DNA of 64,000 nt from Prochlorococcus marinus str. MIT 1214. GTDB taxonomy: Bacteria; Cyanobacteriota; Cyanobacteriia; PCC-6307; Cyanobiaceae. The DNA lies in NCBI RefSeq assembly GCF_027359355.1, contig NZ_CP114777.1, positions 496,001-560,000 on the forward strand, read 5' to 3'. This document shows, piece after piece, positions 1 to 64,000 of the stretch; the first letter of the stretch is position 1, and the number at the start of each line of letters is the position of its first letter. A program made the translations under genes and the position numbers. Under the pieces are notes generated by a model that worked only from the letters and a program-made list of their open reading frames with translations, ran no database searches and had not been told where the DNA came from.

Positions 1-70
1 GAAATTTATTTTTTAATACGATCGAATTGTAAAAATTTATTGAACTCCCGAAAGTTAAAAAGGGAAAATC

Positions 71-316
71 TCAACTATTAATTTTTTGCCAAATAATTTC
101 AGCATCTCTAAGAAGGTAAATAGCTTCTTTCCTGCCAACGGCTCTTTCAGCATCATTCATCAACTTAATATACCTCTCTCTCAAAGCCTGCTTTTCCATA
201 ACAACTTTGGTGAACATATGAAGCTTTTCATTTCGATCATCAAATTTGCTTTTAGCTACATTCTTTATGTAGCCATTCAAGTTTTTAGCTTTTACCCGAA
301 CGTTGTGCCTACTCAT
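71..316 (-). CDS. Small basic helical protein, unknown
   Basis: 81 residues, rich in Lys/Arg and Glu, with no signal peptide or membrane segment; predicted mostly helical. Its C-terminal part (GRKEAIYLL, then EIIWQKINS) resembles the end of the 57-residue protein at 7277-7450 (GRNEYMDLA, then NLIWHQIVS), so the two look like distant paralogs. Function unknown. Confidence 0.6.
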   Translation of the reverse strand: MSRHNVRVKAKNLNGYIKNVAKSKFDDRNEKLHMFTKVVMEKQALRERYIKLMNDAERAVGRKEAIYLLRDAEIIWQKINS

Positions 317-369
317 TTAACAAGATCTTGGTTACTGAATTAATTCAAATATTCTGAGAAGGGAAAATA

Positions 370-543
370 TCAACCGCGTGTAGGGTTAACCTCCAATTTT
401 TTATTCAAAGAGTAAGCTTTACCCACTTCCACTCCATAGTCGTTCGCGAGTTCAATTAACTCTTGCAGTGACAAGTCAACTAGATAATTTCGGATACATT
501 GATAAGCATTAAAGCTCTCAATACTTTTTCTCTCATTGAACAT
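370..543 (-). CDS. Hypothetical 57-residue protein
   Basis: ATG start at 543 and TGA stop, 57 residues, acidic helical middle (LSLQELIELANDYG) and a single Cys. No signal peptide or membrane helix. It lies 50 bp upstream of the gene at 71-316 on the same strand and could share its transcript. Function unknown. Confidence 0.55.
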   Translation of the reverse strand: MFNERKSIESFNAYQCIRNYLVDLSLQELIELANDYGVEVGKAYSLNKKLEVNPTRG

Positions 544-737
544 TGCACGAGAGATTCTTAGAGCTAAGGATTCTTTAGTGAAGAGTGCACAAAAACAACT
601 ATTAAAATGTTATTCAATTTCTGGATCTGAGTGTGTACAAATCATCTTAAAAAAAACCAAAAAATAAGCTCAATACAGCTACCCTCAAAGTCACACTCTA
701 CAGATTGACCTTCTACTATTTTATCAAAGGAATAACT

Positions 738-950
738 ATGACAGAATTAAAGAAAAACAAAAAACTTGGATTTATCCCAAAGACGTCAAAGACTTCAGAA
801 AAAAATGAGGTAATTAAAGAACCCAAAGGAAGACTTATCTCCTGGTCTCCCTGGCCTCCTGCTAATTTCAAAACCCGTTACCCAGCATTCCCTTTAGTTA
901 CGACTGTTTTGATTTTAATAATTTTACGCTGGCTAACCTTGGCTAATTAG
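738..950 (+). CDS. One-helix C-tail membrane protein
   Basis: 70 residues from the ATG at 738; an in-frame ATG at 705 is less likely because it lacks similarity to relatives. The N-terminal half is Lys-rich and cytosolic, the last 25 residues form one membrane helix after a YPAFPLV motif. That tail matches the proteins at 23257-23478, 26372-26554 and 49540-49740 (YPxxPFV plus helix), which carry the N-terminal MGEAKRR signature that this one lacks. Confidence 0.65.
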   Translation: MTELKKNKKLGFIPKTSKTSEKNEVIKEPKGRLISWSPWPPANFKTRYPAFPLVTTVLILIILRWLTLAN

Positions 951-1000
951 GAAAGAAAGTACTAGTAAATAGTGAAAAGTTATATAAGGGAAGTTGTTTT

Positions 1001-1183
1001 TCAAAAGTGAAAATAGGGTATTTCTCTTGGGGGGGCAGTACGCGTAGAACAGATTCCAAATTGCAAGCACTCCATCACATCATCATCATATTTTGGCTTG
1101 TAATTAGAAAACAAATCAGACATTTCACTTCCTTGAGTAGAAACCCCAGAAAAATTTCGAAATAATTGCTTTGAGAATGGCAT
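1001..1183 (-). CDS. ECLQFGIC-family peptide
   Basis: 60 residues from ATG 1183 (a TTG at 1201 is possible). No signal peptide is evident. The C-terminus has MECLQFGICS followed by a short Pro/Arg tail, shared with the proteins at 2509-2676, 3084-3272 and, more loosely, 49156-49323. The two Cys are six residues apart. The upstream DNA carries ATTTCTACTC (GAGTAGAAAT on the coding strand) 36 bp before the start, as in its relatives. Function unknown; a small precursor-like or regulatory peptide is possible. Confidence 0.65.
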   Translation of the reverse strand: MPFSKQLFRNFSGVSTQGSEMSDLFSNYKPKYDDDVMECLQFGICSTRTAPPREIPYFHF

Positions 1184-1209
1184 GATTAGACATCTAAACA
1201 ACCTACTTA

Positions 1210-1240
1210 ATTTCTACTCATATTGGTTTAAGAAATCTAT
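1210..1240 (-). promoter_or_regulatory. Partial ECL-family upstream element
   Basis: On the minus strand ATAGATTT, 13 nt, GAGTAGAAAT, matching in spacing the right half of the element before 49323. The TAAATACTT half is not clear here. It ends 27 bp before the ATG at 1183. Confidence 0.45.
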
Positions 1241-1407
1241 GGGAAGGAACACTCAATTATTTATACAGTCACGTAAAACTAATTCAATACATAGAGACAA
1301 TTATCGAAGAATCAACAAGTCCTTATCTTGAAAGGCATTGTTTTATTAATACGAGGCGACTTTATCTCCACACTTTTCTTTGGCTTTTCTCGATAATAAA
1401 GGTTCCA

Positions 1408-1659
1408 TTATTTAGATTTTTCTCTTTGACTAAAGCCATCCGGAGACTGAAGATAAGAAGTTTGTCCTAAATATGGGTCTTCTCCAAAAAGATCATTCAT
1501 TTGCTTTTCTGTCATTTGTCTAGGAGCTTGAACTGTTTCAGTAGGATCTGACTCGACAAGCGTGGAATCTATTTCAACTGCATTACCAGCCGGAGGACAA
1601 AAAATGAGAAAAAGACCAAGAGAGAAAGAAACAATTCGAATTAGAAAGAAGTCATTCAT
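1408..1659 (-). CDS. Small secreted protein (GExxYLG family)
   Basis: 84-codon frame starting at ATG 1659 with an N-terminal signal peptide (hydrophobic run ending near GNAVE). The mature part has MTEKQMNDLFGEDPYLG, shared in outline with 41053-41268 (MSKEVIRFLQGEDIYQG) and the broken copy at 36633-36872 (MTEEQLNDLLGEEMYLG). Probably exported to the periplasm or outer face; function unknown. Follows 1670-1825 by only 10 bp, so likely one operon. Confidence 0.7.
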   Translation of the reverse strand: MNDFFLIRIVSFSLGLFLIFCPPAGNAVEIDSTLVESDPTETVQAPRQMTEKQMNDLFGEDPYLGQTSYLQSPDGFSQREKSK

Positions 1660-1669
1660 TTTCTTAAAA

Positions 1670-1825
1670 TTACCTATCGAAAGAATCGGAACTAGCGACT
1701 TGCTCAGCCGTCTTATCTTGACTTGCTTTGTCCTTATTAGATAAAGAGCATCCACCGTCACTCAATGCCAAAGCAGGCGCTTTCGTAAACGAAATGGTAA
1801 ATACTAAAGGTAGAATTTTATTCAT
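1670..1825 (-). CDS. Small secreted GGCS-motif protein
   Basis: 51 residues: short signal peptide (MNKILPLVFTISF), then SDGGCS and a Lys/Gln/Asp-rich tail. A paralog at 42249-42398 has the same plan (signal, EGGCSGSKDK, acidic tail). The single conserved Cys after two Gly might anchor or crosslink, but no lipobox is evident. Function unknown. Confidence 0.65.
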   Translation of the reverse strand: MNKILPLVFTISFTKAPALALSDGGCSLSNKDKASQDKTAEQVASSDSFDR

Positions 1826-1883
1826 AAAAAAAATTGGAAGCAACGCAATATTAAAACCTTTTAAGAAAGTTCGTTTAACTGAC

Positions 1884-2348
1884 TTAATTCATATCCATTC
1901 CCATTTCCATCTCATTCATAGAAACCTCACTCTGATCATTATCTAATGTTCCTACACTGATTTCAGGCAAATTTTCTTCGCTTACTTCAGGCAAGGATGG
2001 TTCAATAACTATCCCGAGAGGATTATCACCATTGTCTTCTAGAATTGACGACTCATCTATAAGAGACTTGTCTTCTTCATTAGTCAGCAATTCTGATTCT
2101 GTTAAAAGATTTTTATCTTCACTAGCTATTCTTTCACTTTTACCTTTTATTAATAATTTGGAAAGATCAACAACGTCTATGATTACTGACTTCTGACTCT
2201 TATACATATCTTGTATAACATTAATTATGTCACCAGATTTTGTGGGTTGGGAAATAAAAGCAAAACAAGACCAGCCAGCCAGAATAATTGAGATTAAGAC
2301 AATAGAAATAAAAGCAGAATACATTGCTCTTATTATTGTTTTGATCAT
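1884..2348 (-). CDS. Membrane-anchored acidic protein
   Basis: 154 residues from ATG 2348. One N-terminal membrane helix (about residues 10-32), then a long low-complexity acidic tail rich in Glu, Asp, Ser and Leu. No enzymatic motif. Could be a single-pass protein with a disordered extracytoplasmic domain. Only 58 bp separate it from 1670-1825, so it may lead the operon 2348 to 1408. Confidence 0.6.
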   Translation of the reverse strand: MIKTIIRAMYSAFISIVLISIILAGWSCFAFISQPTKSGDIINVIQDMYKSQKSVIIDVVDLSKLLIKGKSERIASEDKNLLTESELLTNEEDKSLIDESSILEDNGDNPLGIVIEPSLPEVSEENLPEISVGTLDNDQSEVSMNEMEMGMDMN

Positions 2349-2427
2349 TCGATAACTTTAGATATTGTTAAATCTAGGCACATCATTTGATACTTAAAAC
2401 GGTTTCTTCACACCCTGTAAAGGCGTA

Positions 2428-2481
2428 TAAATACTTTGCGGTTTACTCTCTAGGTTTTTGTTACACGACTAGAGTAGTAAT
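2428..2481 (+). promoter_or_regulatory. ECL-family upstream element
   Basis: TAAATACTT at 2428, exactly 35 nt, then GAGTAGTAAT at 2472, with CTAGGTTT between. The same spacing precedes 3084-3272, and 34 nt precedes 49156-49323. Fits a promoter or transcription-factor site; the ATG follows 37 bp after GAGTAG begins. Confidence 0.55.
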
Positions 2482-2508
2482 GTTAGAAGAAATTTAGGGA
2501 GCTTAATT

Positions 2509-2676
2509 ATGTCTTTAAATCCATTTAAATATTTAATACACAATATCCAAGCATTATTCCTCAGTGATTTTCAAACTGTAAAACAAAGAAAAAATGAGGA
2601 ACAGGAATGCTTACAGTTTGGTATTTGTGGTGTACAAGCCAAATCACCTAGACCAGAAGAGTTGTATTTTGGATGA
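2509..2676 (+). CDS. ECLQFGIC-family peptide
   Basis: 55 residues. N-terminus MSLNPFKYLIHNIQ is amphipathic and shares NPFK with several other mini-proteins here (36310-36435, 46841-46915, 62371-62436); C-terminus has QECLQFGICG plus a Pro/Glu tail. Exactly the same length as the relative at 49156-49323. Preceded by the conserved upstream element and a ribosome-binding sequence (AGGGAG). Function unknown. Confidence 0.7.
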   Translation: MSLNPFKYLIHNIQALFLSDFQTVKQRKNEEQECLQFGICGVQAKSPRPEELYFG

Positions 2677-2690
2677 TAATATATTCAGCA

Positions 2691-2831
2691 CTATGCTACT
2701 TCAGGAATATTTTCAATAAATTCATCTAATTCTTGAAATCTTCGTTCTAAATTAATGATCTTTTTGGTTTCCGTCATTTCTTCAGAGTAAAATTTTATTG
2801 GCAAATGAGAAAGCAGGTTATCACCACTCAT
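2691..2831 (-). CDS. MSGDN-family small protein
   Basis: 46 residues. MSGDN at the start and KFYSEEMTETK in the middle are shared with the 57-residue protein at 32552-32725, so these are paralogs. Helical, acidic, no membrane segment. Convergent with 2509-2676 (14 bp apart). Function unknown. Confidence 0.6.
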   Translation of the reverse strand: MSGDNLLSHLPIKFYSEEMTETKKIINLERRFQELDEFIENIPEVA

Positions 2832-3006
2832 CAATCAAGTTCCACTTAATTTTCAATCTATTAAACCTAATAATCTAAAAAAGCCAATCTCTATAACCAT
2901 TAAAATGTTGTATGCCTCACTTAAAATCTTCACGGAATTCACAGAAAAATAAATTTATTAAAATAAAAAAGATCTTGAGTATTTAGTATTGAGCATTGAA
3001 ACAGCA

Positions 3007-3060
3007 TAAATACTTAGGCGTTTATTCTCTAGGTGTCATTAACCCCATAGGAGTAGAAAT
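3007..3060 (+). promoter_or_regulatory. ECL-family upstream element
   Basis: TAAATACTT at 3007, 35 nt, GAGTAGAAAT at 3051, with CTAGGTGT between. Same layout as at 2428-2481. The ATG at 3084 sits 33 bp after GAGTAG begins, close to the 36-38 bp seen for the other members, which favours that start. Confidence 0.55.
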
Positions 3061-3083
3061 AAATTGTGGATCTTAGACCTCCT

Positions 3084-3272
3084 ATGTCCTACGGAAATCG
3101 CTTTGCTCAATTGACTACAGAGGCTGCAGAAAATGCCGCTCGACTAGTTCTTAGTCAACTATCTGAAAGACTCAGTTTTTCAAAGCATACATCAAACAAC
3201 GATGAAGAAATGGAGTGCTTGCAATTTGGCATATGTTCTTACCAATCTCAACCACAAAGAGTAAATTTCTAG
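3084..3272 (+). CDS. ECLQFGIC-family peptide
   Basis: 62 residues from ATG 3084; a GTG at 3066 would add six but leaves too short a gap to the upstream element. Amphipathic helical N-terminal half, then EEMECLQFGICS and a Gln/Pro/Arg tail. It is followed 10 bp later by a 25-residue membrane peptide gene, an arrangement repeated at 49323-49074. Function unknown. Confidence 0.7.
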   Translation: MSYGNRFAQLTTEAAENAARLVLSQLSERLSFSKHTSNNDEEMECLQFGICSYQSQPQRVNF

Positions 3273-3282
3273 AGTGTCTCAA

Positions 3283-3360
3283 ATGAAATACATTGAACTG
3301 ATTCTAATATTTTCGTCATTATCATTGACGTTTTTAGGTTTCTCTTTTCTCGCTATTTAA
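3283..3360 (+). CDS. 25-residue membrane peptide
   Basis: ATG 3283 to TAA 3360. Almost the whole peptide is one hydrophobic helix (LILIFSSLSLTFLGFSF). Near-identical plan to 49074-49145 (MLLIFSSLSLIFLGFSF), which also lies just downstream of an ECL-family gene, and to 3875-3955. The conserved pairing argues that it is real despite its size. Confidence 0.6.
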   Translation: MKYIELILIFSSLSLTFLGFSFLAI

Positions 3361-3420
3361 GAAAAAGTAAACCTTAAAAAATATTAGAATGAATCATTAA
3401 TTGCTGAAAAGCTTAATAAG

Positions 3421-3753
3421 TCACTCATTATCAGAGTCCTCCAAAAGATCAGAATATTCTTGTGATTTTGGTATCGGCAACACAGAAGCGCTATTAGTTG
3501 ATCTCACTAACAAGGCAGTTAATTTTGCTGTCCTTTTATTATTAATAACGTTGCTACCATGAGCTGAAACTGCTGCCCCAGCAATGAGGGCAGAGATTGG
3601 CTTCCACCAAGGCAAAGTTTTTAAGTCATTCTTTTGTACTTCAGCCATGAAAAAAGCTATCCCGATCAAAATACCAAATACAGCACCTGACCATTGGCAT
3701 ATTTCAGCAGAAATAGATGTGCTTTTTTCGGCGGCATTAATTTGGTCTTCCAT
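3421..3753 (-). CDS. Two-helix membrane protein, YSDLLED tail
   Basis: 111-codon frame from ATG 3753 (TTG/ATG options up to 3774). A Glu/Ala-rich N-terminus, then two membrane helices around residues 21-38 and 50-70, then a basic region. The last residues EYSDLLEDSDNE match the motif that occurs twice in 59003-59179 (YSDYLEDSDW, YSDLLEDTEW). Function unknown. Confidence 0.6.
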   Translation of the reverse strand: MEDQINAAEKSTSISAEICQWSGAVFGILIGIAFFMAEVQKNDLKTLPWWKPISALIAGAAVSAHGSNVINNKRTAKLTALLVRSTNSASVLPIPKSQEYSDLLEDSDNE

Positions 3754-3874
3754 TTCGTGAAAAATCGAATACAAGTAGTGATTTCTTAATTAATATGAAA
3801 GCACTTTTTAAACCCAATGAACATAAGTAATTAGTCCAATACAAGTTATCTGTATAACAAATGATGAGTAAAAT

Positions 3875-3955
3875 CTAATAAAAAACAAGTAAAGATATTC
3901 CTAAAAATGAAAATGACAATGTGAAAAATATCAAAAGTAATTCAGTAGTTTTCAT
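3875..3955 (-). CDS. 26-residue membrane peptide
   Basis: MKTTELLLIFFTLSF start and a single hydrophobic helix; paralog of 3283-3360 and 49074-49145. Here no ECL-family gene is found upstream, so this copy may be orphaned. Confidence 0.5.
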   Translation of the reverse strand: MKTTELLLIFFTLSFSFLGISLLVFY

Positions 3956-4284
3956 AACCACTCAGAATCTACTAAAAAATTTGAGTATTGTTTTTTAATT
4001 GAAATAAATATCTTCTTCTATAACTTCTTCAAAAGAAACTCCTAAAATAGGACATTTTCACTTAATCATTTCTATAACCATCTAGCATTAGAAACGAAAG
4101 CGTGAGTAAGTATTATTCGGTTTACATGGTTCGGTTTAATTTGCTCATTGCTCTATAACCTTCGTCTTAAGATCAGACAAAGAGATAGCTTTGATGTAAC
4201 TAATTTGCTTATATGCACATCATGGACACCGAATAACATTTTTATTTTTAAAAGTATCTTGTAATAATTCTTTCTTATTACTTG
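3956..4284. other. Gap without recognised gene
   Basis: AT-rich spacer. Short frames broken by stops; nothing supportable. ACCGAACC near 4113-4120 (minus strand) matches only the end of the recurrent motif described elsewhere. Confidence 0.5.
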
Positions 4285-4584
4285 ATGCAAACCTATTTAA
4301 TTCATTGCAAGTTTCCTAATCAAGAGGCACACATGAAGGGAGCTGAGGTTTTTGCTCAATATATTGAAAGTGGTTGCGAATCAGACAAGTTTGATGGTTT
4401 CGAGGTCATCAATAGAGTCGTCAATCCTGAAAGGGCAAATGGATGAGCAATTGTAAAAACTTCTGATCACAAAGCAGTTTGGGAATAGTGCCAGCATTGG
4501 TGCAAAGGGTTGGGAAATAATGTTGAGATCATTCCTCTTCTTACCGATGGTGAATATCTTGCTGTTCATAAAGAGTTGGATTAG
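4285..4584 (+). pseudogene. Decayed copy of the DUF3303-like gene at 41768
   Basis: Starts with ATG at 4285 and aligns along its full length with the intact protein at 41768-42070. Two in-frame stops break it: TGA at 4444-4446 and TAG at 4486-4488. The first replaces the Trp codon of the intact gene by a single base (TGG to TGA). Reading frame is otherwise kept for 100 codons, so the loss is recent. Confidence 0.85.
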
Positions 4585-4705
4585 CAATCAAAGCTTGAAA
4601 TCAGAGGGGTTGTTTAAACAAACCCTCCAAATAATTTGTACTCGAAAAATAAAATTTTTTTGAAAGGTGTTTCTCGTAGAAGAAATTTTTGATAGATACT
4701 AAGTC

Positions 4706-4879
4706 TTAACTCAAATGGAATACCTTATCGCTAAGTACAAAAATTAAAAGTCCGATCGAAGTCATTGCAAGTAAAATTCCACCAAAAATAAGAGTATTGT
4801 TTTTGTCAGGTTTTTGTTGTTCAAAAACTTTTTGAACATTTTTGGTATTTGATTTTTTTGTCTTCTTTTTCTTACTCAT
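4706..4879 (-). CDS. Lys-rich one-helix membrane protein
   Basis: 57 residues. MSKKKKTKKS start, a polar linker, then one membrane helix near the C-terminus (ILLAMTSIGLLIFVL). Positive N-terminus predicts it faces the cytosol. Function unknown. Confidence 0.65.
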   Translation of the reverse strand: MSKKKKTKKSNTKNVQKVFEQQKPDKNNTLIFGGILLAMTSIGLLIFVLSDKVFHLS

Positions 4880-5000
4880 CAGCTTCAGGGTTAATTATTT
4901 GATGGCCTGAAACTATATATAAACACAACTTCTCATGGCTCCCAACTTTTCTTCTAATACCAATATTATTCAACAATTAATTGTATTAGAAAAATACACT

Positions 5001-5555
5001 TCATTTCCCAATAATTTTGACTTGCCCCATTTTTAAACCACTAATTTCAGCTAAATCGTTTTTAATTTTCTTGGAAGTTTTCCTTTTAAGCGTTCTAAAA
5101 TTCTGAGCAACAGTGCTACCCTCAGAATTCTGACCAATGACTGAAAATAAGAAATTTTTCCCTTCCCCTACTTGAGATCCCAAACGTCCACCTCCATACA
5201 CGCCTCCAAGTAGAGCTGGTATACACAATATTCCTGCACTTGCACCACATACTGCAATGCCGACAACTGCTCCTGTGTAAGTACCACCAGCCGCACCTGC
5301 AACACCGAGGAGAAGATTATCTTCTTGTCGAACTGAGTACCACTGAGAAATACTATCTTTGGGAATGAAATCGGTCGGTCCTGAGAACCCCTCCTCTGAA
5401 AGAGTTATTTGACAATTAGAAACCTCAGTAATATAGTCGTCATTACTTGAAGTGGATTGACTAACATCACATAAAGCGTTATATAATTCTGCCTTTGTAG
5501 CGACTGGAGCCAATAATCCTACGATTAGCAAAGGAGAGATTAACAGTTTTGCCAT
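5001..5555 (-). CDS. Secreted/membrane glycine-zipper protein
   Basis: 184 residues. Signal peptide (MAKLLISPLLIVGLLAP then VATKAE), a Ser/Asp-rich region with two Cys, then a Gly/Ala-rich hydrophobic segment at about residues 82-128 (GVAGAAGGTYTGAVVG and repeats) like glycine-zipper membrane domains, and a basic C-terminus. Likely an envelope protein; function unknown. Confidence 0.7.
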   Translation of the reverse strand: MAKLLISPLLIVGLLAPVATKAELYNALCDVSQSTSSNDDYITEVSNCQITLSEEGFSGPTDFIPKDSISQWYSVRQEDNLLLGVAGAAGGTYTGAVVGIAVCGASAGILCIPALLGGVYGGGRLGSQVGEGKNFLFSVIGQNSEGSTVAQNFRTLKRKTSKKIKNDLAEISGLKMGQVKIIGK

Positions 5556-6234
5556 TTATTACGTGAGTCGAAGTCACTATATTATTAAGTTACTTTTTGA
5601 TATTACCCAACAAGTTTAATACGACCACTTAATACTTATTAAACTTTCAAACAAGTGTTACCCCTCCCCAACTCTACAGTTAGGGGACTTTGAAATATGT
5701 ATGTCGAGGCAAATAGTGAGGTTATTAATCCATTTCCACTTCATAACGATAAAAAGTGAGGCATCTATATCCCTCGGAAAGATCAAAAAAGACTGTGAGC
5801 TAAAATCAACAGCAATCTTATATGATTTAAATTTCTCCTAAAAAAGGTTTTAGATCCGCAACTGTGCGTTCAACTCTATGGTTATTAAGAACTGTAATTA
5901 TCTTTTTTAGAGTTAATAACTGTTTCCTCTAACGATATTTTTTATGCCTATGAGTTGACGTAGGTTTGAATCTAAAACAAAGATGAATCAATTAAATTAA
6001 CTCAGAAATTATGAGAGTATGCATGTCAAAATTTTCCAGCAAATTATTCAAATAATATTGATGTGTTTCAAAATCCTATTATTATATCTACGAAATATTG
6101 AAATCTGTCATTGACTGTGGTCCGTAGTCACTGCGATTGAAATGACTCCAAAACCTCTCAATAACTTTTACTAAGCCAATATTCTAAATTTAATAATCTC
6201 GTATAAATTTGGTTCACAAATATCAAGAATCAAG
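5556..6234. other. Gap without recognised gene
   Basis: About 680 bp with frequent stops in all frames. A small G+C-rich inverted repeat (CCCCAACT and AGTTAGGGG) at about 5667-5687 could fold. Nothing else supportable. Confidence 0.5.
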
Positions 6235-6405
6235 ATGCAAATCACCCCTTTAGCTTTAGCTTTCTCTGAGTGGGGAATAGGTAGATTCCCATTGGATTTG
6301 ATTGTGTTCCTATCTGTGGTACTGATTTTTGCTTTGCCAGCAGGTATTAATCGAAAAAAGATTTTTGTTGAGGGTGATGCGTTCACTACTAGGTTAAAAA
6401 GCTAG
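6235..6405 (+). CDS. One-helix membrane protein, 56 residues
   Basis: ATG 6235, preceded by AAGAATCAAG. Residues 17-38 form a hydrophobic helix (LDLIVFLSVVLIFALPAG) followed by a basic tail. Resembles the small photosynthetic-membrane proteins common in marine picocyanobacteria, but no known subunit is recognised. Confidence 0.55.
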   Translation: MQITPLALAFSEWGIGRFPLDLIVFLSVVLIFALPAGINRKKIFVEGDAFTTRLKS

Positions 6406-6452
6406 AAAGGAACTCATCATGGTCCTATCAAATCAATAAGAATAACAAGCGC

Positions 6453-6614
6453 TTAGATAGTGGTCATGTAAGAAAGAAAACCAATAGGGATAAAAAGTAA
6501 GGCAGCAATAGTAAAACGAACAAATTTTCCTGTGCCTGAATCTCTTGAATAATCCGTAAAATGCTTGGAGTTGTTCCATTCGGACCAATTTTTAGGGCTC
6601 TTAGATGAGGTCAT
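6453..6614 (-). CDS. One-helix membrane protein, 53 residues
   Basis: Polar N-terminus (MTSSKSPKNWSEWNN) and one C-terminal helix (TIAALLFIPIGFLSYM). The overall plan, starting MTS and ending in one helix, resembles 20862-20978 and 50130-50261. The recurrent motif at 6709-6732 lies 95 bp upstream. Confidence 0.65.
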   Translation of the reverse strand: MTSSKSPKNWSEWNNSKHFTDYSRDSGTGKFVRFTIAALLFIPIGFLSYMTTI

Positions 6615-6708
6615 GTTTTAATAATTAAATTACGTAAAACTACAGTCAAGATTAAAGGTATTTAACCTAATCTCACATACACAATAAAAACAACATTCCC
6701 TACAAGGT

Positions 6709-6732
6709 GGTTCGGTCGTGGTAGTGCTAACC
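6709..6732 (-). promoter_or_regulatory. Recurrent ACCGAAC motif, copy 1
   Basis: Minus strand reads GGTTAGCACTACCACGACCG then AACC. One of nine copies in the window (consensus AGCMCTACCNCRACCGAAC). Lies 95 bp upstream of the start at 6614. Confidence 0.6.
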
Positions 6733-6815
6733 CTAGAGATGAATTCATTTTATTAAGACTTTAACTTTCCACAAAATTTGGATCTAATCACTAGAACGGC
6801 TATTTATGACTGTTT

Positions 6816-6902
6816 TTATTGACCATGACAAATACATTTACCACCCTTCCAGGCAGAGCATTTCTTCTTTTTGCACTTCTTTTTTTTCTTCTTATCTCCC
6901 AT
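6816..6902 (-). CDS. Lys/Cys-rich mini-protein
   Basis: 28 residues, MGDKKKKKKCKKKKC, then SAWKGGKCICHGQ. Eleven Lys, four Cys and one His, strongly cationic. Cys/His spacing could bind a metal; the poly-Lys start could bind nucleic acid or membrane. Too small to be certain it is translated, but the composition is far from random and the start is ATG. Confidence 0.5.
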   Translation of the reverse strand: MGDKKKKKKCKKKKCSAWKGGKCICHGQ

Positions 6903-7276
6903 AAGAATTAAAATTTATTTTTTGATTTTAGTAGACGATAATGTGCTTGTTAGAGTATCAAATTTAAAGTTTTTATCAAGAAATTAATCTATCAACTTTA
7001 TCAGTAATAAACGAACTCCTTTAATAAATAAGTTGAATTCAATTTTTATTGGCTGGAATATTGAACACAGAATCAATCACACAAACCACAAAATAGAAAC
7101 AAAGAGTCAAGAAAAATATTTATCTTTAACTACATATGGCAGATAAAAAATATCTGATGAAAAATTAGTAGCTAATCAAATAACTGCAATGACTGCTGTT
7201 TCATTAGAAAAAGTTCATATTGTTACTTTCAATACAATCAATTTTACTAGTTTGATACATCCTTCTATCCAAGGAC
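6903..7276. other. Gap without recognised gene
   Basis: About 370 bp. A 34-codon frame from ATG 7190 overlaps the next gene in another frame and has no relative here, so it is not annotated. Confidence 0.45.
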
Positions 7277-7450
7277 ATGAAGATTATGACTAAAAAACTC
7301 ACCTATCGGTATGCATTCACATTATTGAAGATGAAGAATGCTGAAGGCAGAAACGAATATATGGATTTAGCAAAAGAAGCAAATCTCATATGGCATCAAA
7401 TAGTTAGCCAAAAATCAAAAAACACTCCTCGTATTAACTGCAGAGCATAG
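7277..7450 (+). CDS. Small helical protein, paralog of 71-316
   Basis: 57 residues with two candidate starts (ATG 7277 or 7286). Tyr/Lys-rich helical protein; YRYAF near the start recalls HRYAF in 16374-16538 and 37132-37296, and the C-terminal half matches 71-316. Function unknown. Confidence 0.55.
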   Translation: MKIMTKKLTYRYAFTLLKMKNAEGRNEYMDLAKEANLIWHQIVSQKSKNTPRINCRA

Positions 7451-7472
7451 TTGCTTGATTAATATTCTTTAA

Positions 7473-7793
7473 TCAAGCAAAAGCAGGATTTTTCTCTACA
7501 AAAGTATTTTTTGCAATTTCAATAAATTGAAGAAATTTATTTTTGACAAAGGACCAAAGGCCAAGATCAAAAAGGATGTGCAAAACAAGGGAAATGCAAA
7601 AAACCGCATAAAAAATCAGGTGGCAAATAAAAGTATTTATAAAATCATTTACCTCGTTTTCCTTAATTACTTCTGTTTCATTCAAATTTGATGAAACGAA
7701 ATCAGCAAATGAATTTACACTTGCTGATTCAACCAACCCATACTGGATCAATTCCTGATCTTTTACTGTTTCAGTAGCAGTAGTAGCAGTCAT
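7473..7793 (-). CDS. One-helix membrane protein, 106 residues
   Basis: ATG at 7793 (GTG at 7796). Thr/Ala/Glu-rich N-terminal part (about 50 residues), then a strong membrane helix (FICHLIFYAVFCISLVLHIL) and an amphipathic C-terminus. Possibly a thylakoid or envelope single-pass protein. No homolog recognised. Confidence 0.65.
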   Translation of the reverse strand: MTATTATETVKDQELIQYGLVESASVNSFADFVSSNLNETEVIKENEVNDFINTFICHLIFYAVFCISLVLHILFDLGLWSFVKNKFLQFIEIAKNTFVEKNPAFA

Positions 7794-8050
7794 CACCTAA
7801 GCCTTAATTAGATCTACCATACTTTCTTATTCATAAGTTTGGCTTATGCCTTAATTATTTCGTTTTAAATCTTGTTCAAATAAGTCATTGTTTCTAGATC
7901 TTTCTGCATCATCATTGGAACTTTTTGCACATCAAACCTGTTTTTTATTTTAGAAATCTTTTTTTTCAAGAAAGCTGTAATGGACATAAAATCATTAAAT
8001 TTGTTTCTATTAAATCAAGAGATCAAAAAGATTCAATCCGTATGAATTAC

Positions 8051-8099
8051 CAAAAAAAATGGGGGATTAGCCCCCCAAAGAAATCGTCTGTAAACTTCT
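8051..8099 (-). terminator. Hairpin-U element downstream of 8104
   Basis: Minus strand: GTTTACAGACGATTTCTTT followed by GGGGGGCTAATCCCCC and a long T-run. It directly follows the stop of the gene at 8104. Belongs to the recurring GATTTATC-plus-hairpin element found also at 23479, 41600, 49020 and others; here it can act as the terminator. Confidence 0.65.
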
Positions 8100-8103
8100 T
8101 TTT

Positions 8104-8301
8104 CTACTTTGTAAAAAGAGAGCTCTTAACTCCAGCTTGTTCCCACTTTTTGATAGTTGGCCTTAAGAATGACATGGGTAGAGCTGTCAAAATTGCAAAT
8201 GAAACAACAAGAATTAAGTCAGTGGTGAAATGATTTATTCCTAGATCTGTTCCAGCAAGCCAGAGCCAAGGAAATGCAGAAGCAAATAAAGTAGTTAGCA
8301 T
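8104..8301 (-). CDS. Two-helix membrane protein
   Basis: 65-residue form from ATG 8301, or 74 residues from 8328. Two hydrophobic segments (LTTLFASAFPWLWLAG and LILVVSFAILTALPMSFL) with a short loop, and a basic C-terminus. Followed by a terminator-like hairpin. Function unknown. Confidence 0.6.
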   Translation of the reverse strand: MLTTLFASAFPWLWLAGTDLGINHFTTDLILVVSFAILTALPMSFLRPTIKKWEQAGVKSSLFTK

Positions 8302-8436
8302 AAATTCTCTTAAATTAAGCCAGAGCATATAAGAGCATTGTGTTAATTTTATTCATTGCTTAGTAAAAATTATCACTACCTTTACTCATTGTTCGGAATG
8401 CATTTACAGATATACAAAAGGTCAGACTTCATTTGA

Positions 8437-8790
8437 TCAACAATTCAGACCTTTCAGAAATCCATAGGTACACAAAAAAGGATTGCGATTAGAACAATCC
8501 CAAAAGGTGGGAGCAGAGCAGCATCAACAAGAATACCTGCATTTATTATGTTAAAGACAGCAACTATTAATAAGCAAGACATCAAGACCAACTCACTTAA
8601 CTAAATTTTTCTAGCAGAATGGAAATCTCTTATGGAACTGGAAATAATTAATTAAAAGCCCATACATAAATCTAATGCTGCAACAACATCAAATAAGCCA
8701 ATAACATACAACAATGTTTCTGCTGCAAAGGTGAAGCAATCCTTTCCACTGAGAAAACCAACAAGCTTGCAAAGTACACTCAATAGCTAA
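8437..8790 (-). pseudogene. Decayed copy of the 47074 membrane protein
   Basis: Translations on the minus strand match the 130-residue protein at 47074-47466 in pieces: ISSSIRD, then SELVLMSCLLIVAVFN, then PPFGIVLI and CTYGFLKG, but in different frames and with a TAG after ARKI. At least two frameshifts and several stops. A third, N-terminally truncated copy is at 37604-37813. Confidence 0.75.
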
Positions 8791-8846
8791 TGAAAAACCA
8801 AGTGGCTTTAATAATTGTTTTTATTTTGGCAACAATAGGATCTATT

Positions 8847-9143
8847 CTATGTCCTAGTTGTTTTTATCATTGAGATTGTTTCTTCTAGATCTAAACAAGG
8901 TTGAATAGTTATATCCATCAATTTTCTCCAAGGATACCATAGTTTCCATATCGTATCTAAAGAATCTGCCCTAACCACGCAGTGACCAGTACCATTCTGA
9001 ATCATGAAAACCCATGAATGAACCTCATAGGTTTCTGGTCTATTCTCTACTCCTCCAGTTTCATACCATTTAACCAACATATCCCCACCTATTTCTTGAT
9101 CTTCTCCATCATTAAATTCATAAGAGATCAAATAACGCTGCAT
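8847..9143 (-). CDS. DUF3303-like dimeric alpha-beta barrel protein
   Basis: 98 residues beginning MQRYLISYEF. The pattern (N-terminal beta strand, WYETGG turn, then WVFMIQNGTGHCVV, and WYPWRKLMDITIQPCLDLEE) matches the fold of the proteins at 12216-12488 and 41768-42070. Members of this family are short, cytosolic and mostly uncharacterised; no catalytic residues are assigned. Confidence 0.6.
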   Translation of the reverse strand: MQRYLISYEFNDGEDQEIGGDMLVKWYETGGVENRPETYEVHSWVFMIQNGTGHCVVRADSLDTIWKLWYPWRKLMDITIQPCLDLEETISMIKTTRT

Positions 9144-9286
9144 AACAGAAGGGGAAGCAAACCAATATATCTACTTTGCATAGAGTTATACAAAATTCAA
9201 TTAAATATCATCTTTCTAAAACTTAAAGCTAGCAACATTTGACCAGCAGATTTAAAGAAATATTTTTGTATTTTCATACCAATCAA

Positions 9287-9676
9287 TTAGAATTTACAAC
9301 TATTTATAATAGATTTCTTAATCAACTTATTATTAATGGGGGTTTCCCAACTTTTTACTTGCTTAACATCAGAATTTACTGGAAATTTACTAAATAATCT
9401 ATTCTCACAATCAATAGCCATTAAAAAGGAATCACTGTTTACAATGGATTCATTATCTGGGTCTATCTCAGAGTATTTAGCAAGAACTGAAAGAAAGCCA
9501 TTATTATTATATTTGATTGAATCAGGGTTTATAGATAGTAATTCATTATTTGTCTTAGATACTTCTAACCATTCGATTTCCTCCGCAAATAAATTATAAG
9601 AAGAAGAGAAGAAAATTAGAAAAATGATACAACTTAAGAGTAATCCCTGATGTATAAAATTTCGTATAGCAGTCAT
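9287..9676 (-). CDS. Secreted protein, surface-adhesin-E-like
   Basis: 129 residues, signal peptide at residues 1-31 (hydrophobic LLLSCIIFLIFF). The mature part has EWLEVSKTNNELLSINPDSIK, then an alternating strand pattern and AIDCENRLF, a layout seen in cyanobacterial secreted proteins of the adhesin-E type (Trp near the start, Asp-x2-Ser-Ile, a late Asp-Cys). Assignment is by pattern only. Confidence 0.55.
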   Translation of the reverse strand: MTAIRNFIHQGLLLSCIIFLIFFSSSYNLFAEEIEWLEVSKTNNELLSINPDSIKYNNNGFLSVLAKYSEIDPDNESIVNSDSFLMAIDCENRLFSKFPVNSDVKQVKSWETPINNKLIKKSIINSCKF

Positions 9677-9914
9677 TATTTATAGCTATTTTTTTAATTA
9701 TGCCTAATAGATTCAACTAATAAAAAAATATGAACTATAGCTTATCGTAAATATACATAAATTATCTTTTCTTAAACAGTTTAGGAATAAGTCTGGACTC
9801 ATTCTCAACATAGATTAAATCAAAAACATGCGACCTAAAAATCATGCTTATTTTATTTCTAAGCACAATGGAATAAATCATTTTGATTTAAATACAAATC
9901 TCAGGGATTTACAA

Positions 9915-10118
9915 TTACTTATAAAGCTGATTATATGAAAAGTGTTGCTCCATTTCTCTACCCAAAGAATAAAGAACTTCATTAACTATTTTTAGCTGCT
10001 TCTCCAATTCACTTCTCTTGAATTGCAGATCCACAAATCTTCTTTGCATCTCTGCTTGAGACCTTTTTACATAATCATCATTTTGATTAGATGGGTTTGT
10101 TGAAGATTTGTTTTCCAT
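9915..10118 (-). CDS. Short coiled-coil protein
   Basis: 67 residues. Polar N-terminus (MENKSSTNPSNQND), then a heptad-like helix with RRFVDLQFKRSELEKQLKIV. No membrane segment. Probably dimeric; function unknown. Confidence 0.55.
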   Translation of the reverse strand: MENKSSTNPSNQNDDYVKRSQAEMQRRFVDLQFKRSELEKQLKIVNEVLYSLGREMEQHFSYNQLYK

Positions 10119-10289
10119 TGTTATAACATTTGTTTTTAGAGAAGAGAAGCTTTAAATCCTCTTCTACGCGTTCAGTAGTTCTTAACGTTAGTAGTGTTTC
10201 TATATCTGATTAAAAAGAAATACACGCCAACAGTAAATCCGTCTTAATGCGGGAGTATTAAGACCTCCGTTTTCTTACCTCAGTATTTA

Positions 10290-10442
10290 CTAGGACAAGA
10301 AAACCCCTGGAAAAATTTGTCCGGTAATCGTATAAGCACCTATGCCAGAAATAATTCCAATCATTGCAGGCCAACCATTATATTTTTCTACTTCATCAGG
10401 ATTAAAATTCGCAGAAAACAATTGGGTAATAATTTTTTTCAT
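10290..10442 (-). CDS. hli: High-light-inducible protein
   Basis: 50 residues, one chlorophyll a/b-binding-type helix. EKYNGWPAMIGI and TGQIFPGVF match the Hli core (E-x2-NGR-x-AM-x-G and TGQ-x2-PG), though Trp replaces the usual Arg of NGR. Hli proteins bind chlorophyll and carotenoid in thylakoids and protect newly made photosystem parts under stress. Stands alone, unlike the operon at 13091-13708. Confidence 0.85.
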   Translation of the reverse strand: MKKIITQLFSANFNPDEVEKYNGWPAMIGIISGIGAYTITGQIFPGVFLS

Positions 10443-10581
10443 TAGTTATTAAGAAGTTAACTCAAGATTAATAAAAAATTACAACAACATAGCATTAATA
10501 GCTACATTAATTAGTTAGTAAAAGCTTTTACACCTATAAATAAATTAAATATCTACTTTAAAAAGGTATTCTTAAATACCA

Positions 10582-10779
10582 TCATAAAGCAGAAGACTTG
10601 AACTTTGACTTGAAATACGTAGATTCTGGAAAGTCATTGATTAATGATTTAACCTTCTTGGTGATTTTATTACTAGAAATCAAAGCTAAGTCATAAGTAG
10701 ACAAACCAATCTCATATTCAAAAGAAAATTGCTTAGCTATTGCCTTGGGTTTGGTAATGATAAATTTTGAAGTACCCAT
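10582..10779 (-). CDS. Hypothetical basic protein
   Basis: 65 residues from ATG 10779 (TTG at 10788 possible). Lys/Ser-rich with a short hydrophobic stretch (YDLALISS). No family recognised. Confidence 0.45.
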   Translation of the reverse strand: MGTSKFIITKPKAIAKQFSFEYEIGLSTYDLALISSNKITKKVKSLINDFPESTYFKSKFKSSAL

Positions 10780-10941
10780 ACAAATCAATTAATATATTAT
10801 CAATAAAATCTAGATATAAAAACTTTCAAGGAAGATAAAGACACTTTAACAAGTGTTCATCAAAACAAAGTACTATAAAAATCCTCAAATGTTATTGATA
10901 AAGATTAAGAATTTCTTCCTCAAACAAAATAGTAGTAGAAC

Positions 10942-11232
10942 TCAAGTTGAATTATCAGAAATCGCTTTTGTCTTTGATTTTTTTCGCTTTGGTTTTTGGA
11001 GCTTATAACCAAACTCAAGAAGTTGATGATAGGTCAATTTAGCTTGTAAAGCACTTAAAGATAGACGTTTCTCATCATCTTTTTGAAGAAAGATATTTCC
11101 TCTATTATTGTTATCAGTCTCTATAGTAATAAACTCTTTTCCTTTCTTAAGAATCCAAGGCTCTTCTAGGTATTTATCGTCGCCCTCCTTTACCTCCCAT
11201 GGTACTGGTGCTGGCTTTTTCTTTAATGGCAT
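10942..11232 (-). CDS. Conserved hypothetical, PWILKKGKE family
   Basis: 96 residues. Pro/Lys-rich start, then PWILKKGKEFITIE, KRLSLSALQAKLTYHQLLEFG and a very basic tail (KPKRKKSKTK). A decayed paralog at 33349-33621 keeps the same blocks. The pattern of strands followed by one amphipathic helix and a basic end suggests nucleic-acid contact, but that is inference. Confidence 0.65.
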   Translation of the reverse strand: MPLKKKPAPVPWEVKEGDDKYLEEPWILKKGKEFITIETDNNNRGNIFLQKDDEKRLSLSALQAKLTYHQLLEFGYKLQKPKRKKSKTKAISDNST

Positions 11233-11365
11233 TTTGAAAAATCACATACCATAATCTTAATTTTACATGCAAAACTTAAGATAATCCAGTTAAAGCTAAT
11301 AATGCCAAAACGATTGTGATAATAACGAGTAACTAGTCCCTTAGAAGAAAAAATTTTGACACATT

Positions 11366-11533
11366 CTATGATTTCTTATTTAGATCTATCTTTTGCTTGC
11401 AAGCTATTAATTCAGAAGCAATGGGGTTAACTCTATTCTCATATTTTCTTGACCTATAGATTTGGAATTTACAAATTTCATCACCACTGAGAAAACAATC
11501 ATCAATAAAATCATCAAGTACTCGTGATTGCAT
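11366..11533 (-). CDS. Hypothetical 55-residue protein
   Basis: Start chosen at ATG 11533; a TTG at 11554 would extend it by seven. Acidic start (LDDFIDDCFL) and basic middle, two Cys near residues 15 and 23, one further Cys late. No family recognised. Confidence 0.45.
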   Translation of the reverse strand: MQSRVLDDFIDDCFLSGDEICKFQIYRSRKYENRVNPIASELIACKQKIDLNKKS

Positions 11534-12215
11534 TTTAAAAACATAATAAAACAATTAATGCGTCATTAACGACAATAAACAAGTGCGTCTTAACACCTAA
11601 TTTCTTGCTTATGGAACAATAAATTCATGACACTTGAATCAATCGAAAGGATCACCAGATATGAGCAAATTCTTCGAAATTAAATTCATCCATAAACAAA
11701 CGAAGTTGGAAATTCATACTGTCCAAAAAAATATGTTGTAGTAGATAGAGATTTCAAATTCAAAATAGCAGTAGCATCCCGTATCGTTTTTAAAATCAGC
11801 AACATTTTTTCTGAATGAGGAAAAGCATTTAAGGATGATCTAGCTAATCAAGAAACAGCAGGAATAAAGTCTTTTATCAATGAGATCAATAACCTGAATC
11901 TCATATAGAAATGGTAATTCTTAAGACAGAACAATGTGATCCAGAGAGATACATGAAAGTGAATTTAGAGGTCGAAGCTTAAGGTCATATTCAAGGCAGT
12001 GAAGAATTTTCTAATTGCTTGGCATAACAAGCAAAATAATGCCTATCTAAAAATTAGTTACCGACTCTCCTCACTAACCAAAGACACCCAAAGTTCTTAC
12101 CTTTGTAGTATTAGTTAGGTGTTGAGAAAAGAAAGGTAAGTATCTAAATATGATGATCTTTACGAGCATTAAGAACAAAATTCGTTTATAAGGTTCAAGA
12201 TTAACCAAATGATTC
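11534..12215. other. Gap holding a degraded frame
   Basis: About 680 bp without an intact gene. Plus-strand 11627-11981 has coding-like pieces (VVVDRDFKFKIAVAS, AFKDDLANQETAGIKSF) interrupted by several stops, so an old gene probably decayed here. The source family is not recognised. Confidence 0.5.
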
Positions 12216-12488
12216 ATGCTTTACATACAGCATTGGAAATTCAAGCCTGATTACCACCAAAAAGGTGCAGAAAGATTTTTAGCCACAGGAGCTCCGTACG
12301 CAGGTGCAGAGATGCTTGGTAGATATCACGCTCCAGGTTCACTTGAAGGTTGGATAATTGTTAAAGCAGAAGATCCAAAAGCACTTTACGAGCATGCAGC
12401 TGAATGGGCTGAATTTCTAGATTGGGAAACTACTCCAGTATTTACAGATGAAGAAGCTGGTCCGATTTGCGCAAAAATCTACAGTTAA
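12216..12488 (+). CDS. DUF3303 family protein
   Basis: 90 residues, ATG 12216. MLYIQHWKFKPDYHQKGAE, GRYHAPGSLEGWIIVKAED and WAEFLDWETTPVFTDEEAG match the small cyanobacterial DUF3303 family, predicted ferredoxin-like alpha-beta barrels. Cytosolic; role unknown. Followed by a good terminator. Confidence 0.8.
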   Translation: MLYIQHWKFKPDYHQKGAERFLATGAPYAGAEMLGRYHAPGSLEGWIIVKAEDPKALYEHAAEWAEFLDWETTPVFTDEEAGPICAKIYS

Positions 12489-12518
12489 AAAAACCTGATT
12501 CATTAATCGTAAGTAATT

Positions 12519-12560
12519 GAGCTAAAAGGCGGCAAACATCAGTCTTTTAGCTCTTCTATT
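12519..12560 (+). terminator. Rho-independent terminator
   Basis: GAGCTAAAAG and CTTTTAGCTC form a 10-bp stem with a 15-nt loop, then a T-rich run; 30 bp after the stop of the DUF3303 gene. Confidence 0.8.
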
Positions 12561-12732
12561 TAAGACTATTCAAAATTATTCTATTTAATGGAAAAAAGAA
12601 CAGCATAAGTAAATAAAATCTCTGATACGTCGGCAAAAGGTAAGCTATTAAAAACTGTTGAACTCCTTGATGGTGCATAGGATTTTTATTTGTTTATAGC
12701 TAACTTAAGAAAAAAGAAGGCCTAATTAGGTA

Positions 12733-13014
12733 ATGAGCAGATTAGATGATCTAAAAATCTTGCTTAATAGCTTTTTCAATAGGAGAGAATCTACGCGAAG
12801 AGAAATGAAGAGGGTTTTTCAATGGAGAAGGTATCTTGAATGGAAAGAGTTAACACCTGAAGAAAAGCTTTCAGCTAAAAGATTCTTATTAATTCCTATA
12901 TTTACTTATCTCATAATTGGAATTTTTAATCAGAACTTTTCCTTGATTGTTCTTTTTCTAGTTGGATATGTTCTTTATAAAAAATTTGAAAAAGGTGATA
13001 TTCTCAAAAAATAA
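12733..13014 (+). CDS. Membrane protein with cytosolic basic N-terminus
   Basis: 93 residues. Basic N-terminal half (RRESTRREMKRVFQWRR, then LTPEEKLSAKRF), two closely spaced membrane helices (residues about 52-83), Lys-rich end. Possibly RNA- or membrane-associated; no family named. Terminator follows. Confidence 0.65.
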   Translation: MSRLDDLKILLNSFFNRRESTRREMKRVFQWRRYLEWKELTPEEKLSAKRFLLIPIFTYLIIGIFNQNFSLIVLFLVGYVLYKKFEKGDILKK

Positions 13015-13035
13015 AGAATGCACTATTAACCAATA

Positions 13036-13072
13036 AAAACCCCTTCCGTAATGACAGAGAAGGGGTTTTTTA
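13036..13072. terminator. Bidirectional terminator
   Basis: ACCCCTTC and GAAGGGGT with A-run before and T-run after, between two convergent units: 12733-13014 on the plus strand and the hli operon on the minus strand. Confidence 0.85.
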
Positions 13073-13090
13073 TCAGATTGAAAGTTAGTT

Positions 13091-13216
13091 TTAAACAATT
13101 CCTGGAATGATCCAGCCTGTTATTCCGTAGTTAATCACAGCGGCAAAGAAGCCCATCATTGCTAGACGGCCATTCATTTGCTCTGCTGTTTTCCAGTAGT
13201 TAGTTTCTTTGTTCAT
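13091..13216 (-). CDS. hli: High-light-inducible protein, last in hli operon
   Basis: 41 residues: WKTAEQMNGRLAMMGFFAAV, then TGWIIPGIV. Complete Hli core. Start at ATG 13216 overlaps the stop of the preceding gene by one base (TAATG), a sign of translational coupling. Confidence 0.9.
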   Translation of the reverse strand: MNKETNYWKTAEQMNGRLAMMGFFAAVINYGITGWIIPGIV

Positions 13217-13362
13217 TACACCACACCTGGAATGATCTGACCGGTTGTTAGATATGCACCGATTAGTGCCCAGCATCCAACAAATGCTGCGTAACCATTC
13301 AGTCTTTCAGCAATTACTTTGCCTTCTTCGACTCTTGGAGTTTCTGTAGTTTGTTTTTTCAT
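13216..13362 (-). CDS. hli: High-light-inducible protein
   Basis: 48 residues: VIAERLNGYAAFVGCWALIG, then TTGQIIPGVV. NGY replaces NGR, otherwise a normal Hli core. Coupled on both sides through TAATG overlaps. Thylakoid membrane, pigment binding and photoprotection by family. Confidence 0.9.
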   Translation of the reverse strand: MKKQTTETPRVEEGKVIAERLNGYAAFVGCWALIGAYLTTGQIIPGVV

Positions 13363-13481
13363 TAAACAATACCTGGAATAAGTTGACCGGTTGATAGGTA
13401 GATACCTGTTAGTAGAACGAATGCCATCATGGCTGGTCTGCCGATGCTTCTTTCTAGGATTGTTTTGTTAGATGGTTGCAT
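13362..13481 (-). CDS. hli: High-light-inducible protein, short form
   Basis: 39 residues: ILERSIGRPAMMAFVLLTG, then STGQLIPGIV. The shortest of the four. Its stop overlaps the next start (TAATG). Short Hli forms of this kind also occur in cyanophage genomes. Confidence 0.9.
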   Translation of the reverse strand: MQPSNKTILERSIGRPAMMAFVLLTGIYLSTGQLIPGIV

Positions 13482-13501
13482 TGTTATGGATAGTTATTGG
13501 T

Positions 13502-13708
13502 TTAGAAAATTCCAGGAATGATTTGACCTGTTGTGAAGTATGAAACTAAAAGACTGATCATTCCAATCATTGCCCAACGGCCATTTGTCTTTTCAGCTTC
13601 TTCTGGATAGCTGGTGTAGTCCTCAACAAGCTGGGGCTGTGTTTCACGGCCAAAGATGTTTTGCTTGCCGTACTCAGTGATTACCTGAGAAGAAGATGAT
13701 GTCGTCAT
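13502..13708 (-). CDS. hli: High-light-inducible protein, first in operon
   Basis: 68 residues with a 35-residue polar extension before the core EEAEKTNGRWAMIGMISLLV and TTGQIIPGIF. Leads the four-gene operon 13708 to 13091, the arrangement of the multicopy hli cluster known from Prochlorococcus. The recurrent ACCG motif lies 57 bp upstream and may be its control site. Confidence 0.92.
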   Translation of the reverse strand: MTTSSSSQVITEYGKQNIFGRETQPQLVEDYTSYPEEAEKTNGRWAMIGMISLLVSYFTTGQIIPGIF

Positions 13709-13764
13709 TACTGGAATTGCGTTGATGTGAACAAATGTAAAGTATGAATTTTCTAAATGGAAGA

Positions 13765-13782
13765 TACGGTCGGGTACGGCTT
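13765..13782 (-). promoter_or_regulatory. Recurrent motif, copy 2 (hli operon)
   Basis: Minus strand AAGCCGTACCCGACCGTA, the most divergent copy (A added before C, TA for AA), 57 bp before the hli start. Confidence 0.5.
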
Positions 13783-13899
13783 CTTCTAATCCTTAATAAC
13801 TTTAAGCCTCAAAAACTAAATACAGCAACTAATTAGAGCGATGTTAATCCAGTGATTAGATTAATTGATCATTCTGATAAGTATAAATAGCCCGACCTA

Positions 13900-13918
13900 G
13901 TTAGCACTACTTCAATCA
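13900..13918 (+). promoter_or_regulatory. Recurrent motif, copy 3, partial
   Basis: GTTAGCACTACTTCAATCA keeps the GTTAGCACTAC half but not the CGACCGAAC half. It is the only plus-oriented copy and precedes the pseudogene at 13925. Confidence 0.4.
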
Positions 13919-13924
13919 ATTTGT

Positions 13925-14197
13925 AGTTAAGACTTCATGCAAAGTTGGAAATACCTATGTTGATGAGGATGAACTTACTAGTGCAAACCTTCGAATGGAA
14001 GTAATACATGAGCGTAATGCTCACAAATTCCCATATGACCTAACAGCTCCTGATTTTGCTTCTATCGTTCTTATTACAACTGCAATCGGTAAAGCCATCA
14101 ATTTGTTTTCAAGCCCTCTTTAGGAGTTCTTCAGGCCTTTATGGGTTTAGGAAAAGTTAAAGGAAAGCCACTAACAAGTTCATTGGAAGACCTCTAA
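13925..14197 (+). pseudogene. Frameshifted conserved hypothetical
   Basis: A coding-like frame (CKVGNTYVDEDELTSANLRM, then FASIVLITTAIGKAINLFSS) ends at a TAG; the continuation GVLQAFMGLGKVKGKPLTSS lies in another frame up to 14197. No start codon is present in the first frame. A one- or two-base indel near 14120 would restore an ORF of about 90 codons. A 13-codon NPFK frame follows at 14199-14240. Confidence 0.55.
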
Positions 14198-14293
14198 AAT
14201 GTCAAATCCTATTTCTATAAATCCATTCAAAACCTATTAAAACTTCATAAAAAAATGAATGTGTATTACCGCTTCTATTCATAGCTCACCAAA

Positions 14294-14920
14294 ATGAATA
14301 TACATAAATTCCTAATAATTGATTCTGCTTTAGTAATTGCCGCAATACCAATTATATTTTTGCTTCAAGGTGGCAAGAAAAAATATCCCCTTTTAAGAAA
14401 TTCCAATAAAGAAAGACTTTTAAATAAGACCTCTACCAAACTCCCACAAAAAGAAAAGCTTATTGAACTTGAAAAACTTGCAAAGATTCAAGGTAGTGGA
14501 ATTAAAATTGATTCGATTGTAGGTAATTGGAGGTTTATATCAGTGTGGAAAAAAGACATCGACGAAGAAGATCTGATTTTCAGTTCAATGCTTAAAATCT
14601 TCGCGGCAAACATTGAGTTCAAAAAGAATCCCCCTACAAATGGCTTAGCTAAATTCTCTGTTATCACGTCCATCAAACTAGGAATTTTAACCATTGAGTT
14701 TTCAGGCTCTGGTTTTTTAGAAGGGGACCAACCCTTGTTAACATACTTTTTTAATCTAATTGAACTCAAATTAGGTTCAAAGATTTTATTGAGCAGATCA
14801 CTTAAAGAACAGGTAGACGAGGATAAGTCATTTTTTTCTTTGATTGCATTAGAAGAAGATGGTGAGTGGCTTTCAGCCAGAGTACAAGGAGGTGCCCTAG
14901 TGATTTGGTTGAAAGATTGA
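14294..14920 (+). CDS. Conserved membrane-anchored protein
   Basis: 208 residues. N-terminal helix (IIDSALVIAAIPIIFLL), then a globular domain with SIVGNWRFISVWKKD, TIEFSGSGFLEGDQPLL, ILLSRSL and SARVQGGALVIWLKD. The GNWRF start and GGALVIWLKD end look like a lipocalin or fibrillin-like beta barrel, as in plastid lipid-associated proteins, but this is inference. One of the larger and best-preserved genes here. Confidence 0.75.
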   Translation: MNIHKFLIIDSALVIAAIPIIFLLQGGKKKYPLLRNSNKERLLNKTSTKLPQKEKLIELEKLAKIQGSGIKIDSIVGNWRFISVWKKDIDEEDLIFSSMLKIFAANIEFKKNPPTNGLAKFSVITSIKLGILTIEFSGSGFLEGDQPLLTYFFNLIELKLGSKILLSRSLKEQVDEDKSFFSLIALEEDGEWLSARVQGGALVIWLKD

Positions 14921-15056
14921 AATCAATTAATCAGTTTCTGCTTATATCGAATAAAGAGAGTAAATAGTCTTCACTAAGCTCACATGAACATATGAAGTAT
15001 CTAAAGTTCATTCAAGATTGGAATTTAAGTTCATCAGGTTTTCAGGTCTTGTCAGA

Positions 15057-15197
15057 TCAACCCTCACTTCTAAACGGGGAGTTATAGTAAGCCTTGTTAA
15101 CGGTATATAAAGTATAGAGAGAAACAGCTATGCCCAAAAAACCAACGACTAGAATTGGGGAGAAAGATGGGAAAGCATAAGTAGGGATTGAAGTCAT
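15057..15197 (-). CDS. One-helix membrane protein, 46 residues
   Basis: Short N-terminus, helix SPILVVGFLGIAVSLYTLYT, then NKAYYNSPFRSEG. Its size and plan recall PsbN-type proteins of photosynthetic membranes, but the PsbN sequence signature is absent. Confidence 0.55.
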   Translation of the reverse strand: MTSIPTYAFPSFSPILVVGFLGIAVSLYTLYTVNKAYYNSPFRSEG

Positions 15198-15214
15198 GAT
15201 GAGATATAAATGAC

Positions 15215-15394
15215 ATGTGTGTTCTAAAGGATCTAGATATTATTTGGCAGGGGTTTGCACGAAAGTTAATCACGGTTATCCCTCTAATGATTCCAAGTGT
15301 ATCTAGTTATTTAAAAATGATTGCTATTCCAATAAGTCACGGATTCTTTTTTAGGTTAGGAGGCATCCTAAAAAAGTGGTCAAAACATTATTAA
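15215..15394 (+). CDS. Possible small ORF, 59 codons
   Basis: Weak. ATG 15215, amphipathic and hydrophobic stretches, but it covers a hairpin (TTTTTTAGG and CCTAAAAAA, 15350-15375) and has no relative in the window. The hairpin may be the real feature. Confidence 0.25.
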   Translation: MCVLKDLDIIWQGFARKLITVIPLMIPSVSSYLKMIAIPISHGFFFRLGGILKKWSKHY

Positions 15395-15651
15395 ACAAGC
15401 TCAAGCTTATAAACAATATCTTTGCAGTTGTTTTGCTTATCCCACTTCCTCGCAAATAGAGTATCAAGTATTTCTACCAAAGTATCTAAGCTTGTGAGGT
15501 TATGGAAGGAATGTGATTTATGGTAATTAATTTTGTTTAAGTCATAGTCAATAACGACCACATCACCATATTCGTTGACGAACTTTTTAATCGTTTCTTC
15601 GTAGTATTCAAAGGAACAATCAAATGTACATACAATAAAAAGTTATTCCAT
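15391..15651 (-). pseudogene. Copy of 39432 protein with a stop at codon 3
   Basis: 87 codons aligning end to end with the intact protein at 39432-39695, including FIVCTFDCSFEYYEETI and NNCKDIVY. Codon 3 is TAA (15643-15645) where the intact gene has AAA, so one substitution silenced it. No good restart within the first 60 codons. Confidence 0.8.
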
Positions 15652-15655
15652 TTAA

Positions 15656-16042
15656 TTAGACCCTGCTGTAACCAAACTTGCTTTCAAAAATTTTCAATGG
15701 CAATCCAGTTGCTTGCATGGCGGCTTTACATTGATGTCCGACTGTTCCATAGACCTCGACAGTGAAGTTATCTCCAAGTTCTGCATGTCCCTGTAAATAT
15801 TCACCCACAGATGGATTTGCTAGATGAGCAAGGAAAGCATCGTCATTTTTATAAACTTCGGACCAAACAAAACGAAGAGGGTTCTCTGGATCTTGATCAA
15901 AAGTATGGTGCAACATTCCTGGTTCTGAATCTTCAACGGCCTTATCAGTTTTAGCTGCAAGTAATAAATATTCTTGAACTTTATCTGGCTTAACTTGAAT
16001 ACGAGCAAGAAGAAGGAAGGGGGTATCGGCTCCGAATGACAT
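15656..16042 (-). CDS. ABM-type monooxygenase-fold protein
   Basis: 128 residues from ATG 16042, which has GGAG eight bases upstream; an ATG at 16069 lacks one. FLLLARIQVKPDKVQEYLLLA, GMLHHTFDQDPENPLRFVWSE and VYKNDDAFLAHLANP fit the antibiotic-biosynthesis-monooxygenase fold (ferredoxin-like dimer). Many members have no proven enzyme activity. The C-terminal 40 residues with one Cys are specific. Confidence 0.75.
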   Translation of the reverse strand: MSFGADTPFLLLARIQVKPDKVQEYLLLAAKTDKAVEDSEPGMLHHTFDQDPENPLRFVWSEVYKNDDAFLAHLANPSVGEYLQGHAELGDNFTVEVYGTVGHQCKAAMQATGLPLKIFESKFGYSRV

Positions 16043-16373
16043 TAAGTTTTCTCCTTTAGAATTTACCATTATATATTTCTGGCAAGATTGTTGTATTAGG
16101 AGGACATCTCATCAGCCTTTTCTGACATAACCAATTAATTTTTAAGACTGTTCGGTCATTCAAGTTGAGGGCGTTAAAAACGAAAAGGATAAGAACAAAC
16201 GGTTACTGTTGTAATGGATAAAGCAGGAGAACGATCACTGATTTATACGATATATTTCCATAATCAGAACATTTCCGCTACCAACCAAACAGCGTTAATA
16301 GTCAACTTTCTTTTTTATATGGACAAAATCTGTTTTCAATTGCAAAGATGTTTTATAAGCAACTACTTCGACT
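16043..16373. other. Gap without recognised gene
   Basis: About 330 bp. Minus-strand GACCGAAC near 16148 matches only the end of the recurrent motif. A 62-codon plus frame (16214-16402) overlaps the conserved gene at 16374 in another frame and is not credible. Confidence 0.45.
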
Positions 16374-16538
16374 ATGGATTCTTATACAAAGGATACGCAT
16401 AGGTACGCTTTTGAGCTCGTTAAAGCCGCAAGATCAATGCCAGTCGATTTAGCCGAAAAGTTGCAACATATAAAACAATTGAGATTTAATTACCAACTAA
16501 AGACTTTAAGAAAAAGAATCAATAAAAGAATCACCTAA
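16374..16538 (+). CDS. Basic helical protein, twin of 37132
   Basis: 54 residues. KDTHRYAFELVKAARSMP, then EKLQHIKQLRFNYQLK and a very basic end. The copy at 37132-37296 differs at only about nine positions and shares the bases just upstream (TTCGACTATGGATT). Predicted two helices with strong positive charge; nucleic-acid binding is possible but unproven. Confidence 0.7.
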   Translation: MDSYTKDTHRYAFELVKAARSMPVDLAEKLQHIKQLRFNYQLKTLRKRINKRIT

Positions 16539-16582
16539 ATAGAAGCTAATAGTCCATTTTATTGTTGTTGCCACTGGGATTT

Positions 16583-16942
16583 TTATGAAGTCCTTTCTTT
16601 AAATTGATCAGGTATTGGAAAATCTTCTCGTATTTGTTTTAAACGTTTTTTATAAATAGTTTCATAATCTGGATCCCGGCTTTTATAGGCGTTGTAATTT
16701 TGCCCTTCAAAATCTTCTTCTTTAATTAATTCTTCAACTTGCTTAATGAGGTCTCTATAGATATCTGCTCCTACAATCTGTTCTTTAGTAAGTTCGCTTC
16801 CATGAGAATCAGCGTATTGAATAATCCCTTTGTAAGTAAAAAGCCATTGCCTCCTTGCTAGTGGATCTAATGCGATAACTTCTTTGACTATAAAGCTTAT
16901 ACAAAGTTTGAACTTTACTTCTAAATCGTTAATTTCAATCAC
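16583..16942 (-). CDS. Hypothetical helical protein
   Basis: 119 residues from GTG 16942. Mixed charged helices, DPLARRQWLFTYKGII in the middle, and a C-terminal charged helix (DYETIYKKRLKQIREDFP). No membrane segment, no family recognised. Confidence 0.55.
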   Translation of the reverse strand: MIEINDLEVKFKLCISFIVKEVIALDPLARRQWLFTYKGIIQYADSHGSELTKEQIVGADIYRDLIKQVEELIKEEDFEGQNYNAYKSRDPDYETIYKKRLKQIREDFPIPDQFKERTS

Positions 16943-16990
16943 AAAGGAAGGAGCTTATCTTCCATAAATTGTAGATGGCTATTTTGGAAT

Positions 16991-17147
16991 TCATTCATTC
17001 GGTTTGAATCCCTCAACAGGAATGGATTTGATTTTGGTATAAATTCAGTAATTTTGATTAATTTTTTTCTGCATCTCCGAATTACTCGCCAAAAAGAAAA
17101 TCCCAAGTGCAGCAATAAATGGGAAAAAAGTTTTTTATTATTTTCAT
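16991..17147 (-). pseudogene. Frameshifted copy of the VENEIK one-helix family
   Basis: Starts MKIIKNFFP, then a frameshift leads to IAALGIFFLASNSEMQKKI and later KSIPVEGFKPNE after a stop. Relatives: 50940-51074 and 29313-29459, which share helix, SPM and ENEIK-x-IP. Confidence 0.7.
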
Positions 17148-17192
17148 AAGTTTTTCCAGTAGAAATGATCTATTTAAACTTCAGAGAATTAC

Positions 17193-17457
17193 TTATACAA
17201 TAAGATCAAGCGTATAAACAATATCTTTGCAGTTATTTCATTGGTCGAACTCTTTAGCTTCATCGCTTTCTAATGAGGCTCCAAATTTATCCATATCGGT
17301 GATATGAATTAATTTATGAGCTTTATGGTCGTTTACTTTTACACACTCATAATTACTTACAAAATCCTTAACCAAGCAACAAAAGAAATTCTCAGTAATT
17401 TCCTTTTCAAATTCTTCAAAAGTACAGCTAAAGGTTGAATATTTAGGGTATTCATAA
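17193..17457 (-). pseudogene. Second decayed copy of the 39432 protein
   Basis: FSCTFEEFEKEITENF, VNDHKAHKLIHITDMD and NNCKDIVYTLDL align with 39432-39695. No start in frame and a TGA before NNCKD. More diverged than 15391-15651. Confidence 0.7.
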
Positions 17458-17593
17458 AAATGATCAGAAAAATAGTTAGCATTGCATTTTTTTATAGCTT
17501 TTCTGTAGGGATGGACATCTCTTTAGGTTCCTCTGACATATAAGGATATTTGATACTTTCAATCCTAATAGAGTATGACGCTCGGAAATTTAA

Positions 17594-17920
17594 TTAGATT
17601 TTCATAGCTTCCTCAATAATAGAAATCTCTCTGGTGTTTCTTCTGTTAAGTCCACGCAGGTCTAATTGAAAGCGTATTACCTCCAATGCAAGCTTGTTAA
17701 ATCGAAAGGTGGCTTGTACATATCCATGTGAGTAATCAGATTCAAAATATCCAAAACCTTTCAAGTCTTTTACAAGTAAATAACTATCAAAGATTTTGCT
17801 ATACCATCTGATCAGCATACTGTTGTCCATAATATCAGCTATAGCTATACGAGATATAGTTTTAGTTCTAACAGCAAGGTAATCATTAAGGTCCTGGTAG
17901 ATAGGTAAAAAGAATTTCAT
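17594..17920 (-). CDS. Hypothetical protein, 108 residues
   Basis: ATG 17920. Mixed helices and strands; FFLPIYQDLNDYLAVRTKT at the start and FNKLALEVIRFQLDLRGLN near the end. No signal peptide or membrane helix. No family recognised. Confidence 0.55.
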   Translation of the reverse strand: MKFFLPIYQDLNDYLAVRTKTISRIAIADIMDNSMLIRWYSKIFDSYLLVKDLKGFGYFESDYSHGYVQATFRFNKLALEVIRFQLDLRGLNRRNTREISIIEEAMKI

Positions 17921-18026
17921 TAACCCTTTCTAGCTGATCTTTCTCAACTCATCTTCTTGCTCTAAGCAAAGTAATAAAAAGGGACCATATCAGTCACAAA
18001 TAAATCAATAGAATTAACATTATTAG

Positions 18027-18401
18027 TTGGACTCTTATCTAAAACGCACTAACCTTAAAATTAAAAATTCACTAATAAACATCTTTAACCCTCTTTTTCT
18101 GTCAGCGATAACTTTAACAAGTGTTTTTATAATTCTTGAACCAGCAAAGTCTCAAGAAAAGCTAGAAGTTAGTTCATTAATTCAATCATCGAGGAGACTT
18201 AGCGGAGAGAATATCTCATATCCGAGATTGAAACAAGCTGTACTAAGACTTTTAAAAGTCAATATTCCAATCGGATTAAAGACTCCCTTACATATACATC
18301 CAGCACAGATGCTGGTTTATAAACAACAAGGAAAACTAAAATACTTAAGCGGTGAGACTATTAATATTTTAGCGCTGGAGAATGATTTATTGAAACAATA
18401 G
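18027..18401 (+). pseudogene. Truncated exported cupin
   Basis: Up to 124 codons from TTG 18027 (no ATG in frame). Hydrophobic N-terminal segment, then a cupin half with GLKTPLHIHPAQMLVYKQQG, matching GFKTPLHLHPQPGIVYVQKG of 27169-27600. It ends about 35 residues before the end of that cupin, so the second metal-side strand set is missing. Probably non-functional. Confidence 0.6.
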
Positions 18402-18676
18402 TGCTTCCCCTCACTTTGTTTAGAGCGTAGAAAAAGACAGCAGTTCTTTTTATCAGTGTTTCATCTGCTATTGATCTACCTACAACAATTACTAAATAGT
18501 TAAATCCAGTTTTGATATCAAAAATCAAATCATATATTTATAAATCCTGAAACCAAGTAAGGAATATGAAAGCTGATCTTTATCTCATAACATATGTAAT
18601 CTGTTTTCTCCATTTTAAGGCTATAAAAAATATAGGAAGCTAATCAGCTGCCACTAATTTATAGGACTATTGATCG
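18402..18676. other. Spacer without recognised gene
   Basis: 275 bp, AT-rich, only short frames (one of 25 codons near 18567). Confidence 0.4.
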
Positions 18677-18859
18677 ATGGTTTCATTTGCTAGAGCAAGA
18701 ACAAGATCATTGCTATCAAGGCTATGGCCTGTGTCAGAAAAGAACCTAAACAATCAAACAGTTGAGTCGCACAAGTCCAAAAAGCTGATTGAAGATATTG
18801 CCGAGCAAAACAAGTGCTTCTTTGAAACAAGCAAGAATGGTGGAATGTGGTTTTCTTAG
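18677..18859 (+). CDS. Small basic protein
   Basis: 60 residues, Arg/Ser-rich start (VSFARARTRSLLSRLWP), then KSKKLIEDIAEQNKCFFE and GGMWFS at the end. A minus-strand frame overlaps but is hydrophobic and lacks relatives. Function unknown. Confidence 0.5.
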   Translation: MVSFARARTRSLLSRLWPVSEKNLNNQTVESHKSKKLIEDIAEQNKCFFETSKNGGMWFS

Positions 18860-19086
18860 AGCATTGACTTAAAAGCAGGGTGGAGACATCTCTCTGAATG
18901 ATATTGACGGAATGATTAGGAGCTGAGATCAAGCTCTCCAAAAACAAGATAATAGTTTTAGTGAATATATTTAATTAGAATATAAAAATAGATAAAAAAC
19001 TATTTGGCTGATTCATCAAATCAAGCAATGCATTGAAACTTGAAATATCGAATTCTTTAACAAGCAAATAAATTATTGAACATCAA

Positions 19087-19629
19087 TTATTTATTTGCCT
19101 CTTCTTCAATGTATTTTTTAAGGGTATAGCCATGACAATCAAATGGATATTCTGCCCTAGTCATCTCGCTGGCCTGAGTCTTATCAGCATCATTACCTCT
19201 AAATTTTCGACAATCACATATAAAGTCCATCTTGGTTCCATCTTTATAATCTATCACTCTTGCATCTAGCCATTCTTTTGCTTGCTCTGGCATCTCATTA
19301 CAAGCAATCCATGAACCCCAGAACAGTGCATCAAACATTTGTATTGCTTCTGCTCTTTTATTTGGCCCTGCCAAGTCCTCACAGAAATTACTTACTGGGC
19401 AGTCTTTTCTACTGATATAAAACTTTTTAGCTTGATTCTCATAACCTCTGACATATGTTTTTTTATTATTTACTGCGTCCAATGCAGCATTTAATTGATC
19501 TCCTCCAAATGTATTGGTTATTCTCGCTTTATCAATTGATATCTGACCAGTCAGATCCTTTTCACTTTTTGAAGTGACATCATCTCTTCTGACATCAAAT
19601 TGTCCAAGCACTTCAATTTGTTCAGTCAT
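19087..19629 (-). CDS. Conserved hypothetical, HGYTLKKYIE family
   Basis: 180 residues. IEVLGQFDVRRDDV near the start, KKFYISRKDCPVSNF in the middle, and CHGYTLKKYIEE at the end. Paralog at 21467-21895 has the same order (IQVLGQKDLRRE, KKHYINRKDCPVKN, HGFTLKNYIEYL). Soluble, Cys/Lys-rich. Function unknown. Confidence 0.7.
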   Translation of the reverse strand: MTEQIEVLGQFDVRRDDVTSKSEKDLTGQISIDKARITNTFGGDQLNAALDAVNNKKTYVRGYENQAKKFYISRKDCPVSNFCEDLAGPNKRAEAIQMFDALFWGSWIACNEMPEQAKEWLDARVIDYKDGTKMDFICDCRKFRGNDADKTQASEMTRAEYPFDCHGYTLKKYIEEEANK

Positions 19630-19687
19630 CTAGGTGAATTATCTTCCATTAGATTGAATGATTTTATTCTAATTTATTCAAAACGAT

Positions 19688-20029
19688 CTATGGCTTAAAG
19701 AAAAAAGTCCTTTTAATTATTAATTGATGTTTCTTCCCAATTATCTCGTTTTTTGAAAGAACGTTCCCATTTCTGATTTGGTACTCTAGTCCAATAAATT
19801 GATTGCTTAATTGATCCATTTGACAGACTCTTTTGGAAACTCTCTTTATTTTCCATTTCCTTTGCAATCCACCATCGACTTGTTTCCAGTCTTTTTGCCA
19901 CATGAGGTAAGTTCCTCCTTCATGAACCCATTTAGCACATTCCCTTTTAGCTTCTATTTCATCAAAAGTGTCTGCATTCAGAGGAGGAAAAAGAATCAAA
20001 AATATTGCGAGCAATAATGAGCGTTTCAT
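19688..20029 (-). CDS. Small secreted Cys protein
   Basis: 113 residues from ATG 20029. Signal peptide (RSLLLAIFLILFPPLNA), then ECAKWVHEGGTYLMW, KRVCQMDQLSNQFIGLEYQI and a basic end. Two conserved-looking Cys could form a disulfide. This W-x2-GG and C-x-(M/E)-x5-Q-x2-G plan recurs in exported proteins of marine picocyanobacteria, as far as I recall. A shorter overlapping frame is a shadow. Confidence 0.65.
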   Translation of the reverse strand: MKRSLLLAIFLILFPPLNADTFDEIEAKRECAKWVHEGGTYLMWQKDWKQVDGGLQRKWKIKRVSKRVCQMDQLSNQFIGLEYQIRNGNVLSKNEIIGKKHQLIIKRTFFFKP

Positions 20030-20448
20030 AAAACAATCATGATTTGAAAGTTCATATCTCAAATCAAATCATGTAATCGAACCCCAGATAAGAAAAAGAA
20101 GAGTTAGCAAAACCATATTTTATCTAGCTTCTAAACAAAAGTTAATTTGCTTCCGAAGGTTATATCAGATTAACTTCACAAATTTTCAGATGACTGTTGA
20201 TGCTGCATTTCAACTAAAAAGCTATGACTAATTGATTTTCACACCATTACAGTTGAAGCCACAGCACTGAAGCTTGAAAAAGAGAGATAAAACAAAGCGA
20301 TGTAAACTTGGCACAGCTTTATCTAGGCCATTAAAAAAAAATCAACAAAGAAATCAAAGTCATTGAGAGGTATTGCATCCAATGAATACAAAAGCTGTCA
20401 AATCAATAATTATTAAATTCTTTTATCTCGATTGAATTTTTGAAAATC
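20030..20448. other. Gap without recognised gene
   Basis: About 420 bp; short broken frames only. Confidence 0.4.
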
Positions 20449-20583
20449 CTAACCAAAAAAATTTTTCGTGGTGAATTTACCTAAACGGAACTTTAGATAA
20501 AATTTGTATAACGGATTCTTTATTGAAAGATTTTTTCCATAAAATATATCAAAATGTAAAATTATCAGCCTAAATAGATTTAT
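20449..20583 (-). pseudogene. DFYGK-family gene with lost start
   Basis: Aligns with 36310-36435: NLFRLIILHFDIFYGKNLSI against NPFKPLIQHCVDFYGKILSI, then YLKFRLGK. At the position of the relative's ATG the codon is ATA, so the start seems lost. It follows 20604-20717 as its relative follows a similar one-helix gene. Confidence 0.6.
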
Positions 20584-20603
20584 TTTATTGTCTTGAACTA
20601 AAT

Positions 20604-20717
20604 CTAAGCGATTACTGAAAAGCCAATTTGTAATGCACCCGCAAGGAGAAGCAATGAAGGAAGGTTCCAAAGAAGTAAAATTTTCAAAGCAGTTTTTTTA
20701 TAAGTTGCAGCAGTCAT
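20604..20717 (-). CDS. One-helix membrane protein, 37 residues
   Basis: MTAATYKKTALKI, then a helix LLLWNLPSLLLLAGALQIGF and SVIA. Related in plan to 50391-50501 (IPALLLASGSF, SVIV) and the decayed 36446-36556. The recurrent motif lies 86 bp upstream. Confidence 0.6.
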   Translation of the reverse strand: MTAATYKKTALKILLLWNLPSLLLLAGALQIGFSVIA

Positions 20718-20802
20718 TTTGATATTAAGAGGAAGTGTTTCAGAGAAATGCAAATCTATAACTCTGATGAAAACAAGATAAGAATGTATGTGGCTTGAGC
20801 GA

Positions 20803-20826
20803 GGTTCGGTCGGGGTAGGGCTAACC
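20803..20826 (-). promoter_or_regulatory. Recurrent motif, copy 4
   Basis: Minus strand GGTTAGCCCTACCCCGACCG then AACC; GGTT and AACC can pair. 86 bp before the start at 20717 and 36 bp after the stop of 20862-20978. Confidence 0.6.
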
Positions 20827-20861
20827 GTGGAATTAATTTATTTTATGAATTCGAAGAACTA

Positions 20862-20978
20862 TTAGCCCTGCATCATGTAAATAAGGAAGCCAGAAAAAAT
20901 CGTAAGCTTCCCAACTACAAAATAAGGAATAAACTTTTTGATTCTTGCTTCAGATATTGATTTAGTAGTTGAAGTCAT
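20862..20978 (-). CDS. One-helix membrane protein, MTST family
   Basis: 38 residues, MTSTTKSISEARIKKFIPYF, helix VVGKLTIFSGFLIYMM. The protein at 50130-50261 is a clear relative (MTSTDKP, KFLPYLIFGKVIFAAWFISYL). Possibly a small thylakoid protein; no known subunit recognised. Confidence 0.65.
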   Translation of the reverse strand: MTSTTKSISEARIKKFIPYFVVGKLTIFSGFLIYMMQG

Positions 20979-21466
20979 ATGAGACCTAAGCTCCCAAAAG
21001 TAAAACCAACTCCGCAGAAGAAGGCGAATTCAACTAAATCTCTGCATCCTGGTGGGATTGAATTTAAAACAACGTTAATTCGTTGAGCCATTTGACCTTG
21101 TACTCGCAGGTGAAGGTGGAAAGATACTACAAAAGTAAGAACAAATACTCAGACACGTGACAGTTCAAAGGTGGGGTTATCGAGAATTAGTTAAACTTAT
21201 GATTCAGAATCTTTTTCACTTCAAAATAATTGAACAAACCAGCAAAGAAACTGCTCAAAAATAATTAACCATAGAGCAGCATCCTTTAAAAGCTCTTTCC
21301 CATTTTTTTTCATTAAAATAGCAAAACCTAATTAGCAATAGCTTGATAAACACAATCATGCAGATTAAAAGTTTAGTTCTTTCGACTTATAGGTAAGCAG
21401 TTATAACTCGATGAATAAATTATATATTTGTGGTAAGTCCTCAAAAGTCGGGAGGTCCTGTCTTCA
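20979..21466. other. Gap, possible 35-codon ORF
   Basis: ATG 20979 opens a 35-codon Pro/Lys-rich frame (MRPKLPKVKPTPQKKANS, ending FKTTLIR). It could be real but has no relative here. The remaining 370 bp show nothing. Confidence 0.35.
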
Positions 21467-21895
21467 CTAGATTTCTTTAGCTAAATATTCAATATAATTT
21501 TTCAAAGTAAACCCATGAGAATCATCATTCCCTTTTACATAATCAATATCATCAATAAGATCTATATTATGTCCCGCCATTAGCTCCTTTACTCTGGCAT
21601 TAAACCAATCCTTGAGGGGTTTCTCTATTGCATCTTTTTGATGTTGGGACCATAGATATGTATCAAAAGCTTGTACCGCATCCTCTCTGCTCCACTTTGG
21701 TAGATCAAGAAAATGATTTTTGACAGGACAATCTTTCCTATTGATGTAATGCTTTTTTGCAGTCTTAGACATTCCTCTTATGTACCGTTCTCCTGAATGT
21801 ATATTTTTAACTAACAACTGACCTGCCGTATTTTCATCTTTAACTTGAATCTCTCTCCTAAGATCCTTTTGGCCTAAAACTTGTATTGGATCCAT
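21467..21895 (-). CDS. Conserved hypothetical, HGFTLKNYIE family
   Basis: 142 residues, shorter paralog of 19087-19629 with the same ordered blocks, including NRKDCPVKN and a C-terminal HGFTLKNYIEYL. Looks like the last gene of the dense run that begins at 22609. Function unknown. Confidence 0.7.
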   Translation of the reverse strand: MDPIQVLGQKDLRREIQVKDENTAGQLLVKNIHSGERYIRGMSKTAKKHYINRKDCPVKNHFLDLPKWSREDAVQAFDTYLWSQHQKDAIEKPLKDWFNARVKELMAGHNIDLIDDIDYVKGNDDSHGFTLKNYIEYLAKEI

Positions 21896-21897
21896 AA

Positions 21898-21999
21898 CTA
21901 GTTGTCTTTTTTAAGACCACTGAATTTAGACCGAAAATTATTGAATACATTTTTCCAGTAATTTATAACAGAATCTGGAATAGGTTTATTTAAGGGCAT
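21898..21999 (-). CDS. 33-residue basic peptide
   Basis: MPLNKPIPDSVINYWKNVF, then a Lys/Ser end. Start lies inside the 3' end of the DUF3104 gene (10-bp overlap) and its stop is 2 bp before the next start, which supports translation within the operon. Confidence 0.5.
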   Translation of the reverse strand: MPLNKPIPDSVINYWKNVFNNFRSKFSGLKKDN

Positions 22000-22247
22000 T
22001 TGGTAAATAAAGATTCAAACATTATTTTTAGCCGCAATTCACGCTTAGACAGAATTTGTTTCACTTCCTCACCTTGAACAAATTTGATTTCACCTGAATA
22101 AACGTTTGCGACTTGAAAAAGTGAAGTGGCATCTGGATCTCTTGCACCTCCAACAAATGAGAGAACTTTAGCAATCTCATCTTCTCCAACAAGAACAGTA
22201 TCTCCAGGTTTAACTTTAAGAAATTCAGGCTCATTAATCTTTATCAT
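21990..22247 (-). CDS. DUF3104 family protein
   Basis: 85 residues. FLKVKPGDTVLVGEDEIAKV, GGARDPDATSLFQVANV and SGEIKFVQGEEVKQIL are the hallmark blocks of DUF3104, a short beta-rich cyanobacterial family. Paralog at 51077-51334. Soluble; role unknown. Confidence 0.8.
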   Translation of the reverse strand: MIKINEPEFLKVKPGDTVLVGEDEIAKVLSFVGGARDPDATSLFQVANVYSGEIKFVQGEEVKQILSKRELRLKIMFESLFTKCP

Positions 22248-22392
22248 TTTTGCCGTTTCTGATTAATGGGTTTTTTGGAAAAAAGAACGTGACTAATCGA
22301 CCAAAGAAAAAACTTCCTAATAAAACGAAACCACCACCGCCAACATAAAGAAGTAAGTCAACTTGTGTAGAGGATGCGAGGATTGGATTCAT
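22234..22392 (-). CDS. One-helix membrane protein, 52 residues
   Basis: MNPILASSTQVDLLLYVGGG, helix GFVLLGSFFFGRLVTFFF, then PLIRNGKNDKD. Overlaps the DUF3104 start by 14 bp, so coupled. The VGGGGF and FGRLV pattern resembles small photosystem-type subunits, not assigned. Confidence 0.6.
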   Translation of the reverse strand: MNPILASSTQVDLLLYVGGGGFVLLGSFFFGRLVTFFFPKNPLIRNGKNDKD

Positions 22393-22400
22393 TCTTTTTT

Positions 22401-22475
22401 TTATTTCCTTGCGATTAAAACAAAAGATAGTGCTCCTGATACAAGAACAATATCAATAAGCAAGTGATAGTTCAT
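22401..22475 (-). CDS. 24-residue membrane peptide
   Basis: MNYHLLIDIVLVSGALSFVL then IARK. Single helix with basic end. Lies 8 bp after 22484-22609 and 8 bp before 22234-22392, within a co-directional run; position supports it more than the sequence. Confidence 0.5.
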   Translation of the reverse strand: MNYHLLIDIVLVSGALSFVLIARK

Positions 22476-22483
22476 ATCCATAC

Positions 22484-22609
22484 TTATTTAAGAAAAGGGA
22501 GAAATTTGCTAAAGGTTTCAGGAAATGATCCAACAATCAGAGCCAACACACCAACTAAAACAGACAAAATCGCAGCATTTACTAAAAGATCTTTCCAGTT
22601 GTATTTCAT
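22484..22609 (-). CDS. One-helix membrane protein, 41 residues
   Basis: MKYNWKDLLVNAAILSVLVG, continuing VLALIVGSFPETF and a short polar end. First gene of a dense run reading 22609 to 21467. Function unknown. Confidence 0.6.
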   Translation of the reverse strand: MKYNWKDLLVNAAILSVLVGVLALIVGSFPETFSKFLPFLK

Positions 22610-22727
22610 AACCGATTGTATTGCCTTTGCTATTGAATTTTTGTGGGCTTAAAGACCAGTTGCACCTACTTAGAAATCATGCCTCACTGTCTAACTCACC
22701 CTAAATTGTGCAAGCAATAGTGATTTC

Positions 22728-22868
22728 TTAAAGCAAGAACCGATGATGATCCCCCATGCCATCAAGTGGGTAGTCATTTTCAAACTGTTCAACAACTTTA
22801 GTTGAAACATTAAATTTACTAATTAAGTTAGAGATCCTTTTGTTAATCAAACGAGAAATGAAAGCCAT
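22728..22868 (-). CDS. Small soluble protein, 46 residues
   Basis: MAFISRLINKRISNLISKFN, then VVEQFENDYPLDGMGDHH. Amphipathic start and acidic/His-rich end. 118 bp upstream of the run at 22609. Function unknown. Confidence 0.5.
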   Translation of the reverse strand: MAFISRLINKRISNLISKFNVSTKVVEQFENDYPLDGMGDHHRFLL

Positions 22869-22987
22869 AAAACTTTTCAAGTTGTGCTCGTTATAACGAC
22901 AGGCCACATACTTTCAAGTGATTAATACGGAAAAGAAGTTTTATTTAGGTACAACAAAAATAAAATTAAGTTTTTGCAACCACTGTT

Positions 22988-23275
22988 ATGCATGGCCTAT
23001 TTGCAAGACGAGGTTTATATATATGTGAACGAGCTTCGGCAATCTTTCGTAATTTACTTTTTCGCTCTTTCTTTATATTACTTACTCGATGCATCGCTTC
23101 TAGAGGAAGAGCTGGAGGAAGCTATCCAGCAGGTGGGAATCCAACTTTTCTTGGTCACCCAGGGATATTCACTTGTGATGGTACTTCTGGCCAATATGGA
23201 GAATTCTATTGCGAGACAAGTGAACACCCCAACATGTGTGATTCTTGGGGAATTGTCTATGACTTAATTAATTGA
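22988..23275 (+). CDS. Secreted Gly/Cys protein, related to 40238
   Basis: 95 residues from ATG 22988. Hydrophobic segment IFRNLLFRSFFILLTRCIAS, then RAGGSYPAGGNPTF, FTCDGTSGQYG, FYCETSEHPNMC. The frameshifted gene at 40238-40485 has the same order (LLRNLFF helix with LTGC lipobox, Gly run, FTCDSV, FCTTGEYS). Here the lipobox is LTRC, so lipidation is doubtful. Another overlapping frame is a shadow. Confidence 0.6.
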   Translation: MHGLFARRGLYICERASAIFRNLLFRSFFILLTRCIASRGRAGGSYPAGGNPTFLGHPGIFTCDGTSGQYGEFYCETSEHPNMCDSWGIVYDLIN

Positions 23276-23478
23276 TAACCTTTCACCAGATTATATAGCC
23301 CCCAACAAAAAGCTCCAAGCACAAGGCCATAAAAAACAAATGGAACAATTGGATTCTTATACAAAAAAGACCTAACTTTTTTTTGAATATTTTCTTTATC
23401 AAGTATGGGCAACTTTAACTCAACTGGTTTTTCTCTTGGAGGTAGTCCCAATTCTTTTCTTCTTTTAGCTTCTCCCAT
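23257..23478 (-). CDS. MGEAKRR-type one-helix protein
   Basis: 73 residues: MGEAKRRKELGLPPREKP, a linker, then NPIVPFVFYGLVLGAFCWGL. The MGEAKRR start is typical of a small cyanobacterial membrane family (DUF2839-like, from memory). Same plan at 26372-26554 and 49540-49740. The ATG directly follows a terminator-like hairpin and U-run. Confidence 0.75.
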   Translation of the reverse strand: MGEAKRRKELGLPPREKPVELKLPILDKENIQKKVRSFLYKNPIVPFVFYGLVLGAFCWGLYNLVKGYQLIKS

Positions 23479-23525
23479 AAAAAAAGAGGACGTAATCCTC
23501 TAAAGATAAATCGGAGTTGGTCTTT
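23479..23525 (-). promoter_or_regulatory. Leader hairpin abutting a start codon
   Basis: Minus strand: CCGATTTATCTTTAGAGGAT, then TACGTCCTC and a T-run that runs straight into the ATG at 23478. GAGGA and TCCTC form the stem. A terminator-like fold this close to the start suggests attenuation or translational control. Same layout before 41599. Confidence 0.5.
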
Positions 23526-23574
23526 GGCTTGAAAAGTTTTAGACGGTTTAATAAAAAAAAATCATTCATTAAGT

Positions 23575-23730
23575 ATGACTGAAAAAGTAGACCCCAAAGA
23601 ATATGAAGCAGCATGGGAATCTGTTTTAGATTGCGTGGATGGGATGAAAGAAGAGTTCAGTTGGTCAAAAGATGTAATTGCCAAGATGCTTAGAGAACTT
23701 GCTGAAAAAGTAGAAAGCGAAGAGGGTTAA
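23575..23730 (+). CDS. Small acidic helical protein
   Basis: 51 residues: VDPKEYEAAWESVLDCVDGM, KDVIAKMLRELAEKVES. Similar helical plan in 44572-44691 (VWMQVKGACEKLKKE, IRKMLKEMADRY) and 36873-36989 (FFDLCKDAQEEI, VIAEILRDYADRL). Family of short two-helix proteins with one Cys; function unknown. Good terminator downstream. Confidence 0.65.
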   Translation: MTEKVDPKEYEAAWESVLDCVDGMKEEFSWSKDVIAKMLRELAEKVESEEG

Positions 23731-23806
23731 AAAAAAACTATGATCATTTCATCAAGTTAATGACCTAACTTTACTAGCAACTGGTAGCTCAGGTCTAAGA
23801 AGTAAA

Positions 23807-23834
23807 AGACCTCCTCTAAAAAGGAGGTTTTTTT
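23807..23834 (+). terminator. Rho-independent terminator
   Basis: ACCTCCT and AGGAGGT with a 6-nt loop and seven T, 77 bp after the stop of 23575-23730. Confidence 0.8.
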
Positions 23835-24072
23835 GCGGATGTTGCTCAGGTTACTGATATGAATTGACGATTTCTTTGATTTTCGAATCAAGAACCAAAC
23901 CTATTTCTCCAGTATCAAAATTTATTCGTATTAATGAATCGCATAGATTTTTAGAGACACCAAGTCTTTTTAACTAGCAAATTTGATACATGCGAAATAC
24001 ATTATGTGAATACCCTCTAAGTAAAACTAATAATTAATTCTAGAAAGGGATAATTAAATTTATTCTAAGCAA

Positions 24073-24237
24073 ATGAGACAGGAGTTTAATCATCAGGAGA
24101 TAGCGAGAAATTTAGCAAAGGCTATGGCAGACAAAGCAAATGAGAAGGAACTTAGACGGTTGTACGAAGAGACAATGTTTCAGCAGTTCATCTCAATGGA
24201 AAAAAGTGAATTATCTGAGCTTTTATGGCATGGGTAA
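24073..24237 (+). CDS. Small helical protein, 54 residues
   Basis: Charged helices: HQEIARNLAKAMADKANEKE, LRRLYEETMFQQFISME. No membrane segment or Cys. Lies 55 bp upstream of 24293-24481. Function unknown. Confidence 0.55.
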   Translation: MRQEFNHQEIARNLAKAMADKANEKELRRLYEETMFQQFISMEKSELSELLWHG

Positions 24238-24292
24238 TCAAACTCACACACTTAAATTTTAGAATTTCAAAAAAACCTAGTATTCACAAATC

Positions 24293-24481
24293 ATGCAATA
24301 TCTTTTTGGTCTAACTCTTTCAGAAATGGGAATAAATCCTATATTAGTTGCAATAATAATTACCTCTAGCTTTTTGTTTATCGTTGCCTTTGGTCTTAGT
24401 TCAAAGAATATGGATAGTGATGGAATTATGAATTGGATGATGAAAAAGCCTGAAGACTGGATAGGAAATAAAAAGTCATAA
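24293..24481 (+). CDS. One-helix membrane protein, 62 residues
   Basis: Helix NPILVAIIITSSFLFIVAFG, then acidic/basic tail ending PEDWIGNKKS. Plan similar to 29095-29283 (helix with FGL, acidic then basic tail). Stop overlaps the end of the convergent gene 24476-24625. Confidence 0.6.
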   Translation: MQYLFGLTLSEMGINPILVAIIITSSFLFIVAFGLSSKNMDSDGIMNWMMKKPEDWIGNKKS

Positions 24482-24625
24482 CGCATCATTCAAACTTTCA
24501 TGTTCTATTTCCTTTAACTTTAGGTTGATATCTTTCAATCTATTTTCAGCCATTGATATATATTCTTCTGCAGCGTATCTACCTTCAAAGGTTTTAGTTT
24601 CTCCTTGAAGAAAATCCTTATACAT
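24476..24625 (-). CDS. Helical protein, 49 residues
   Basis: MYKDFLQGETKTFEGRYAAE, then charged helix to the end. Upstream in frame the coding-like sequence continues (ARNQWQRDIR) to a stop at about 24663, so an N-terminal part or a non-standard start may be missing. Confidence 0.5.
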   Translation of the reverse strand: MYKDFLQGETKTFEGRYAAEEYISMAENRLKDINLKLKEIEHESLNDAL

Positions 24626-24706
24626 TCTTATATCCCTCTGCCATTGATTTCTGGCCTCAATTTAAGATTTATATTGACTACACATTTTAGATATTTTTAA
24701 ATTAAT

Positions 24707-25039
24707 TTAATTGACCTTAGAAAGAACAAGACATGAAACAAATGAAATTATGTTTGCACTCAAACGACCCATAGGAGTTGAGATTAAAAAAGATCTTTCA
24801 AAATTCCTAACTAAATCTAATCTTGACTGCTTGATAGTTTTTTCACCTCTGGTATTCAAAATGTTTTCAATTATTTCATGCATTTCCTCATGCATGTGGT
24901 GTGAGTTGTAAATACTCCAATATCTATCTAAAGCATGAAGCTTGCTATTACTAAAACATTCCGCTCGACTCTTAAAGAAGATAAAATCAGTAGAGGACAA
25001 GAACATATATATCCTAGGCTTGAAAAATATGTTTTTCAT
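24707..25039 (-). CDS. Doubtful hypothetical ORF
   Basis: 110 codons from ATG 25039, His/Glu-rich centre (HHMHEEMHEIIENIL). Plus-strand frames of similar quality overlap, no relative is present, and codon choice gives no clear answer. Kept as tentative. Confidence 0.3.
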   Translation of the reverse strand: MKNIFFKPRIYMFLSSTDFIFFKSRAECFSNSKLHALDRYWSIYNSHHMHEEMHEIIENILNTRGEKTIKQSRLDLVRNFERSFLISTPMGRLSANIISFVSCLVLSKVN

Positions 25040-25566
25040 TTTCGCTCCTATAGGCAAAAACAGTCTAGAAGAAATGAAACAATGTCTTGTTTCTTATTTA
25101 CATTCAGGCTTATAAAGTGTTTAATTTAAGGAAATCAGAGCGAATTGTATTTAAATTAGTTGCATATCATATCGAAGATTTATTCAACCATCCTTCAACT
25201 TCATTTTTATAGCCATACCAATCTTTACCAAAATCTTTTCAATGTGCTGTTTCTTTCATCACTACTTTCCATGTGCCAATTAATAATGCTGATTCTTTAG
25301 GGACTAGTCGAACGCCTATCTACATATCAACATCATAGTAGAAAATCGCGTTAAGTAATTGTCATTTCTAAATTAAAAGCAATTAAATTTTAGATTATTA
25401 GTTGCATCGCAATAAAAAACTCTCTCCATAACAACAGATCAGTAATGTTATTTAGATTTGAAAGTTAGGATTAAATAATACAAATGTCTATAAGAGACGA
25501 CATTTAGTAGCAAATATCACTCCGTTTTTAAGAATGTACGTAAGAGGATAAAAAAAAGTCCAAAAC
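25040..25566. other. Gap holding a decayed gene
   Basis: Minus-strand 25167-25305 reads PKESALLIGTWKVVMKETAH, a TGA, then KDFGKDWYGYKNEVEGWLNK and a stop. This looks like the C-terminal part of a small gene with one nonsense change and no start. The rest is non-coding. Confidence 0.5.
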
Positions 25567-25569
25567 AAA

Positions 25570-25606
25570 TATATATTCAACTTATCTTTGTAAAGTTGAA
25601 TATATA
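25570..25606. repeat. Perfect 14-bp inverted repeat before a start codon
   Basis: Left arm TATATATTCAACTT at 25570-25583, 9-nt loop, right arm AAGTTGAATATATA at 25593-25606; the ATG begins at 25607. Could be an operator or an mRNA hairpin that hides the start region. No Shine-Dalgarno-like sequence lies outside the hairpin. Confidence 0.75.
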
Positions 25607-25729
25607 ATGGCGACAAAGAACACCGACAAGAAGGCAGCTGTATCAAACCCTGTTTGGGTTTCATCGGTTGTACGAACAGGGACAACAGTACGAATCCACA
25701 TGGTTTCTAGCAACCGTAACAAAAAATGA
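25607..25729 (+). CDS. Small basic protein, 40 residues
   Basis: MATKNTDKKAAVSNPVWVSS, then VVRTGTTVRIHMVSSNRNKK. Alternating strand pattern (VWVSSVVRTGTTVRIHMV) suggests a beta hairpin. Codons fit a gene (several CG- and CA-ending choices unlike the AT-rich flank). The hairpin directly before the ATG is notable. Function unknown. Confidence 0.55.
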   Translation: MATKNTDKKAAVSNPVWVSSVVRTGTTVRIHMVSSNRNKK

Positions 25730-25768
25730 ATTAGTTACTACTAAAAAAAAGAATTGTCTCTCCACCAA

Positions 25769-26125
25769 TTAACTCTCTTTGTTTGAGGTGGTTCCCCATT
25801 CACAAGAAAGTTCACATTCAGTCAAATTTGTTTGCTCAAGACGACTTAATATCCTAGCCATATCTAGAGAAGAGAGACTTCCATCAGAATTCCATTTAAG
25901 TGTTGTTTTACGTTGAAATGGAATCTTATCCTTAATTACTGATGATGGTAGAAATTTAACACTATTGTTTTCGATAAAGTCCAAATATGATTTTGCACCA
26001 TGTAGATTCCCTGTGTAAGTGCAATGATTTGCAGAACAAGCTCTAAAGATTCTGCCTGACAAGCCTTCTATACAATGTATAGATCCGCCATGATCAGTTA
26101 CGTAGAATGGGTTTGTAAGGGGCAT
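25769..26125 (-). CDS. Hypothetical Cys-rich protein
   Basis: 118 residues. YVTDHGGSIHCIEGLSGRIF, RACSANHCTYTGNLHGAKSY, and late ECELSCEW: five Cys and four His. Possibly metal binding. No signal peptide. No family recognised. Confidence 0.6.
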   Translation of the reverse strand: MPLTNPFYVTDHGGSIHCIEGLSGRIFRACSANHCTYTGNLHGAKSYLDFIENNSVKFLPSSVIKDKIPFQRKTTLKWNSDGSLSSLDMARILSRLEQTNLTECELSCEWGTTSNKES

Positions 26126-26371
26126 AACTAATGCTCCATTTCTTTAGTGAGCAACATTTTTGTATCAACAGCTACAAAATAGCAATAGGTCTTAATGCCC
26201 AATATAAAGTTTAGTCAACCCGACTTTTACTCTAATAGCTTCAATATCAGCTTATTTGGTCTGAATTATTAACAGTTAACTCTTTCGTTGTATCAATGGT
26301 GTAAATAGGAACTTTGAAGCGTTTGATAAAACTCCGCTAATAGAATTTAAGAAATTATTCAATCCATACTT

Positions 26372-26554
26372 TTATTTGTAGTAATTCACAAGATCAACAA
26401 TAAGGACAATCAAAAGTAAGCCTCCGAGAATGAACGGCAAAAATGGATACTTGGCTGAGAGATTACTTATAAAACCAGCTTTCTTTTGTTCTTTATTTAT
26501 CTTCTTTTCTCTAGGAGGCAATCCCAAATCTTTTCTTCTTTTAGCTTCTCCCAT
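26372..26554 (-). CDS. MGEAKRR-type one-helix protein
   Basis: 60 residues from ATG 26554, MGEAKRRKDLGLPPREKK, then YPFLPFILGGLLLIVLIVDL. Paralog of 23257-23478. Upstream DNA keeps CGATTTATCTT and a degenerate hairpin (GGAAGTATTAGCCC), i.e. a weakened version of the leader at 23479. Confidence 0.75.
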   Translation of the reverse strand: MGEAKRRKDLGLPPREKKINKEQKKAGFISNLSAKYPFLPFILGGLLLIVLIVDLVNYYK

Positions 26555-26755
26555 ATCTAGCAAAAAGGGCTAATACTTCCAAGATAAATCGAATGTCAAC
26601 CTAACTTCAACTGTATAAAACATCAAATATATTAATTCATTCAATCAACATACATAATGGTGATGCCGGTAACCGTTGAATAAGGACCCAAATAAATACC
26701 GATTGCGATGTAAATTATTTTTGTAAAAATATATACAAAATTGGAGTAATACAAA

Positions 26756-27049
26756 GTGGTCCTCAAAAAAAAAATTATTACAACACCAACTCAAGTCAAA
26801 GCTGGGACATCTGAGGCAAGAATAAGAAATGACCGCCAAGCAGTTTTTCAACTTGTACGAGACTTAGTGCAGGCTCAATTCAATCGAGGTGACGAAGAAT
26901 TAACCAAGAGACTTTGGCAGGATGTTGCAGACAGAGAAATTGACCTAGACCGTGTGATAAATCTTATGTACACCTGTTCTTTTCATGAAGACGATTATGA
27001 AATGACCAAAGTGGATGAAATTTATCAAAAGACAGGTTTGGTTGGTTAA
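26756..27049 (+). CDS. Conserved soluble protein, RNDRQAVFQ family
   Basis: 97 residues from GTG 26756. RIRNDRQAVFQLVRDLVQAQ, ELTKRLWQDVADREIDLDRV, INLMYTCSFHEDD. A paralog at 47552-47890 is about 85 percent identical over the shared 85 residues. All-helical; no family name recognised. The high similarity shows a recent duplication under selection. Confidence 0.75.
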   Translation: MVLKKKIITTPTQVKAGTSEARIRNDRQAVFQLVRDLVQAQFNRGDEELTKRLWQDVADREIDLDRVINLMYTCSFHEDDYEMTKVDEIYQKTGLVG

Positions 27050-27168
27050 ATTAATTCCTATCCAATAGCCTATTGCGATAGGAATCAATGGGCCTTGCTT
27101 AATTCAGTCAATTTTTTATGACTGATTCAGTTAAATCAGGTATAAAGAGTTTGTATTTACATAGCTTT

Positions 27169-27600
27169 ATGCGCCGTTTTTTATTTCTTGCACTAACAGC
27201 AGGAATTTCTATCCCATTAGTTGGTTGTAATCCAAATCAAAAATACTCCCTTGAACCTGTGATTGTAGAGACTCTTATTAGTGCCAATGAATCGTGGAAT
27301 GGAGATTCTTTTAAGTATCCAAGAGGGCAAGCTGAGATGAAACTCGAAAAAATAACTGCACAACCTGGTTTTAAAACACCTCTTCATTTGCATCCACAAC
27401 CTGGGATTGTTTACGTACAAAAAGGATCTCTTTATTGTGAAACTAGTGACGGAGAATCCCTGACAGTGAAGTCTGGTGAAAGCTTCGCTTCATCCCAGGA
27501 CACACCTCATTTTTGTCAAAACAATGGTAATGGAGAGTTGGTGGTTTTTAGCGCCTCAGCAGGGGCCAGAGGAAAGGAAACAACAGTTCCGACTGAATAA
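27169..27600 (+). CDS. Cupin lipoprotein
   Basis: 143 residues from ATG 27169 (ATG 27118 also in frame). Lipoprotein signal ending PLVGC, then a cupin domain: FKTPLHLHPQPGIVYVQKGS with the two-His motif, and GESFASSQDTPHFCQNNGNG with the second-motif His. Likely a membrane-anchored periplasmic cupin; substrate unknown. A truncated relative lies at 18027. Confidence 0.8.
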   Translation: MRRFLFLALTAGISIPLVGCNPNQKYSLEPVIVETLISANESWNGDSFKYPRGQAEMKLEKITAQPGFKTPLHLHPQPGIVYVQKGSLYCETSDGESLTVKSGESFASSQDTPHFCQNNGNGELVVFSASAGARGKETTVPTE

Positions 27601-27603
27601 ATC

Positions 27604-27643
27604 TTGTTGAGAGTCGATCAGTAGAGGGCCATTAGCCCCCTCC
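27604..27643 (+). terminator. 3' hairpin element
   Basis: GTTGAGAGTCGATCAGTA then GAGGGCCATTAGCCCCCTC, 4 bp after the cupin stop. Same GTTGA-AGTCGAT plus hairpin layout as elsewhere; short T content, so termination strength is uncertain. Confidence 0.5.
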
Positions 27644-27886
27644 TATGAAATTATTCCTTGACTAAAACAAAGCAAACATAAAAAAACAAGTTAAATAATA
27701 TAATTTCTGATAAATAACTTTTCAACAGAAAACCACTTATTGAAAAGGTGTATAAATCTTCGTAGACATATAAGAACTAAAAACAATGCTAAAATTGGTA
27801 GTCATCATCTTTTATTTGAGTCTAGTAATCAGTTCTAAATCGATGAATTGACTAATTAGGTCGTTTGTTAGTAGTCGATTGAATGC

Positions 27887-28069
27887 TTAATTGTTACTAA
27901 TACGACAACCAATTTGAATTAAGCCTCGATCTAATAGTCGACCAAGTTTCAAAGCTGTCGCTTCTTCAACTCGTGAAAAATGAGGCTGATTTGATGTAAC
28001 CCAATTCATCTCATCTGAAGTGATAACTCCAGTTGAAATTGATTCAAGAAAAAGCAATCCAAGATTCAT
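27887..28069 (-). CDS. Conserved small protein, MNLGLLFLE family
   Basis: 60 residues from ATG 28069. MNLGLLFLESISTGVITSDE, MNWVTSNQPHFSRVEEATAL, LGRLLDRGLIQIGCRI. I recall near-identical proteins in many marine cyanobacteria. Helix-rich; possibly DNA- or protein-binding. Function unknown. Confidence 0.75.
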   Translation of the reverse strand: MNLGLLFLESISTGVITSDEMNWVTSNQPHFSRVEEATALKLGRLLDRGLIQIGCRISNN

Positions 28070-28712
28070 AAAATTTACCAAAAAGAACAAAGGTCAAGCG
28101 TCAATTTAAATACTGACGCTTAAGCCTTTATGAACCAAAAGACTGAGACCCATCACCCAGTCATTGAAACCTTAGTAAAGACAGAGAAACTTTCAAATTC
28201 TCGTAACACCATATACAGATTTATTTAACAAAACTTTATTTAAAAGCCCTAGATATGGAGGGGTTGGTCATTAAGAAAGGCTAGCAAAAATATCCGAATC
28301 CCTTGCCCCCGCAGGAACCATCGCTAAGGTTTTTTATTGATAAGAATGTTCATTTTTTCAACCTGCAAAGTAACTCATTGTGGGGGGAGCATCATATATG
28401 TCTTATGAAGTTTATGTTGGAAAAGTCATCCATTCAAGCTCTTCTGACAAAAGCATTTTAAAAATTATGACATTAAAATTAGCTTAGGCATAACTTCACG
28501 TTGTGCTCAAGGTTGCTCTAATGTTTTATATCTGGTGATAAGTCAACACAACCAAAAGCCAAGATTATAGAAGGTGTCGCTGGAATAAAAAAATTCCCTG
28601 ATATTTCTAGCGTAAGTCCTAAAAATGATGAAGTTAAGCTTGGCTTGATTCATCTTGACTTCTAACAAGATTTTCTTATTCTTCTTATATACATCTTGAT
28701 GTTTTTTAAAGG
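28070..28712. other. Gap with a hairpin and gene remnants
   Basis: AAGCGTCA and TGACGCTT form a perfect 8-bp stem near 28095-28120. Plus-strand 28398-28665 holds broken coding pieces (MSYEVYVGKVIHSSSDKSIL, later AKIIEGVAGIKKFPDISSVS and ending LGLIHLDF) in different frames, a decayed gene of about 85 codons. No family recognised. Confidence 0.5.
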
Positions 28713-28931
28713 ATGACATTTGCGACTACATATAGCTATAGCGACAGAGAAATCTTTGATCTTAAGACGTTATTAGAAGCAATTAGATTTATTATTGCTA
28801 ACTCTGTTTTGGCCTTTATATTTTTATTTCTTATTGTTGAAGAATTTGAATGGGCAATATTTTCAGCTAGAGAAGGAATTAGAGATAACGTTATTGACAA
28901 AACATCGTGGAATATCAATACATTAATTTAA
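28713..28931 (+). CDS. One-helix membrane protein, 72 residues
   Basis: Polar start, LLEAIRFIIANSVLAFIFLF helix, then EEFEWAIFSAREGIRDN. Function unknown. First of a co-directional series reaching 29459. Confidence 0.6.
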   Translation: MTFATTYSYSDREIFDLKTLLEAIRFIIANSVLAFIFLFLIVEEFEWAIFSAREGIRDNVIDKTSWNINTLI

Positions 28932-28959
28932 AAGAAGTTATGAATAAAGCAGGAGGAAA

Positions 28960-29070
28960 ATGGCTGATGCAATAGGTCAAATTTTATATACTCACCTTTT
29001 GAGCTATTCCAGATTCCAAACGACACATATTTTTACTGCTTTGGATGAAACGCTGAAGAGAAATGTCTAG
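28960..29070 (+). CDS. 36-residue protein with strong RBS
   Basis: AGGAGGAAA lies immediately before ATG 28960. MADAIGQILYTHLLSYSRFQ, then a Thr/Arg end. The ideal ribosome-binding site is the main support. Confidence 0.5.
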   Translation: MADAIGQILYTHLLSYSRFQTTHIFTALDETLKRNV

Positions 29071-29094
29071 TATCTTTTTATTAATAAATTTCTA

Positions 29095-29283
29095 ATGACT
29101 TCTCCATTATTTGCAATACCTCTAAACATGGGTACAGGTACATGGATTGTGACGATTATCGCGGGATTAAGTTTTGTTGTTATGTTTGGTCTCGCCTCAG
29201 CAGGTGGAGACTATCAAGGTTTGATAAATACAACGCTTGAAAATGATGCACTTGCTCGAGAAAAGAGGAAGTACAAGAAATAA
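29095..29283 (+). CDS. One-helix membrane protein, 62 residues
   Basis: Helix GTWIVTIIAGLSFVVMFGLA, short Gly/acidic stretch, then a Lys/Arg tail (EKRKYKK). Similar plan to 24293-24481. Probable thylakoid or plasma-membrane protein. Confidence 0.65.
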   Translation: MTSPLFAIPLNMGTGTWIVTIIAGLSFVVMFGLASAGGDYQGLINTTLENDALAREKRKYKK

Positions 29284-29312
29284 GAGGGTCATCTTTCTAA
29301 TAGAAAAAGCTA

Positions 29313-29459
29313 ATGAATCAAATAAAAGCTATAAGTCCACTTGTTGCTTCACTTGGTATTTACTTTTTGGCTCTCTATTCGCCAATGTACGAAAAAATGA
29401 ATCAACCCCACCCAGTCGAAAACGAAATCAAACCTATTCCTATAAAGGAATTTAAATAA
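29313..29459 (+). CDS. One-helix protein, VENEIK family
   Basis: 48 residues: SPLVASLGIYFLALYSPMYE, then VENEIKPIPIKEFK. Shares SPM and VENEIK-x-IP with 50940-51074 and the broken 16991-17147. Antisense to the end of 29349-29564. Confidence 0.6.
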   Translation: MNQIKAISPLVASLGIYFLALYSPMYEKMNQPHPVENEIKPIPIKEFK

Positions 29460-29564
29460 TCGATCTAAAAATGTTTTTTCAACTTGCCTTCTTTTATTAG
29501 TTTTAATCCTGCAAAGATCGCAATTATCTTTTTGAGGAATGGTGAAAGGAGTTAATAGTCTCAT
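29349..29564 (-). CDS. DNCDLC-family small protein, extended
   Basis: ATG 29564, RBS AGGAGG. MRLLTPFTIPQKDNCDLCRI matches the 29-residue protein at 50674-50763 (MKLFTPFTIPKRDNCDLCRI). The relative stops about 10 residues after the CxxC; here the frame runs on for 40 more, hydrophobic, antisense to 29313-29459, probably through loss of the original stop. Confidence 0.6.
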   Translation of the reverse strand: MRLLTPFTIPQKDNCDLCRIKTNKRRQVEKTFLDRLFKFLYRNRFDFVFDWVGLIHFFVHWRIESQKVNTK

Positions 29565-29650
29565 AAAACCTCCTTGCTACATCTTTGGTCTACTCCTCCT
29601 ATTTTGAATAAGATAGCAAGGAAGAACTGCTTCAACCGACCATCAGACCA

Positions 29651-29801
29651 TATGAAGGTATATCAGTAGAAGAATTCCAAGTATTTATTGATTGGCCCTA
29701 CAGAAACTTGGTTTGGTTTAATCGCATTAATTAACATCAGCAAACCAATAGACACAGAACTAATGAACGGACAAAATCCATTGCCCAGAGTTTTCGCTTA
29801 A
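29651..29801 (+). pseudogene. 3' fragment of a 35275-type gene
   Basis: GISVEEFQVFIDWP, then after a frameshift GLIALINISKPIDTELMNGQ and PRVFA, matching the last third of 35275-35622. The DNA after the stop (GGTTGACAGCCC and GGGGCTGAC) also matches the 3' flank of that gene, so gene and tail were copied together. Confidence 0.75.
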
Positions 29802-30075
29802 ATCTGTCAAATTAAAAAGGTTGACAGCCCATTTTTATCGGAACCATTGGGGCTGACTTTGGTAAGTAATATTTATGGCTTGATAAAGTTCTTGCTACAA
29901 GCAAGTCCCATTTTTTTAATTCAATTACTGTTTTTTGCGAATAAGTGTAAATTCCGATTCCATTAAGGATCAATAGCACCATATTTAGTGGAGTCTTGAA
30001 GTAAAATCGATGACTTTCACGCTACATTCGCCGTCTATTTATCCAGAGATCATCATTCATACAACTCTCGACCTT

Positions 30076-30183
30076 ATGACCAAGATGACTGAATACACTT
30101 CTCCAGCAAAGCAAATAGCAAAGATTGAAGCTCAAAGAAGAAACGCAGAAATGCGGGAGCTGAAAAAGCAACTTCGCATTTAA
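30076..30183 (+). CDS. Possible 35-residue charged peptide
   Basis: MTKMTEYTSPAKQIAKIEAQ, then RRNAEMRELKKQLRI, a single charged helix. No relative with an intact frame; a similar start-less frame lies at about 30490-30640. Confidence 0.35.
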   Translation: MTKMTEYTSPAKQIAKIEAQRRNAEMRELKKQLRI

Positions 30184-30818
30184 GAGACAGCACGCGCTAA
30201 GAATACTCTTCGATAGATAACGCTAAACAACATTTTTCGCTTTAAAAAATTTCTGCTATTTCAAGACGATAGGTTATCTTAAATTTTTCTCCAAAAAAAA
30301 CTATGAAAATTTTCTAAGAGAAAAAAACCAAACACATCAAAAACTGATCAAATATAAATACTAAATCAACGAAACTAAGGCGTTATAGAAAACAATCAAG
30401 TTTATTTCCAAAATGATAAAACTTCCATGCCTCCTCTCCGATAAACCCTCAAGAAAGAAAACTTCGATTATAAATAAGATTGAAATGAAAGAACTTTAAA
30501 AAACTACAAGCCAAATTCATTGCCTTAAGATCATCAAAGAATGCAATTCTTTTAAAACAAACTGATAAAGGAATCAAATATCTTAAAAGAAAACCAGACA
30601 TCAACCTGATCGCCAAAAAAGAACTTGAAAAACAACTTTAAATAAAACTAAACACAATGAAAGAATAAAATAGATTGATGATTAACAGTAATTAATACTT
30701 AATTGCCTCGCTTCTAATGAATAGTTGTTGATGGGGTTGGAAAATATTACTGATATTTATAAAGTTTGTAGTTAAAAAGTTTAGTATTCGTCTATAAATT
30801 AAGAATTAGTTATTTATT
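30184..30818. other. Long AT-rich gap
   Basis: About 635 bp. A Lys-rich frame without a start codon at about 30490-30640 may be a gene remnant. Otherwise non-coding. Confidence 0.45.
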
Positions 30819-30967
30819 ATGAATTACTTACAAAATCTTTCTCCAATCAATCAACTTGTTGTTTTAGTCGATTTTACCGGTCTTTTATTTGCTTCCTAGT
30901 TGTATACCTTGATAACAGCAAAGACTATGTATTAAAGCGAGATTGACGAGATAAAGATATTAAATAA
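30819..30967 (+). pseudogene. Broken copy of the 48003 protein
   Basis: MNYLQNLSPINQLVVLV matches MNFLQNLSPINQLVILV of 48003-48152; a frameshift after LLFAS and a later TGA in place of Trp (RDW) break it. The remaining frame gives VVYLDNSKDYVLKRD. Near 80 percent identity, so decay is recent. Confidence 0.8.
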
Positions 30968-31088
30968 TCTCCAAATGAACTTAAAAAGAATTAATTGCTG
31001 TCGCTTTTATGCATGGGCCTAGAAAAGATTGCAGATAAACACAAATAAACTCCTTCATCAGTGAGAAGATGTCAGATGACTTAGCTGG

Positions 31089-31322
31089 TTATTTTTGTTC
31101 TTGATCTTCTTGTTCCCATACCTGAAATTGGAAATAAAATATCGAGGCTAATGCTATAAAGATTGAAAGAAGTCCAGCCCAACCCCAAAATTTATGCTCT
31201 GTAAAAAGATTTGTCAGCGATGACTTTTCTTCATATCTAGCATCCATCTCGTTTTGAATATTTCCAACCCATAAATAAGCAGCAAATAAAATTTTCTCAA
31301 TTGAATTAATCATTCCAGCCAT
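31089..31322 (-). CDS. One-helix membrane protein, 77 residues
   Basis: Polar N-terminal half with EKILFAAYLWVGNIQNEMDA, helix WGWAGLLSIFIALASIFYFQ near the end, acidic Gln/Glu tail. Function unknown. Recurrent motif copy 5 lies 194 bp upstream. Confidence 0.65.
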   Translation of the reverse strand: MAGMINSIEKILFAAYLWVGNIQNEMDARYEEKSSLTNLFTEHKFWGWAGLLSIFIALASIFYFQFQVWEQEDQEQK

Positions 31323-31948
31323 CTGATTAAGAATACTGTTAGGTATGAGAAAGCCATCTTGTTATGAAGGGTTAACTAATGATGGCGTGCGGAAGTATTC
31401 GAAGAGACGAGGCTGATCATTTGAGCTCTTCGAATTTTTGCGGACAATGGCACAGGTTTTTACCAACTGCCCCTTGCTCTTACCTAATATTCTAAATAGA
31501 AGTTCTTTAAAATTGATGTTCGGTTGGAGTAATGCTTTCCTACTCCCTTATTAAAACAGGAGGAGTAGACCAAAAAGAAGGCTACATTGTTTATGGTTGC
31601 ATACACTCTTACTTATTTGTATACAATCCCTATGTAGTAATTAATATTAAAATTATGATTTCAAAATTCCAAGAACATTACAGTTCAAGACTTTGATGAT
31701 TATTTTCGATCATGCTTTTACAGAGAAAACAAAATAGAAGATAACTTTCGTATAAAAAGATTTCCTTTCGTGTAATAAATTAGCCATAATAAGGCAAGCT
31801 TCTTCTTTGCTAAATTGTCTGATCTCTTATTCTCGATAAATATCGAGATCGATCAAGTTCAGAAAAGTTTTAATTGCAAGTAAGACTAGACCGTATTAGA
31901 GGCTGATGCCGATGCAAGTGGAGCTAACGAGTTTATTGCCTTGTAGGC
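31323..31948. other. Gap holding recurrent motif copy 5
   Basis: About 625 bp. Contains the motif at 31516-31540 followed by DNA like the 5' flank of the DNCDLC genes (CTACTCCC, AGGAGGAGTAGACC), but the gene itself is missing. A broken inverted repeat (ATTCGAAGAG and CTCTTCGAAT) lies at 31397-31436. Confidence 0.5.
31516..31540 (-). promoter_or_regulatory. Recurrent motif, copy 5
   Basis: Minus strand GGAAAGCATTACTCCAACCG then AACAT. Two differences from consensus. Confidence 0.55.
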
Positions 31949-32119
31949 ATGTGTTGTTCATGTGCCGCCTTTCTCAAAGAAGGTTCAGTCGATATGGAAG
32001 CAATGGGGTTGAAGAGTGAATTACAAGATCAAGTCTATGTCCTTTTATGTCGGGCCTATTCCAAATCAGATTTAAAAATAATTGCGAATCAATTTGATGC
32101 TGTTTGGGATCAACGATAA
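31949..32119 (+). CDS. Small Cys-rich protein, 56 residues
   Basis: MCCSCAAFLKEGSVDMEAMG, LQDQVYVLLCRAYSKSDLKI, ending AVWDQR. Three Cys in the first five residues plus a later one; helical after that. Overlaps the start of 32097-32471 by 23 bp in another frame. Function unknown. Confidence 0.55.
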   Translation: MCCSCAAFLKEGSVDMEAMGLKSELQDQVYVLLCRAYSKSDLKIIANQFDAVWDQR

Positions 32120-32471
32120 ATTTAAAAATAATCCTAATATTGAATTAAAAATAGTAAAAAAGTTCTTTCATACCATGACTGTTCATCCAGATTACGAAAT
32201 TAAAATCAACATAAATGAGTTGATAGAAAAAAGAATTCCTTGCTGTGATTTACTACATCCTGATCATTGCTTAACAGAACAACAAGTTTCGGAGATAGCA
32301 CATGGTGTTAGTAAGGACTTGAACCTTCATGACATTTATAAACAAGTTGATCAGCACATTATGAAATATGCAACTGCGGCTGGTGTTGATAATAAATCTC
32401 ATTGGATAGAGCCAAATCTTCCAGACCTCGATAGGGATATGAAAGAAGAAGTGGAAATTGACTTTGAATAG
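32097..32471 (+). CDS. Soluble protein with His/Cys cluster
   Basis: 124 residues from ATG 32097. Centre RIPCCDLLHPDHCLTEQQ has three Cys and two His that could bind a metal, flanked by helices; acidic end. An internal ATG at 32175 is another possible start. No family recognised. Confidence 0.55.
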   Translation: MLFGINDKFKNNPNIELKIVKKFFHTMTVHPDYEIKININELIEKRIPCCDLLHPDHCLTEQQVSEIAHGVSKDLNLHDIYKQVDQHIMKYATAAGVDNKSHWIEPNLPDLDRDMKEEVEIDFE

Positions 32472-32551
32472 TTAATTTGATTGTGTAGTTATTAATGCAA
32501 TCAAATTATTAATACGCTTATATAAGAGAGAGATGTTCTAGAAATTGTTTA

Positions 32552-32725
32552 ATGAGTGGAGACAATCAGTATGTTTCTCAGACTTTGAAATTCTATTCAG
32601 AAGAAATGACAGAAACAAAAAGAATTGCAATAGCTCACTTAGAAAAGAAATTATTTCCTGTCGCTAACTCTGTAATTTATTTAGACCAAAAGCGCAACGA
32701 AAAAAGAGTTACTGAAGCTGCATAG
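32552..32725 (+). CDS. MSGDN-family small protein
   Basis: 57 residues; MSGDN and KFYSEEMTETKRI shared with 2691-2831, then a longer basic helix. Soluble; function unknown. Confidence 0.6.
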   Translation: MSGDNQYVSQTLKFYSEEMTETKRIAIAHLEKKLFPVANSVIYLDQKRNEKRVTEAA

Positions 32726-32785
32726 CATTACAAAGTAGAAAAATTATTAGGAAATAGAGCCATTTCACTATGGCCATTTCTTTTT

Positions 32786-33244
32786 TTACAATTTCTCCTT
32801 GTTCATCTCTTCCCTAATTTTTTCTTCGTTCTTAGTAACGATTGCTTCAGCTCCTTTTTCATCATTTTGAGTTGAGATATGTCGAGAGGAATATAAAGAA
32901 CTTTGTATATCGTCATTTCCAGGAACCTTTACCTTTTTGTTGAAATCTTTCAACAAATCAGAGAAGGTTTTCCTAGCTTCTTCTTCATGCTTGCTCACTA
33001 TTTCTTGTGCACCCATTTCAACCTCTGGTGTTGAGGTATGACGAGAAGAATAGGAAGATACCGTCTGATCGACTTTTGTTCCATCTTTAAAGTTGTCTGC
33101 AATAGATATCAATAATCCTTCTGCAAAACTTCGTGGACAACCAATATCTTCAATCATTTCTTCTATTTGATCATTTATGTCCTTATAAACAGCTGTAATA
33201 ATGTCTTTGTTTAGCTCATCTGTCGTATTCCAGTCTTCAGTCAT
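32786..33244 (-). CDS. Acidic protein with an internal repeat
   Basis: 152 residues. Two copies of about 30 residues: YSSRHTSTPEVEMGAQEIVS near residue 65 and YSSRHISTQNDEKGAEAIVT near 117, each followed by a charged helix. The N-terminal part has CPRSFAEGLLISIADNF. Soluble. The repeat suggests two identical binding sites; function unknown. Confidence 0.65.
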   Translation of the reverse strand: MTEDWNTTDELNKDIITAVYKDINDQIEEMIEDIGCPRSFAEGLLISIADNFKDGTKVDQTVSSYSSRHTSTPEVEMGAQEIVSKHEEEARKTFSDLLKDFNKKVKVPGNDDIQSSLYSSRHISTQNDEKGAEAIVTKNEEKIREEMNKEKL

Positions 33245-33348
33245 TTGTATAAGCTATTCGAAATAGATGATCAAGAGTTGCAATCGACCCTACCAACTAA
33301 TCTTAAATTCCAAATAACAAATGAGACCTTTTAGTTGAATTAGTAATA

Positions 33349-33621
33349 TTAATCTTTAATTGTAATTTCAATCTTAGGGTTTCGTAGCTTATATCCAAAC
33401 TCAATCAGTTGATGATATGTCAATTTAGATTGTAAACCGTTAAGAGATAGACGTTTCTCTTCATCCTTTTGAAGGATGAAAAAAGCTTTATTATTTTTGT
33501 CTTTCTCAATAGTTACATATTCCTTCCCTTTCTTGAATATCCAAGGCTCTATTTGATAATTCTCATCTCCAATTTGATACTCCCATGGAAACTATTCCCT
33601 GTTTTTATTTTTTAATGGCAA
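33349..33621 (-). pseudogene. Copy of the 10942 protein with a nonsense codon
   Basis: 91 codons, TTG start with MPLKN, TAG at codon 10 (33592-33594), then PWIFKKGKEYVTIE, KRLSLNGLQSKLTYHQLIEF, an end-to-end match to 10942-11232. Frame intact after the stop. Confidence 0.75.
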
Positions 33622-33684
33622 ATTAAAAGACTAATCTTCTTATTGCTTGAGCCTAAAGTATTGTTGTCTCCTTTTGAGTGGACT

Positions 33685-33879
33685 TTATTTATCTAGTTCG
33701 TTTTGAATTATCTCTGTGGGAATTGCTAAGACTTCATCATCAATACTTTCTCCTAGCCATTCCTTGTATTCATGGAATAGACAACGACGATCAGCAGGAC
33801 TTCTTAAGATTTTCATTCTTGAAACTGCGTTCTTTGTTGCCATATGCAATATGTCTTTCAGCTCCTTATTAGAATTCAT
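33685..33879 (-). CDS. Helical protein, 64 residues
   Basis: MNSNKELKDILHMATKNAVS, SPADRRCLFHEYKEWLGESI, acidic end. No membrane segment. Function unknown; plus-strand frames opposite it are shadows. Confidence 0.6.
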   Translation of the reverse strand: MNSNKELKDILHMATKNAVSRMKILRSPADRRCLFHEYKEWLGESIDDEVLAIPTEIIQNELDK

Positions 33880-34020
33880 TCGTGTAATAACTTATCTATT
33901 TATTATTCAATAGCTAGTAATCTTGATATTGAAATTGGAGTTAATACTCTTTGTGTCTATACAAGGACCTTAGATAATTTATAAAGTGATTTAGTTTCAT
34001 CTTATTCTTCGTGAATTGGT

Positions 34021-34167
34021 TTATTTAACAGTAAGGGTTTCATTGTCAAAAACATCTGCCATTAAGGGGATTAAGGCTGTTTCTATTTGTTCTTCTGTTT
34101 TGAATCCAAGGACCTCTGCAGGTTCATTCCCTAACGAGATAAGAATAGATTCAACTGAATTAGTCAT
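34021..34167 (-). CDS. Small acidic protein, 48 residues
   Basis: MTNSVESILISLGNEPAEVL, KTEEQIETALIPLMADVFDN. Two amphipathic helices, acidic. Function unknown. Confidence 0.55.
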   Translation of the reverse strand: MTNSVESILISLGNEPAEVLGFKTEEQIETALIPLMADVFDNETLTVK

Positions 34168-34393
34168 TAGTTGAGTAGCTGTCTTCTATAAATATGTATG
34201 GAAGTTACCTCTAAAACATTTGCAATTAATAGCTTTGTGTTGAAGAGAAGTTAATTAATTAAAAACATTCACAACTACCTTCGCCTTTGGGTCTAAGAAG
34301 TTTATTTAAAGATAAGCAGCTCCCAGCCTGTATTTTTTAAATGCCAAGTTTTATTCTCTCCAAAAATTAGATGGAAGAAGTGAGGTTAAAGGG

Positions 34394-34525
34394 TTCTCTA
34401 ATATTTCTATCCAAACCAGATGGAGTATGTAAAAATTTCTTGAATTGATTTTTATTTGATGGCTAAGGGTCTTTGGCTTGTTACTACAACAGTTACGAAT
34501 CCAGCTTTTTATGTTCATGACATTG
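34394..34525 (+). pseudogene. 5' fragment of the 42480 gene
   Basis: 34394-34509 is identical over 116 bp to the reverse complement of 42726-42841: the whole upstream region plus the first 16 codons (MAKGLWLVTTTVTNPAF) of the DUF1330-like gene. After that it diverges and hits TAG. A very recent partial duplication. Confidence 0.9.
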
Positions 34526-34736
34526 AATAGCTGGAATGTTCAACCTTGTTTCTTCGATAATTTCCTCACACAATCTTTAGTTAACCCTCCGCTGAAATGG
34601 TTTTCTTATATGGCTTCATTTAATAAAGCATCATAGAAAAAATATAATTCACCCCTACATATTTACAAAGGACCATATATATCTTTATCGACTCCAAACT
34701 GGCTTATTTAGATTAGAGACTTAAAAAAGCAATTGC

Positions 34737-34919
34737 CTAGTCTTGCTTCTCTTTCTCTTGGTTAAATTTAAACCAACCGTTTTCTTTTATTCCCCTTCTA
34801 ATCGCAGTAACAAGTGCTCCAAGGAAAAAAGATCCTAATCCAGCAAATATTGCCAGAGTCAGTAAAGGCCTAACTCCGGATACGGCAGTGCTTTGAAGAG
34901 CAGGATCTAACGGACCCAT
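34737..34919 (-). CDS. One-helix membrane protein, 60 residues
   Basis: MGPLDPALQSTAVSGVRPLL, helix TLAIFAGLGSFFLGALVTAI, then basic/charged tail. Looks well conserved in style (no low-complexity). Follows 34935-35099 by 15 bp. Possibly thylakoid. Confidence 0.7.
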   Translation of the reverse strand: MGPLDPALQSTAVSGVRPLLTLAIFAGLGSFFLGALVTAIRRGIKENGWFKFNQEKEKQD

Positions 34920-34934
34920 TAAATTTTTGTTTTA

Positions 34935-35099
34935 TTAGTCGTCATAAACTTTGCATGTTGAAGAAGTTGGGTGGATTTCACATTCTTCTTTCCAATACTC
35001 CTCTCTTGTTTTAACAGGGATTTCGTAATTGAAATCATGCATTACTCGAATATCACTCAACGCGTTTTTGATGAATGAAAATGGGGTTCTGATCTTCAT
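34935..35099 (-). CDS. Small soluble protein, ECEIHPTSSTC motif
   Basis: 54 residues: MKIRTPFSFIKNALSDIRVM, EYWKEECEIHPTSSTCKVYD. Two Cys eight residues apart near the end, as in several small marine-cyanobacterial proteins I recall. Strong RBS (CAGGAGGTTT). Its upstream DNA has CAAGTAGAACAT, loosely like the ECL-family GAGTAGAAAT. Likely one unit with 34737-34919. Confidence 0.7.
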   Translation of the reverse strand: MKIRTPFSFIKNALSDIRVMHDFNYEIPVKTREEYWKEECEIHPTSSTCKVYDD

Positions 35100-35204
35100 A
35101 AACCTCCTGTTCGGGTGTATATGTTCTACTTGATTCCTGTTAATTTAAACACCTCGGTTTTTACTCAAGTACTACTTCCTATCCATTCGATAGGGAACAA
35201 ATAA

Positions 35205-35272
35205 AGGGGTCGACCTATGTCAGCCCCACTAGTTCTGATAGCAATCAGCTGTCAACCTTTTCATTTTGACAG
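35205..35272 (-). terminator. 3' hairpin element after 35275
   Basis: Minus strand GGTTGACAGCTGATTG, then GTGGGGCTGACATAGGTCGA and CCCC followed by TTTATTT. GGGG and CCCC with a short arm can pair. A related sequence follows the fragment at 29651-29801. Confidence 0.5.
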
Positions 35273-35274
35273 GT

Positions 35275-35622
35275 TTAGGAGAAAACTCTTGGGTATGGAG
35301 TTTGTCCGTTCATTAATGATGTGTCTATTGGCTTGCAGATATTCATTAATGCACTCAGTCCAAATCCAGGCCCTGAAGGACCATCAATGAATTCCTGGAA
35401 TTCTTCTATGGAAATCCCTTCTTTTGTTTCCCAAATACAGAAGATAGGACCATTTGCAGTAACAGCATTGGCTGAATGGTTGAAAAACCCTTTTTCTTTG
35501 TTAGCTGCTACAGCCTCATCCCATCCTCCACCAGGAGCCATTGCTGCATAAGCAGTTTCCCACCACCTAGAGGAAGTACCAGCTCTGAATTCGTGATGAA
35601 CGATATAAAAGTTAGAGGACAT
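35275..35622 (-). CDS. Conserved soluble protein, HHEFRAG family
   Basis: 115 residues from ATG 35622. NFYIVHHEFRAGTSSRWWET, PGGGWDEAVAANKEKGFFNH, FCIWETKEGISIEEFQEFID, and PRVFS at the end. Predicted ferredoxin-like alpha-beta fold. A 3' fragment lies at 29651. Function unknown. Confidence 0.7.
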   Translation of the reverse strand: MSSNFYIVHHEFRAGTSSRWWETAYAAMAPGGGWDEAVAANKEKGFFNHSANAVTANGPIFCIWETKEGISIEEFQEFIDGPSGPGFGLSALMNICKPIDTSLMNGQTPYPRVFS

Positions 35623-35780
35623 TGAGAATTTATTTTGCAGCATATTTTTAACTTAAAAAACGTTTTTTCTGTTTATTCATCCTGCTTTCATGACTTTGAT
35701 GTTGTTAAAGGTAAAAATTACTACATGCATTAACTTCCGCCTAAGGATAGCTATAAACAAGGAGTAAATGATTGATACGC

Positions 35781-35978
35781 ATGTCTAAGAGAACATGGAT
35801 GAGCGGTTTTAAATTAAATATTCATGCACCAGGGACTGGATTTGCACTGATGCTTTTAGCTCTAACTCAAGTTCCAGTAGCAATTAAAACCACAGCGGAA
35901 ATTTATTGTATGGAAAAGCTAGGTCAGAAATTTAATTCAGCAGTCGTAGCAATTATTCAATGTAATGGTGGTAAATGA
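35781..35978 (+). CDS. Small membrane or exported protein
   Basis: 65 residues from ATG 35781. Basic start, hydrophobic segment GFALMLLALTQVPVAI, then EIYCMEKLGQKFNSAVVAII and QCNGGK. Two Cys in the last part. Export is possible; no clear cleavage site. Confidence 0.55.
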   Translation: MSKRTWMSGFKLNIHAPGTGFALMLLALTQVPVAIKTTAEIYCMEKLGQKFNSAVVAIIQCNGGK

Positions 35979-36091
35979 ATCTTTATTTGTTTTCTAGTTT
36001 CTTTTAGCTGATCTAGTACAACTCATCTTCTTGCTGTAAATAAAGTTACGCTGAAATTTAAGGAATTAATCCAAATACTGCTAGGCGGTGG

Positions 36092-36160
36092 TCAATTGCT
36101 TAGAAACGGGCGTAAAGGGCAAACAAAATTCCACCAATAAACTCTCCTAGTCAGAGTCAT
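36092..36160 (-). CDS. Possible 22-residue peptide
   Basis: MTLTRRVYWWNFVCPLRPFL then SN. Aromatic and basic. Last frame of the cassette 36556 to 36092; the DNA just after it (TTGACCACCGCCTA) also follows 50130-50261. Confidence 0.35.
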   Translation of the reverse strand: MTLTRRVYWWNFVCPLRPFLSN

Positions 36161-36197
36161 GATTTCTTCTTTGGTTGTAGTGAAGTATATGTTGGCA

Positions 36198-36305
36198 TTA
36201 CATGCACTGGCGAAGTCTATTAACAAGGATTGTTGAAAAACCAATGAACAGTCCCGCTGGAATAGCCAAGCTGGCAATAATTGTTGCTTCGTTGATTCCG
36301 TACAT
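36198..36305 (-). CDS. One-helix membrane protein, 35 residues
   Basis: MYGINEATIIASLAIPAGLF, then IGFSTILVNRLRQCM. Starts 4 bp after the stop of 36310-36435. Single helix with basic C-terminus. Confidence 0.55.
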   Translation of the reverse strand: MYGINEATIIASLAIPAGLFIGFSTILVNRLRQCM

Positions 36306-36309
36306 AGTT

Positions 36310-36435
36310 TTAAGCGTTGGCTTTGCTTAGACGTAGTTTTAAATAAATATTGTTTAGTGGCTCTTTTATAGAAAGTATTTTTCCGTAGAAATCTACGCAA
36401 TGTTGAATTAAAGGCTTGAAAGGATTCATGTCCAT
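36310..36435 (-). CDS. NPFKP/DFYGK small protein
   Basis: 41 residues: MDMNPFKPLIQHCVDFYGKI, LSIKEPLNNIYLKLRLSK. The NPF(K)P start recurs in 2509-2676, 46841-46915 and 62371-62436; the DFYGK part in the broken 20449-20583. Amphipathic, basic end. Function unknown. Confidence 0.6.
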   Translation of the reverse strand: MDMNPFKPLIQHCVDFYGKILSIKEPLNNIYLKLRLSKANA

Positions 36436-36445
36436 TTTTCTAGTC

Positions 36446-36556
36446 CTAAACGATTACTGGATTGGCTACATCAAATGAGCCTGATGCAAGAATTAGCGAA
36501 GGGAAGACTGGGATTTCGACGACCGTCCTCCGATCTAGCTTGATGATGCTTCCGTA
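36446..36556 (-). pseudogene. One-helix gene without a start
   Basis: Frame VVEIPVFPSLILASGSFDVA then NPVIV matches the end of 50391-50501 (IPALLLASGSFNVASSVIV). No ATG, GTG or TTG in the open frame. It shares GTCGTCGAAATCC with the structured repeats at 40901 and 48711. Confidence 0.55.
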
Positions 36557-36604
36557 TCACGCCATCAATATGAGACCATTTTAAAAAGGATTTATTGATT
36601 CCTG

Positions 36605-36628
36605 ATGTTCGGTTGAGGTAGGGCTTCC
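36605..36628 (-). promoter_or_regulatory. Recurrent motif, copy 6
   Basis: Minus strand GGAAGCCCTACCTCAACCGA then ACAT, about 50 bp before the start-less one-helix frame and 4 bp after the pseudogene at 36633. Confidence 0.6.
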
Positions 36629-36632
36629 CCTT

Positions 36633-36872
36633 CTATTTTTTCTTTTTCTTGCTGTAATCCCTCTTGATTTCAACCTTGTTGCCTCGCAAATCAAGAGGAC
36701 CTAAATACATTTCCTCACCCAGTAGATCGTTTAGTTGCTCTTCCGTCATTGGTTCAAGTGCAGGTGCTTCAGCTATTTACTCTTGCGGTATTAGCGCAAC
36801 ATCATCCGCTTGGACTGCTAAAGGAAAGAGAAACAAAAGCAAAACAAGAACAAAAGCAAAAAGTTTTTTCAC
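36633..36872 (-). pseudogene. Small secreted protein with a nonsense codon
   Basis: 80 codons from GTG 36872: signal peptide (KKLFAFVLVLLLFLFPLAVQ then AD), TAA at codon 32 (36777-36779), then EPMTEEQLNDLLGEEMYLGP. Family of 1408-1659 and 41053-41268. One base change (e.g. from GAA or CAA) explains the stop. Confidence 0.75.
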
Positions 36873-36989
36873 CTAATCCAACCTATCTGCATAATCTCTG
36901 AGAATTTCTGCAATCACATTTGGTGGGATTTCTTCTTGAGCGTCCTTGCAAAGATCAAAGAACTTGTCCATGAACTCTTTTCTGGTCAT
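36873..36989 (-). CDS. Small helical protein, 38 residues
   Basis: MTRKEFMDKFFDLCKDAQEE, VIAEILRDYADRLD. Same short two-helix family as 23575-23730. Its stop abuts the GTG of the pseudogene at 36872. Confidence 0.55.
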   Translation of the reverse strand: MTRKEFMDKFFDLCKDAQEEIPPNVIAEILRDYADRLD

Positions 36990-37131
36990 GTTCCTGAATG
37001 GGCCAAATTTTCTCTATTAAAGGCTCAAACTCTCTTTTGTAGCTCTCGGCACTAATACTCAAATTTTATTTACATATGGACAAATGGTTATCGTTTTCGC
37101 TTGAGTGTACATACAAGTCCTTACTTCGACT

Positions 37132-37296
37132 ATGGATTCTTTTTCTAAAGATACACATAGGTACGCTTTCGCGTTAGTTAAAGCCGCTCGAACAATGCCT
37201 GTAGATATGGCTGAAAAGCTCAATCATATAAGGCAATTAAGATTCAACGTTCAATTAAAGGAATTGAGAAAAAGAATCAACAGAAGAATCACTTAG
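37132..37296 (+). CDS. Basic helical protein, twin of 16374
   Basis: 54 residues, KDTHRYAFALVKAARTMPVD, HIRQLRFNVQLKELRKRINR. Near-identical to 16374-16538, including upstream bases. Both copies intact, so the protein seems to be under selection. Confidence 0.7.
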   Translation: MDSFSKDTHRYAFALVKAARTMPVDMAEKLNHIRQLRFNVQLKELRKRINRRIT

Positions 37297-37603
37297 CACT
37301 GAACTTTTTACGAATACTATGTCTCTTTTATTAAGGATAATTAGTAGATGTCTTTCTATTACTTAACTCAGTATTTGTATATGTGGACGAGCTTCTATGC
37401 TTTTTCCTTAAGCTATTACGCCTGAATAAGCAATGGCTGTGAATATTGTTATCTTTGATATCAAAAAGAAATTTATACGCTTATTCACTTTTAGGACATT
37501 ACATGGAATAAAAAAATCTGGAAAAAGCTAATTAAAAACAATGATGTGGTAGCTGTTATCGACATAAAATGTTGCAACTACAAATTTAGATATTGCTTTC
37601 TTA
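37297..37603. other. Gap without intact gene
   Basis: About 300 bp. TTGTATATGTGGACGAGCTT at about 37375 resembles DNA at the start of the genes at 22988 and 40238, so a remnant of that family may lie here. Confidence 0.4.
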
Positions 37604-37813
37604 TTGATAATTTCTAGTTCCATCAGAGATCACGAATCTGCCAAAAAAGTTATATTAGGTGAATTGGTATTGATGCTTTGCCTCTTAATAGTTGCAGTAT
37701 TTAATACTCTTAATGCAGGAGTCATTGTTGATGCTGGTCCACCTCCACCGTTTTGGATTGTTCTAATTACAAACCCAATTTTGTGTACTTATGGATTACT
37801 AAAAGGTGAATAA
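37604..37813 (+). pseudogene. N-terminally truncated copy of 47074 protein
   Basis: 69 codons from TTG 37604; relatives' sequence VATTNLDIAFLLI continues upstream to a stop. KKVILGELVLMLCLLIVAVF matches 47074-47466. Only the last two of about four membrane segments remain. Its stop overlaps the next ATG region (TAAATG), so it may still be translated. Confidence 0.55.
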
Positions 37814-38362
37814 ATGAAACGCTTACTACTTCCACTACTCGCTGCTCTTGCTTTCCCTACTACTACACAGGCTGAAATAAGTGATGAAATTCATAAACGC
37901 TGTCTCGATGCTAGAGATTATTCAGGCTGCGTAAGAACAAACCAAAGTTCAAGTCTTAAGCTCATAAAAGAAATTACTGGTATAGGCGTTAATCTTTTCC
38001 TAAATACTGAAACTTCTGAAATAATAATAAAATCAATTATTAATGGAACTCCTGCCTCTAATGCAGATATTGAATCAGGTGACGTAATTCTTGAGGTAGA
38101 TGGGAAGTCAACTAAAGGAGTGGGTATAGAAGAAGTAATTGAATTAATTAAAGGACCAAAAGATAAACCAGTAAAATTAGTTCTTGGAAGACCAAACCAA
38201 AAAGGAAAAAGGAAAAAAATTAAAATTCGCTTGGTTAGAGATACTTTTGAAATTCCAAATAACGAATATCTGAATCAAATGAAGATAAGAGAATGGTTGA
38301 ATCGAGAGTTGCCATCAGACTTAGACTCGATGTTGCAGCGAAACGGAAAATCATTGAGATAA
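37814..38362 (+). CDS. Exported PDZ-domain protein
   Basis: 182 residues. Signal peptide (MKRLLLPLLAALAFPTTTQA), two Cys (CLDARDYSGC), then a PDZ domain at about 50-135: GIGVNLFLNT, SIINGTPASNADIESGDVIL, VDGKSTKGVGIEEVIELIKG, VKLVLGR. No protease domain, so it is a stand-alone periplasmic PDZ protein, perhaps recognising C-termini of partners. Confidence 0.85.
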   Translation: MKRLLLPLLAALAFPTTTQAEISDEIHKRCLDARDYSGCVRTNQSSSLKLIKEITGIGVNLFLNTETSEIIIKSIINGTPASNADIESGDVILEVDGKSTKGVGIEEVIELIKGPKDKPVKLVLGRPNQKGKRKKIKIRLVRDTFEIPNNEYLNQMKIREWLNRELPSDLDSMLQRNGKSLR

Positions 38363-38453
38363 CAGCGATCATCAGGGTCCTTTATTGACGGGATGATGTG
38401 GGTCATCCGAAGAGACATTTGCTATCTAGCATCAACTATCCCTAAATAGACAA

Positions 38454-38987
38454 CTAAGGAATCCGTCCATGAGCCTGTAGCTCATCCGTAAATCCAAAAG
38501 CCAGTGGACTGGTAAGACGATCAGGGAAAAGAACACCATCCAAGTGATCATTTTCATGCTGAACGACCCGTGCATGGAAGTCTTGAAATTCTTCTGTATG
38601 GGAAGCTCCCTCTTGGTCTTGCCATCTCAGGTGAATATGTCTCCAACGCTGCACCTCACCGCGCAAGCGAGGTACGCTGAGGCAACCCTCCCAACCAGCG
38701 ATCAATTCCTCTCCAATTGATTTGATAACAGGATTGATCAATACAAGTTCAGGTAAAGGAGGAGCATCGGGGTATCGAGGGTTTTGGTCCATACCAACAA
38801 CAAGAACCCTCCAAGGTTCATCGATCTGTGGTGCAGCTAGCCCTGCTCCAGAACAAGCCAATTTAGTATCGAACAGATCGTCTATCAGGTCCTGTAGACG
38901 TTGACTGCCAAACCAGTCATCAGGGACTTCTTCTGCGCGACTGCGCAATGCCGGATGACCAATTCGTAGAACATTCCGAATCCCCAT
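38454..38987 (-). CDS. def: Peptide deformylase
   Basis: 177 residues. All three motifs are present: GAGLAAPQ (about 47-54), EGCLSVP (about 99-105) and HENDHLDG (about 142-149), with Cys and two His binding the catalytic metal and Glu acting in catalysis. Removes formyl from nascent N-terminal Met. G+C is clearly higher than in neighbours, so this is either a conserved core gene or one of different origin. Lies alone, flanked by unrelated genes. Confidence 0.95.
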   Translation of the reverse strand: MGIRNVLRIGHPALRSRAEEVPDDWFGSQRLQDLIDDLFDTKLACSGAGLAAPQIDEPWRVLVVGMDQNPRYPDAPPLPELVLINPVIKSIGEELIAGWEGCLSVPRLRGEVQRWRHIHLRWQDQEGASHTEEFQDFHARVVQHENDHLDGVLFPDRLTSPLAFGFTDELQAHGRIP

Positions 38988-39147
38988 ATACCAATCATTT
39001 CATCAGCAATAGTTTACCTCGACTAGGCGCATGTGAATGATATTAGTTTTGAAGAATACTTATGTCAGAAGAACCTAAAAGGATGGCCTTTCGCCTAGAG
39101 AATCTAGAAGATATATGCGAAGCTCAGTTGACTTGTAATTATTTTGG

Positions 39148-39426
39148 ATGGCTCTGGAGACTACAGTATTTACTTTCAAGATTTCTGTTCCGTTTGCAGA
39201 TTGGTCTAAGGGATTTGATAGTCCTGAGGTTGTTGCAATGCACGAGGCTAACGCAATAAAGCCCTTATACAGAGGTGTTTGCAAAGATGATCCTGAATCA
39301 GTTGTTGTGATCCATCAAGCAGAAGAGGGTATTGCAAAAGCTTTTTTTGAAGCAAGTAGAGGAGCTGTTGAAGCTACAGGTCATATATATGACTCAACCG
39401 TTATTACCAGTTACTTAGCAGGTTAA
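39148..39426 (+). CDS. DUF3764 family protein
   Basis: 92 residues. ETTVFTFKISVPFADWSKGF, EANAIKPLYRGVCKDDPESV, VVIHQAEEGIAKAFFEAS match what I recall of DUF3764, a small cyanobacterial alpha-beta family. Cytosolic; role unknown. Only 5 bp before 39432. Confidence 0.8.
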   Translation: MALETTVFTFKISVPFADWSKGFDSPEVVAMHEANAIKPLYRGVCKDDPESVVVIHQAEEGIAKAFFEASRGAVEATGHIYDSTVITSYLAG

Positions 39427-39431
39427 GAGAA

Positions 39432-39695
39432 ATGGAAAAACTCTTTATTGTATGTACTTTTGACTGTTCCTTTGAGTACTACGAAGAAACTATTGAAAAT
39501 TTTGTCAAAGAATATGGAGATGGAGTTGTTATTGACTATGACCTAAACAAAATCAATGATCATAAATCACACTCTTTCTATAACGTCACAAGCTTAGATG
39601 CTTTTGCGAAAATCCTCGATAATCCTTTTGCTAGGGAATGGGACAAAGCTAACAACTGCAAAGATATTGTTTATAGGCTAGAAGGACCTTTGTAG
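39432..39695 (+). CDS. Conserved hypothetical, intact copy of three
   Basis: 87 residues: MEKLFIVCTFDCSFEYYEET, YGDGVVIDYDLNKINDHKSH, NNCKDIVYRLEGP. Two decayed copies at 15391 and 17193. Probably cotranscribed with 39148-39426. Alternating strands and helices like a small ferredoxin-like fold. Confidence 0.75.
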   Translation: MEKLFIVCTFDCSFEYYEETIENFVKEYGDGVVIDYDLNKINDHKSHSFYNVTSLDAFAKILDNPFAREWDKANNCKDIVYRLEGPL

Positions 39696-39855
39696 GGTCT
39701 TGTTAGACCAAATATAAATTTTCATAAGCGTCATTTTATTTATATTTCGGTATACTCAATTAATCAGTAGTAGCAAGCGATCTTGGTCGTAAAGGCCGTA
39801 TCTAATTCTTCGGTTTAGAACATTTTAAATTCCATGTAGTCGAGTCAAAGTAAAT

Positions 39856-40131
39856 ATGTCCTTTGAAATGAATGTAATGTATTCCTCTTTATTTGATGCA
39901 GTATTCGCTGATTCATTCTTATCTCCTGTGAGAACAGTTTATGTAGTTTCTGATAGTCAGTTGGAAGAAATCAAACGAAGCCAAAGAGAAGAAGAACTCG
40001 AGAATATCAAAACTTCGCGAAAGAGATTGGAGGAGAGTTATCAGGCTCGTGTAAAGGTTCTTGATGATCGTGAGCATGAGCTTCAAGAGGATATCAAATC
40101 TCTTGCTCCAGCTAAGAAGGAGAAAGAGTAA
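39856..40131 (+). CDS. Coiled-coil protein, 91 residues
   Basis: First 30 residues mixed hydrophobic (MYSSLFDAVFADSFL), then a long charged helix from SQLEEIKRSQREEELENIKT to the end (KEKE). Likely a dimeric coiled coil. Terminator downstream. Function unknown. Confidence 0.7.
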   Translation: MSFEMNVMYSSLFDAVFADSFLSPVRTVYVVSDSQLEEIKRSQREEELENIKTSRKRLEESYQARVKVLDDREHELQEDIKSLAPAKKEKE

Positions 40132-40176
40132 GTCACTGCTTAGTAAATACAGTCAGTGGATGAGAGACGATCATGA

Positions 40177-40198
40177 GGGGGCACTTTGCCCCCTTTTT
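40177..40198 (+). terminator. Rho-independent terminator
   Basis: GGGGGCA, 3-nt loop, TGCCCCC, then five T. 46 bp after the stop of 39856-40131. Confidence 0.9.
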
Positions 40199-40237
40199 CT
40201 ATTGCTTTCTCTCTGTAATACGAAAATTCCAGTTTGT

Positions 40238-40485
40238 ATGAGAAGAAAGTCTTCGACACTTTTGCGTAATTTATTTTTTCTTCCCCTGGCGGTATTACTG
40301 ACTGGATGCATGGTGCTGGAGGAGGTGGTAGCGGCTATGGAATAGGTGCTTTAGATTTTATGGATATAGATGGCGCAGGCAATTTCACTTGTGATTCTGT
40401 AAAAGGTAGTGGAGGTTCTACATCAGATTTTTGTACTACAGGAGAATACTCATATCTACGTGACTTCGATTCAGTCCTAGAATAA
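40238..40485 (+). pseudogene. Frameshifted lipoprotein
   Basis: ATG 40238 gives MRRKSSTLLRNLFFLPLAVL then LTGC, a good lipobox. A shift of one base right after the Cys codon would join it to HGAGGGGSGYGIGALDF, FTCDSVKGSGGSTSDFCTTG and a stop at 40485, matching 22988-23275. As read, the first frame ends at 40345. Either a sequencing/true frameshift or programmed slippage; the former is likelier. Confidence 0.6.
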
Positions 40486-40900
40486 GTTGGGCGATGGTTT
40501 ATGGCCTAGAAAGTTTATGGAGAGCCTTATCAGATTTTTTTAAAATTTTTAGAGCCTCTTTTCTTGAAGTACAAGCATCCGCTTTGGCTTGAAGTTTTAA
40601 AACTTTCGCGTGTTGTTTCTCTAAGTTCATCCAACATTGGATAAAAACGAAGAAAGCAAACTAGCAGCTTTAGACCATAACCGAGGAAAGCTGACACGTA
40701 AGGTTTTCTAATTAGTATATTTTGAGCTCTCCAATAGACTCCCCCTTTTTTCAAGGGGGGCACTAACTTTAATAGTTACTTTAAGCTCCTAATTTGAGTC
40801 TCGAAGTGAATTGGTTACGCCCTGTATGTAGGAAATGTAAGGCTTAACATTAGTTTTTGTTGACAAAAAAAGTAAAGACCCAATGAGCTTTTTATGATTT
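40486..40900. other. Gap with a G-rich hairpin
   Basis: About 415 bp. ACTCCCCCTT and AAGGGGGGC at 40740-40762 can pair. A GTG-started minus frame across it (to 40530) is not convincing. Confidence 0.45.
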
Positions 40901-40990
40901 GCGAGGAAAGGAACAGGATTTCGACGACTGTCCCCTTCTCTGACTGGCTTGATCCGCAACACAGCCTTAAACCCTGTTACTTACTCTCGC
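40901..40990 (-). ncRNA. Candidate structured RNA, copy A
   Basis: Minus strand: closing stem GCGAG/CTCGC about 90 nt apart, inner hairpin GACAGTCGTCGAAATCCTGT, and TTGCGGATCAA between. Copy B at 48711-48795 keeps the same closing and inner stems with changes in the linkers. Each is preceded, about 35 bp upstream on the same strand, by the recurrent ACCGAAC motif. The inner arm looks a little like a tRNA T-arm, but no full tRNA fold is seen. A minus frame is open here but not in copy B, arguing for RNA. Confidence 0.45.
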
Positions 40991-41024
40991 ATTTGATTAG
41001 TCCAAGTAGAAGTTCTCTAAACTG

Positions 41025-41049
41025 ATGATCGGTTGAGGTAGGGCTTTCC
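41025..41049 (-). promoter_or_regulatory. Recurrent motif, copy 7
   Basis: Minus strand GGAAAGCCCTACCTCAACCG then ATCAT. Lies between the stop of 41053-41268 and candidate RNA A. Confidence 0.6.
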
Positions 41050-41052
41050 TAT

Positions 41053-41268
41053 CTATTTTTTCTTTGGCTTGTCGTAATTAAATTTGGTCAAAGCTTTGTT
41101 GCCTTGCCAAGAAAGAGTGCCTTGATAAATGTCCTCCCCTTGTAAAAATCTAATTACCTCTTTCGACATTGGATCAGGTGAAGATGAATCAGCTATTTCC
41201 TCTGATTGAACTTCTAAAGGACAGAAAAACAAAAGAAGACCAAGAGCAAGCGATAAGAGTTTTTTCAT
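41053..41268 (-). CDS. Small secreted protein (GExxYxG family)
   Basis: 71 residues, signal peptide (KKLLSLALGLLLFFCPLEVQ then SEE), then MSKEVIRFLQGEDIYQGTLS and a Lys-rich end. Intact member of the family of 1408-1659; sister of the pseudogene at 36633, which has the same motif 3' of it. Export expected; role unknown. Confidence 0.75.
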   Translation of the reverse strand: MKKLLSLALGLLLFFCPLEVQSEEIADSSSPDPMSKEVIRFLQGEDIYQGTLSWQGNKALTKFNYDKPKKK

Positions 41269-41302
41269 TGCTTTTGTAAGGGTTTCAATTCAATGAGAAA
41301 AA

Positions 41303-41599
41303 TTATGTTTTTTCAATTGGTGCCATTGTTAATCCTTTGCTGACAAGCTGCTGATGATATAGCTCTGCCTGTTCAAGAGGGCCTCTCCATACTTTCGCCG
41401 AACCTTCCCTATCTACTTCGAAGGCAAGTTCCCATGATCTTTTTTCACTCATTCCTGGGATGATTGTCTCAAGACAATTAGCCACATGTTCAAACGAATT
41501 AAAATTGTCATCAAGAACTATTACCCTTGCTTCTGGATATTTCTTTTTTGTTGTCTTTGGATCTATGACTGTAGTAGTTATATCAGTAATTTGATCCAT
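41303..41599 (-). CDS. clpS: ClpS, ClpAP/ClpC protease adaptor
   Basis: 98 residues from ATG 41599 (MDQITDITTTVIDPK). RVIVLDDNFNSFEHVANCLE, IIPGMSEKRSWELAFEVDRE and GPLEQAELYHQQLVSKGLTM are ClpS core blocks; DDNFNSFEHV corresponds to the N-degron contact region. ClpS delivers substrates to the Clp chaperone. The ATG directly follows a hairpin and U-run leader. Confidence 0.93.
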   Translation of the reverse strand: MDQITDITTTVIDPKTTKKKYPEARVIVLDDNFNSFEHVANCLETIIPGMSEKRSWELAFEVDREGSAKVWRGPLEQAELYHQQLVSKGLTMAPIEKT

Positions 41600-41650
41600 A
41601 AAGATGGGGGCCAAAGCCACAAGATAAATCAGCTTTCAGCCTGGCTTTCA
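41600..41650 (-). promoter_or_regulatory. clpS leader hairpin
   Basis: Minus strand GCTGATTTATCTTGTGGCTT, TGGCCCCCATCTTT, then ATG. GTGGC/GGCC(CC) can pair weakly. A second copy of this leader, with the first codons GTGGATCAA, is at 49012-49070 without the gene. Confidence 0.5.
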
Positions 41651-41767
41651 GCTTAACTGCTAGGAGTTGATCTGCAAGAAAAATAGTTTACTTTTCAGCA
41701 TCTTCTTTTTTAAAGAACATCCTTTTTTCATAAACTGTGGTCTAATAAATTTTTATAAATTTAATTG

Positions 41768-42070
41768 ATGCAAACTTACGTAGTTCATTGGCAGTTCCCT
41801 AATCAAGAAGCACACATAAAAGGCTGTGATGCATTTGCTGAATATCTTGAAGGCGGTGCTGAGTATGACAAATTTGAAGGTTTTGAAGTCGTTTTAAGAG
41901 TTGTAAATCCTGAGGGTGCTAACGGATGGGAAATCGTTAAAGCCTCAGACCACAAAGCTGTTTGGAAATCTTGTCATCCTTGGTGTGCTGGATTTGGAGT
42001 TGATATTGAAGTGGTTCCAGTACTCACAGATAGTGAGTTTCTAGAAGTTCACAACGAAATCAAGTCGTAA
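41768..42070 (+). CDS. DUF3303-like protein
   Basis: 100 residues from ATG 41768. MQTYVVHWQFPNQEAHIKGC, GFEVVLRVVNPEGANGWEIV, KASDHKAVWKSCHPWCAGFG, VVPVLTDSEF. Alpha-beta barrel-like, with WKSC-x2-WC. The pseudogene at 4285 is its copy. Role unknown. Confidence 0.75.
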   Translation: MQTYVVHWQFPNQEAHIKGCDAFAEYLEGGAEYDKFEGFEVVLRVVNPEGANGWEIVKASDHKAVWKSCHPWCAGFGVDIEVVPVLTDSEFLEVHNEIKS

Positions 42071-42248
42071 AAGTTACTTGGCTATTAGATAGGGGTATTA
42101 AGTCCCCACAAATAAATCAACTGACAACCGAGCTTTAACCTTCTAATCTAGATACTCCCTTTGAGATGGTTCTTCATAGAAAGCTACCTTTTTTCATACC
42201 AGAAAATATTCAATTAAAAATTCTGGCTGCTTTTCTTGTTCTTCCAAC

Positions 42249-42398
42249 TTATGCGTCAGTTTCTTTTGCTTGTTCAGTTTTTGTTTCTTGATTGGTTTTG
42301 TCTTTTGAACCAGAACAGCCACCTTCACCCCAACCCCATGCAAGAGATGGACTTCCAATAACTGAAAGAGCAAAAAACAATGAAATAACCTTTTTCAC
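42249..42398 (-). CDS. Small secreted GGCS-motif protein
   Basis: 49 residues from GTG 42398. Signal peptide KKVISLFFALSVIGSPSLAW, then GEGGCSGSKDKTNQETKTEQ. Paralog of 1670-1825. Exported, acidic/Lys-rich tail; one Cys. Confidence 0.65.
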   Translation of the reverse strand: MKKVISLFFALSVIGSPSLAWGWGEGGCSGSKDKTNQETKTEQAKETDA

Positions 42399-42479
42399 TT
42401 TGTACTTAAAAGTAGGCTCAACATCTTAAGAGCATTTTTCTTTAGCCGTTAAATCCATTCTAATCACACTAAACATTCA

Positions 42480-42776
42480 TTAATGAGTTACTCCGCCATC
42501 AATGATGGTGATATTAGTATCTGTTGAATTTGCCCAACGTAATTTGCTTAGTTCTTGATATTCAGAACTATTAAAAGCATCAATTGCATCTTGCTTTGAG
42601 GGAAACTCAATAATGACTCCTAATTTTCCACCCTTTCCTTCAACAGTTTCGGCTTCCATATCTTTGGCAAAAACAGAACCACCTACCGAGTCAACCCAAG
42701 GCTGAAAGGCTTCAACATATTCAGCAAAAGCTGGATTCGTAACTGTTGTAGTAACAAGCCAAAGACCCTTAGCCAT
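42480..42776 (-). CDS. DUF1330-like protein
   Basis: 98 residues from ATG 42776. GLWLVTTTVTNPAFAEYVEA, GGKLGVIIEFPSKQDAIDAF, SSEYQELSKLRW: the EFPS and SxEYQ blocks fit the DUF1330 dimeric alpha-beta barrel family. Its 5' end was copied to 34394-34509. Confidence 0.8.
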   Translation of the reverse strand: MAKGLWLVTTTVTNPAFAEYVEAFQPWVDSVGGSVFAKDMEAETVEGKGGKLGVIIEFPSKQDAIDAFNSSEYQELSKLRWANSTDTNITIIDGGVTH

Positions 42777-43026
42777 CAAATAAAAATCAATTCAAGAAAT
42801 TTTTACATACTCCATCTGGTTTGGATAGAAATATTAGAGAATCAAATAGCGAAGCTCGCAGTTTCTTCAAATAACAAAAAGCCTCAAGCTAAATCGCTTC
42901 TACAGGAATGGCTTTTATTCCCCGTATGACATAAATAGGCTTTAGACATTTTTGCTAAAAATTTAATTAGCTATAGACAACTGTTTCCAAGAGAAGCTAA
43001 AAAGAAGTTCACTAGATTTTCACCTC

Positions 43027-43302
43027 TTGTCTATATCAGTAACTTCTCCTTGTCCTGAGACCACTATTGAGGAACTAGGAATTAAAAGCTGGCCAATCTG
43101 GACTTGTGAAGCAAGCTCTTTTGATTGGACTTATGACGATAAAGAGACTTGTTTGTTGCTTGAGGGTGAAGTCACAGTCACTCCTGAGGGGGGAGAAGCA
43201 GTAAAGTTTGGTGCAGGAGACTTAGTTGTCTTCCCAGCTGGAATGGACTGTAGATGGGATGTTCATAAGGCAGTCCGAAAGCATTATCAATTTGGTGGTT
43301 AA
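43027..43302 (+). CDS. Small cupin (DUF861-like)
   Basis: 91 residues, TTG start. KSWPIWTCEASSFDWTYDDK, ETCLLLEGEVTVTPEGGEAV, GAGDLVVFPAGMDCRWDV: the single-domain cupin layout of the DUF861/cupin_3 family, as in ureidoglycolate-type enzymes. Metal-binding His are mostly absent, as is common in the family. Cytosolic. Confidence 0.8.
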   Translation: MSISVTSPCPETTIEELGIKSWPIWTCEASSFDWTYDDKETCLLLEGEVTVTPEGGEAVKFGAGDLVVFPAGMDCRWDVHKAVRKHYQFGG

Positions 43303-43326
43303 ACTAAGTAAGCACTATCAAATCAG

Positions 43327-43422
43327 ATGAAAAACATATCTAAAGTGATTGCAATCGGTATCGTTGCAATTTTTGTCCTTTCTGCCTTTGCGGGATTGTT
43401 CGGAACTCTTTTATCAAGCTAA
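43327..43422 (+). CDS. 31-residue membrane peptide
   Basis: MKNISKVIAIGIVAIFVLSA, FAGLFGTLLSS. One helix. First of six closely packed co-directional small genes (43327-44340). Confidence 0.6.
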   Translation: MKNISKVIAIGIVAIFVLSAFAGLFGTLLSS

Positions 43423-43433
43423 TCAATCTCACC

Positions 43434-43607
43434 ATGATTTATAAAATCGTTAGACAAGATAAAAAATCTGACGAAATTACTCAGCAATCTTTCAACAGCT
43501 ATGACGAGGCATACGATCTATTAGAAGAAATTTATTCCGATGTTTGTTGCTCTGATGCTGATTATGGGGACCGTCCCTATTATGAAATTATTGATATAAA
43601 AGAATGA
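43434..43607 (+). CDS. Small acidic protein, 57 residues
   Basis: MIYKIVRQDKKSDEITQQSF, YDEAYDLLEEIYSDVCCSDA, DYGDRPYYEIIDIKE. Predicted beta-alpha-beta; CC pair. Stop and next start overlap as ATGA. Confidence 0.6.
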   Translation: MIYKIVRQDKKSDEITQQSFNSYDEAYDLLEEIYSDVCCSDADYGDRPYYEIIDIKE

Positions 43608-43744
43608 AACTTATAGACAAGAATAAGCAACTAATTGCTTGGTATAAAAAGAAGCTTGGTCTGACTGATTATGGATTACTTTGGCTTGTCTTTTTTAAAG
43701 GAGTATTTGTAGCTCTATTACTAGAAAGATTGATTGTTCACTAA
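43604..43744 (+). CDS. One-helix membrane protein, 46 residues
   Basis: MKLIDKNKQLIAWYKKKLGL, then helix YGLLWLVFFKGVFVALLLER. Start overlaps the previous stop (ATGA) and stop touches the next start (TAAATG), so coupled. Confidence 0.65.
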   Translation: MKLIDKNKQLIAWYKKKLGLTDYGLLWLVFFKGVFVALLLERLIVH

Positions 43745-43954
43745 ATGTTTAATCAAGAAGTCCTATTTGAATATCTAAGTTCACCTGAGGGAATTAATAA
43801 AATTATTGTAGGGATTATTATCGTTGGAGCCATTAATGCAATCTTTATAACTTTTAGCGTTCGGAGTACTTATGGAGCTGCAAAAATAGAAAGAGAAAAA
43901 CTAAAAAATCAACAAGCTAAAATCGATAGATTATCCCCTACTAAACAGGAATAG
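43745..43954 (+). CDS. One-helix membrane protein, 69 residues
   Basis: Short start, helix IIVGIIIVGAINAIFITFSV, then a charged coil (KIEREKLKNQQAKIDRL). Fourth in the packed series. Confidence 0.65.
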   Translation: MFNQEVLFEYLSSPEGINKIIVGIIIVGAINAIFITFSVRSTYGAAKIEREKLKNQQAKIDRLSPTKQE

Positions 43955-43959
43955 AATAT

Positions 43960-44145
43960 ATGCCTTTTATAAAACTATGGAGAAGAACATCAAGAGGTAG
44001 ACGTCTAAATATTAAACGTGTAATGTTTTTCCCTTTAATTGTTTATTCAGCCTATTTACTGCTCGATAGTTTTATGCCGTTGTTTATGGTTGGATTTGTG
44101 ATTTGGTTGTTGTATAACTGGACTGGTAAAAGAAAATTTTGGTGA
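43960..44145 (+). CDS. Basic membrane protein, 61 residues
   Basis: Strongly basic start (KLWRRTSRGRRLNIKRVMF), then one long or two short membrane segments (YSAYLLLDSFMPLFMVGFVI), basic end. 5 bp after 43745-43954. Confidence 0.65.
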   Translation: MPFIKLWRRTSRGRRLNIKRVMFFPLIVYSAYLLLDSFMPLFMVGFVIWLLYNWTGKRKFW

Positions 44146-44175
44146 TGAACCAAGTAGATTCATTGAAATGAACAA

Positions 44176-44340
44176 GTGAGAATATTCTTTTTGATTGCTA
44201 TTCTTTTTGGTCTTACTTTCCCTAGCGTGCGAATAACCCTTGCAGCTTTATTGGAAGGGACATCTGACTATTTATATGATTCAGCGAAGAAGGAAAAGAC
44301 TTTTATTCCCTATTGGCTGAAGAAGGTAAGAGATAACTAA
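44176..44340 (+). CDS. Small membrane protein, 54 residues
   Basis: GTG start. RIFFLIAILFGLTFPSVRIT helix or signal, then LEGTSDYLYDSAKKEKTFIP. Convergent overlap of 4 bp with 44337-44489. Function unknown. Confidence 0.55.
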   Translation: MRIFFLIAILFGLTFPSVRITLAALLEGTSDYLYDSAKKEKTFIPYWLKKVRDN

Positions 44341-44489
44341 TCTTCCTTCTTCTTGTCGCAAACTTTTTGGTAATCCTTCTTGCAGTAATCGAGCACATGC
44401 TCAAGGTACTTGTCAGTCGATTCTTCGCACTTGGCTCGTTCAAGGATATAGAACATGATCTCATCTAATATTTCTGATCTACTTTTCAT
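44337..44489 (-). CDS. Small charged helical protein with four Cys
   Basis: 50 residues: MKSRSEILDEIMFYILERAK, then CEESTDKYLEHVLDYCKKDY and VCDKKKED. Cys spaced through an acidic/basic helix. Function unknown. Confidence 0.6.
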   Translation of the reverse strand: MKSRSEILDEIMFYILERAKCEESTDKYLEHVLDYCKKDYQKVCDKKKED

Positions 44490-44571
44490 TGCGTTTTAGG
44501 AGTTCAATTTCTTTTATTATCTCTTGCATGGAATCATCTAAGTGGAAACCTACAGAAGAGAACGGGAAGTG

Positions 44572-44691
44572 ATGGAAGCAGTTTGGATGCAAGTTAAAGG
44601 TGCATGTGAGAAATTAAAAAAAGAAACTAATGCCAAAGATGCGCACATCAGAAAAATGCTCAAAGAGATGGCTGATCGTTATTACTCATAA
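44572..44691 (+). CDS. Small helical protein, 39 residues
   Basis: MEAVWMQVKGACEKLKKETN, then IRKMLKEMADRYYS. Family of 23575-23730. A 14-codon frame from ATG 44529 ends TGATGG on this start; comparison with the longer relative suggests it was once the N-terminus in one frame. Confidence 0.55.
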   Translation: MEAVWMQVKGACEKLKKETNAKDAHIRKMLKEMADRYYS

Positions 44692-44741
44692 ATAATGTTG
44701 AAGTCTCTAAAAGTTATGACGAAAAAAAAATAAAAAGACAA

Positions 44742-45164
44742 ATGAATCTAACGGTTAATTCTAAACTTGAAATACCAGCCAACGAAATACAGTGGAGATT
44801 CTCTAGATCATCAGGAGCAGGTGGACAGAACGTAAACAAGACAGAAAGTCGAGTTGAAATTGTATTTAACGTATCTGAATCAAAAACATTAACTCCATAT
44901 CAGAAGCAAAGGATCTCAATTCAGGATGAACTTAAGTTAACCAATGGGTGTATTTGTATAGCTGTTCAGGATAAGAGAACTCAATATCAGAACAGACAAC
45001 TGGCTTTAACCAGGCTTGCTTCAATCTTACGAGAGATATTAAAGCCGCCTCTAAAGAAGAGAAGGGAGACCAAACCAACACGCTCCTCTAAAAGGAAGAG
45101 GGTTGAGTCAAAGAAGAAAAGAGGTGAACTAAAGAAGAGCAGACAATCAAATATAGATTACTGA
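44742..45164 (+). CDS. arfB: Ribosome rescue peptidyl-tRNA hydrolase, ArfB type
   Basis: 140 residues. IQWRFSRSSGAGGQNVNKTE holds the GGQ motif that hydrolyses peptidyl-tRNA, in the RF-1 family domain (residues about 8-110). The C-terminal 35 residues are strongly basic (KKRRETKPTRSSKRKRVESK), as the ArfB tail that enters the empty mRNA channel of stalled ribosomes. Length and order fit ArfB/YaeJ. Confidence 0.93.
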   Translation: MNLTVNSKLEIPANEIQWRFSRSSGAGGQNVNKTESRVEIVFNVSESKTLTPYQKQRISIQDELKLTNGCICIAVQDKRTQYQNRQLALTRLASILREILKPPLKKRRETKPTRSSKRKRVESKKKRGELKKSRQSNIDY

Positions 45165-45219
45165 AAACAATAATAAGATCGAGGAAAAAACTTCTCCTAC
45201 ATTCTTTACTCCTTACATC

Positions 45220-45390
45220 TCATAAGTCTAAGCAGCCTCTGGACTCCATCCAATCTTTCTCTCGAGTCGCTGCATCCCACACAGACACTTTGAAGTCAGA
45301 TGGTCTCCATGAGGCATAAGACGTTAGTGTAGACGACAAATAAGAATCGTTCTGGAATGCCTCTCGCAGCAATAATTGAAATGTTGACAT
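45220..45390 (-). pseudogene. Possible fragment of a larger lost gene
   Basis: 56 codons: MSTFQLLLREAFQNDSYLSS, SDFKVSVWDAATREKDWMES. Base composition is less AT-rich than the flanks, and coding-like pieces in other minus frames continue to about 45640 (PAEEWDYLEEETLKHTGSAS, then CMTCQHFNYC). Probably a decayed gene of foreign or old origin; family not recognised. Confidence 0.35.
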
Positions 45391-45801
45391 GTCATGCAAA
45401 CGCTAGCTGAACCTGTGTGTTTAAGAGTCTCTTCTTCGAGATAGTCCCATTCCTCTGCTGGGTTGCAACGCTTCTGGGGTAGAACTTTTTGGGTGCGATA
45501 CTAAGACATTGCCTTAATCCCATAGGTTCTGCTACCACTGAATTCCAGTCTGATGCACGAAAAACGGCATAGGGTGAAGGACATTGGAGCCATATGCATC
45601 TAGCAGCACACCTGTACTAACGACGACAAGGAGGCGTTGTCAAGTAGCTACTGAATCAATTAATTAAATTGATAAATAATATTCATCTCATGGGGCTTTG
45701 CGTCCTCGCTTATACGTAATTAGGCTTCACACATTTTTGATAAAAATATATCAGGTTCTAGATTGACATAAATTTCACTAATAAAAAATTTCGCATGATA
45801 T
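45391..45801. other. Gap with broken coding pieces
   Basis: About 410 bp; 45391-45640 carries the broken minus-strand pieces noted for 45220-45390. 45641-45801 shows nothing. Confidence 0.4.
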
Positions 45802-45984
45802 TTATGCAGCTTCTACCTTTTTGAATGCTTTCTCGTACATTTCACCTGTTCCATCAGGTTGGAATTTTGCGCAATTAGCATCGTGAACCTCTTTTGCATG
45901 GCCCATCGCCTTAGCTATGTTCTTTGTGGGAAACCCACTTGCATGACAAGCTTTTGCATATCTATGCGGAAGGGTGCTTGTTTA
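45802..45984 (-). pseudogene. Start-less Lys/His/Cys protein
   Basis: Frame HRYAKACHASGFPTKNIAKA, MGHAKEVHDANCAKFQPDGT, GEMYEKAFKKVEAA. No start codon after the upstream stop, although an internal ATG at MGHAK could give 34 residues. The style is that of a small conserved protein that lost its 5' end. Confidence 0.5.
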
Positions 45985-46004
45985 TTCGAAAATAATTTTG
46001 CTAT

Positions 46005-46154
46005 CTAATGATCATGACCATGATGATGTCCCTTCTGGTCATCTTTGTTATCGTGTTCTTCTGTCTATTCTTCCGAAGCCATTTGGCAAACAGTTACAAG
46101 AAGAGGTGTAAATAGAGAAAAAGCAGCGAACAAAGAGATCGCGAACTTACGCAT
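46005..46154 (-). pseudogene. Secreted His-rich protein with a nonsense codon
   Basis: 50 codons: signal peptide (RKFAISLFAAFSLFTPLLVT), TAG at codon 30 (46065-46067), then EEHDNKDDQKGHHHGHDH. The His-rich tail suggests metal binding in the periplasm when intact. Confidence 0.6.
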
Positions 46155-46348
46155 TGAAAGATTCTGAAAATAGCATTCATTTTAAATTTATATACTTTTT
46201 GCATCCATGACTTTTATTGTGGCAAATTAAGTATTTCACTTGATCGCATAAAACGGTATCAACCGCTACACTTTATGTACGTTCGATTTCCTCAGGGAAA
46301 TGCATGTTTAGGTAACAGGGAACGGGGTTACCTCTACCGAGAAACGTG

Positions 46349-46627
46349 ATGAATCACCTTCCTTTAATCAGAAAAAGCCTTTGCAAGAAAAGCTCACTCC
46401 ACAACGCTGAGTTGTTTCTATCTTCCAGACCAAGTCATTCAAGCTCAACCAAATTAAATATTCGGCTACTTGAGCAAAAGGCAAAAAGAAAAGCAATACA
46501 TCAGTCCGAACTGAATCTTGCTTCTAGATGCAGCACTAACTCCTCCAGCTTGAATAGCCACTTAGCCAGAAAAAAAGAGCGAGAGCAAAGATTGCACTCA
46601 GCACAAATCATCTCGATGATTAAATAA
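46349..46627 (+). CDS. Ser/Arg/Lys-rich basic protein
   Basis: 93 residues from ATG 46349. Ser runs (SSRPSHSSSTK, CSTNSSSLNS) and basic stretches throughout; no hydrophobic core. Could bind nucleic acid, or the frame could be spurious. No relative here. Confidence 0.4.
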   Translation: MNHLPLIRKSLCKKSSLHNAELFLSSRPSHSSSTKLNIRLLEQKAKRKAIHQSELNLASRCSTNSSSLNSHLARKKEREQRLHSAQIISMIK

Positions 46628-46732
46628 ACTTTTCTTATAAGAAGCATCAATTCCCATAATCAAAAACTGTGAGTAAAAACTCACAGCATGGCTAATTGTT
46701 CTTTATATTTGCTTCATATTTCATTTTTTGCC

Positions 46733-46840
46733 ATGACTCCTGAAGCAGAAAAGTTTAACGGTTGGGCAGCAATGCTTGGCTTCGTTGCAGCCTTTGGTGC
46801 ATATGCAACAACAGGTCAAATTATTCCTGGAATTTTCTAA
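46733..46840 (+). CDS. hli: High-light-inducible protein, minimal form
   Basis: 35 residues: MTPEAEKFNGWAAMLGFVAA, then ATTGQIIPGIF. NGW in place of NGR, as in 10290-10442. An in-frame ATG at 46688 would add 15 hydrophobic residues. Directly followed by the NPFKP peptide gene (GTG abuts the TAA). Confidence 0.85.
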   Translation: MTPEAEKFNGWAAMLGFVAAFGAYATTGQIIPGIF

Positions 46841-46915
46841 GTGGAGCTCAATCCATTTAAACCCTATCAACAATTTTTTCAAAACCTATTGAAAAGATCT
46901 AACAAAAGTTCTTAG
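46841..46915 (+). CDS. NPFKP mini-protein, 24 residues
   Basis: GTG start immediately after the hli stop. MELNPFKPYQQFFQNLLKRS, NKSS. Amphipathic, basic end. The NPFKP start recurs in three other tiny genes. Its stop lies in the first arm of a terminator. Confidence 0.55.
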   Translation: MELNPFKPYQQFFQNLLKRSNKSS

Positions 46916-46941
46916 CGGTCTGGTTAAGAACTTTTTTTTTT
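46906..46941 (+). terminator. Rho-independent terminator
   Basis: AAGTTCTTA and TAAGAACTT, 10-nt loop, then about nine T. Ends the hli-NPFKP unit. Confidence 0.9.
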
Positions 46942-47073
46942 CAACTAAAATTTTGTTTTAATTAAACGTCTGTTCCGTAGTAGTTGAATTGATTAAAATT
47001 TCATAAATCTATTTCTGGCCTCTAATGGCTTTTCTCAGCTATGGAAGCTATAGAGAGGAGAGAACCCCTGCGG

Positions 47074-47466
47074 TTAAGACGAGTAGTAAGAAGTAGTCCA
47101 TTGCTTATCTTTTAGTAATCCATATGTACCCAAAACAGGGTTAACAATAAGGAGGATCCAATACAGCAAAGGTTGACCAGAATCGACAATAATTCCCACA
47201 TTAAGAGTATTGAATACTGCAACTATCAATAAGCAAGACATCAAGCCCAACTCACCTAATAACACTTTCCGAGCAGATTCATGTTCTCTAATGAAACTTG
47301 CAACTATCAATAAGAATCCAATACCTATATTGCTTGCAGCGACGACATCAACAAAGTCTCTCACAAATAACATTGTTTCGCCTGAGACTGATGGGACAAT
47401 GGTATCAACTGAGAAAATCAACAATGGGATGAGTATTACAACCCAATACAATTTGAAGAGATCCAA
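47074..47466 (-). CDS. Four-helix membrane protein, intact copy
   Basis: 130 residues, TTG start. Helices at about 8-25, 45-62, 72-92 and 97-118, with the loop IREHESARKVLLGELGLM. Decayed or truncated copies at 8437-8790 and 37604-37813. Function unknown; plasma or thylakoid membrane. Confidence 0.7.
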   Translation of the reverse strand: MDLFKLYWVVILIPLLIFSVDTIVPSVSGETMLFVRDFVDVVAASNIGIGFLLIVASFIREHESARKVLLGELGLMSCLLIVAVFNTLNVGIIVDSGQPLLYWILLIVNPVLGTYGLLKDKQWTTSYYSS

Positions 47467-47551
47467 CGGTTTTTAGAATCGTTTTTATTCATATATATAG
47501 AATTTTTGAGTCGAAGTTGCAGGACTTGTTGGTTCTCACTTGACATTAGCC

Positions 47552-47890
47552 ATGAATTTTAAAAACCAAAACGACTCCTTAATCAAGGAAAATACATTGA
47601 ACCTAAAAAACAAATTCACATCAAAGTCATCGCAAGCTCAAATAGGAACCCAAGAGACAAGAATAAGAAATGACCGCCAAGCAGTTTTTCAGGTTGTACG
47701 AGATTTAGTACAGGCTCAATTTGTTCGAGGTGATGAAGAGTTAACTAAGAGGCTTTGGCAGGATGTTGCAGATAGAAAGATTGACTTGGACCGTGTGATA
47801 AATCTTATGTATACCTGTGCTTTTCATGAAGACGATGAAGAAATGACCAGAGTTGATGAGACTTATCAAAAGACAGGCTTGGTTGGTTGA
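47552..47890 (+). CDS. Conserved soluble protein, RNDRQAVFQ family
   Basis: 112 residues from ATG 47552, with a 25-residue longer polar N-terminus than 26756-27049. Core RIRNDRQAVFQVVRDLVQAQ through YQKTGLVG is nearly identical. All-helical. Confidence 0.75.
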   Translation: MNFKNQNDSLIKENTLNLKNKFTSKSSQAQIGTQETRIRNDRQAVFQVVRDLVQAQFVRGDEELTKRLWQDVADRKIDLDRVINLMYTCAFHEDDEEMTRVDETYQKTGLVG

Positions 47891-48002
47891 AATGATTTTT
47901 ATCACCTACGGTCACAAAATATAAATAAGACAAAATCTTGGACATCGACAACGTTGTGGAGTTGTATCATTTGTATTTCATATTTTTCTCTTTATTAGGC
48001 GA

Positions 48003-48152
48003 TTATTTAGTATCTTTATCTCGCCAATCTCTTTTTAATGCATAGTCTTTGCTGTTATCTAGGTAAACCACCAAAAAACCAAATAAAAGTCCAATAAAAG
48101 CAACTAAAATTACAAGTTGATTAATCGGAGAAAGATTTTGTAAGAAATTCAT
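48003..48152 (-). CDS. One-helix membrane protein, 49 residues
   Basis: MNFLQNLSPINQLVILVAFI, GLLFGFLVVYLDNSKDYALK, RDWRDKDTK. Intact form of the pseudogene at 30819. Single helix with charged C-terminus. Confidence 0.7.
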   Translation of the reverse strand: MNFLQNLSPINQLVILVAFIGLLFGFLVVYLDNSKDYALKRDWRDKDTK

Positions 48153-48221
48153 TAAAAATATCTAATTATTAATTTATAGTCCCCTTTCATATTTTTTAAT
48201 GACTCACTTTATAAATCTTGT

Positions 48222-48440
48222 TTAGACCTTTCGAGTCTTTTGATTGGATGAATTCCTATTTGAAGGATGAAACCTAAGCTGATCTCTAAAATCCTCATCA
48301 CTCCAATAGTAATCATCGTAAAAGGAAAAAGCTGACATAGCGACACCAGCTGTAAGGAGCGCTCCCACGATCAAAACAATATATAGAAGGGAATAAGAAG
48401 GTACCCAATTACCTGTTCCAGAAATAAAAGCAAAAGGCAT
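48222..48440 (-). CDS. One-helix membrane protein, 72 residues
   Basis: ATG 48440 (TTG at 48470). Helix YSLLYIVLIVGALLTAGVAM, then FYDDYYWSDEDFRDQLRFHP. Aromatic/acidic segment after the helix; function unknown. Confidence 0.6.
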   Translation of the reverse strand: MPFAFISGTGNWVPSYSLLYIVLIVGALLTAGVAMSAFSFYDDYYWSDEDFRDQLRFHPSNRNSSNQKTRKV

Positions 48441-48710
48441 AGTGGCGAGACAAATTAGATTTCCATACAACTACATTCGCTAAGGTAATGATTTTTACTA
48501 CCTGAAAGAAATACCCAATTTTAAATTTCTAATAATTGCTCAAGAAAGATACTTCCTCTCTCCTTTGGATTCAAACCAAATGAACTTCTGGATAACCTCT
48601 ATTTTAAAAAGCAGACCTGATCCAGATGTTCTTTATGAAAAAGATTAGATGGGAAAAGTTTTCTCATTTTTTTTAGTTTCTTAGTCGTATAGCGAAACTT
48701 TTTATGATTT

Positions 48711-48795
48711 GCGAGCAAAGGGACAGGATTTCGACGACTGTCACCTCTCTGACTAGAGTTTGATCCGCAACGCAGCTTTTAACCTTGTTACTCGC
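48711..48795 (-). ncRNA. Candidate structured RNA, copy B
   Basis: Closing stem GCGAGTA/TGCTCGC (seven pairs with one wobble), inner hairpin GACAG/CTGTC around TCGTCGAAATC, conserved GTTGCGGATCAA. About 75 percent identical to copy A at 40901-40990 with both stems kept. All minus frames are interrupted. Motif copy 8 is 37 bp upstream on the same strand. Confidence 0.5.
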
Positions 48796-48831
48796 TCTTA
48801 TGTGATAAAAATATGAAGTTATTTAAAACTA

Positions 48832-48856
48832 ATGTTCGGTTGAGGTAGTGCTTTCC
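48832..48856 (-). promoter_or_regulatory. Recurrent motif, copy 8
   Basis: Minus strand GGAAAGCACTACCTCAACCG then AACAT, a near-consensus copy before candidate RNA B. Confidence 0.6.
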
Positions 48857-48956
48857 AAACTTTGCTTGTTCTCTGGTTGATGTTCACCTATAAATCAATT
48901 GAGGCCAAACCTCATCAAGACATAATTGACTTTATATAGTACGAGTCAATTAATAA

Positions 48957-48996
48957 CCCCTTTAGTTATTGGAATTTCTAGAGGGGTTTCTTGTTT
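48957..48996 (+). terminator. Terminator-like hairpin
   Basis: CCCCTTTAG and CTAGAGGGG (9 bp, one wobble), then TTTCTTGTTTT. No plus-strand gene is recognised upstream within 1 kb, so its purpose is unclear. Confidence 0.6.
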
Positions 48997-49011
48997 TAAC
49001 CTTTTTTTACT

Positions 49012-49070
49012 TGATCCACAAAAATGGGGGCTAATGCCCCCAGGATAAATCGACTATCAACCGAGCTTTT
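49012..49070 (-). promoter_or_regulatory. Orphan copy of the clpS-type leader
   Basis: Minus strand GTTGATAGTCGATTTATCCT, then GGGGGCATTAGCCCCC, TTTTT and GTGGATCAAG. The hairpin is perfect here (6 bp). The bases after it match the start of clpS (ATGGATCAA) but soon reach a stop. Also works as a terminator for 49074-49145. Confidence 0.6.
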
Positions 49071-49073
49071 AGT

Positions 49074-49145
49074 CTATAAGAATGAAAAGCCTAAGAAAAT
49101 CAAAGACAATGATGAGAAAATCAAAAGCATTTCAGTAAATTTCAT
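49074..49145 (-). CDS. 23-residue membrane peptide
   Basis: MKFTEMLLIFSSLSLIFLGF then SFL. AGGAGGTTTT precedes the ATG. Follows the ECL-family gene by 10 bp, exactly the spacing seen at 3272/3283. Paralog of 3283-3360 and 3875-3955. Confidence 0.65.
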   Translation of the reverse strand: MKFTEMLLIFSSLSLIFLGFSFL

Positions 49146-49155
49146 TTAAAACCTC

Positions 49156-49323
49156 CTAAAGGACTACTCTTCTAGGCTGTGGGAAGGATTCAGGCTTAGA
49201 GCAAAAACCATACGTTAGGCACTCCAACTCTTTATCGTCCCTGATCTTCCACAAATAAGGTGAATCGAACATTTCAACCATAATATTTTTAAGCATATGG
49301 TTGAAGGGGTTTCCGCAGGTCAT
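49156..49323 (-). CDS. ECL-family peptide, divergent member
   Basis: 55 residues: MTCGNPFNHMLKNIMVEMFD, then KELECLTYGFCSKPESFPQP and RRVVL. NPF near the start and ECLxxGxC near the end, both as in 2509-2676. RBS CAGGAGG, full upstream element. Forms a two-gene unit with 49074-49145. Confidence 0.7.
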   Translation of the reverse strand: MTCGNPFNHMLKNIMVEMFDSPYLWKIRDDKELECLTYGFCSKPESFPQPRRVVL

Positions 49324-49351
49324 AACTAAACCTCCTGAAAATCCTTAATAC

Positions 49352-49404
49352 ATTTCTACTCCCGAAGCTAGTAAAAATCTATATGGAGACCACTAAAGTA
49401 TTTA
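49352..49404 (-). promoter_or_regulatory. ECL-family upstream element
   Basis: Minus strand TAAATACTT, 34 nt, GAGTAGAAAT, with ATAGATTT between. 38 bp from GAGTAG to the ATG at 49323. Confidence 0.55.
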
Positions 49405-49539
49405 CTATTGTCGTTGCTGATTGCTATCGAAGTTAAAGGGGGGGGTGGGAGACTCAACACAGCCCTTAAAAAAAGAATGATCTATTAAAGTCACAGTAAG
49501 AAAAAGCATCTTTTATTATCTTGCTTTTACTAGATCAGA

Positions 49540-49740
49540 ATCGGAGAAGCAAAAAGAAGAAGAGAACCTGGTTTACCTCCAAAAGCCAAAAAAGAAAAGA
49601 AAACAAGAACTAACGAAAGTCAGTTCTCATGGTCACAATTTTCGATTAACAAATTAAAGAGTCAATACCCGGCTGCACCGTTTGTAACCACTGCTTTGAT
49701 TTTAATAGTTTTACAATGGGGGTTCTCGCTAAATAGCTGA
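49540..49740 (+). pseudogene. MGEAKRR-type gene with ATC at the start
   Basis: IGEAKRRREPGLPPKAKKEK, then YPAAPFVTTALILIVLQWGF and LNS. The relatives start ATGGGAGAA; here it is ATCGGAGAA, and a TAG lies two codons upstream, so no normal start exists. The rest is intact, so either very recent loss or use of a rare start. Confidence 0.6.
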
Positions 49741-49748
49741 ATACCTAA

Positions 49749-49895
49749 ATGGAATTCTTTGATGAGTTCGAAATAATTGGTGGAAGCATTCCTAATTTGA
49801 TCGGTTTAGCGGTTTTCTGCGGTGTAGTTATTTATTTTGAACAAACTAGAAAAGCAAAAGTCAGACGAGGAGAGAAAGTACCTCCTCATCAATAA
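49749..49895 (+). CDS. One-helix membrane protein, 48 residues
   Basis: MEFFDEFEIIGGSIPNLIGL, AVFCGVVIYFEQTRKAKVRR. Shares IIGG-x-(I/V)PNLI with the next gene and 56258-56407. The next ATG follows its TAA at once (TAAATG). Confidence 0.6.
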   Translation: MEFFDEFEIIGGSIPNLIGLAVFCGVVIYFEQTRKAKVRRGEKVPPHQ

Positions 49896-50036
49896 ATGAT
49901 TCTCTTCGCTAAAGCTCAAATCATTGGTGGAATCGTTCCCAATCTGATTGCTTTTGCTTTTTTCCTTGGTGCGATTGGATACTTTGCTTCAACGGGGAAA
50001 ATGGCTGAAATGTTCGGCTGGAAAAACAAGAATTAA
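49896..50036 (+). CDS. One-helix protein, IIGGIVPNLIAF family
   Basis: 46 residues: MILFAKAQIIGGIVPNLIAF, FLGAIGYFASTGKMAEMFGW, KNKN. About 90 percent identical over the last 39 residues to 56258-56407 inside the tRNA-Pro element. Looks like a small thylakoid-type protein; no known subunit. Confidence 0.65.
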   Translation: MILFAKAQIIGGIVPNLIAFAFFLGAIGYFASTGKMAEMFGWKNKN

Positions 50037-50129
50037 CAGCTATAAAAGTTACGGCGGGGTTGGAAAAAGATTGCAGATATTTACTGTGTTAAGCCTACAA
50101 CTGTTAGGCGGTGGTCAATGGCTTAAAAA

Positions 50130-50261
50130 TTAGAGTTTCACCAAGTAGGAAATGAACCAAGCGGCAAAAATAACTTTTCCAAAAATGAGATAAGGAAGAA
50201 ACTTAAAAGCCTTCTTTTCGAATGCTGCTTTATCAAATGTTGGTTTATCAGTTGAAGTCAT
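50130..50261 (-). CDS. One-helix membrane protein, MTST family
   Basis: 43 residues: MTSTDKPTFDKAAFEKKAFK, FLPYLIFGKVIFAAWFISYL. Relative of 20862-20978. Start lies inside the previous gene (14-bp overlap). Last of a three-gene unit led by motif copy 9. Confidence 0.65.
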   Translation of the reverse strand: MTSTDKPTFDKAAFEKKAFKFLPYLIFGKVIFAAWFISYLVKL

Positions 50262-50382
50262 GAGAAAGGAGCAACTGAATTTCTAGCGGGGTTAAATCAC
50301 TATTTTCTATTCCCCAAAGCTCACCTATATCTGAAGCTTCAAGGATGGATTCGTAAAAATCGGGTGAAAAATTTGAAGGCAT
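50248..50382 (-). CDS. Small acidic protein, 44 residues
   Basis: MPSNFSPDFYESILEASDIG, ELWGIENSDLTPLEIQLLLS. Two acidic helices. Middle gene of the unit; overlaps the next start. Confidence 0.55.
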   Translation of the reverse strand: MPSNFSPDFYESILEASDIGELWGIENSDLTPLEIQLLLSHDFN

Positions 50383-50390
50383 TATTCTAA

Positions 50391-50501
50391 TTAAACGATT
50401 ACGGAAGAAGCAACATTAAATGAACCAGATGCTAATAGAAGGGCAGGGATACAGAAAAGAGCTAAGAACTTAACTGCTGAAGAATTATTGATTGAAGTCA
50501 T
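50391..50501 (-). CDS. One-helix membrane protein, 36 residues
   Basis: MTSINNSSAVKFLALFCIPA, LLLASGSFNVASSVIV. First gene of the unit, motif copy 9 lying 93 bp upstream. Related to the start-less frame at 36446 and in plan to 20604-20717. Confidence 0.6.
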   Translation of the reverse strand: MTSINNSSAVKFLALFCIPALLLASGSFNVASSVIV

Positions 50502-50593
50502 GGCAGAGAGAGGGTTAAAAATTTTCGGTGATACAAGGGTTGAACATTCCATTCACCGATTTGACAAATATAAAGAGTACTCTTGAAGTAATG

Positions 50594-50618
50594 ATGTTCG
50601 GTTGGGGTAGTGCTTCCC
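50594..50618 (-). promoter_or_regulatory. Recurrent motif, copy 9
   Basis: Minus strand GGGAAGCACTACCCCAACCG then AACAT. 93 bp before 50501 on the minus strand; also 56 bp before the plus-strand gene at 50674, whose 5' flank is partly shared with 31540 and 29565. Confidence 0.6.
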
Positions 50619-50673
50619 TACTCCCATCCAATAAAAAGAAGGGTTAGACCGAAGGTGTAAGAAAGGAGGCTTT

Positions 50674-50763
50674 ATGAAACTCTTTACTCCCTTCACCATC
50701 CCCAAAAGAGACAACTGCGATCTTTGCAGGATTAAAAGGAATAATCAGAAGAGGGGCAAATAG
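50674..50763 (+). CDS. DNCDLC-family mini-protein
   Basis: 29 residues: MKLFTPFTIPKRDNCDLCRI, KRNNQKRGK. One CxxC with a basic tail, perhaps metal binding. AAAGGAGG precedes the ATG. Intact counterpart of 29349-29564. The stop lies in a terminator hairpin (GAGGGG, CCTCTC, T-run). Confidence 0.65.
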   Translation: MKLFTPFTIPKRDNCDLCRIKRNNQKRGK

Positions 50764-50780
50764 CCTCTCTTTTTTATTAC
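50748..50780 (+). terminator. Terminator overlapping the stop
   Basis: AGAGGGGCAAATAGCCTCTC then six T; closes the DNCDLC gene. Confidence 0.7.
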
Positions 50781-50939
50781 TGCTGCAAAAATGTATCCGA
50801 GGATGCGGCACCCTAAAAATGCGTGCGATACAAATAAATCAAGAGTTACCTCTCCACAATGGCAAAAGAACTTAAGGTTTCTTCGTCCTTTATAAGGGTT
50901 GGCGTGAGTGTACTTCTTTCGCTGGGAAAGCTACATTCT

Positions 50940-51074
50940 CTAACTATTTAAATTCCTCTCAGGAATAGATTTGATTTCGTTTTCGACCATTTGTTTCCAC
51001 ATAGGTGAATTACTTGCCAAGAAGAGAACTCCAATAGCAGCGATAAAAGGGAATAGATTTTTAAATTGCTTCAT
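50940..51074 (-). CDS. One-helix protein, VENEIK family
   Basis: 44 residues: MKQFKNLFPFIAAIGVLFLA, SNSPMWKQMVENEIKSIPER. Starts 2 bp after the DUF3104 stop, so one unit. Relatives at 29313-29459 and (broken) 16991-17147. Confidence 0.65.
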   Translation of the reverse strand: MKQFKNLFPFIAAIGVLFLASNSPMWKQMVENEIKSIPERNLNS

Positions 51075-51076
51075 TT

Positions 51077-51334
51077 CTACTGTTGTTGCTGCTGAATTTG
51101 CTCATAGAAAGTGGAAGGCTTTTTGATTGTTGTCCGATATTCGCTAACGATGTCAGTAACTTCTTCACCATGAATCCAACGGATTTCGCCAGAATCTACG
51201 TTGGCAATTTGAAAGAGTGAGGGTGCATCAGGATCACGAGAGCCGCCAACAAAAGTAAGAACTTTTCCAATTTGGTCCTTTTCATATAGAACAGCGTCCC
51301 CTGGTCTGACTTTTAAAAATAAAGGTTCATCCAT
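51077..51334 (-). CDS. DUF3104 family protein
   Basis: 85 residues from ATG 51334 (TTG upstream at 51364). FLKVRPGDAVLYEKDQIGKV, GGSRDPDAPSLFQIANVDSG, EIRWIHGEEVTDIV, ending in a Gln run. Paralog of 21990-22247. Soluble, beta-rich. Confidence 0.8.
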   Translation of the reverse strand: MDEPLFLKVRPGDAVLYEKDQIGKVLTFVGGSRDPDAPSLFQIANVDSGEIRWIHGEEVTDIVSEYRTTIKKPSTFYEQIQQQQQ

Positions 51335-51495
51335 AAGTCCATTCTGTCCAAATCCATCAAGCAAGGGAAGTATCCTTTTAGACCAAATTTCTAAGTCTGT
51401 TAAGTCAAGTAGTTTCAGACAGTATTTGCCTAAGAAATAAAGCTATCACTAGCGAGTAAAGACTCAGGAGATCCCGCTGAGATCCCAGTCTCACT

Positions 51496-51560
51496 TTCCC
51501 ATTAAAAAAGACAGGCTGGGAAACCTGTCTCTGACTGATCGGGGCGACAGGATTCGAACC
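51496..51560. repeat. Attachment-site repeat, left copy
   Basis: 65 bp identical to 56463-56527 except at 51531 (C for A). It holds the tRNA-Pro terminator and the last 20 nt of the tRNA gene (GGGGCGACAGGATTCGAACC on the plus strand). A truncated tRNA 3' end at one side and a full tRNA at the other is the signature of site-specific integration. Weaker similarity extends left to about 51424. Confidence 0.9.
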
Positions 51561-51561
51561 A

Positions 51562-51984
51562 AGAAGAAAAGGAAGACCTTCTATAGAAGAGATACCTCTG
51601 CCTCCTCACGTACAACGAGCACTTGTTCTTAGAGGTAATGGATCGTCATGGAAAGATGCTGCTGAATCAGTTGGAATGGATTATCGAACACTCAGGAAAT
51701 ACGTACGAGATCATCCTGATGCAACTGATTTCCTGGAACGTCAAACGCAAGATGCACTCGATCAAAGCCATAGCAAACTCATTGCAGCAGCACCTGCAGC
51801 GGCACAAAGACTAATCGATGTTATTAATGACGAGAACAATAGAGGTTATGTTGTTGTTCAAGCAGTAGAGAGTTTATTTAGGATTATTGATCGAGGTATT
51901 ACAGATCGAGAGAACGCTGAGCAACTAAGAGAAATTAAAGAATCTATCAATGCTCTTGAAGGAGGGAGAGTTGTTGATATGTAG
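51562..51984 (+). CDS. Terminase small-subunit-like protein, 5' end at att site
   Basis: The open frame begins inside the attachment repeat (stop at 51532) and reads PRRKGRPSIEEIPLPPHVQR, ALVLRGNGSSWKDAAESVGM, DYRTLRKYVRDHPD: a helix-turn-helix as in phage terminase small subunits, then a helical region (SKLIAAAPAAAQRLIDVIND). No ATG, GTG or TTG lies before 51676, where a start would cut the helix-turn-helix. The 5' part may have been lost at integration. Confidence 0.55.
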   Translation, partial: RRKGRPSIEEIPLPPHVQRALVLRGNGSSWKDAAESVGMDYRTLRKYVRDHPDATDFLERQTQDALDQSHSKLIAAAPAAAQRLIDVINDENNRGYVVVQAVESLFRIIDRGITDRENAEQLREIKESINALEGGRVVDM

Positions 51985-52066
51985 CTTTCCCTTCCGTGTC
52001 AGTGCCATCAATAAACATGACGATGCGCCAGTCACCTGTTTCCATGAACGTCATTTTTAAACCTGT

Positions 52067-52858
52067 TTAATTGACTTCGAATGTGACTCCCATCACAGCA
52101 GTAATGTCTTTATTAATTGTGCTTGTGTCATAAGACCCCCAGCTACTTACTCTTGTTGAATTAGGTACTGTTATTTGGAAAACGCCAGTATCAACCTTCC
52201 TTACATTGCCAAGTTCTGAACCCGTTTGATAGACAATAGCTTCAGCTCTTGTATGTGCATCTTTTGTGGCTTTTGCAAGCATATCTACCCGTTTTGCTGC
52301 GAGTGTTGTATATGTATACTCTGGTCGACTTGGCCTTACAAGAACTCCTTTACCCAGTAGTTCACTCATCTGTCTATATGTTTGATCAATATTAAAAACA
52401 TCATTGCTTTCAATTTCGATCCATTGTGTAGTGACCCATTTCTTAGAAATTATTTCACCTGTTTTAGGGTTTTTATTTATTTCTTTTGAGGTTGAGGCAG
52501 GTAATAGAGCAACTGATTGGTAGTCATTGTTCTTAACGTCATAACGATCAAGAAAAGTCATTGTTTTTTCGATAGATACTTTATGTTTTTTATATGAATC
52601 AATCTGAGAATTTCCTGTCGTTTCAACCTTAATGTCCCATTTTGCAAAATCACTTTCTATTCGCTCTGTACTTGCTCCAGTAACTGTGATGCTGTTTGCT
52701 GCAGGTTTTAGACCATCAACCAAAATCTTTGATGCACTTGTAAATCCAATAAGCCCACCAATTGATAAGACTGTTGTAGCAAAAACTAGAGGAGGAGTGC
52801 GTCGAATAATTTCAACCGCATTAAAAGGTAAAGCTCTTATGAGAGATAGAACTTTCAT
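52067..52858 (-). CDS. SIMPL-domain (DUF541) protein
   Basis: 263 residues from ATG 52858. N-terminal membrane helix (FATTVLSIGGLIGFTSASKI), then ITVTGASTERIESDFAKWDI, KVETTGNSQIDSYKKHK, VLVRPSRPEYTYTTLAAKRV, a SIMPL domain layout. Usually periplasmic and anchored, of unclear role. Unusual as mobile-element cargo. Confidence 0.8.
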   Translation of the reverse strand: MKVLSLIRALPFNAVEIIRRTPPLVFATTVLSIGGLIGFTSASKILVDGLKPAANSITVTGASTERIESDFAKWDIKVETTGNSQIDSYKKHKVSIEKTMTFLDRYDVKNNDYQSVALLPASTSKEINKNPKTGEIISKKWVTTQWIEIESNDVFNIDQTYRQMSELLGKGVLVRPSRPEYTYTTLAAKRVDMLAKATKDAHTRAEAIVYQTGSELGNVRKVDTGVFQITVPNSTRVSSWGSYDTSTINKDITAVMGVTFEVN

Positions 52859-52912
52859 TGGATTCAATTGTGAGGAGTTGTATCTAGCGAAAAATCAATT
52901 CAATTTGAATAG

Positions 52913-53026
52913 ATGAATCTCTGGCTTTCTTTGATTGACCAAGGAACTGGTATTTCGCTTCCCATCGGGACATCATTAGATGGCGTTCCGATTTGTGAGT
53001 TGGTTCCTGATGATGCAATACCTTGA
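52913..53026 (+). CDS. Possible 37-residue protein
   Basis: MNLWLSLIDQGTGISLPIGT, SLDGVPICELVPDDAIP. Neutral to acidic, no helix. No relative here; weak support. Confidence 0.35.
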   Translation: MNLWLSLIDQGTGISLPIGTSLDGVPICELVPDDAIP

Positions 53027-53138
53027 TCCAGCCCGCAAGAGTTTGAATGTACTAATTGATCGATATATACATTTTTTACTTGATGCCTAATAGAACCAGA
53101 TCAGCTAGAAAGGTAAGAAGAAAAGAAGATGAAGGCTG

Positions 53139-53795
53139 ATGGCTGAAAAGCAGACAGCGACAAAAAAGGTTCTTGAATTGATTGGAGATTCCTTGAAGAA
53201 GGGGAAAAACTATTCTCTTGAGAAGGAGCAACTCAAAGAACTTTTTGATGATTTTGGGGATGAAATCCTTGATCCAATGAAGTCAAAGCATGGCGAGAAA
53301 TACATACAAAAACTATCCAAGGAACATGAAAACTTAGAAGCTTTCAGAGATTACATTATTAATAGATTCGTTAGCTTAGTTGCGCAAAAATCATTTAATG
53401 AATACGGGATGTTTGAGGAACCAGAGTATGTCAAACTCATTCTCGCCCTCGCTAAAACCGATGAGGAAGTGCTCATTAAAGAATTTTCTGAAGATATCCT
53501 GACTACATACGATCTGGAAACACAGCGTGAGATCGTAGAGCATGGCTGCATGAATGGCAGAGCTTATAATCATGCTTCCCTTGAAGAAATTATTCCTCTC
53601 TACGATAAATATGAAGAAGACATGGTGAAGTATATCGATAAAAAATGTGGGGAGAAGGCTCTTACCTCGATGTTTGAGCAAAACAAATATTATCTTAACC
53701 AATATAAAATTGATGTAGTTTGGTCATCTATAGAGCTCATAGCAAAGGCAAACCTAGAAAAATTAGACGAGGAAGACGAGGAGGAGGAAGACTAA
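53139..53795 (+). CDS. Helical acidic protein, first tandem copy
   Basis: 218 residues, ATG 53139. N-terminal part (to about residue 96) charged helices with LIGDSLKKGKNYSLEKEQLK; C-terminal part with YDKYEEDMVKYIDKKCGEKA and a tail of Asp/Glu. Soluble. The first 96 residues are repeated exactly in the next gene. The C-terminal block resembles small phage-island helical domains, but no name is safe. Confidence 0.7.
   Translation: MAEKQTATKKVLELIGDSLKKGKNYSLEKEQLKELFDDFGDEILDPMKSKHGEKYIQKLSKEHENLEAFRDYIINRFVSLVAQKSFNEYGMFEEPEYVKLILALAKTDEEVLIKEFSEDILTTYDLETQREIVEHGCMNGRAYNHASLEEIIPLYDKYEEDMVKYIDKKCGEKALTSMFEQNKYYLNQYKIDVVWSSIELIAKANLEKLDEEDEEEED
53147..53427 (+). repeat. Perfect tandem repeat, unit 1
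   Basis: About 281 bp identical, as far as I can see base by base, to 53803-54083. Identity begins 8 bp after the first ATG and ends at the codons for FEEPE. Confidence 0.9.
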
Positions 53796-54349
53796 TGACT
53801 CAAAAGCAGACAGCGACAAAAAAGGTTCTTGAATTGATTGGAGATTCCTTGAAGAAGGGGAAAAACTATTCTCTTGAGAAGGAGCAACTCAAAGAACTTT
53901 TTGATGATTTTGGGGATGAAATCCTTGATCCAATGAAGTCAAAGCATGGCGAGAAATACATACAAAAACTATCCAAGGAACATGAAAACTTAGAAGCTTT
54001 CAGAGATTACATTATTAATAGATTCGTTAGCTTAGTTGCGCAAAAATCATTTAATGAATACGGGATGTTTGAGGAACCAGAGGGGATCGAACTCTTTCTC
54101 ACCCTTATCAAAACGGATGAAACTGATAAGAAAATTGAAAGGAACGTGAACGTCTCTATTGAGCATTACACACCAAGCAATTCTTTAACTAAAGAAACTA
54201 GCTCTTTCTTTAGAAGTTGCTCAATGGGCTTAGGAGGTGGTGTAACTCCATTTTTTTTAAGCAAAGCTACTAAGCCCGATTTATTTAAATTCCAGAAACC
54301 TTTTATTCCATTCTTTTTACATAATTCTTGCAAGGTTTTATTAGTTTGA
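53795..54349 (+). CDS. Truncated/rearranged second tandem copy
   Basis: 184 codons. TAATG overlap with the first copy. Residues 4-96 are identical to the first copy, then the frame changes character: EGIELFLTLIKTDE and a short unrelated part. From about 54166 it runs antisense to 54166-54522 and looks non-coding. Probably a partial duplication whose natural C-terminus was lost. Confidence 0.55.
   Translation: MTQKQTATKKVLELIGDSLKKGKNYSLEKEQLKELFDDFGDEILDPMKSKHGEKYIQKLSKEHENLEAFRDYIINRFVSLVAQKSFNEYGMFEEPEGIELFLTLIKTDETDKKIERNVNVSIEHYTPSNSLTKETSSFFRSCSMGLGGGVTPFFLSKATKPDLFKFQKPFIPFFLHNSCKVLLV
53803..54083 (+). repeat. Perfect tandem repeat, unit 2
   Basis: Second copy of 53147-53427. The absence of any synonymous difference indicates a very recent event or gene conversion. 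Confidence 0.9.
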
Positions 54350-54522
54350 TTCCAGCTTCCTTGTCCGAGTAGAGCCTTAACCTTTTTACTTTGAGTAAGT
54401 TGAGGAGTTCCAGAGAGTTGAGTTGCAGATCTCAATTCCGCATCCATTTCTTTCAGACTTCTAGCATCAGATTTAGCTACTTCTCTCAAATTGGCACGTA
54501 GAGAATCAGCTATCCGTCCCAT
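54166..54522 (-). CDS. SAP-like helical protein
   Basis: 118 residues. Basic N-terminal helix, then KTLQELCKKNGIKGFWNLNK, SGLVALLKKNGV: the pattern of a SAP or Rho-N type DNA/RNA-binding motif. Starts inside 54506-54988 (17-bp overlap), so they form a unit. May act with it in element biology. Confidence 0.6.
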   Translation of the reverse strand: MGRIADSLRANLREVAKSDARSLKEMDAELRSATQLSGTPQLTQSKKVKALLGQGSWNQTNKTLQELCKKNGIKGFWNLNKSGLVALLKKNGVTPPPKPIEQLLKKELVSLVKELLGV

Positions 54523-54988
54523 GATCTTCCTGAAGTTTCTTGTTCATTGATTCTTGTTTTTTTATTAGTACATCAAGTTTCTCCTTTGAGCTAGTCCAAC
54601 GATTAATAAATTTGATCACTGCTCTTATTAAACGTCCAATAAATGATCCCCCTTGATATGTTTTTCTCCCTTTTTCATATGCTTGATATTCTGCAACCAA
54701 CTCATCACCAGCATCTTCTAATTCACCAATAACACCAGTCACAATATCAAGCATTTCATAAGCTTCTGCTCTGACTGAAGCTTCCCGTTCTGCTATTGCG
54801 CGAAGTTTTTCCTCAAGGACCTTCATTGCTTCCTGACTTTTTCTTGCCTGTCCCTTATAAGCTCCACGACTTCTCATCAGGCTCGAATAATTCTTTCGAA
54901 TTTCCAAATAGGATTCTTCTAAAGCAGTTCTATCAAGATTGAAAACATCAGAAGGGTATGCAGCAGTAGAGGGAATTGTCTTTGGCAT
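54506..54988 (-). CDS. Coiled-coil protein, 160 residues
   Basis: TALEESYLEIRKNYSSLMRS, GQARKSQEAMKVLEEKLRAI, then helical to the end (KKQESMNKKLQEDHG), with a short hydrophobic patch (SFIGRLIRAVIKFIN). Long coiled coil; function unknown. Confidence 0.65.
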   Translation of the reverse strand: MPKTIPSTAAYPSDVFNLDRTALEESYLEIRKNYSSLMRSRGAYKGQARKSQEAMKVLEEKLRAIAEREASVRAEAYEMLDIVTGVIGELEDAGDELVAEYQAYEKGRKTYQGGSFIGRLIRAVIKFINRWTSSKEKLDVLIKKQESMNKKLQEDHGTDS

Positions 54989-55230
54989 TAGAGAAAGATT
55001 AATTGAACCTTGATATCAAAAAAATTTCCATAAGATAATCTCATGATTTACCCAAAATAATCAAAGATAAAACCAATGCCTTACAAGTGTTTACTTATCT
55101 CGAGAAATCATATCAACGAATTTCATTTATAGAACTTTAAAGGCCTCCTAGATTACAAATTCAATTTGATTATCATTCTTTTTGGCTACGTTTTTGATAC
55201 TCAGTCAGGAACATGAATTAACCTATAAGC

Positions 55231-56133
55231 GTGAAAAATGCCAGCCCAAAATCGATTCTTAACGAGATTCGACGAATTGAGGATATACCAGGATTTGTAT
55301 ATGTAATTAGGAACAAAGATCTCTATAAAATTGGTATTACTGTCTCTATCAAGAGAAGAGTAAAGGAACTAAAACCAGATGAAGTTGTAGCAGTTAAAGA
55401 AGCTTCCAATATTCGTGGAATAGAAAAGCTCCTACATAAGCGCTACAAGCATTGTCGAGTTCCTCAAACGGAGTACTTCAGGCTAAACAATGAAGAGGTA
55501 ATTGAGGTTATAAATCTTCTAGGTGGAGAAGTTGCGAGTTCCTATTCCATAGCTCCTTCAATACAAAAAGAACTTCAGCAACTTGAGAAAATAGCCAAAA
55601 GAAAAGTCAAATTTAAGCTCACACCTGAAATTCAAAGCGTTATTGATGAGCTACAAGACACTATATTCAACAGCTATAGCGGCGAATCTCTTTGGGAAGA
55701 AGTACCACTAATAGAAAACGGAATAGAGATTGGAAGAGAGTCCTCCTATTTTGCTTATGCAAAAATCAAAGCAGAAAGTCCTGATATAGATATCAAGGTT
55801 CCACTTTCTGAAGATTTACTAAATGCGATTGAAAGACTTTGGTCAAGAGAAGACTTGTTCTTATCAGTTGCACGAGCAGAGACAGCCGATGAAGCTCAAG
55901 AATCAGCGAACGAAATATTAAGGGACTTCTTGCTAATTCTTTGCTGGGGCTATTGGGAAGGATCTATTACGCTTAGCTCTGATGGGGAAAGTTCTGCTCG
56001 GTCTCATGTAGAAATAATGGAAGACACCTTGAGAAGCCTGGGGGTTTGGTACACGACAGAATCACCAGCTAAGCGTAGAGAGTTAGAAGCTCTTAAGGGT
56101 TGGAGAAGCAAAAAACTGAAAAGTCTCTTTTGA
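55231..56133 (+). CDS. GIY-YIG/T5orf172-type protein
   Basis: 300 residues from GTG 55231. Residues 18-95: GFVYVIRNKDLYKIGITVSI, KRRVKELKPDEVVAVKEASN, IEKLLHKRYKHCRVPQTEYF, the T5orf172 branch of GIY-YIG (VYVI, YKIG, KRR, E, Lys/Arg end). Such domains cut DNA or bind it in phage and mobile elements. The rest (about 100-300) is an unrecognised acidic helical domain with two WGYWEG-type Trp-rich spots. Confidence 0.75.
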   Translation: MKNASPKSILNEIRRIEDIPGFVYVIRNKDLYKIGITVSIKRRVKELKPDEVVAVKEASNIRGIEKLLHKRYKHCRVPQTEYFRLNNEEVIEVINLLGGEVASSYSIAPSIQKELQQLEKIAKRKVKFKLTPEIQSVIDELQDTIFNSYSGESLWEEVPLIENGIEIGRESSYFAYAKIKAESPDIDIKVPLSEDLLNAIERLWSREDLFLSVARAETADEAQESANEILRDFLLILCWGYWEGSITLSSDGESSARSHVEIMEDTLRSLGVWYTTESPAKRRELEALKGWRSKKLKSLF

Positions 56134-56261
56134 AAAGATGGACTTTTTGGCTTTGTTGGATACTTGGATTAATAATTTTCCCTAATCCCTTATTTGGCTG
56201 GATCTTATTTTCTCCTCTTATCTACTTGCTTTGGTCCTGGCTAAAAAATAATTTGTTGTGA
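56100..56261 (+). CDS. One- or two-helix membrane protein
   Basis: 53 codons from TTG 56100, overlapping the end of the GIY-YIG gene. RWTFWLCWILGLIIFPNPLF and GWILFSPLIYLLWSWL. Overlaps the next start by 4 bp. Start codon uncertain. Confidence 0.45.
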   Translation: MEKQKTEKSLLKRWTFWLCWILGLIIFPNPLFGWILFSPLIYLLWSWLKNNLL

Positions 56262-56407
56262 TTACTCTTCTTACTTTTGGAGAGGCTCAGATTATTGGTG
56301 GCATCGTTCCCAATCTGATTGCTTTTGGTTTGTTCCTTGGAGCTATTGGATACTTCGCTTCAACTGGAAGAATGGCTGAGATGTTCGGCTGGAAAAACAA
56401 GAAATAA
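56258..56407 (+). CDS. One-helix protein, IIGGIVPNLIAF family
   Basis: 49 residues from GTG 56258: MITLLTFGEAQIIGGIVPNL, IAFGLFLGAIGYFASTGRMA, EMFGWKNKK. Nearly the same as 49896-50036, which lies outside the element. The stop is about 55 bp before the right attachment repeat. Confidence 0.65.
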   Translation: MITLLTFGEAQIIGGIVPNLIAFGLFLGAIGYFASTGRMAEMFGWKNKK

Positions 56408-56462
56408 AGCTATTACTAGCGAGTCAATACTCAAGAGGGACCCGTGAGGGACCTTGAGCGTA

Positions 56463-56527
56463 TTCCCATTAAAAAAGACAGGCTGGGAAACCTGTCTATG
56501 ACTGATCGGGGCGACAGGATTCGAACC
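56463..56527. repeat. Attachment-site repeat, right copy
   Basis: 65 bp, includes the terminator and 3' 20 nt of the intact tRNA-Pro. See 51496-51560. Confidence 0.9.
56471..56497 (-). terminator. tRNA-Pro terminator
   Basis: On the minus strand AGACAGG and CCTGTCT, loop TTTCCCAG with a partial pair, then a T-run. Present in both attachment repeats. Confidence 0.85.
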
Positions 56528-56579
56528 TGCGACCTAGTGCTCCCAAAGCACCCGCGCTACCAAGCTGCGCCACGCCCCG
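56506..56579 (-). tRNA. trnP: tRNA-Pro (UGG)
   Basis: 74 nt. Acceptor CGGGGCG/CGCCCCG, anticodon loop TTTGGGA (anticodon TGG), T-arm with GGTTCGAATCC, discriminator A; CCA is not encoded. The integration target of the element on its 3' side; 20 nt of its 3' end are duplicated at 51541-51560. Confidence 0.97.
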
Positions 56580-57600
56580 CCAACTAAGATTGTAGCCCCT
56601 GATAGCTGCTAAGAGAATAAATCATCTAAAATTTGACTCGATTTTGATTTTTTCTTATAACAATTCCAATATTAATCGAACCTGTGTGAATAAACACTAA
56701 ACGGTGAGAAACTAAAGCATTGCTAGCAAAGGTTAAAAATGATTCCTGGAGAGATTAACTCAAATCATTAGATAAAAAAGAAATATTAACCCTATGGATA
56801 AATTATATAAGGATATTATTTAACTCTCAGTAATGGATTTGTATTACTGAATATATATTGAGTCTAAATAAAAGAACTCGTGAGAATTCTAATAAATGGC
56901 TAGGATAAAATTTATTCATAACGAATCCTTTGACTCCTCATTTAGATCACCCCTTTTTAATATTGATTTGGCACATACTCGTTGGGTACCTTCTCACTGT
57001 TAGTTGTGACTGGAACTGGATTCCATTGACTAGGGAAGAGAAAAAAAGAGGACCATCTCTTGATCAAATCAGAGGCAAGATATTTAACTGAAATTAAAAG
57101 ATGAAAGCACCTAATTTGAAAGATTGACACATAGTTAAAATAGGACTTGATGTTTTCCTTGGAAGTCGAAAAATAAAATTGTTAATCAAACAAATACAAG
57201 CCAACTTAATTCAACATATATCTAGGTCAAATAAAAAGAAAATACAAATATATCTAAAAAGCTTCTTATTTTAAGTTAATACATATAATTAAAATAACTT
57301 TACGCATTTATATTGTTTAGAAATTATAAAAACAAAAAGAAACATATCCAGTGAATATTAGATTGTATAGATATTCATGATAGTAGATTATGGAGAATGA
57401 AAAACTCTTTCTGTTGTTCTATCAGAGAGCTAAGTAAAGTCGGTTTTTATATTTGATTTTATACATCCTTTATTCTAAAGTTTCTATAGGATAATATTAT
57501 AGGATCCTTTAACATACATTTAAAATAGTAGAGCTAGAACACACTTGCTTTCTTCGTAGAAAGGATAGAATCTTTTCATAATTTAAGCTTAAATTAGTCC
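56580..57600. other. Long gap without recognised gene
   Basis: About 1 kb, very AT-rich. A 35-codon frame from ATG 56896 (MARIKFIHNESFDSSFRSPL) has no support beyond being open. Could contain promoter or RNA signals, none of which I can support. Confidence 0.45.
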
Positions 57601-57999
57601 GTGAAACTCATACCAAATTTTGCTGAGTTACTGCATAAGATCAAATTACCATCCGCAGAGAAATGCTTTTTTATTGAGGATGGTGATGAAAAATACATCG
57701 AGAAATGGATGAAAAATGGAGAAATCACATGTGAGTTGGAACAACTTTTCGAATGGATAAACATAGAGTACAAACTTAAGAAAAAAAATCCAAATCACGA
57801 AGAGAAGCAACTTGCTCAGGAAATTAAGAAGAGGTTTCCTGTAGAACAATGGCGTGTTATAAAAATCTTTAGCGATCACCAAAGAAAGTATCGATACTAC
57901 AAAAAGGCAATAGAGGACGTAAAACGACGTACTACTCCTCGCATGAATGAACAAGCAATTATGACTATCTTCAGCCCAGGCTGGGGTATAAATACCTAG
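57601..57999 (+). CDS. Hypothetical charged protein
   Basis: 132 residues from GTG 57601. Lys/Glu-rich, KCFFIEDGDEKYIEKWMKNG, FPVEQWRVIKIFSDHQRKYR. No membrane segment. The opposite-strand frame is hydrophobic but is probably a shadow of the Lys/Glu codons. Confidence 0.55.
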   Translation: MKLIPNFAELLHKIKLPSAEKCFFIEDGDEKYIEKWMKNGEITCELEQLFEWINIEYKLKKKNPNHEEKQLAQEIKKRFPVEQWRVIKIFSDHQRKYRYYKKAIEDVKRRTTPRMNEQAIMTIFSPGWGINT

Positions 58000-58040
58000 T
58001 ATGGTATAATTACCTATAACCACAAAGTATTTAAAGTCTC

Positions 58041-58133
58041 ATGATTGAAAAGTACCCATTGATTCCTTTCATTATTTTTGCCGGAGCATTAATAAGCACA
58101 GCAACAATTGGTTTGCCAGTATTTGCTGGATAA
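58041..58133 (+). CDS. 30-residue membrane peptide
   Basis: MIEKYPLIPFIIFAGALIST, ATIGLPVFAG. One helix. Typical in size for small photosystem or cytochrome subunits, but none is recognised. Confidence 0.55.
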   Translation: MIEKYPLIPFIIFAGALISTATIGLPVFAG

Positions 58134-58235
58134 TTTGAATATAAATAAAATAACTTCAGTCAAAAATAAGATTTCCTAACAATTAAATATTAAATATATA
58201 AAGAATCAATAAGTAGTATTTCCAAATGAATAACA

Positions 58236-58346
58236 TTATTTTCCAAAAATTGCTAACCAATAATTGAACAAGAAATAAGAAGAATATAAAAATATTAAAA
58301 GATAAACCCAATTAAGCCACGCAGGACGATTATTAGCATTATTCAT
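58236..58346 (-). CDS. 36-residue membrane peptide
   Basis: MNNANNRPAWLNWVYLLIFL, YSSYFLFNYWLAIFGK. Aromatic-rich helix after a polar Asn start. Function unknown. Confidence 0.5.
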   Translation of the reverse strand: MNNANNRPAWLNWVYLLIFLYSSYFLFNYWLAIFGK

Positions 58347-58471
58347 TGAATTTAATAAATCAATGTTATATATAATATACTTACTAAATCCGATATTGAC
58401 ATAAAGCTTCTAAGGCTTAATGTTAATTCTACAAATTGAAACTCAAAAGTAATTACATAAGAGATCTATTT

Positions 58472-58972
58472 ATGAAAAGACAGTACAAGTTTCTCGAAAA
58501 ACACTTGAATGAATTTAGTAAAACATACAAAAGTTTAGGCGGTATCAAATGGTCTTTGAATTTTCCAGTTTATCTCTTTGATAGAGATTGGTTCAGACTT
58601 AAAAAAGTCACTGTCTACGATTTAGCTAAAGAACTTAAACCAGATAACTCACAAGAAGCCCCTGAATTGATTCAATATCAACAGTTACTCAAGGAAGGTC
58701 ACGATCATTTACTTGCTATTCAGGAATGTTGGAATGAATTTGGAATGGAAGATTTTCATCGATCTCTTAGAAACTCTTCAAAATCGAATACAAAAGGGAA
58801 TAATGGATGGACTTTTAAAAAATACGTTGAACTCCTAGTTGGTTATAGACAAATTATTGAGGATAAAAAAGTTCGCATACCAATCATTATTCTAGGAAGA
58901 ACTCCAAACGAAGATCACCAACTTGAATGGATAAGCGATGCTTTTATTTCTGAATTAACTTTCGCAGATTAA
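58472..58972 (+). CDS. Soluble protein, GWTFKKYV motif
   Basis: 166 residues from ATG 58472. Charged N-terminus, ECWNEFGMEDFHRSLRNSSK, GNNGWTFKKYVELLVGYRQI, then strands to the end. The GWTFKKYVELL stretch recalls HGYTLKKYIEE in 19087-19629 and may be a distant relation. Function unknown. Confidence 0.6.
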   Translation: MKRQYKFLEKHLNEFSKTYKSLGGIKWSLNFPVYLFDRDWFRLKKVTVYDLAKELKPDNSQEAPELIQYQQLLKEGHDHLLAIQECWNEFGMEDFHRSLRNSSKSNTKGNNGWTFKKYVELLVGYRQIIEDKKVRIPIIILGRTPNEDHQLEWISDAFISELTFAD

Positions 58973-59002
58973 AAATATAAAATCGACTCTATCCAAAAAG
59001 TT

Positions 59003-59179
59003 TCAAGCAATAGTTAAATCGTCAGATCTTGTACCCCACTCCGTATCTTCTAGAAGATCAGAATAACAAGACGCATTTACCAAGTTATATTTCTGAAATT
59101 TCCAATCTGAATCTTCAAGATAATCTGAGTACTCGAATGTTTTGGCAAGAAGAGAGAATTCCTTACTAAAAGGGCACAT
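59003..59179 (-). CDS. Small protein with two YSDxLED motifs
   Basis: 58 residues from ATG 59179 (TTG at 59200). FEYSDYLEDSDWKFQKYNLV, then SCYSDLLEDTEWGTRSDD. The same YSDLLED stretch ends 3421-3753. Acidic/aromatic; might be a recognition tag or binding motif. Confidence 0.55.
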   Translation of the reverse strand: MCPFSKEFSLLAKTFEYSDYLEDSDWKFQKYNLVNASCYSDLLEDTEWGTRSDDLTIA

Positions 59180-59342
59180 AAATCTTATGTATATTTTCAA
59201 TCATTCACACTGCTAAAGGTAAAAGCAAGAAAATATTATATTTCCTAAAGATTTAGATATAAGATTTAAGTTCAAAGACATGAAAAAAGAGCAAAAAAAC
59301 ATCAGTAATGAGATATTGTATCTATAAAAAATTTAAATAATA

Positions 59343-59636
59343 ATGGGTTCAATCAGAAAGGGGAAAGATGGTGAGTTAGATGTCAATAACTTACCTGAAG
59401 GTGTTTATTTCTTTTCAGGTCAAGAGGGATTTGTAAAAATCGAGGTAGATCAATACGGTCATCAAAGTTGGGATCTTCATAATTGGTTTGCCTCCTTAGA
59501 CCCAGACTCAAATGAAATTCAGCATCAAAAAACAATTGAAGACATCAAAAGAAGACTAAATGCAAAGACAGGAATTATTAATCCACCTAAAAATTTAGTA
59601 AAAAAATTTTTCACTAATCCTTTTAAAAAAAAGTGA
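59343..59636 (+). CDS. Soluble protein, 97 residues
   Basis: MGSIRKGKDGELDVNNLPEG, VYFFSGQEGFVKIEVDQYGH, then a charged helix and Lys/Phe-rich basic end (KKFFTNPFKKK). Small beta domain plus basic tail. Function unknown. Confidence 0.6.
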   Translation: MGSIRKGKDGELDVNNLPEGVYFFSGQEGFVKIEVDQYGHQSWDLHNWFASLDPDSNEIQHQKTIEDIKRRLNAKTGIINPPKNLVKKFFTNPFKKK

Positions 59637-59646
59637 ACTAAAAAAC

Positions 59647-59988
59647 TTATTTAAAAAATAAAAAAATTTGATTTATTGCTAATCCAATTAGAGAATATCT
59701 TAATAATGTACACCATGCATATAAATAAACACATTCATAATCTGACTTAGAGATTTCTTCTCCTTTTGACTTCAACAACAGATTAAATCGATAATTTGCA
59801 TTATTTTTAATAATAAAAACTATGCTTAATGCTAATAGTAGTAATAAATTTGAGTTCATCAATAAAATGAAAGCAATAAAAAAAGAGATATTTGAGATGA
59901 AGTCAAAAAAAGGAACAAATGTAGCAGGTAAAACAAATAAATTAGATAAAATATAAATAACTCTCATTTGATTAATACAAGAAAACAT
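59647..59988 (-). CDS. Multi-helix membrane protein
   Basis: 113 residues. Three to four hydrophobic segments (IYILSNLFVLPATFVPFF, FIAFILLMNSNLLLLLALSI, LLRYSLIGLAINQIFLFF) and one charged loop. Very AT-rich codons. Function unknown. Confidence 0.55.
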   Translation of the reverse strand: MFSCINQMRVIYILSNLFVLPATFVPFFDFISNISFFIAFILLMNSNLLLLLALSIVFIIKNNANYRFNLLLKSKGEEISKSDYECVYLYAWCTLLRYSLIGLAINQIFLFFK

Positions 59989-60247
59989 CTTAGAATAATG
60001 TTAGAAATATTTATATCTTTAGCAAACAATTACATAGATGGCAATTGTTATATCGAAATTTAATAAAAACGAAAATAAAAACCTAAAAATAATCTAGTTA
60101 AAGTAGTATGGATAATGAACAAATAAGTAATCCAAGGGCACCTCTAACTTTATACTGCGATGATCTGAATTAAATTTATATATTTTTTTTTCATATTGTA
60201 ACATAGGATTTTAAAAAAGTTATCATTAAATAACTAGACATAAAAAA

Positions 60248-60493
60248 ATGAAAATAGTTCTTCTACTTTCTATATTTATATTAGCCTTTTTATTAATTGG
60301 AAAAAAGATATTTTATTTTGCACAAAGGAATCTTATCAAAAATCAATCAGCATGGTCTGGTAAAGATATAACAATTAAATATAGAAACTCAAAAGATATT
60401 GATGAATCAAAAGGAAATGATAACTATTTAAAAATAATTGCTGATGAATCCAAAGTCTATTTAGAAGACCAAACTAAGGGAGAGGATTCATGA
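60248..60493 (+). CDS. Anchored small protein, 81 residues
   Basis: N-terminal helix (KIVLLLSIFILAFLLIGKKI), then a polar, mixed-charge domain. A 17-codon Lys/Arg-rich frame overlaps its stop (ATGA at 60490). Function unknown. Confidence 0.55.
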   Translation: MKIVLLLSIFILAFLLIGKKIFYFAQRNLIKNQSAWSGKDITIKYRNSKDIDESKGNDNYLKIIADESKVYLEDQTKGEDS

Positions 60494-60593
60494 AATTAAA
60501 ACAAATCAAACTAGCAAAAAGAAGAATGCCTAAGATTAAATAAAAAAATTAATTCACACCTACACTTTTACTGATCCTAAAAAATTAACAAAA

Positions 60594-60821
60594 ATGCCGT
60601 ATAAGTTATTATTAATCCATAATATATATTTTCTATTAGTAAAAACTACTATAGTTGATATGACTATAAATAACCCACTTTTTATTTTTGCTGTAATAAC
60701 AGTCATTTGGTTTATTCCTGGAATTATACTTAGAAGATATAATGAATTAAATCAGATAAAGAAAAAGAAAAAAAAACAAGCTGATGCTATTAAAAAACTA
60801 TACCCTAAGTCCAATGATTGA
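60594..60821 (+). CDS. Membrane protein with Lys-rich tail
   Basis: 75 residues. Two hydrophobic segments (LLLIHNIYFLLVKTTIV, PLFIFAVITVIWFIPGIIL), then KKKKKKQADAIKKLYPK. Positive-inside rule places the tail in the cytosol. Confidence 0.6.
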   Translation: MPYKLLLIHNIYFLLVKTTIVDMTINNPLFIFAVITVIWFIPGIILRRYNELNQIKKKKKKQADAIKKLYPKSND

Positions 60822-61021
60822 TCTGATTAATACTTATAAACATATTTGAATTAATAAACCTATCAAAACTTTATATATTAATAGCAAGTTATACACTAAG
60901 TTATTTCATGAAATATCACTAGCTATTACTTAGACTTCGCAATAAGTCATCAAATTAGCACCTTTTATGTATTAGCAGTAGTATTTTAGATACAATAAGT
61001 TAGTGTTTTAAAAACTCTTTG

Positions 61022-61294
61022 ATGATAAAGAAATTGGGTCAATATGGTGGCTATTTACTAAGTGGAATATTGATAGCATGGCTAATAAATCCAATAGCAG
61101 CGCTAGCATTCCTTGAGATTTTTTTTAAAATGAGCTTACTAATATTTATCCCCATCGGCGGAGCTTATGTCTTAGATAAAATAATACTTCTAAAATATCA
61201 AAAGGCATGGAACATCCTTTTACCAGCTTGGATAATAGTTAGTATCTACTTTACTTTTAAGCTAGTTAAATTCATAGAAAGACTTATTAGTTAA
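61022..61294 (+). CDS. Three-helix membrane protein
   Basis: 90 residues from ATG 61022. GGYLLSGILIAWLINPIAAL, FKMSLLIFIPIGGAYVLDKI, AWIIVSIYFTFKLVKFI. Function unknown. Confidence 0.6.
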   Translation: MIKKLGQYGGYLLSGILIAWLINPIAALAFLEIFFKMSLLIFIPIGGAYVLDKIILLKYQKAWNILLPAWIIVSIYFTFKLVKFIERLIS

Positions 61295-61530
61295 ATATTT
61301 AAGGGTTTTAATTTAATTATTTTTAAGATAATATTTTTCTAATTATTCTTGGCTAAAGGGCTCAGTCCATTCTAAAAACATTCAAAACTCACTTCAAAAA
61401 GCTTAGAAATCAAGACCTCATCATAAGCTTTTCCAAAATACTTAGCATTTCTAGAAGTTAAAATATTCAACCTTATCGAAAAAATTAATCCTTTATGGAT
61501 AATGATTATTACAGTTGAAACTTGAACAAC

Positions 61531-61776
61531 ATGGTGCTCCCTTTTATTACTGCAATATTTTTCCCTGATTATGGTTACCAAGGGATTCCTTGGGATTTGT
61601 ATTTACTTCATTTCTTTTTCTTTGCGATTGTGATTCCATTCCATGTAATTATTTTTGCTGCGCGTAGTGCTCAGAAGGTAAAGCCTAACGGCGTAAAGGA
61701 CTGGCTCAAGTGGGAAACAAATGCTAGTCAAGACGAATTAGCTTCAAGATTTCCAAACAATTTCCCTACTGCTTAA
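61531..61776 (+). CDS. Membrane protein, 81 residues
   Basis: ATG 61531. FPDYGYQGIPWDLYLLHFFF, FAIVIPFHVIIFAARSAQKV, then KDWLKWETNASQDELASRFP. One helix and an amphipathic C-terminus. The regular codon use suggests a conserved gene; function unknown. Confidence 0.65.
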   Translation: MVLPFITAIFFPDYGYQGIPWDLYLLHFFFFAIVIPFHVIIFAARSAQKVKPNGVKDWLKWETNASQDELASRFPNNFPTA

Positions 61777-61880
61777 CTCTCGTTAAAGCCTTTTAAAAAT
61801 GTCTGAATTTATCAAGGTGCTACAACTTCATTAAATTTGGGCAATTTTAGGTTTATATATATACCTGCTTCTAAAAAAAA

Positions 61881-62024
61881 ATGCTTCATTTGCCATTCTT
61901 AACCTTTGCTTTGGGAGGAGGAAGCCTCTCAGCAACAATTGTCGGTGTTGTATCCCTTGTTCTTTTTGGACTAGTTGGTGTAATTGCTGGTCCTAATCTA
62001 TCTAAATTTGATTCTGAAGCTTAG
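61881..62024 (+). CDS. One-helix membrane protein, 47 residues
   Basis: MLHLPFLTFALGGGSLSATI, VGVVSLVLFGLVGVIAGPNL, KFDSEA. Gly-rich helix of the sort seen in small photosystem subunits. Followed by a strong terminator. Confidence 0.65.
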   Translation: MLHLPFLTFALGGGSLSATIVGVVSLVLFGLVGVIAGPNLSKFDSEA

Positions 62025-62110
62025 GAAGATAGCTTATAGACAAATATCTATTAGCCAAATTTCCTAACTAATATTATAGATTTTCAAAAATCTATCTTGG
62101 GACTCAAACT

Positions 62111-62168
62111 AAAAAAGATCTAAATTCATCAGGTTTTATAAACCTAGATGGATTTAGATCTTTTTTTT
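62111..62168. terminator. Strong bidirectional terminator
   Basis: AAAAAAGATCTAAATTCATC and GATGGATTTAGATCTTTTTT pair over 20 bp with one wobble, small inner stem in the loop. Confidence 0.9.
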
Positions 62169-62370
62169 AACTTAATTCAAATTACAAAAACATTTTCAAA
62201 TACCATGGCTTAAGACATTGCTACTATCAAAAAAATCGAATTTATAACGACAATCAAGGAACAACATATAAGCAAAACTTATAGATTGTATGACTATAAG
62301 ATATGAAGGTTGATTATTTGAGACTCAGCCTTATACATTTATATGTATAAAATTTACAATTTACAGTCAA

Positions 62371-62436
62371 ATGGAAATGAACCCTTATAAGCCTTTTATG
62401 CAAGCTATTAAAAAAATCTGCAAAAATTTCAAATAG
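62371..62436 (+). CDS. NPYKP mini-protein, 21 residues
   Basis: MEMNPYKPFMQAIKKICKNF then K. Same N-terminal motif as MELNPFKPYQ (46841) and MDMNPFKPLI (36310). Amphipathic and basic. Convergent with the SulP gene. Confidence 0.5.
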   Translation: MEMNPYKPFMQAIKKICKNFK

Positions 62437-62444
62437 AAGTTTAG

Positions 62445-63989
62445 TTAATGTGCAGATTTAAATTCTCCTCCTCTTCCTCCAGCTTCTGTTGCTTGTCCTA
62501 TTCGAGAAAATAAATTCAAGCTTTCATCATTTAAATTAATCACTTCAACCTCAGATCCACCTAATTTTATTCTTCTAATTACTTGATCAAGAACGGTTAC
62601 ACCACTTTGGTCCCAAATATGAGCTCCGGCCATATCGATGGTAATTTTCTTAGGATGTTCATGAAGTTCAAATCCTTGCCTAAAGTAAATGCTGCTAACA
62701 AAGAATAATTGACCTTTAACTTTATATATCCTGTGATCTTCACCATTTAGCGAAGACTCAACCTTAATAACCTTTGCAACCTTTCTACTAAATAGTATTG
62801 CGGCAAGTCCTACCCCTGCAAGAAGACCCAAGGCTAGATTATGAGTAATAACAGTTACAAATACAGTTAAAATCATAACTGAACTATCACTTCTAGGGAT
62901 ACGGCGAATATCTTTTATTGAGATCCAATTAGCGGTATTGATCGCAATCATTATCATTACTCCAACCAATGTTGCCATTGGGATTTGATTCACCCAATCT
63001 TTAGCAGCAAGAATCATTGCTATTAAACAAACCCCTGAACTTAATGTTGAAAGTCGCGTTCTTCCCCCATAGCCCACATTCATAACTGATTGTCCAACCA
63101 AAGCACATCCAGCCATACCGCCAAAAAGAGAACTAACAATATTCCCTATACCTTGACCACGAGCCTCAACATTTTTATTTGTACTTTTATCAGTCATATC
63201 ATCAAGAATATCTTGAGTAAGAAATGTCTCCATAAGACCTACCAAAGAAATTGCCAAAGCTGTTGGCAATATCAAACCAAGAGTTTCAAAATTAAAAGGA
63301 ACTTTTGGAAAGCCAAAGCCAGGCAATCCATTTGGAAGAATTCCTAAATTCGACACAGTTGGAACATTTAATTTAAATCCAATAGAAATTGCTGAACAAA
63401 TAAAAATTGCTATCAAGGCTGAAGGCAAAATCTTGGTAACTTTTGGCAGCAAATAAATAATCAACAATGTAAGGATGGTCAATCCCCAAACTGCAGGTAC
63501 TTGTGTTGCAGTAACAACTTTTGCAGAATGCGCTATGTCAATTCCTAAATGAGGCAATTGAGCAAGGAAGATCAATATAGCCAAACCATTCACAAAGCCA
63601 TCCATAACAGGTTGAGGTACAAATCTCATCTGATGTGCAAGTCTTAGATACCCCCAAGCGATCTGAAGAACTCCCGTAAGCAATCCAGCAGCTAAAAGAT
63701 ATTGCAGACCAAGCCCAGGGCTAATATTTTCTCCTTGTTGAACAATCCCAGTCATCAAAAGGGCGGTTGAACCAGTTACGGAGGTAATCATGGCCATTCT
63801 GCCCCCAAAAATTGCAAGGGTTACAGAAAGCAAAAAAGCACCAAATAAACCAACTCTTGGATCAACACCTGCAATACCTGAAAAAGCTATAGCCTCTGGA
63901 ATCATTGCGAATGCAACCACTAGCCCAGCGAGGACATCTCGAGAAGGAGAGACTATTCTCTCCTTTGTGAATAAAGTGATCAATTTCAA
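62445..63989 (-). CDS. SulP-family anion transporter with STAS domain
   Basis: 514 residues, complete in the window. [26 protein letters not shown] is the SulP N-terminal signature; about 10-12 membrane helices to residue 400, then a STAS domain ([35 protein letters not shown]). In marine cyanobacteria such proteins are candidates for bicarbonate or sulfate uptake; substrate cannot be read from sequence. The largest gene here. Confidence 0.92.
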
Positions 63990-64000
63990 AACTACGCTTC

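Follow-up and report, generated by a model that had tools for sequence, protein, structure and literature searches.

A Prochlorococcus microprotein family with a C-terminal cysteine pair and a dedicated promoter-like element

The window, a 64,000-nucleotide stretch of the Prochlorococcus marinus MIT 1214 genome, contains the four small open reading frames that the initial annotation had picked out without naming their strands (two lie on each), which share the core ECL(Q/T)(F/Y)G(I/F)C. This core is matched four times in the window, compared to a mean of 0.06 in shuffled sequences, and none of 100 shuffles reached four. The group A member (1001..1183, minus strand) encodes 60 aa (MPFSKQLFRNF...DDDVMECLQFGICS...EIPYFHF; pooled dN/dS 0.18, 26 distinct CDS), and the group B member (2509..2676, plus strand) encodes 55 aa (MSLNPFKYLIHN...EEQECLQFGICG...RPEELYFG; dN/dS 0.37, 21 distinct CDS). 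The other two, the group C member (3084..3272, plus strand; 62 aa, MSYGNRFAQLTTEAAENAARL...EEMECLQFGICS; dN/dS 0.21, 21 distinct CDS) and the group D member (49156..49323, minus strand; 55 aa, MTCGNPFNHMLKNIM...ELECLTYGFCS; dN/dS 0.11, 5 distinct CDS), are each followed, 10 nt after the stop codon, by a membrane peptide. Behind group C this is a single-span peptide of 25 aa (MKYIELILIFSSLSLTFLGFSFLAI; 3283..3360, plus strand; dN/dS 0.09, 23 distinct CDS), and behind group D a peptide of 23 aa (MKFTEMLLIFSSLSLIFLGFSFL; 49074..49145, minus strand). A 26-aa paralogue of these peptides (MKTTELLLIFFTLSFSFLGISLLVFY; 3875..3955, minus strand; dN/dS 0.02, 13 distinct CDS) stands alone, with no family neighbor on its strand. 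The genome contains a fifth family member, at a distance of about 0.84 Mb. Judged from their sequences, the four reading frames are members of an undescribed microprotein family with a two-cysteine tail and what appears to be a private promoter.

The family extends well beyond the window. Profile searches find it in 39 of the 41 genomes of the window's genus and, with a threshold of E ≤ 0.05, in 75 of the 271 near-complete Cyanobiaceae genomes searched. These 75 fall in 3 of 34 genera, and there are no matches in the remaining genera searched; all the matches come from Prochlorococcus and its close relatives. In the six paralogue groups tested, dN/dS ranges from 0.11 to 0.37. This purifying selection indicates that the members are real proteins. 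All dN/dS values given here, those of the membrane peptides included, pool every pair of distinct sequences in a group and are not tree-based; in the run that gave the value for the stand-alone peptide, the MTRKRDK set contained at least one unrelated row. Stop codons interrupt some copies and others no longer have the core (L121, with ECLQFDNG, one profile match outside the core pattern, is such a degraded copy), so single copies are dispensable.

The 107 distinct proteins are 48-70 aa long, with a median net charge of -2. Across the family the C-terminal core module reads E-C-(L/M)-(Q/T)-(F/Y)-G-x-C, although an important caveat is that members were gathered with the core pattern, which makes its invariance partly a matter of construction. 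The two cysteines, a C-x5-C pair, are the only ones common to members, and 75 proteins have exactly two. The N-termini had been described as variable, which holds between paralogues but not within orthologue groups, where each N-terminus is conserved. Likewise, the tail behind the module is short (3-19 residues), as stated, but its far C-terminus is often conserved, and 43 of the 107 proteins have a terminal aromatic-His-aromatic motif (e.g. PYFHF). AlphaFold2 gives no confident fold for a member (mean pLDDT 58), and accordingly no metal site can be seen.

Known families offer no match. Pfam matches none of 20 members at E ≤ 0.01, and NCBIfam gives nothing above its cut-off (its single match among the 20 has E 0.0062 and scores 15.8 bits, where the cut-off is 234). 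In PHROGs, phrog_4027 matches two of 20 members (best E 0.0013) and is absent among the E ≤ 0.1 matches for 10 proteins rescanned singly, so there is no consistent PHROGs family. No phage copy was found by tblastn with P0003 alone, and two scans of viral contigs gave 27 and 40 pattern stretches, none of them confirmed as members. The best match among solved structures in a sequence search has an E of 6.3, and a text search with five short sequence pieces returned one irrelevant hit and no paper on the family.

The pairing with a membrane peptide recurs in particular groups. For 113 members the available downstream sequence is 120 nt or longer; 37 of these have the peptide directly behind them (21 of 27 in group C, 5 of 5 in D, 2 of 2 in F and 9 of 11 in G), whereas none of the 68 from all other groups (A, B, E, FVH, HL and further ones) do. 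All four group FVH members are instead followed by a rubredoxin frame, shortened in one (PF00301, E 1.6e-21 for the one neighbor scanned). Nine genomes outside the genus gave two weak matches to the membrane peptide (E 0.016 and 0.027) and no clear one. At 23-26 aa, these peptides are below the length that many annotation programs accept, and they may therefore be absent from annotations. New here is the 23-25-aa membrane peptide behind two of the four window members; members in other places are paired with a different small membrane protein or with rubredoxin. A member and its downstream micropeptide may share one transcription unit.

A promoter-like element lies upstream of each of the four reading frames. 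In group A (1209..1266, minus strand) it comprises the dyad AATAATTGAGTGTT, a -35-like TAGATT and a -10-like TAGAAA, these roles being putative; the others lie at 2425..2482 (group B, plus strand), 3003..3061 (group C, plus strand) and 49351..49405 (group D, minus strand). The initial annotation had reported most of its layout correctly: TAAATACTT precedes three members, with TAAATAATT in its place before the fourth (1001-1183), 34-35 nt separate the two halves in the three TAAATACTT members, and GAGTAG starts 33, 36, 37 or 38 nt before the ATG. The four exact GAGTAGWAAT matches in the window are those of the four members, while matches with one mismatch (12 against 12.5 expected) are not informative. 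A model of the whole 60-nt element, R1, matched only the four members in the window, but this result is circular because the four window elements were in the model. We therefore rely on R2, whose training set consisted solely of group A-C sequences from other genomes and contained nothing from the window. Over the 1.93-Mb genome its top ranks are exactly the five member promoters, followed by one site heading a structured, probably non-coding transcript. Genome-wide E values are 3.1e-14, 3.5e-11 and 3.9e-15 for groups A, B and C, and 4.6e-4 for group D, which was outside the training set. The claim of a conserved promoter-like element before a real family thus has non-circular support.

Of 115 collected members, 87 have an AATAC anchor 60-100 nt upstream and entered the upstream alignment (86 distinct; the anchor of m002, which reads AATAAT, was set by hand). 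The distance from the dyad start to AGTAG is 44-46 nt in 66 of the 73 upstream regions with both motifs, 41-43 nt in three and 33 nt in four, the last variant being shorter by about one helical turn. The 28 members left out comprise nine from HL, four each from groups E and FVH, and eleven others; five of those left out (L069, L115, L100, L010 and L037) still match R1. Group E has no convincing element (L035 reaches 10.4 bits, and L034, L041 and L042 are not among the R1 matches listed), group FVH has only half matches to R1, and in the HL genomes the matches are weak, the best having an E of 0.0075. The sequence evidence supports a single dedicated promoter-like element in most groups within the window's genus. 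The dyad alone, with one mismatch allowed, shows no enrichment as a wider regulon (14 matches against 9 in the backwards control in G000, and 9 against 11 in G002), and a sigma-70 consensus scan gave 11 sites against 14.7 expected.

We propose, with a probability of roughly 0.4, that the family consists of cytosolic cysteine-pair microprotein regulators under one dyad promoter, co-induced with the membrane micropeptides. In this model, a TAGAAA-type -10 would be preceded by a dyad of the AATACTTNAGTGTT type, which would start some 44-46 nt before it and would probably be bound by a dimeric activator, with a TAGATT-type hexamer serving as the -35, and one stress or redox signal would turn on the whole set. 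The C-x5-C pair might bind metal or make a disulfide and might dock the microprotein onto a common partner, while the N-terminus, or the membrane micropeptide if it binds the microprotein, would determine place or target. CP12 and kindred cyanobacterial cysteine-pair regulators are short, mildly acidic and disordered, with a cysteine pair near the C-terminus. The window family resembles them in its shortness, mild acidity, lack of a confident fold and C-terminal conserved cysteine pair. However, where CP12 has its characteristic tail the family has the C-x5-C of ECxQFGxC; Pfam detects no CP12 domain, and the family has its own promoter set and membrane micropeptide or rubredoxin neighbors. Regulator is still the likeliest of the classes that the initial annotation had suggested.

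An alternative, which we consider unlikely, is that the proteins are accessories of the photosynthetic membrane. The micropeptide would then belong to a thylakoid complex as a minor subunit, and the ECL protein would serve as its assembly factor rather than as a redox switch. The constraint on the 23-26-aa peptides (dN/dS 0.02-0.09, below the 0.11-0.37 of the soluble groups) would suit such a role. In G187, a genome with the length of MED4, two reading frames that by eye resemble high-light-inducible proteins are found no more than about 1 kb from the member. Yet the membrane peptides have no Pfam match, and the family is unmatched in the other Cyanobiaceae genera searched, unlike core photosystem subunits.

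It is rather improbable that the element is instead an RNA, a riboswitch or leader, with the small reading frame as its regulated product. The Downstream-peptide and glnA glutamine riboswitches likewise provide a conserved region before short reading frames in marine picocyanobacteria, and in single-sequence folds of some members a CTCT/CCTC block pairs with the ribosome site. However, the element has no match to the Rfam covariance model of the Downstream-peptide (glutamine-II) riboswitch or to any other in Rfam, and no consensus base pair forms over the 86 distinct upstream regions or over 20 diverse rows. RNAalifold gives weak and mutually different folds within single groups (-10.2 kcal/mol in D, -8.3 in G, -4.9 in C and -4.5 in B). 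With no RNA structure common to the groups, the element looks like a DNA promoter element, and the near-fixed 44-46-nt spacing with its one-turn variant fits DNA better; the weak group-specific folds leave room for a possible RNA role in some groups. One candidate, a group C hairpin pairing AGGAG with CTCCT and including the start codon (at 3084-3272), was rejected after it was found by eye to be broken in m019, m041 and m092.

The element also heads two structured transcripts beside a group G member, which are probably non-coding. Each folds better than shuffled sequence (z -2.9, with 1 and 4 of 200 shuffles equally good) and neither has an Rfam match. A fold of L071:1760-1930, which covers the reading frame rather than a transcript, is no better than shuffles (z 0.3). 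In the minus-strand transcript the first stem begins 7 nt after TAGACAT, which favors TAGACAT as the -10. A lineage-specific redox-signaling module, in which one dyad promoter would jointly drive the cysteine-pair microproteins, the membrane micropeptides and structured non-coding RNAs, is conceivable, though we regard it as doubtful.

In groups C, D, F and G an acidic protein precedes a hydrophobic peptide, which, together with the several paralogues per genome, some degraded, recalls toxin-antitoxin pairs; the 23-26-aa peptide would then act as a toxin on the membrane, with the ECL protein as antitoxin. We find this hard to credit, since the strongly constrained stand-alone peptide has no adjoining family member, no such peptide lies behind groups A, B, E and HL, rubredoxin takes its place in one group, and PADLOC matches none of 20 members (E ≤ 0.01).

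Prochlorosin lanthipeptide precursors also form many short, cysteine-containing paralogues in Prochlorococcus, with a conserved leader and a variable core. That the ECL proteins are ribosomally made peptides that keep a constant core and are modified or secreted, as the initial annotation had also offered, would fit their short frames, their cysteines in the C-terminal core and their several paralogues per genome, but is very improbable: the 107 distinct proteins have no hydrophobic segment that could act as a signal (largest 17-residue Kyte-Doolittle mean 1.02), their layout is the reverse of that of lanthipeptide precursors, with the conserved module C-terminal before a further tail and the N-termini differing between groups, and no modification enzyme or exporter was recognized among the 10 window reading frames scanned, a small sample.

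Few photosynthetic organisms are as abundant as Prochlorococcus. It has few regulatory proteins, according to Steglich et al. (2008; PMC2518516). On the doubtful reading of a joint module with non-coding RNAs, Prochlorococcus would run a small, private and self-contained microprotein and small-RNA regulon. A microprotein family that is specific to one lineage and has a promoter of its own is a concrete candidate regulon, and a small number of expression measurements could reveal what triggers it. In the passages considered here, the same paper places short MED4 mRNAs beside small RNAs, the Yfr non-coding RNAs, which is the same kind of locus as that of the window family, and those passages do not describe the family, its motif or its promoter (PMC2518516). 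Yfr11 and Yfr16 were considered as carriers of the same element on the basis of weak R1 matches (13 bits) and rejected, as the sequence at the published MED4 coordinates shows a different start region. The G187 member itself lies about 400 nt from the Yfr16 coordinates published for MED4 (PMC2518516).

Our inspection of the window finds all four small ORFs claimed by the initial annotation: group A at 1001-1183 (minus strand), group B at 2509-2676 (plus), group C at 3084-3272 (plus) and group D at 49156-49323 (minus). The C-terminal core that they were said to share also stands: the window holds four matches to its degenerate DNA pattern, where 0.06 would be expected. The proposed profile search for further members, built from the four, was productive, with matches in 39 of the 41 genomes of the window's genus. 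A broader profile matched 48 of 300 Cyanobiaceae genomes (5 of 59 genera); of the 271 genomes with a completeness of 90% or more, 75 had a match at E <= 0.05, confined to 3 of 34 genera, and a few of these 75 hold degraded copies only. One core peptide pattern, run on bacterial and archaeal genomes, one for each species, gave 30 confirmed loci, every record named Prochlorococcus. Profile searches also located a fifth member in the genome containing the window, a group G protein (G000:C1:1383537-1383722, minus strand).

The 115 members collected (107 distinct proteins) were grouped by N-terminus into A (window 1001), B (2509), C (3084), D (49156), E, F, FVH, G, HL and a small rest. Pooled dN/dS (Nei-Gojobori) is 0.18 for A, 0.37 for B, 0.21 for C, 0.11 for D, 0.13 for G and 0.27 for HL. 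The group C-type N-terminus, SxEAVxxAAxxVLxQLxERL, recurs in members from three further genera (loci L112, L113, L118 and L120), and because of this recurrence we regard the segment as an old and conserved part of its paralogue.

In profile and sequence searches the members were not covered by any Pfam, NCBIfam or PADLOC family, nor by a PDB chain; the one PHROGs match was weak and concerned 2 of 20 members. Neither phage records, queried with a single member, nor viral contigs yielded a copy. No paper on the family turned up in the open literature, where hits were mostly seen at listing level, and a text search with five pieces of family sequence returned nothing relevant.

Within the window's genus, most members have about 60 nt of alignable sequence on their 5' side. 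The upstream halves are present as first described, except that the member at 1001-1183 reads TAAATAATT, not TAAATACTT. A first sequence model (20 rows) gave six strong matches in the 1.93-Mb genome (E <= 3.3e-5; next 0.097), namely the five members and one site adjoining the fifth. Because this model contained the window's own elements, we built a second without window sequences, for which other genomes supplied all rows, from groups A, B and C only. Run genome-wide, it put the five members, and nothing else, in the first five places; D (E 4.6e-4) and G (1.4e-4) are among them, although its training contained neither group. The sixth match (0.018) was again the site adjoining the fifth member, and E rose to 0.54 for the one after it.

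The element contains a dyad, AATACTTGAGTGTT and variants, whose arms are complementary at 5 of 6 pairs in 38 of 86 upstream regions and at 4 of 6 in 24. Its distance to AGTAG is 44-46 nt in 66 of 73 cases, 41-43 in three and 33 in four. We read the element as a putative activator site followed by a -35-like TAGATT and a -10-like TAGAAA; alternatively, TAAATAC may be the -10. The aligned upstream regions showed no RNA structure common to the groups, and single groups have weak folds, each its own. No convincing element precedes group E, FVH has it in part only, and HL genomes give weak matches only.

Elements of the same type also begin two divergent putative transcripts that adjoin group G in the window's genome. 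Such putative transcripts lie beside group G and FVH members at L036:3320-3600 (both strands) and L094:3740-3990; one of them carries GTGAACAGAG...TTTCGTGCGGTCTCTGCA, and Rfam gave no match for them. The two beside group G fold better than shuffled sequences (z -2.9 each) and end with terminator-like hairpins. These divergent stretches are probably transcribed and non-coding. Behind the plus-strand transcript lies a 56-aa ORF (MTRKRDKIWTAMIATKQWF..., L036:3679-3849, plus), conserved in other genomes.

Hydrophobic micropeptides start 10 nt past the stops of group C (25 aa, 3283-3360, plus) and group D (23 aa, 49074-49145, minus). The micropeptide is conserved (dN/dS 0.09, 23 distinct sequences); a profile search recovers it in 31 of the 41 genomes of the genus, and nine genomes from other genera gave no clear match. 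One paralogue stands alone, at 3875-3955 (minus; dN/dS 0.02, 13 sequences), and group G is followed by a different small hydrophobic protein (dN/dS 0.11, 10 sequences). Such a peptide follows 37 of the 113 members whose downstream sequence is long enough (C 21/27, D 5/5, F 2/2, G 9/11), and none of the 68 in all other groups. A rubredoxin reading frame begins 13 nt past each of the four FVH members, shortened in one (PF00301, E 1.6e-21 for the one frame scanned), and in four HL loci the member is preceded by a protein of 53-54 aa with a hydrophobic segment at its N-terminus. On the opposite strand just past the group D micropeptide is the sRNA Yfr13 (RF02364, 66.9 bits; 48901-48974, plus).

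The 107 distinct proteins contain no hydrophobic segment and are mildly acidic, no confident fold was predicted for a family member, and all groups have in common only the Cys pair with its E, Q/T, F/Y and G neighbours. Given these properties, we tentatively favor a ‘small regulator’ model, at a probability of roughly 40%. The Cys pair would bind metal or form a switchable disulfide and would dock the microprotein onto a common partner, while the N-terminus or the co-made membrane peptide would set its place or target. The rubredoxin next to FVH members suggests a link with electron transfer or iron. The main rival, that members are assembly factors for small membrane subunits such as the peptides downstream might be, we consider unlikely.

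The genome that we read at the published Yfr16 coordinates is presumably MED4. A family member lies about 400 nt from those coordinates (PMC2518516), on the other strand. That source describes Prochlorococcus as having numerous short mRNAs and sRNAs, often within genomic islands (Steglich et al., 2008). Inside the RNAs at the MED4 Yfr16 and Yfr11 coordinates (L141:1393-1530 and L140:1607-1755, both minus) is a 13-codon ORF, MIDSPPE(K/N)(F/L)(I/M)RLV, with GGAGGG upstream, so that both RNAs possibly have coding potential.

Elsewhere in the window, a 54-aa protein, MKIRTPF...EECEIHPTSSTCKVYDD (34935-35099, minus), has relatives in loci L071 and L105 and no Pfam match. Its tail, C-x3-P-x4-C-K-x-Y, resembles the C-terminal part of CP12; the relatives retain the MKxxTPF start, some with different tails. 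The plus-strand stretches 4282-4590 and 41765-42070 hold a DUF3303 protein and a copy of it, near the A-B-C cluster, judged by eye to be truncated and interrupted. Finally, the adjacent plus-strand ORFs at 53139-53795 and 53720-54349 are identical to each other over about 90 residues (KQTATKKVLELIGDSLKKGKNYSLEKEQ...), a recent tandem duplication.
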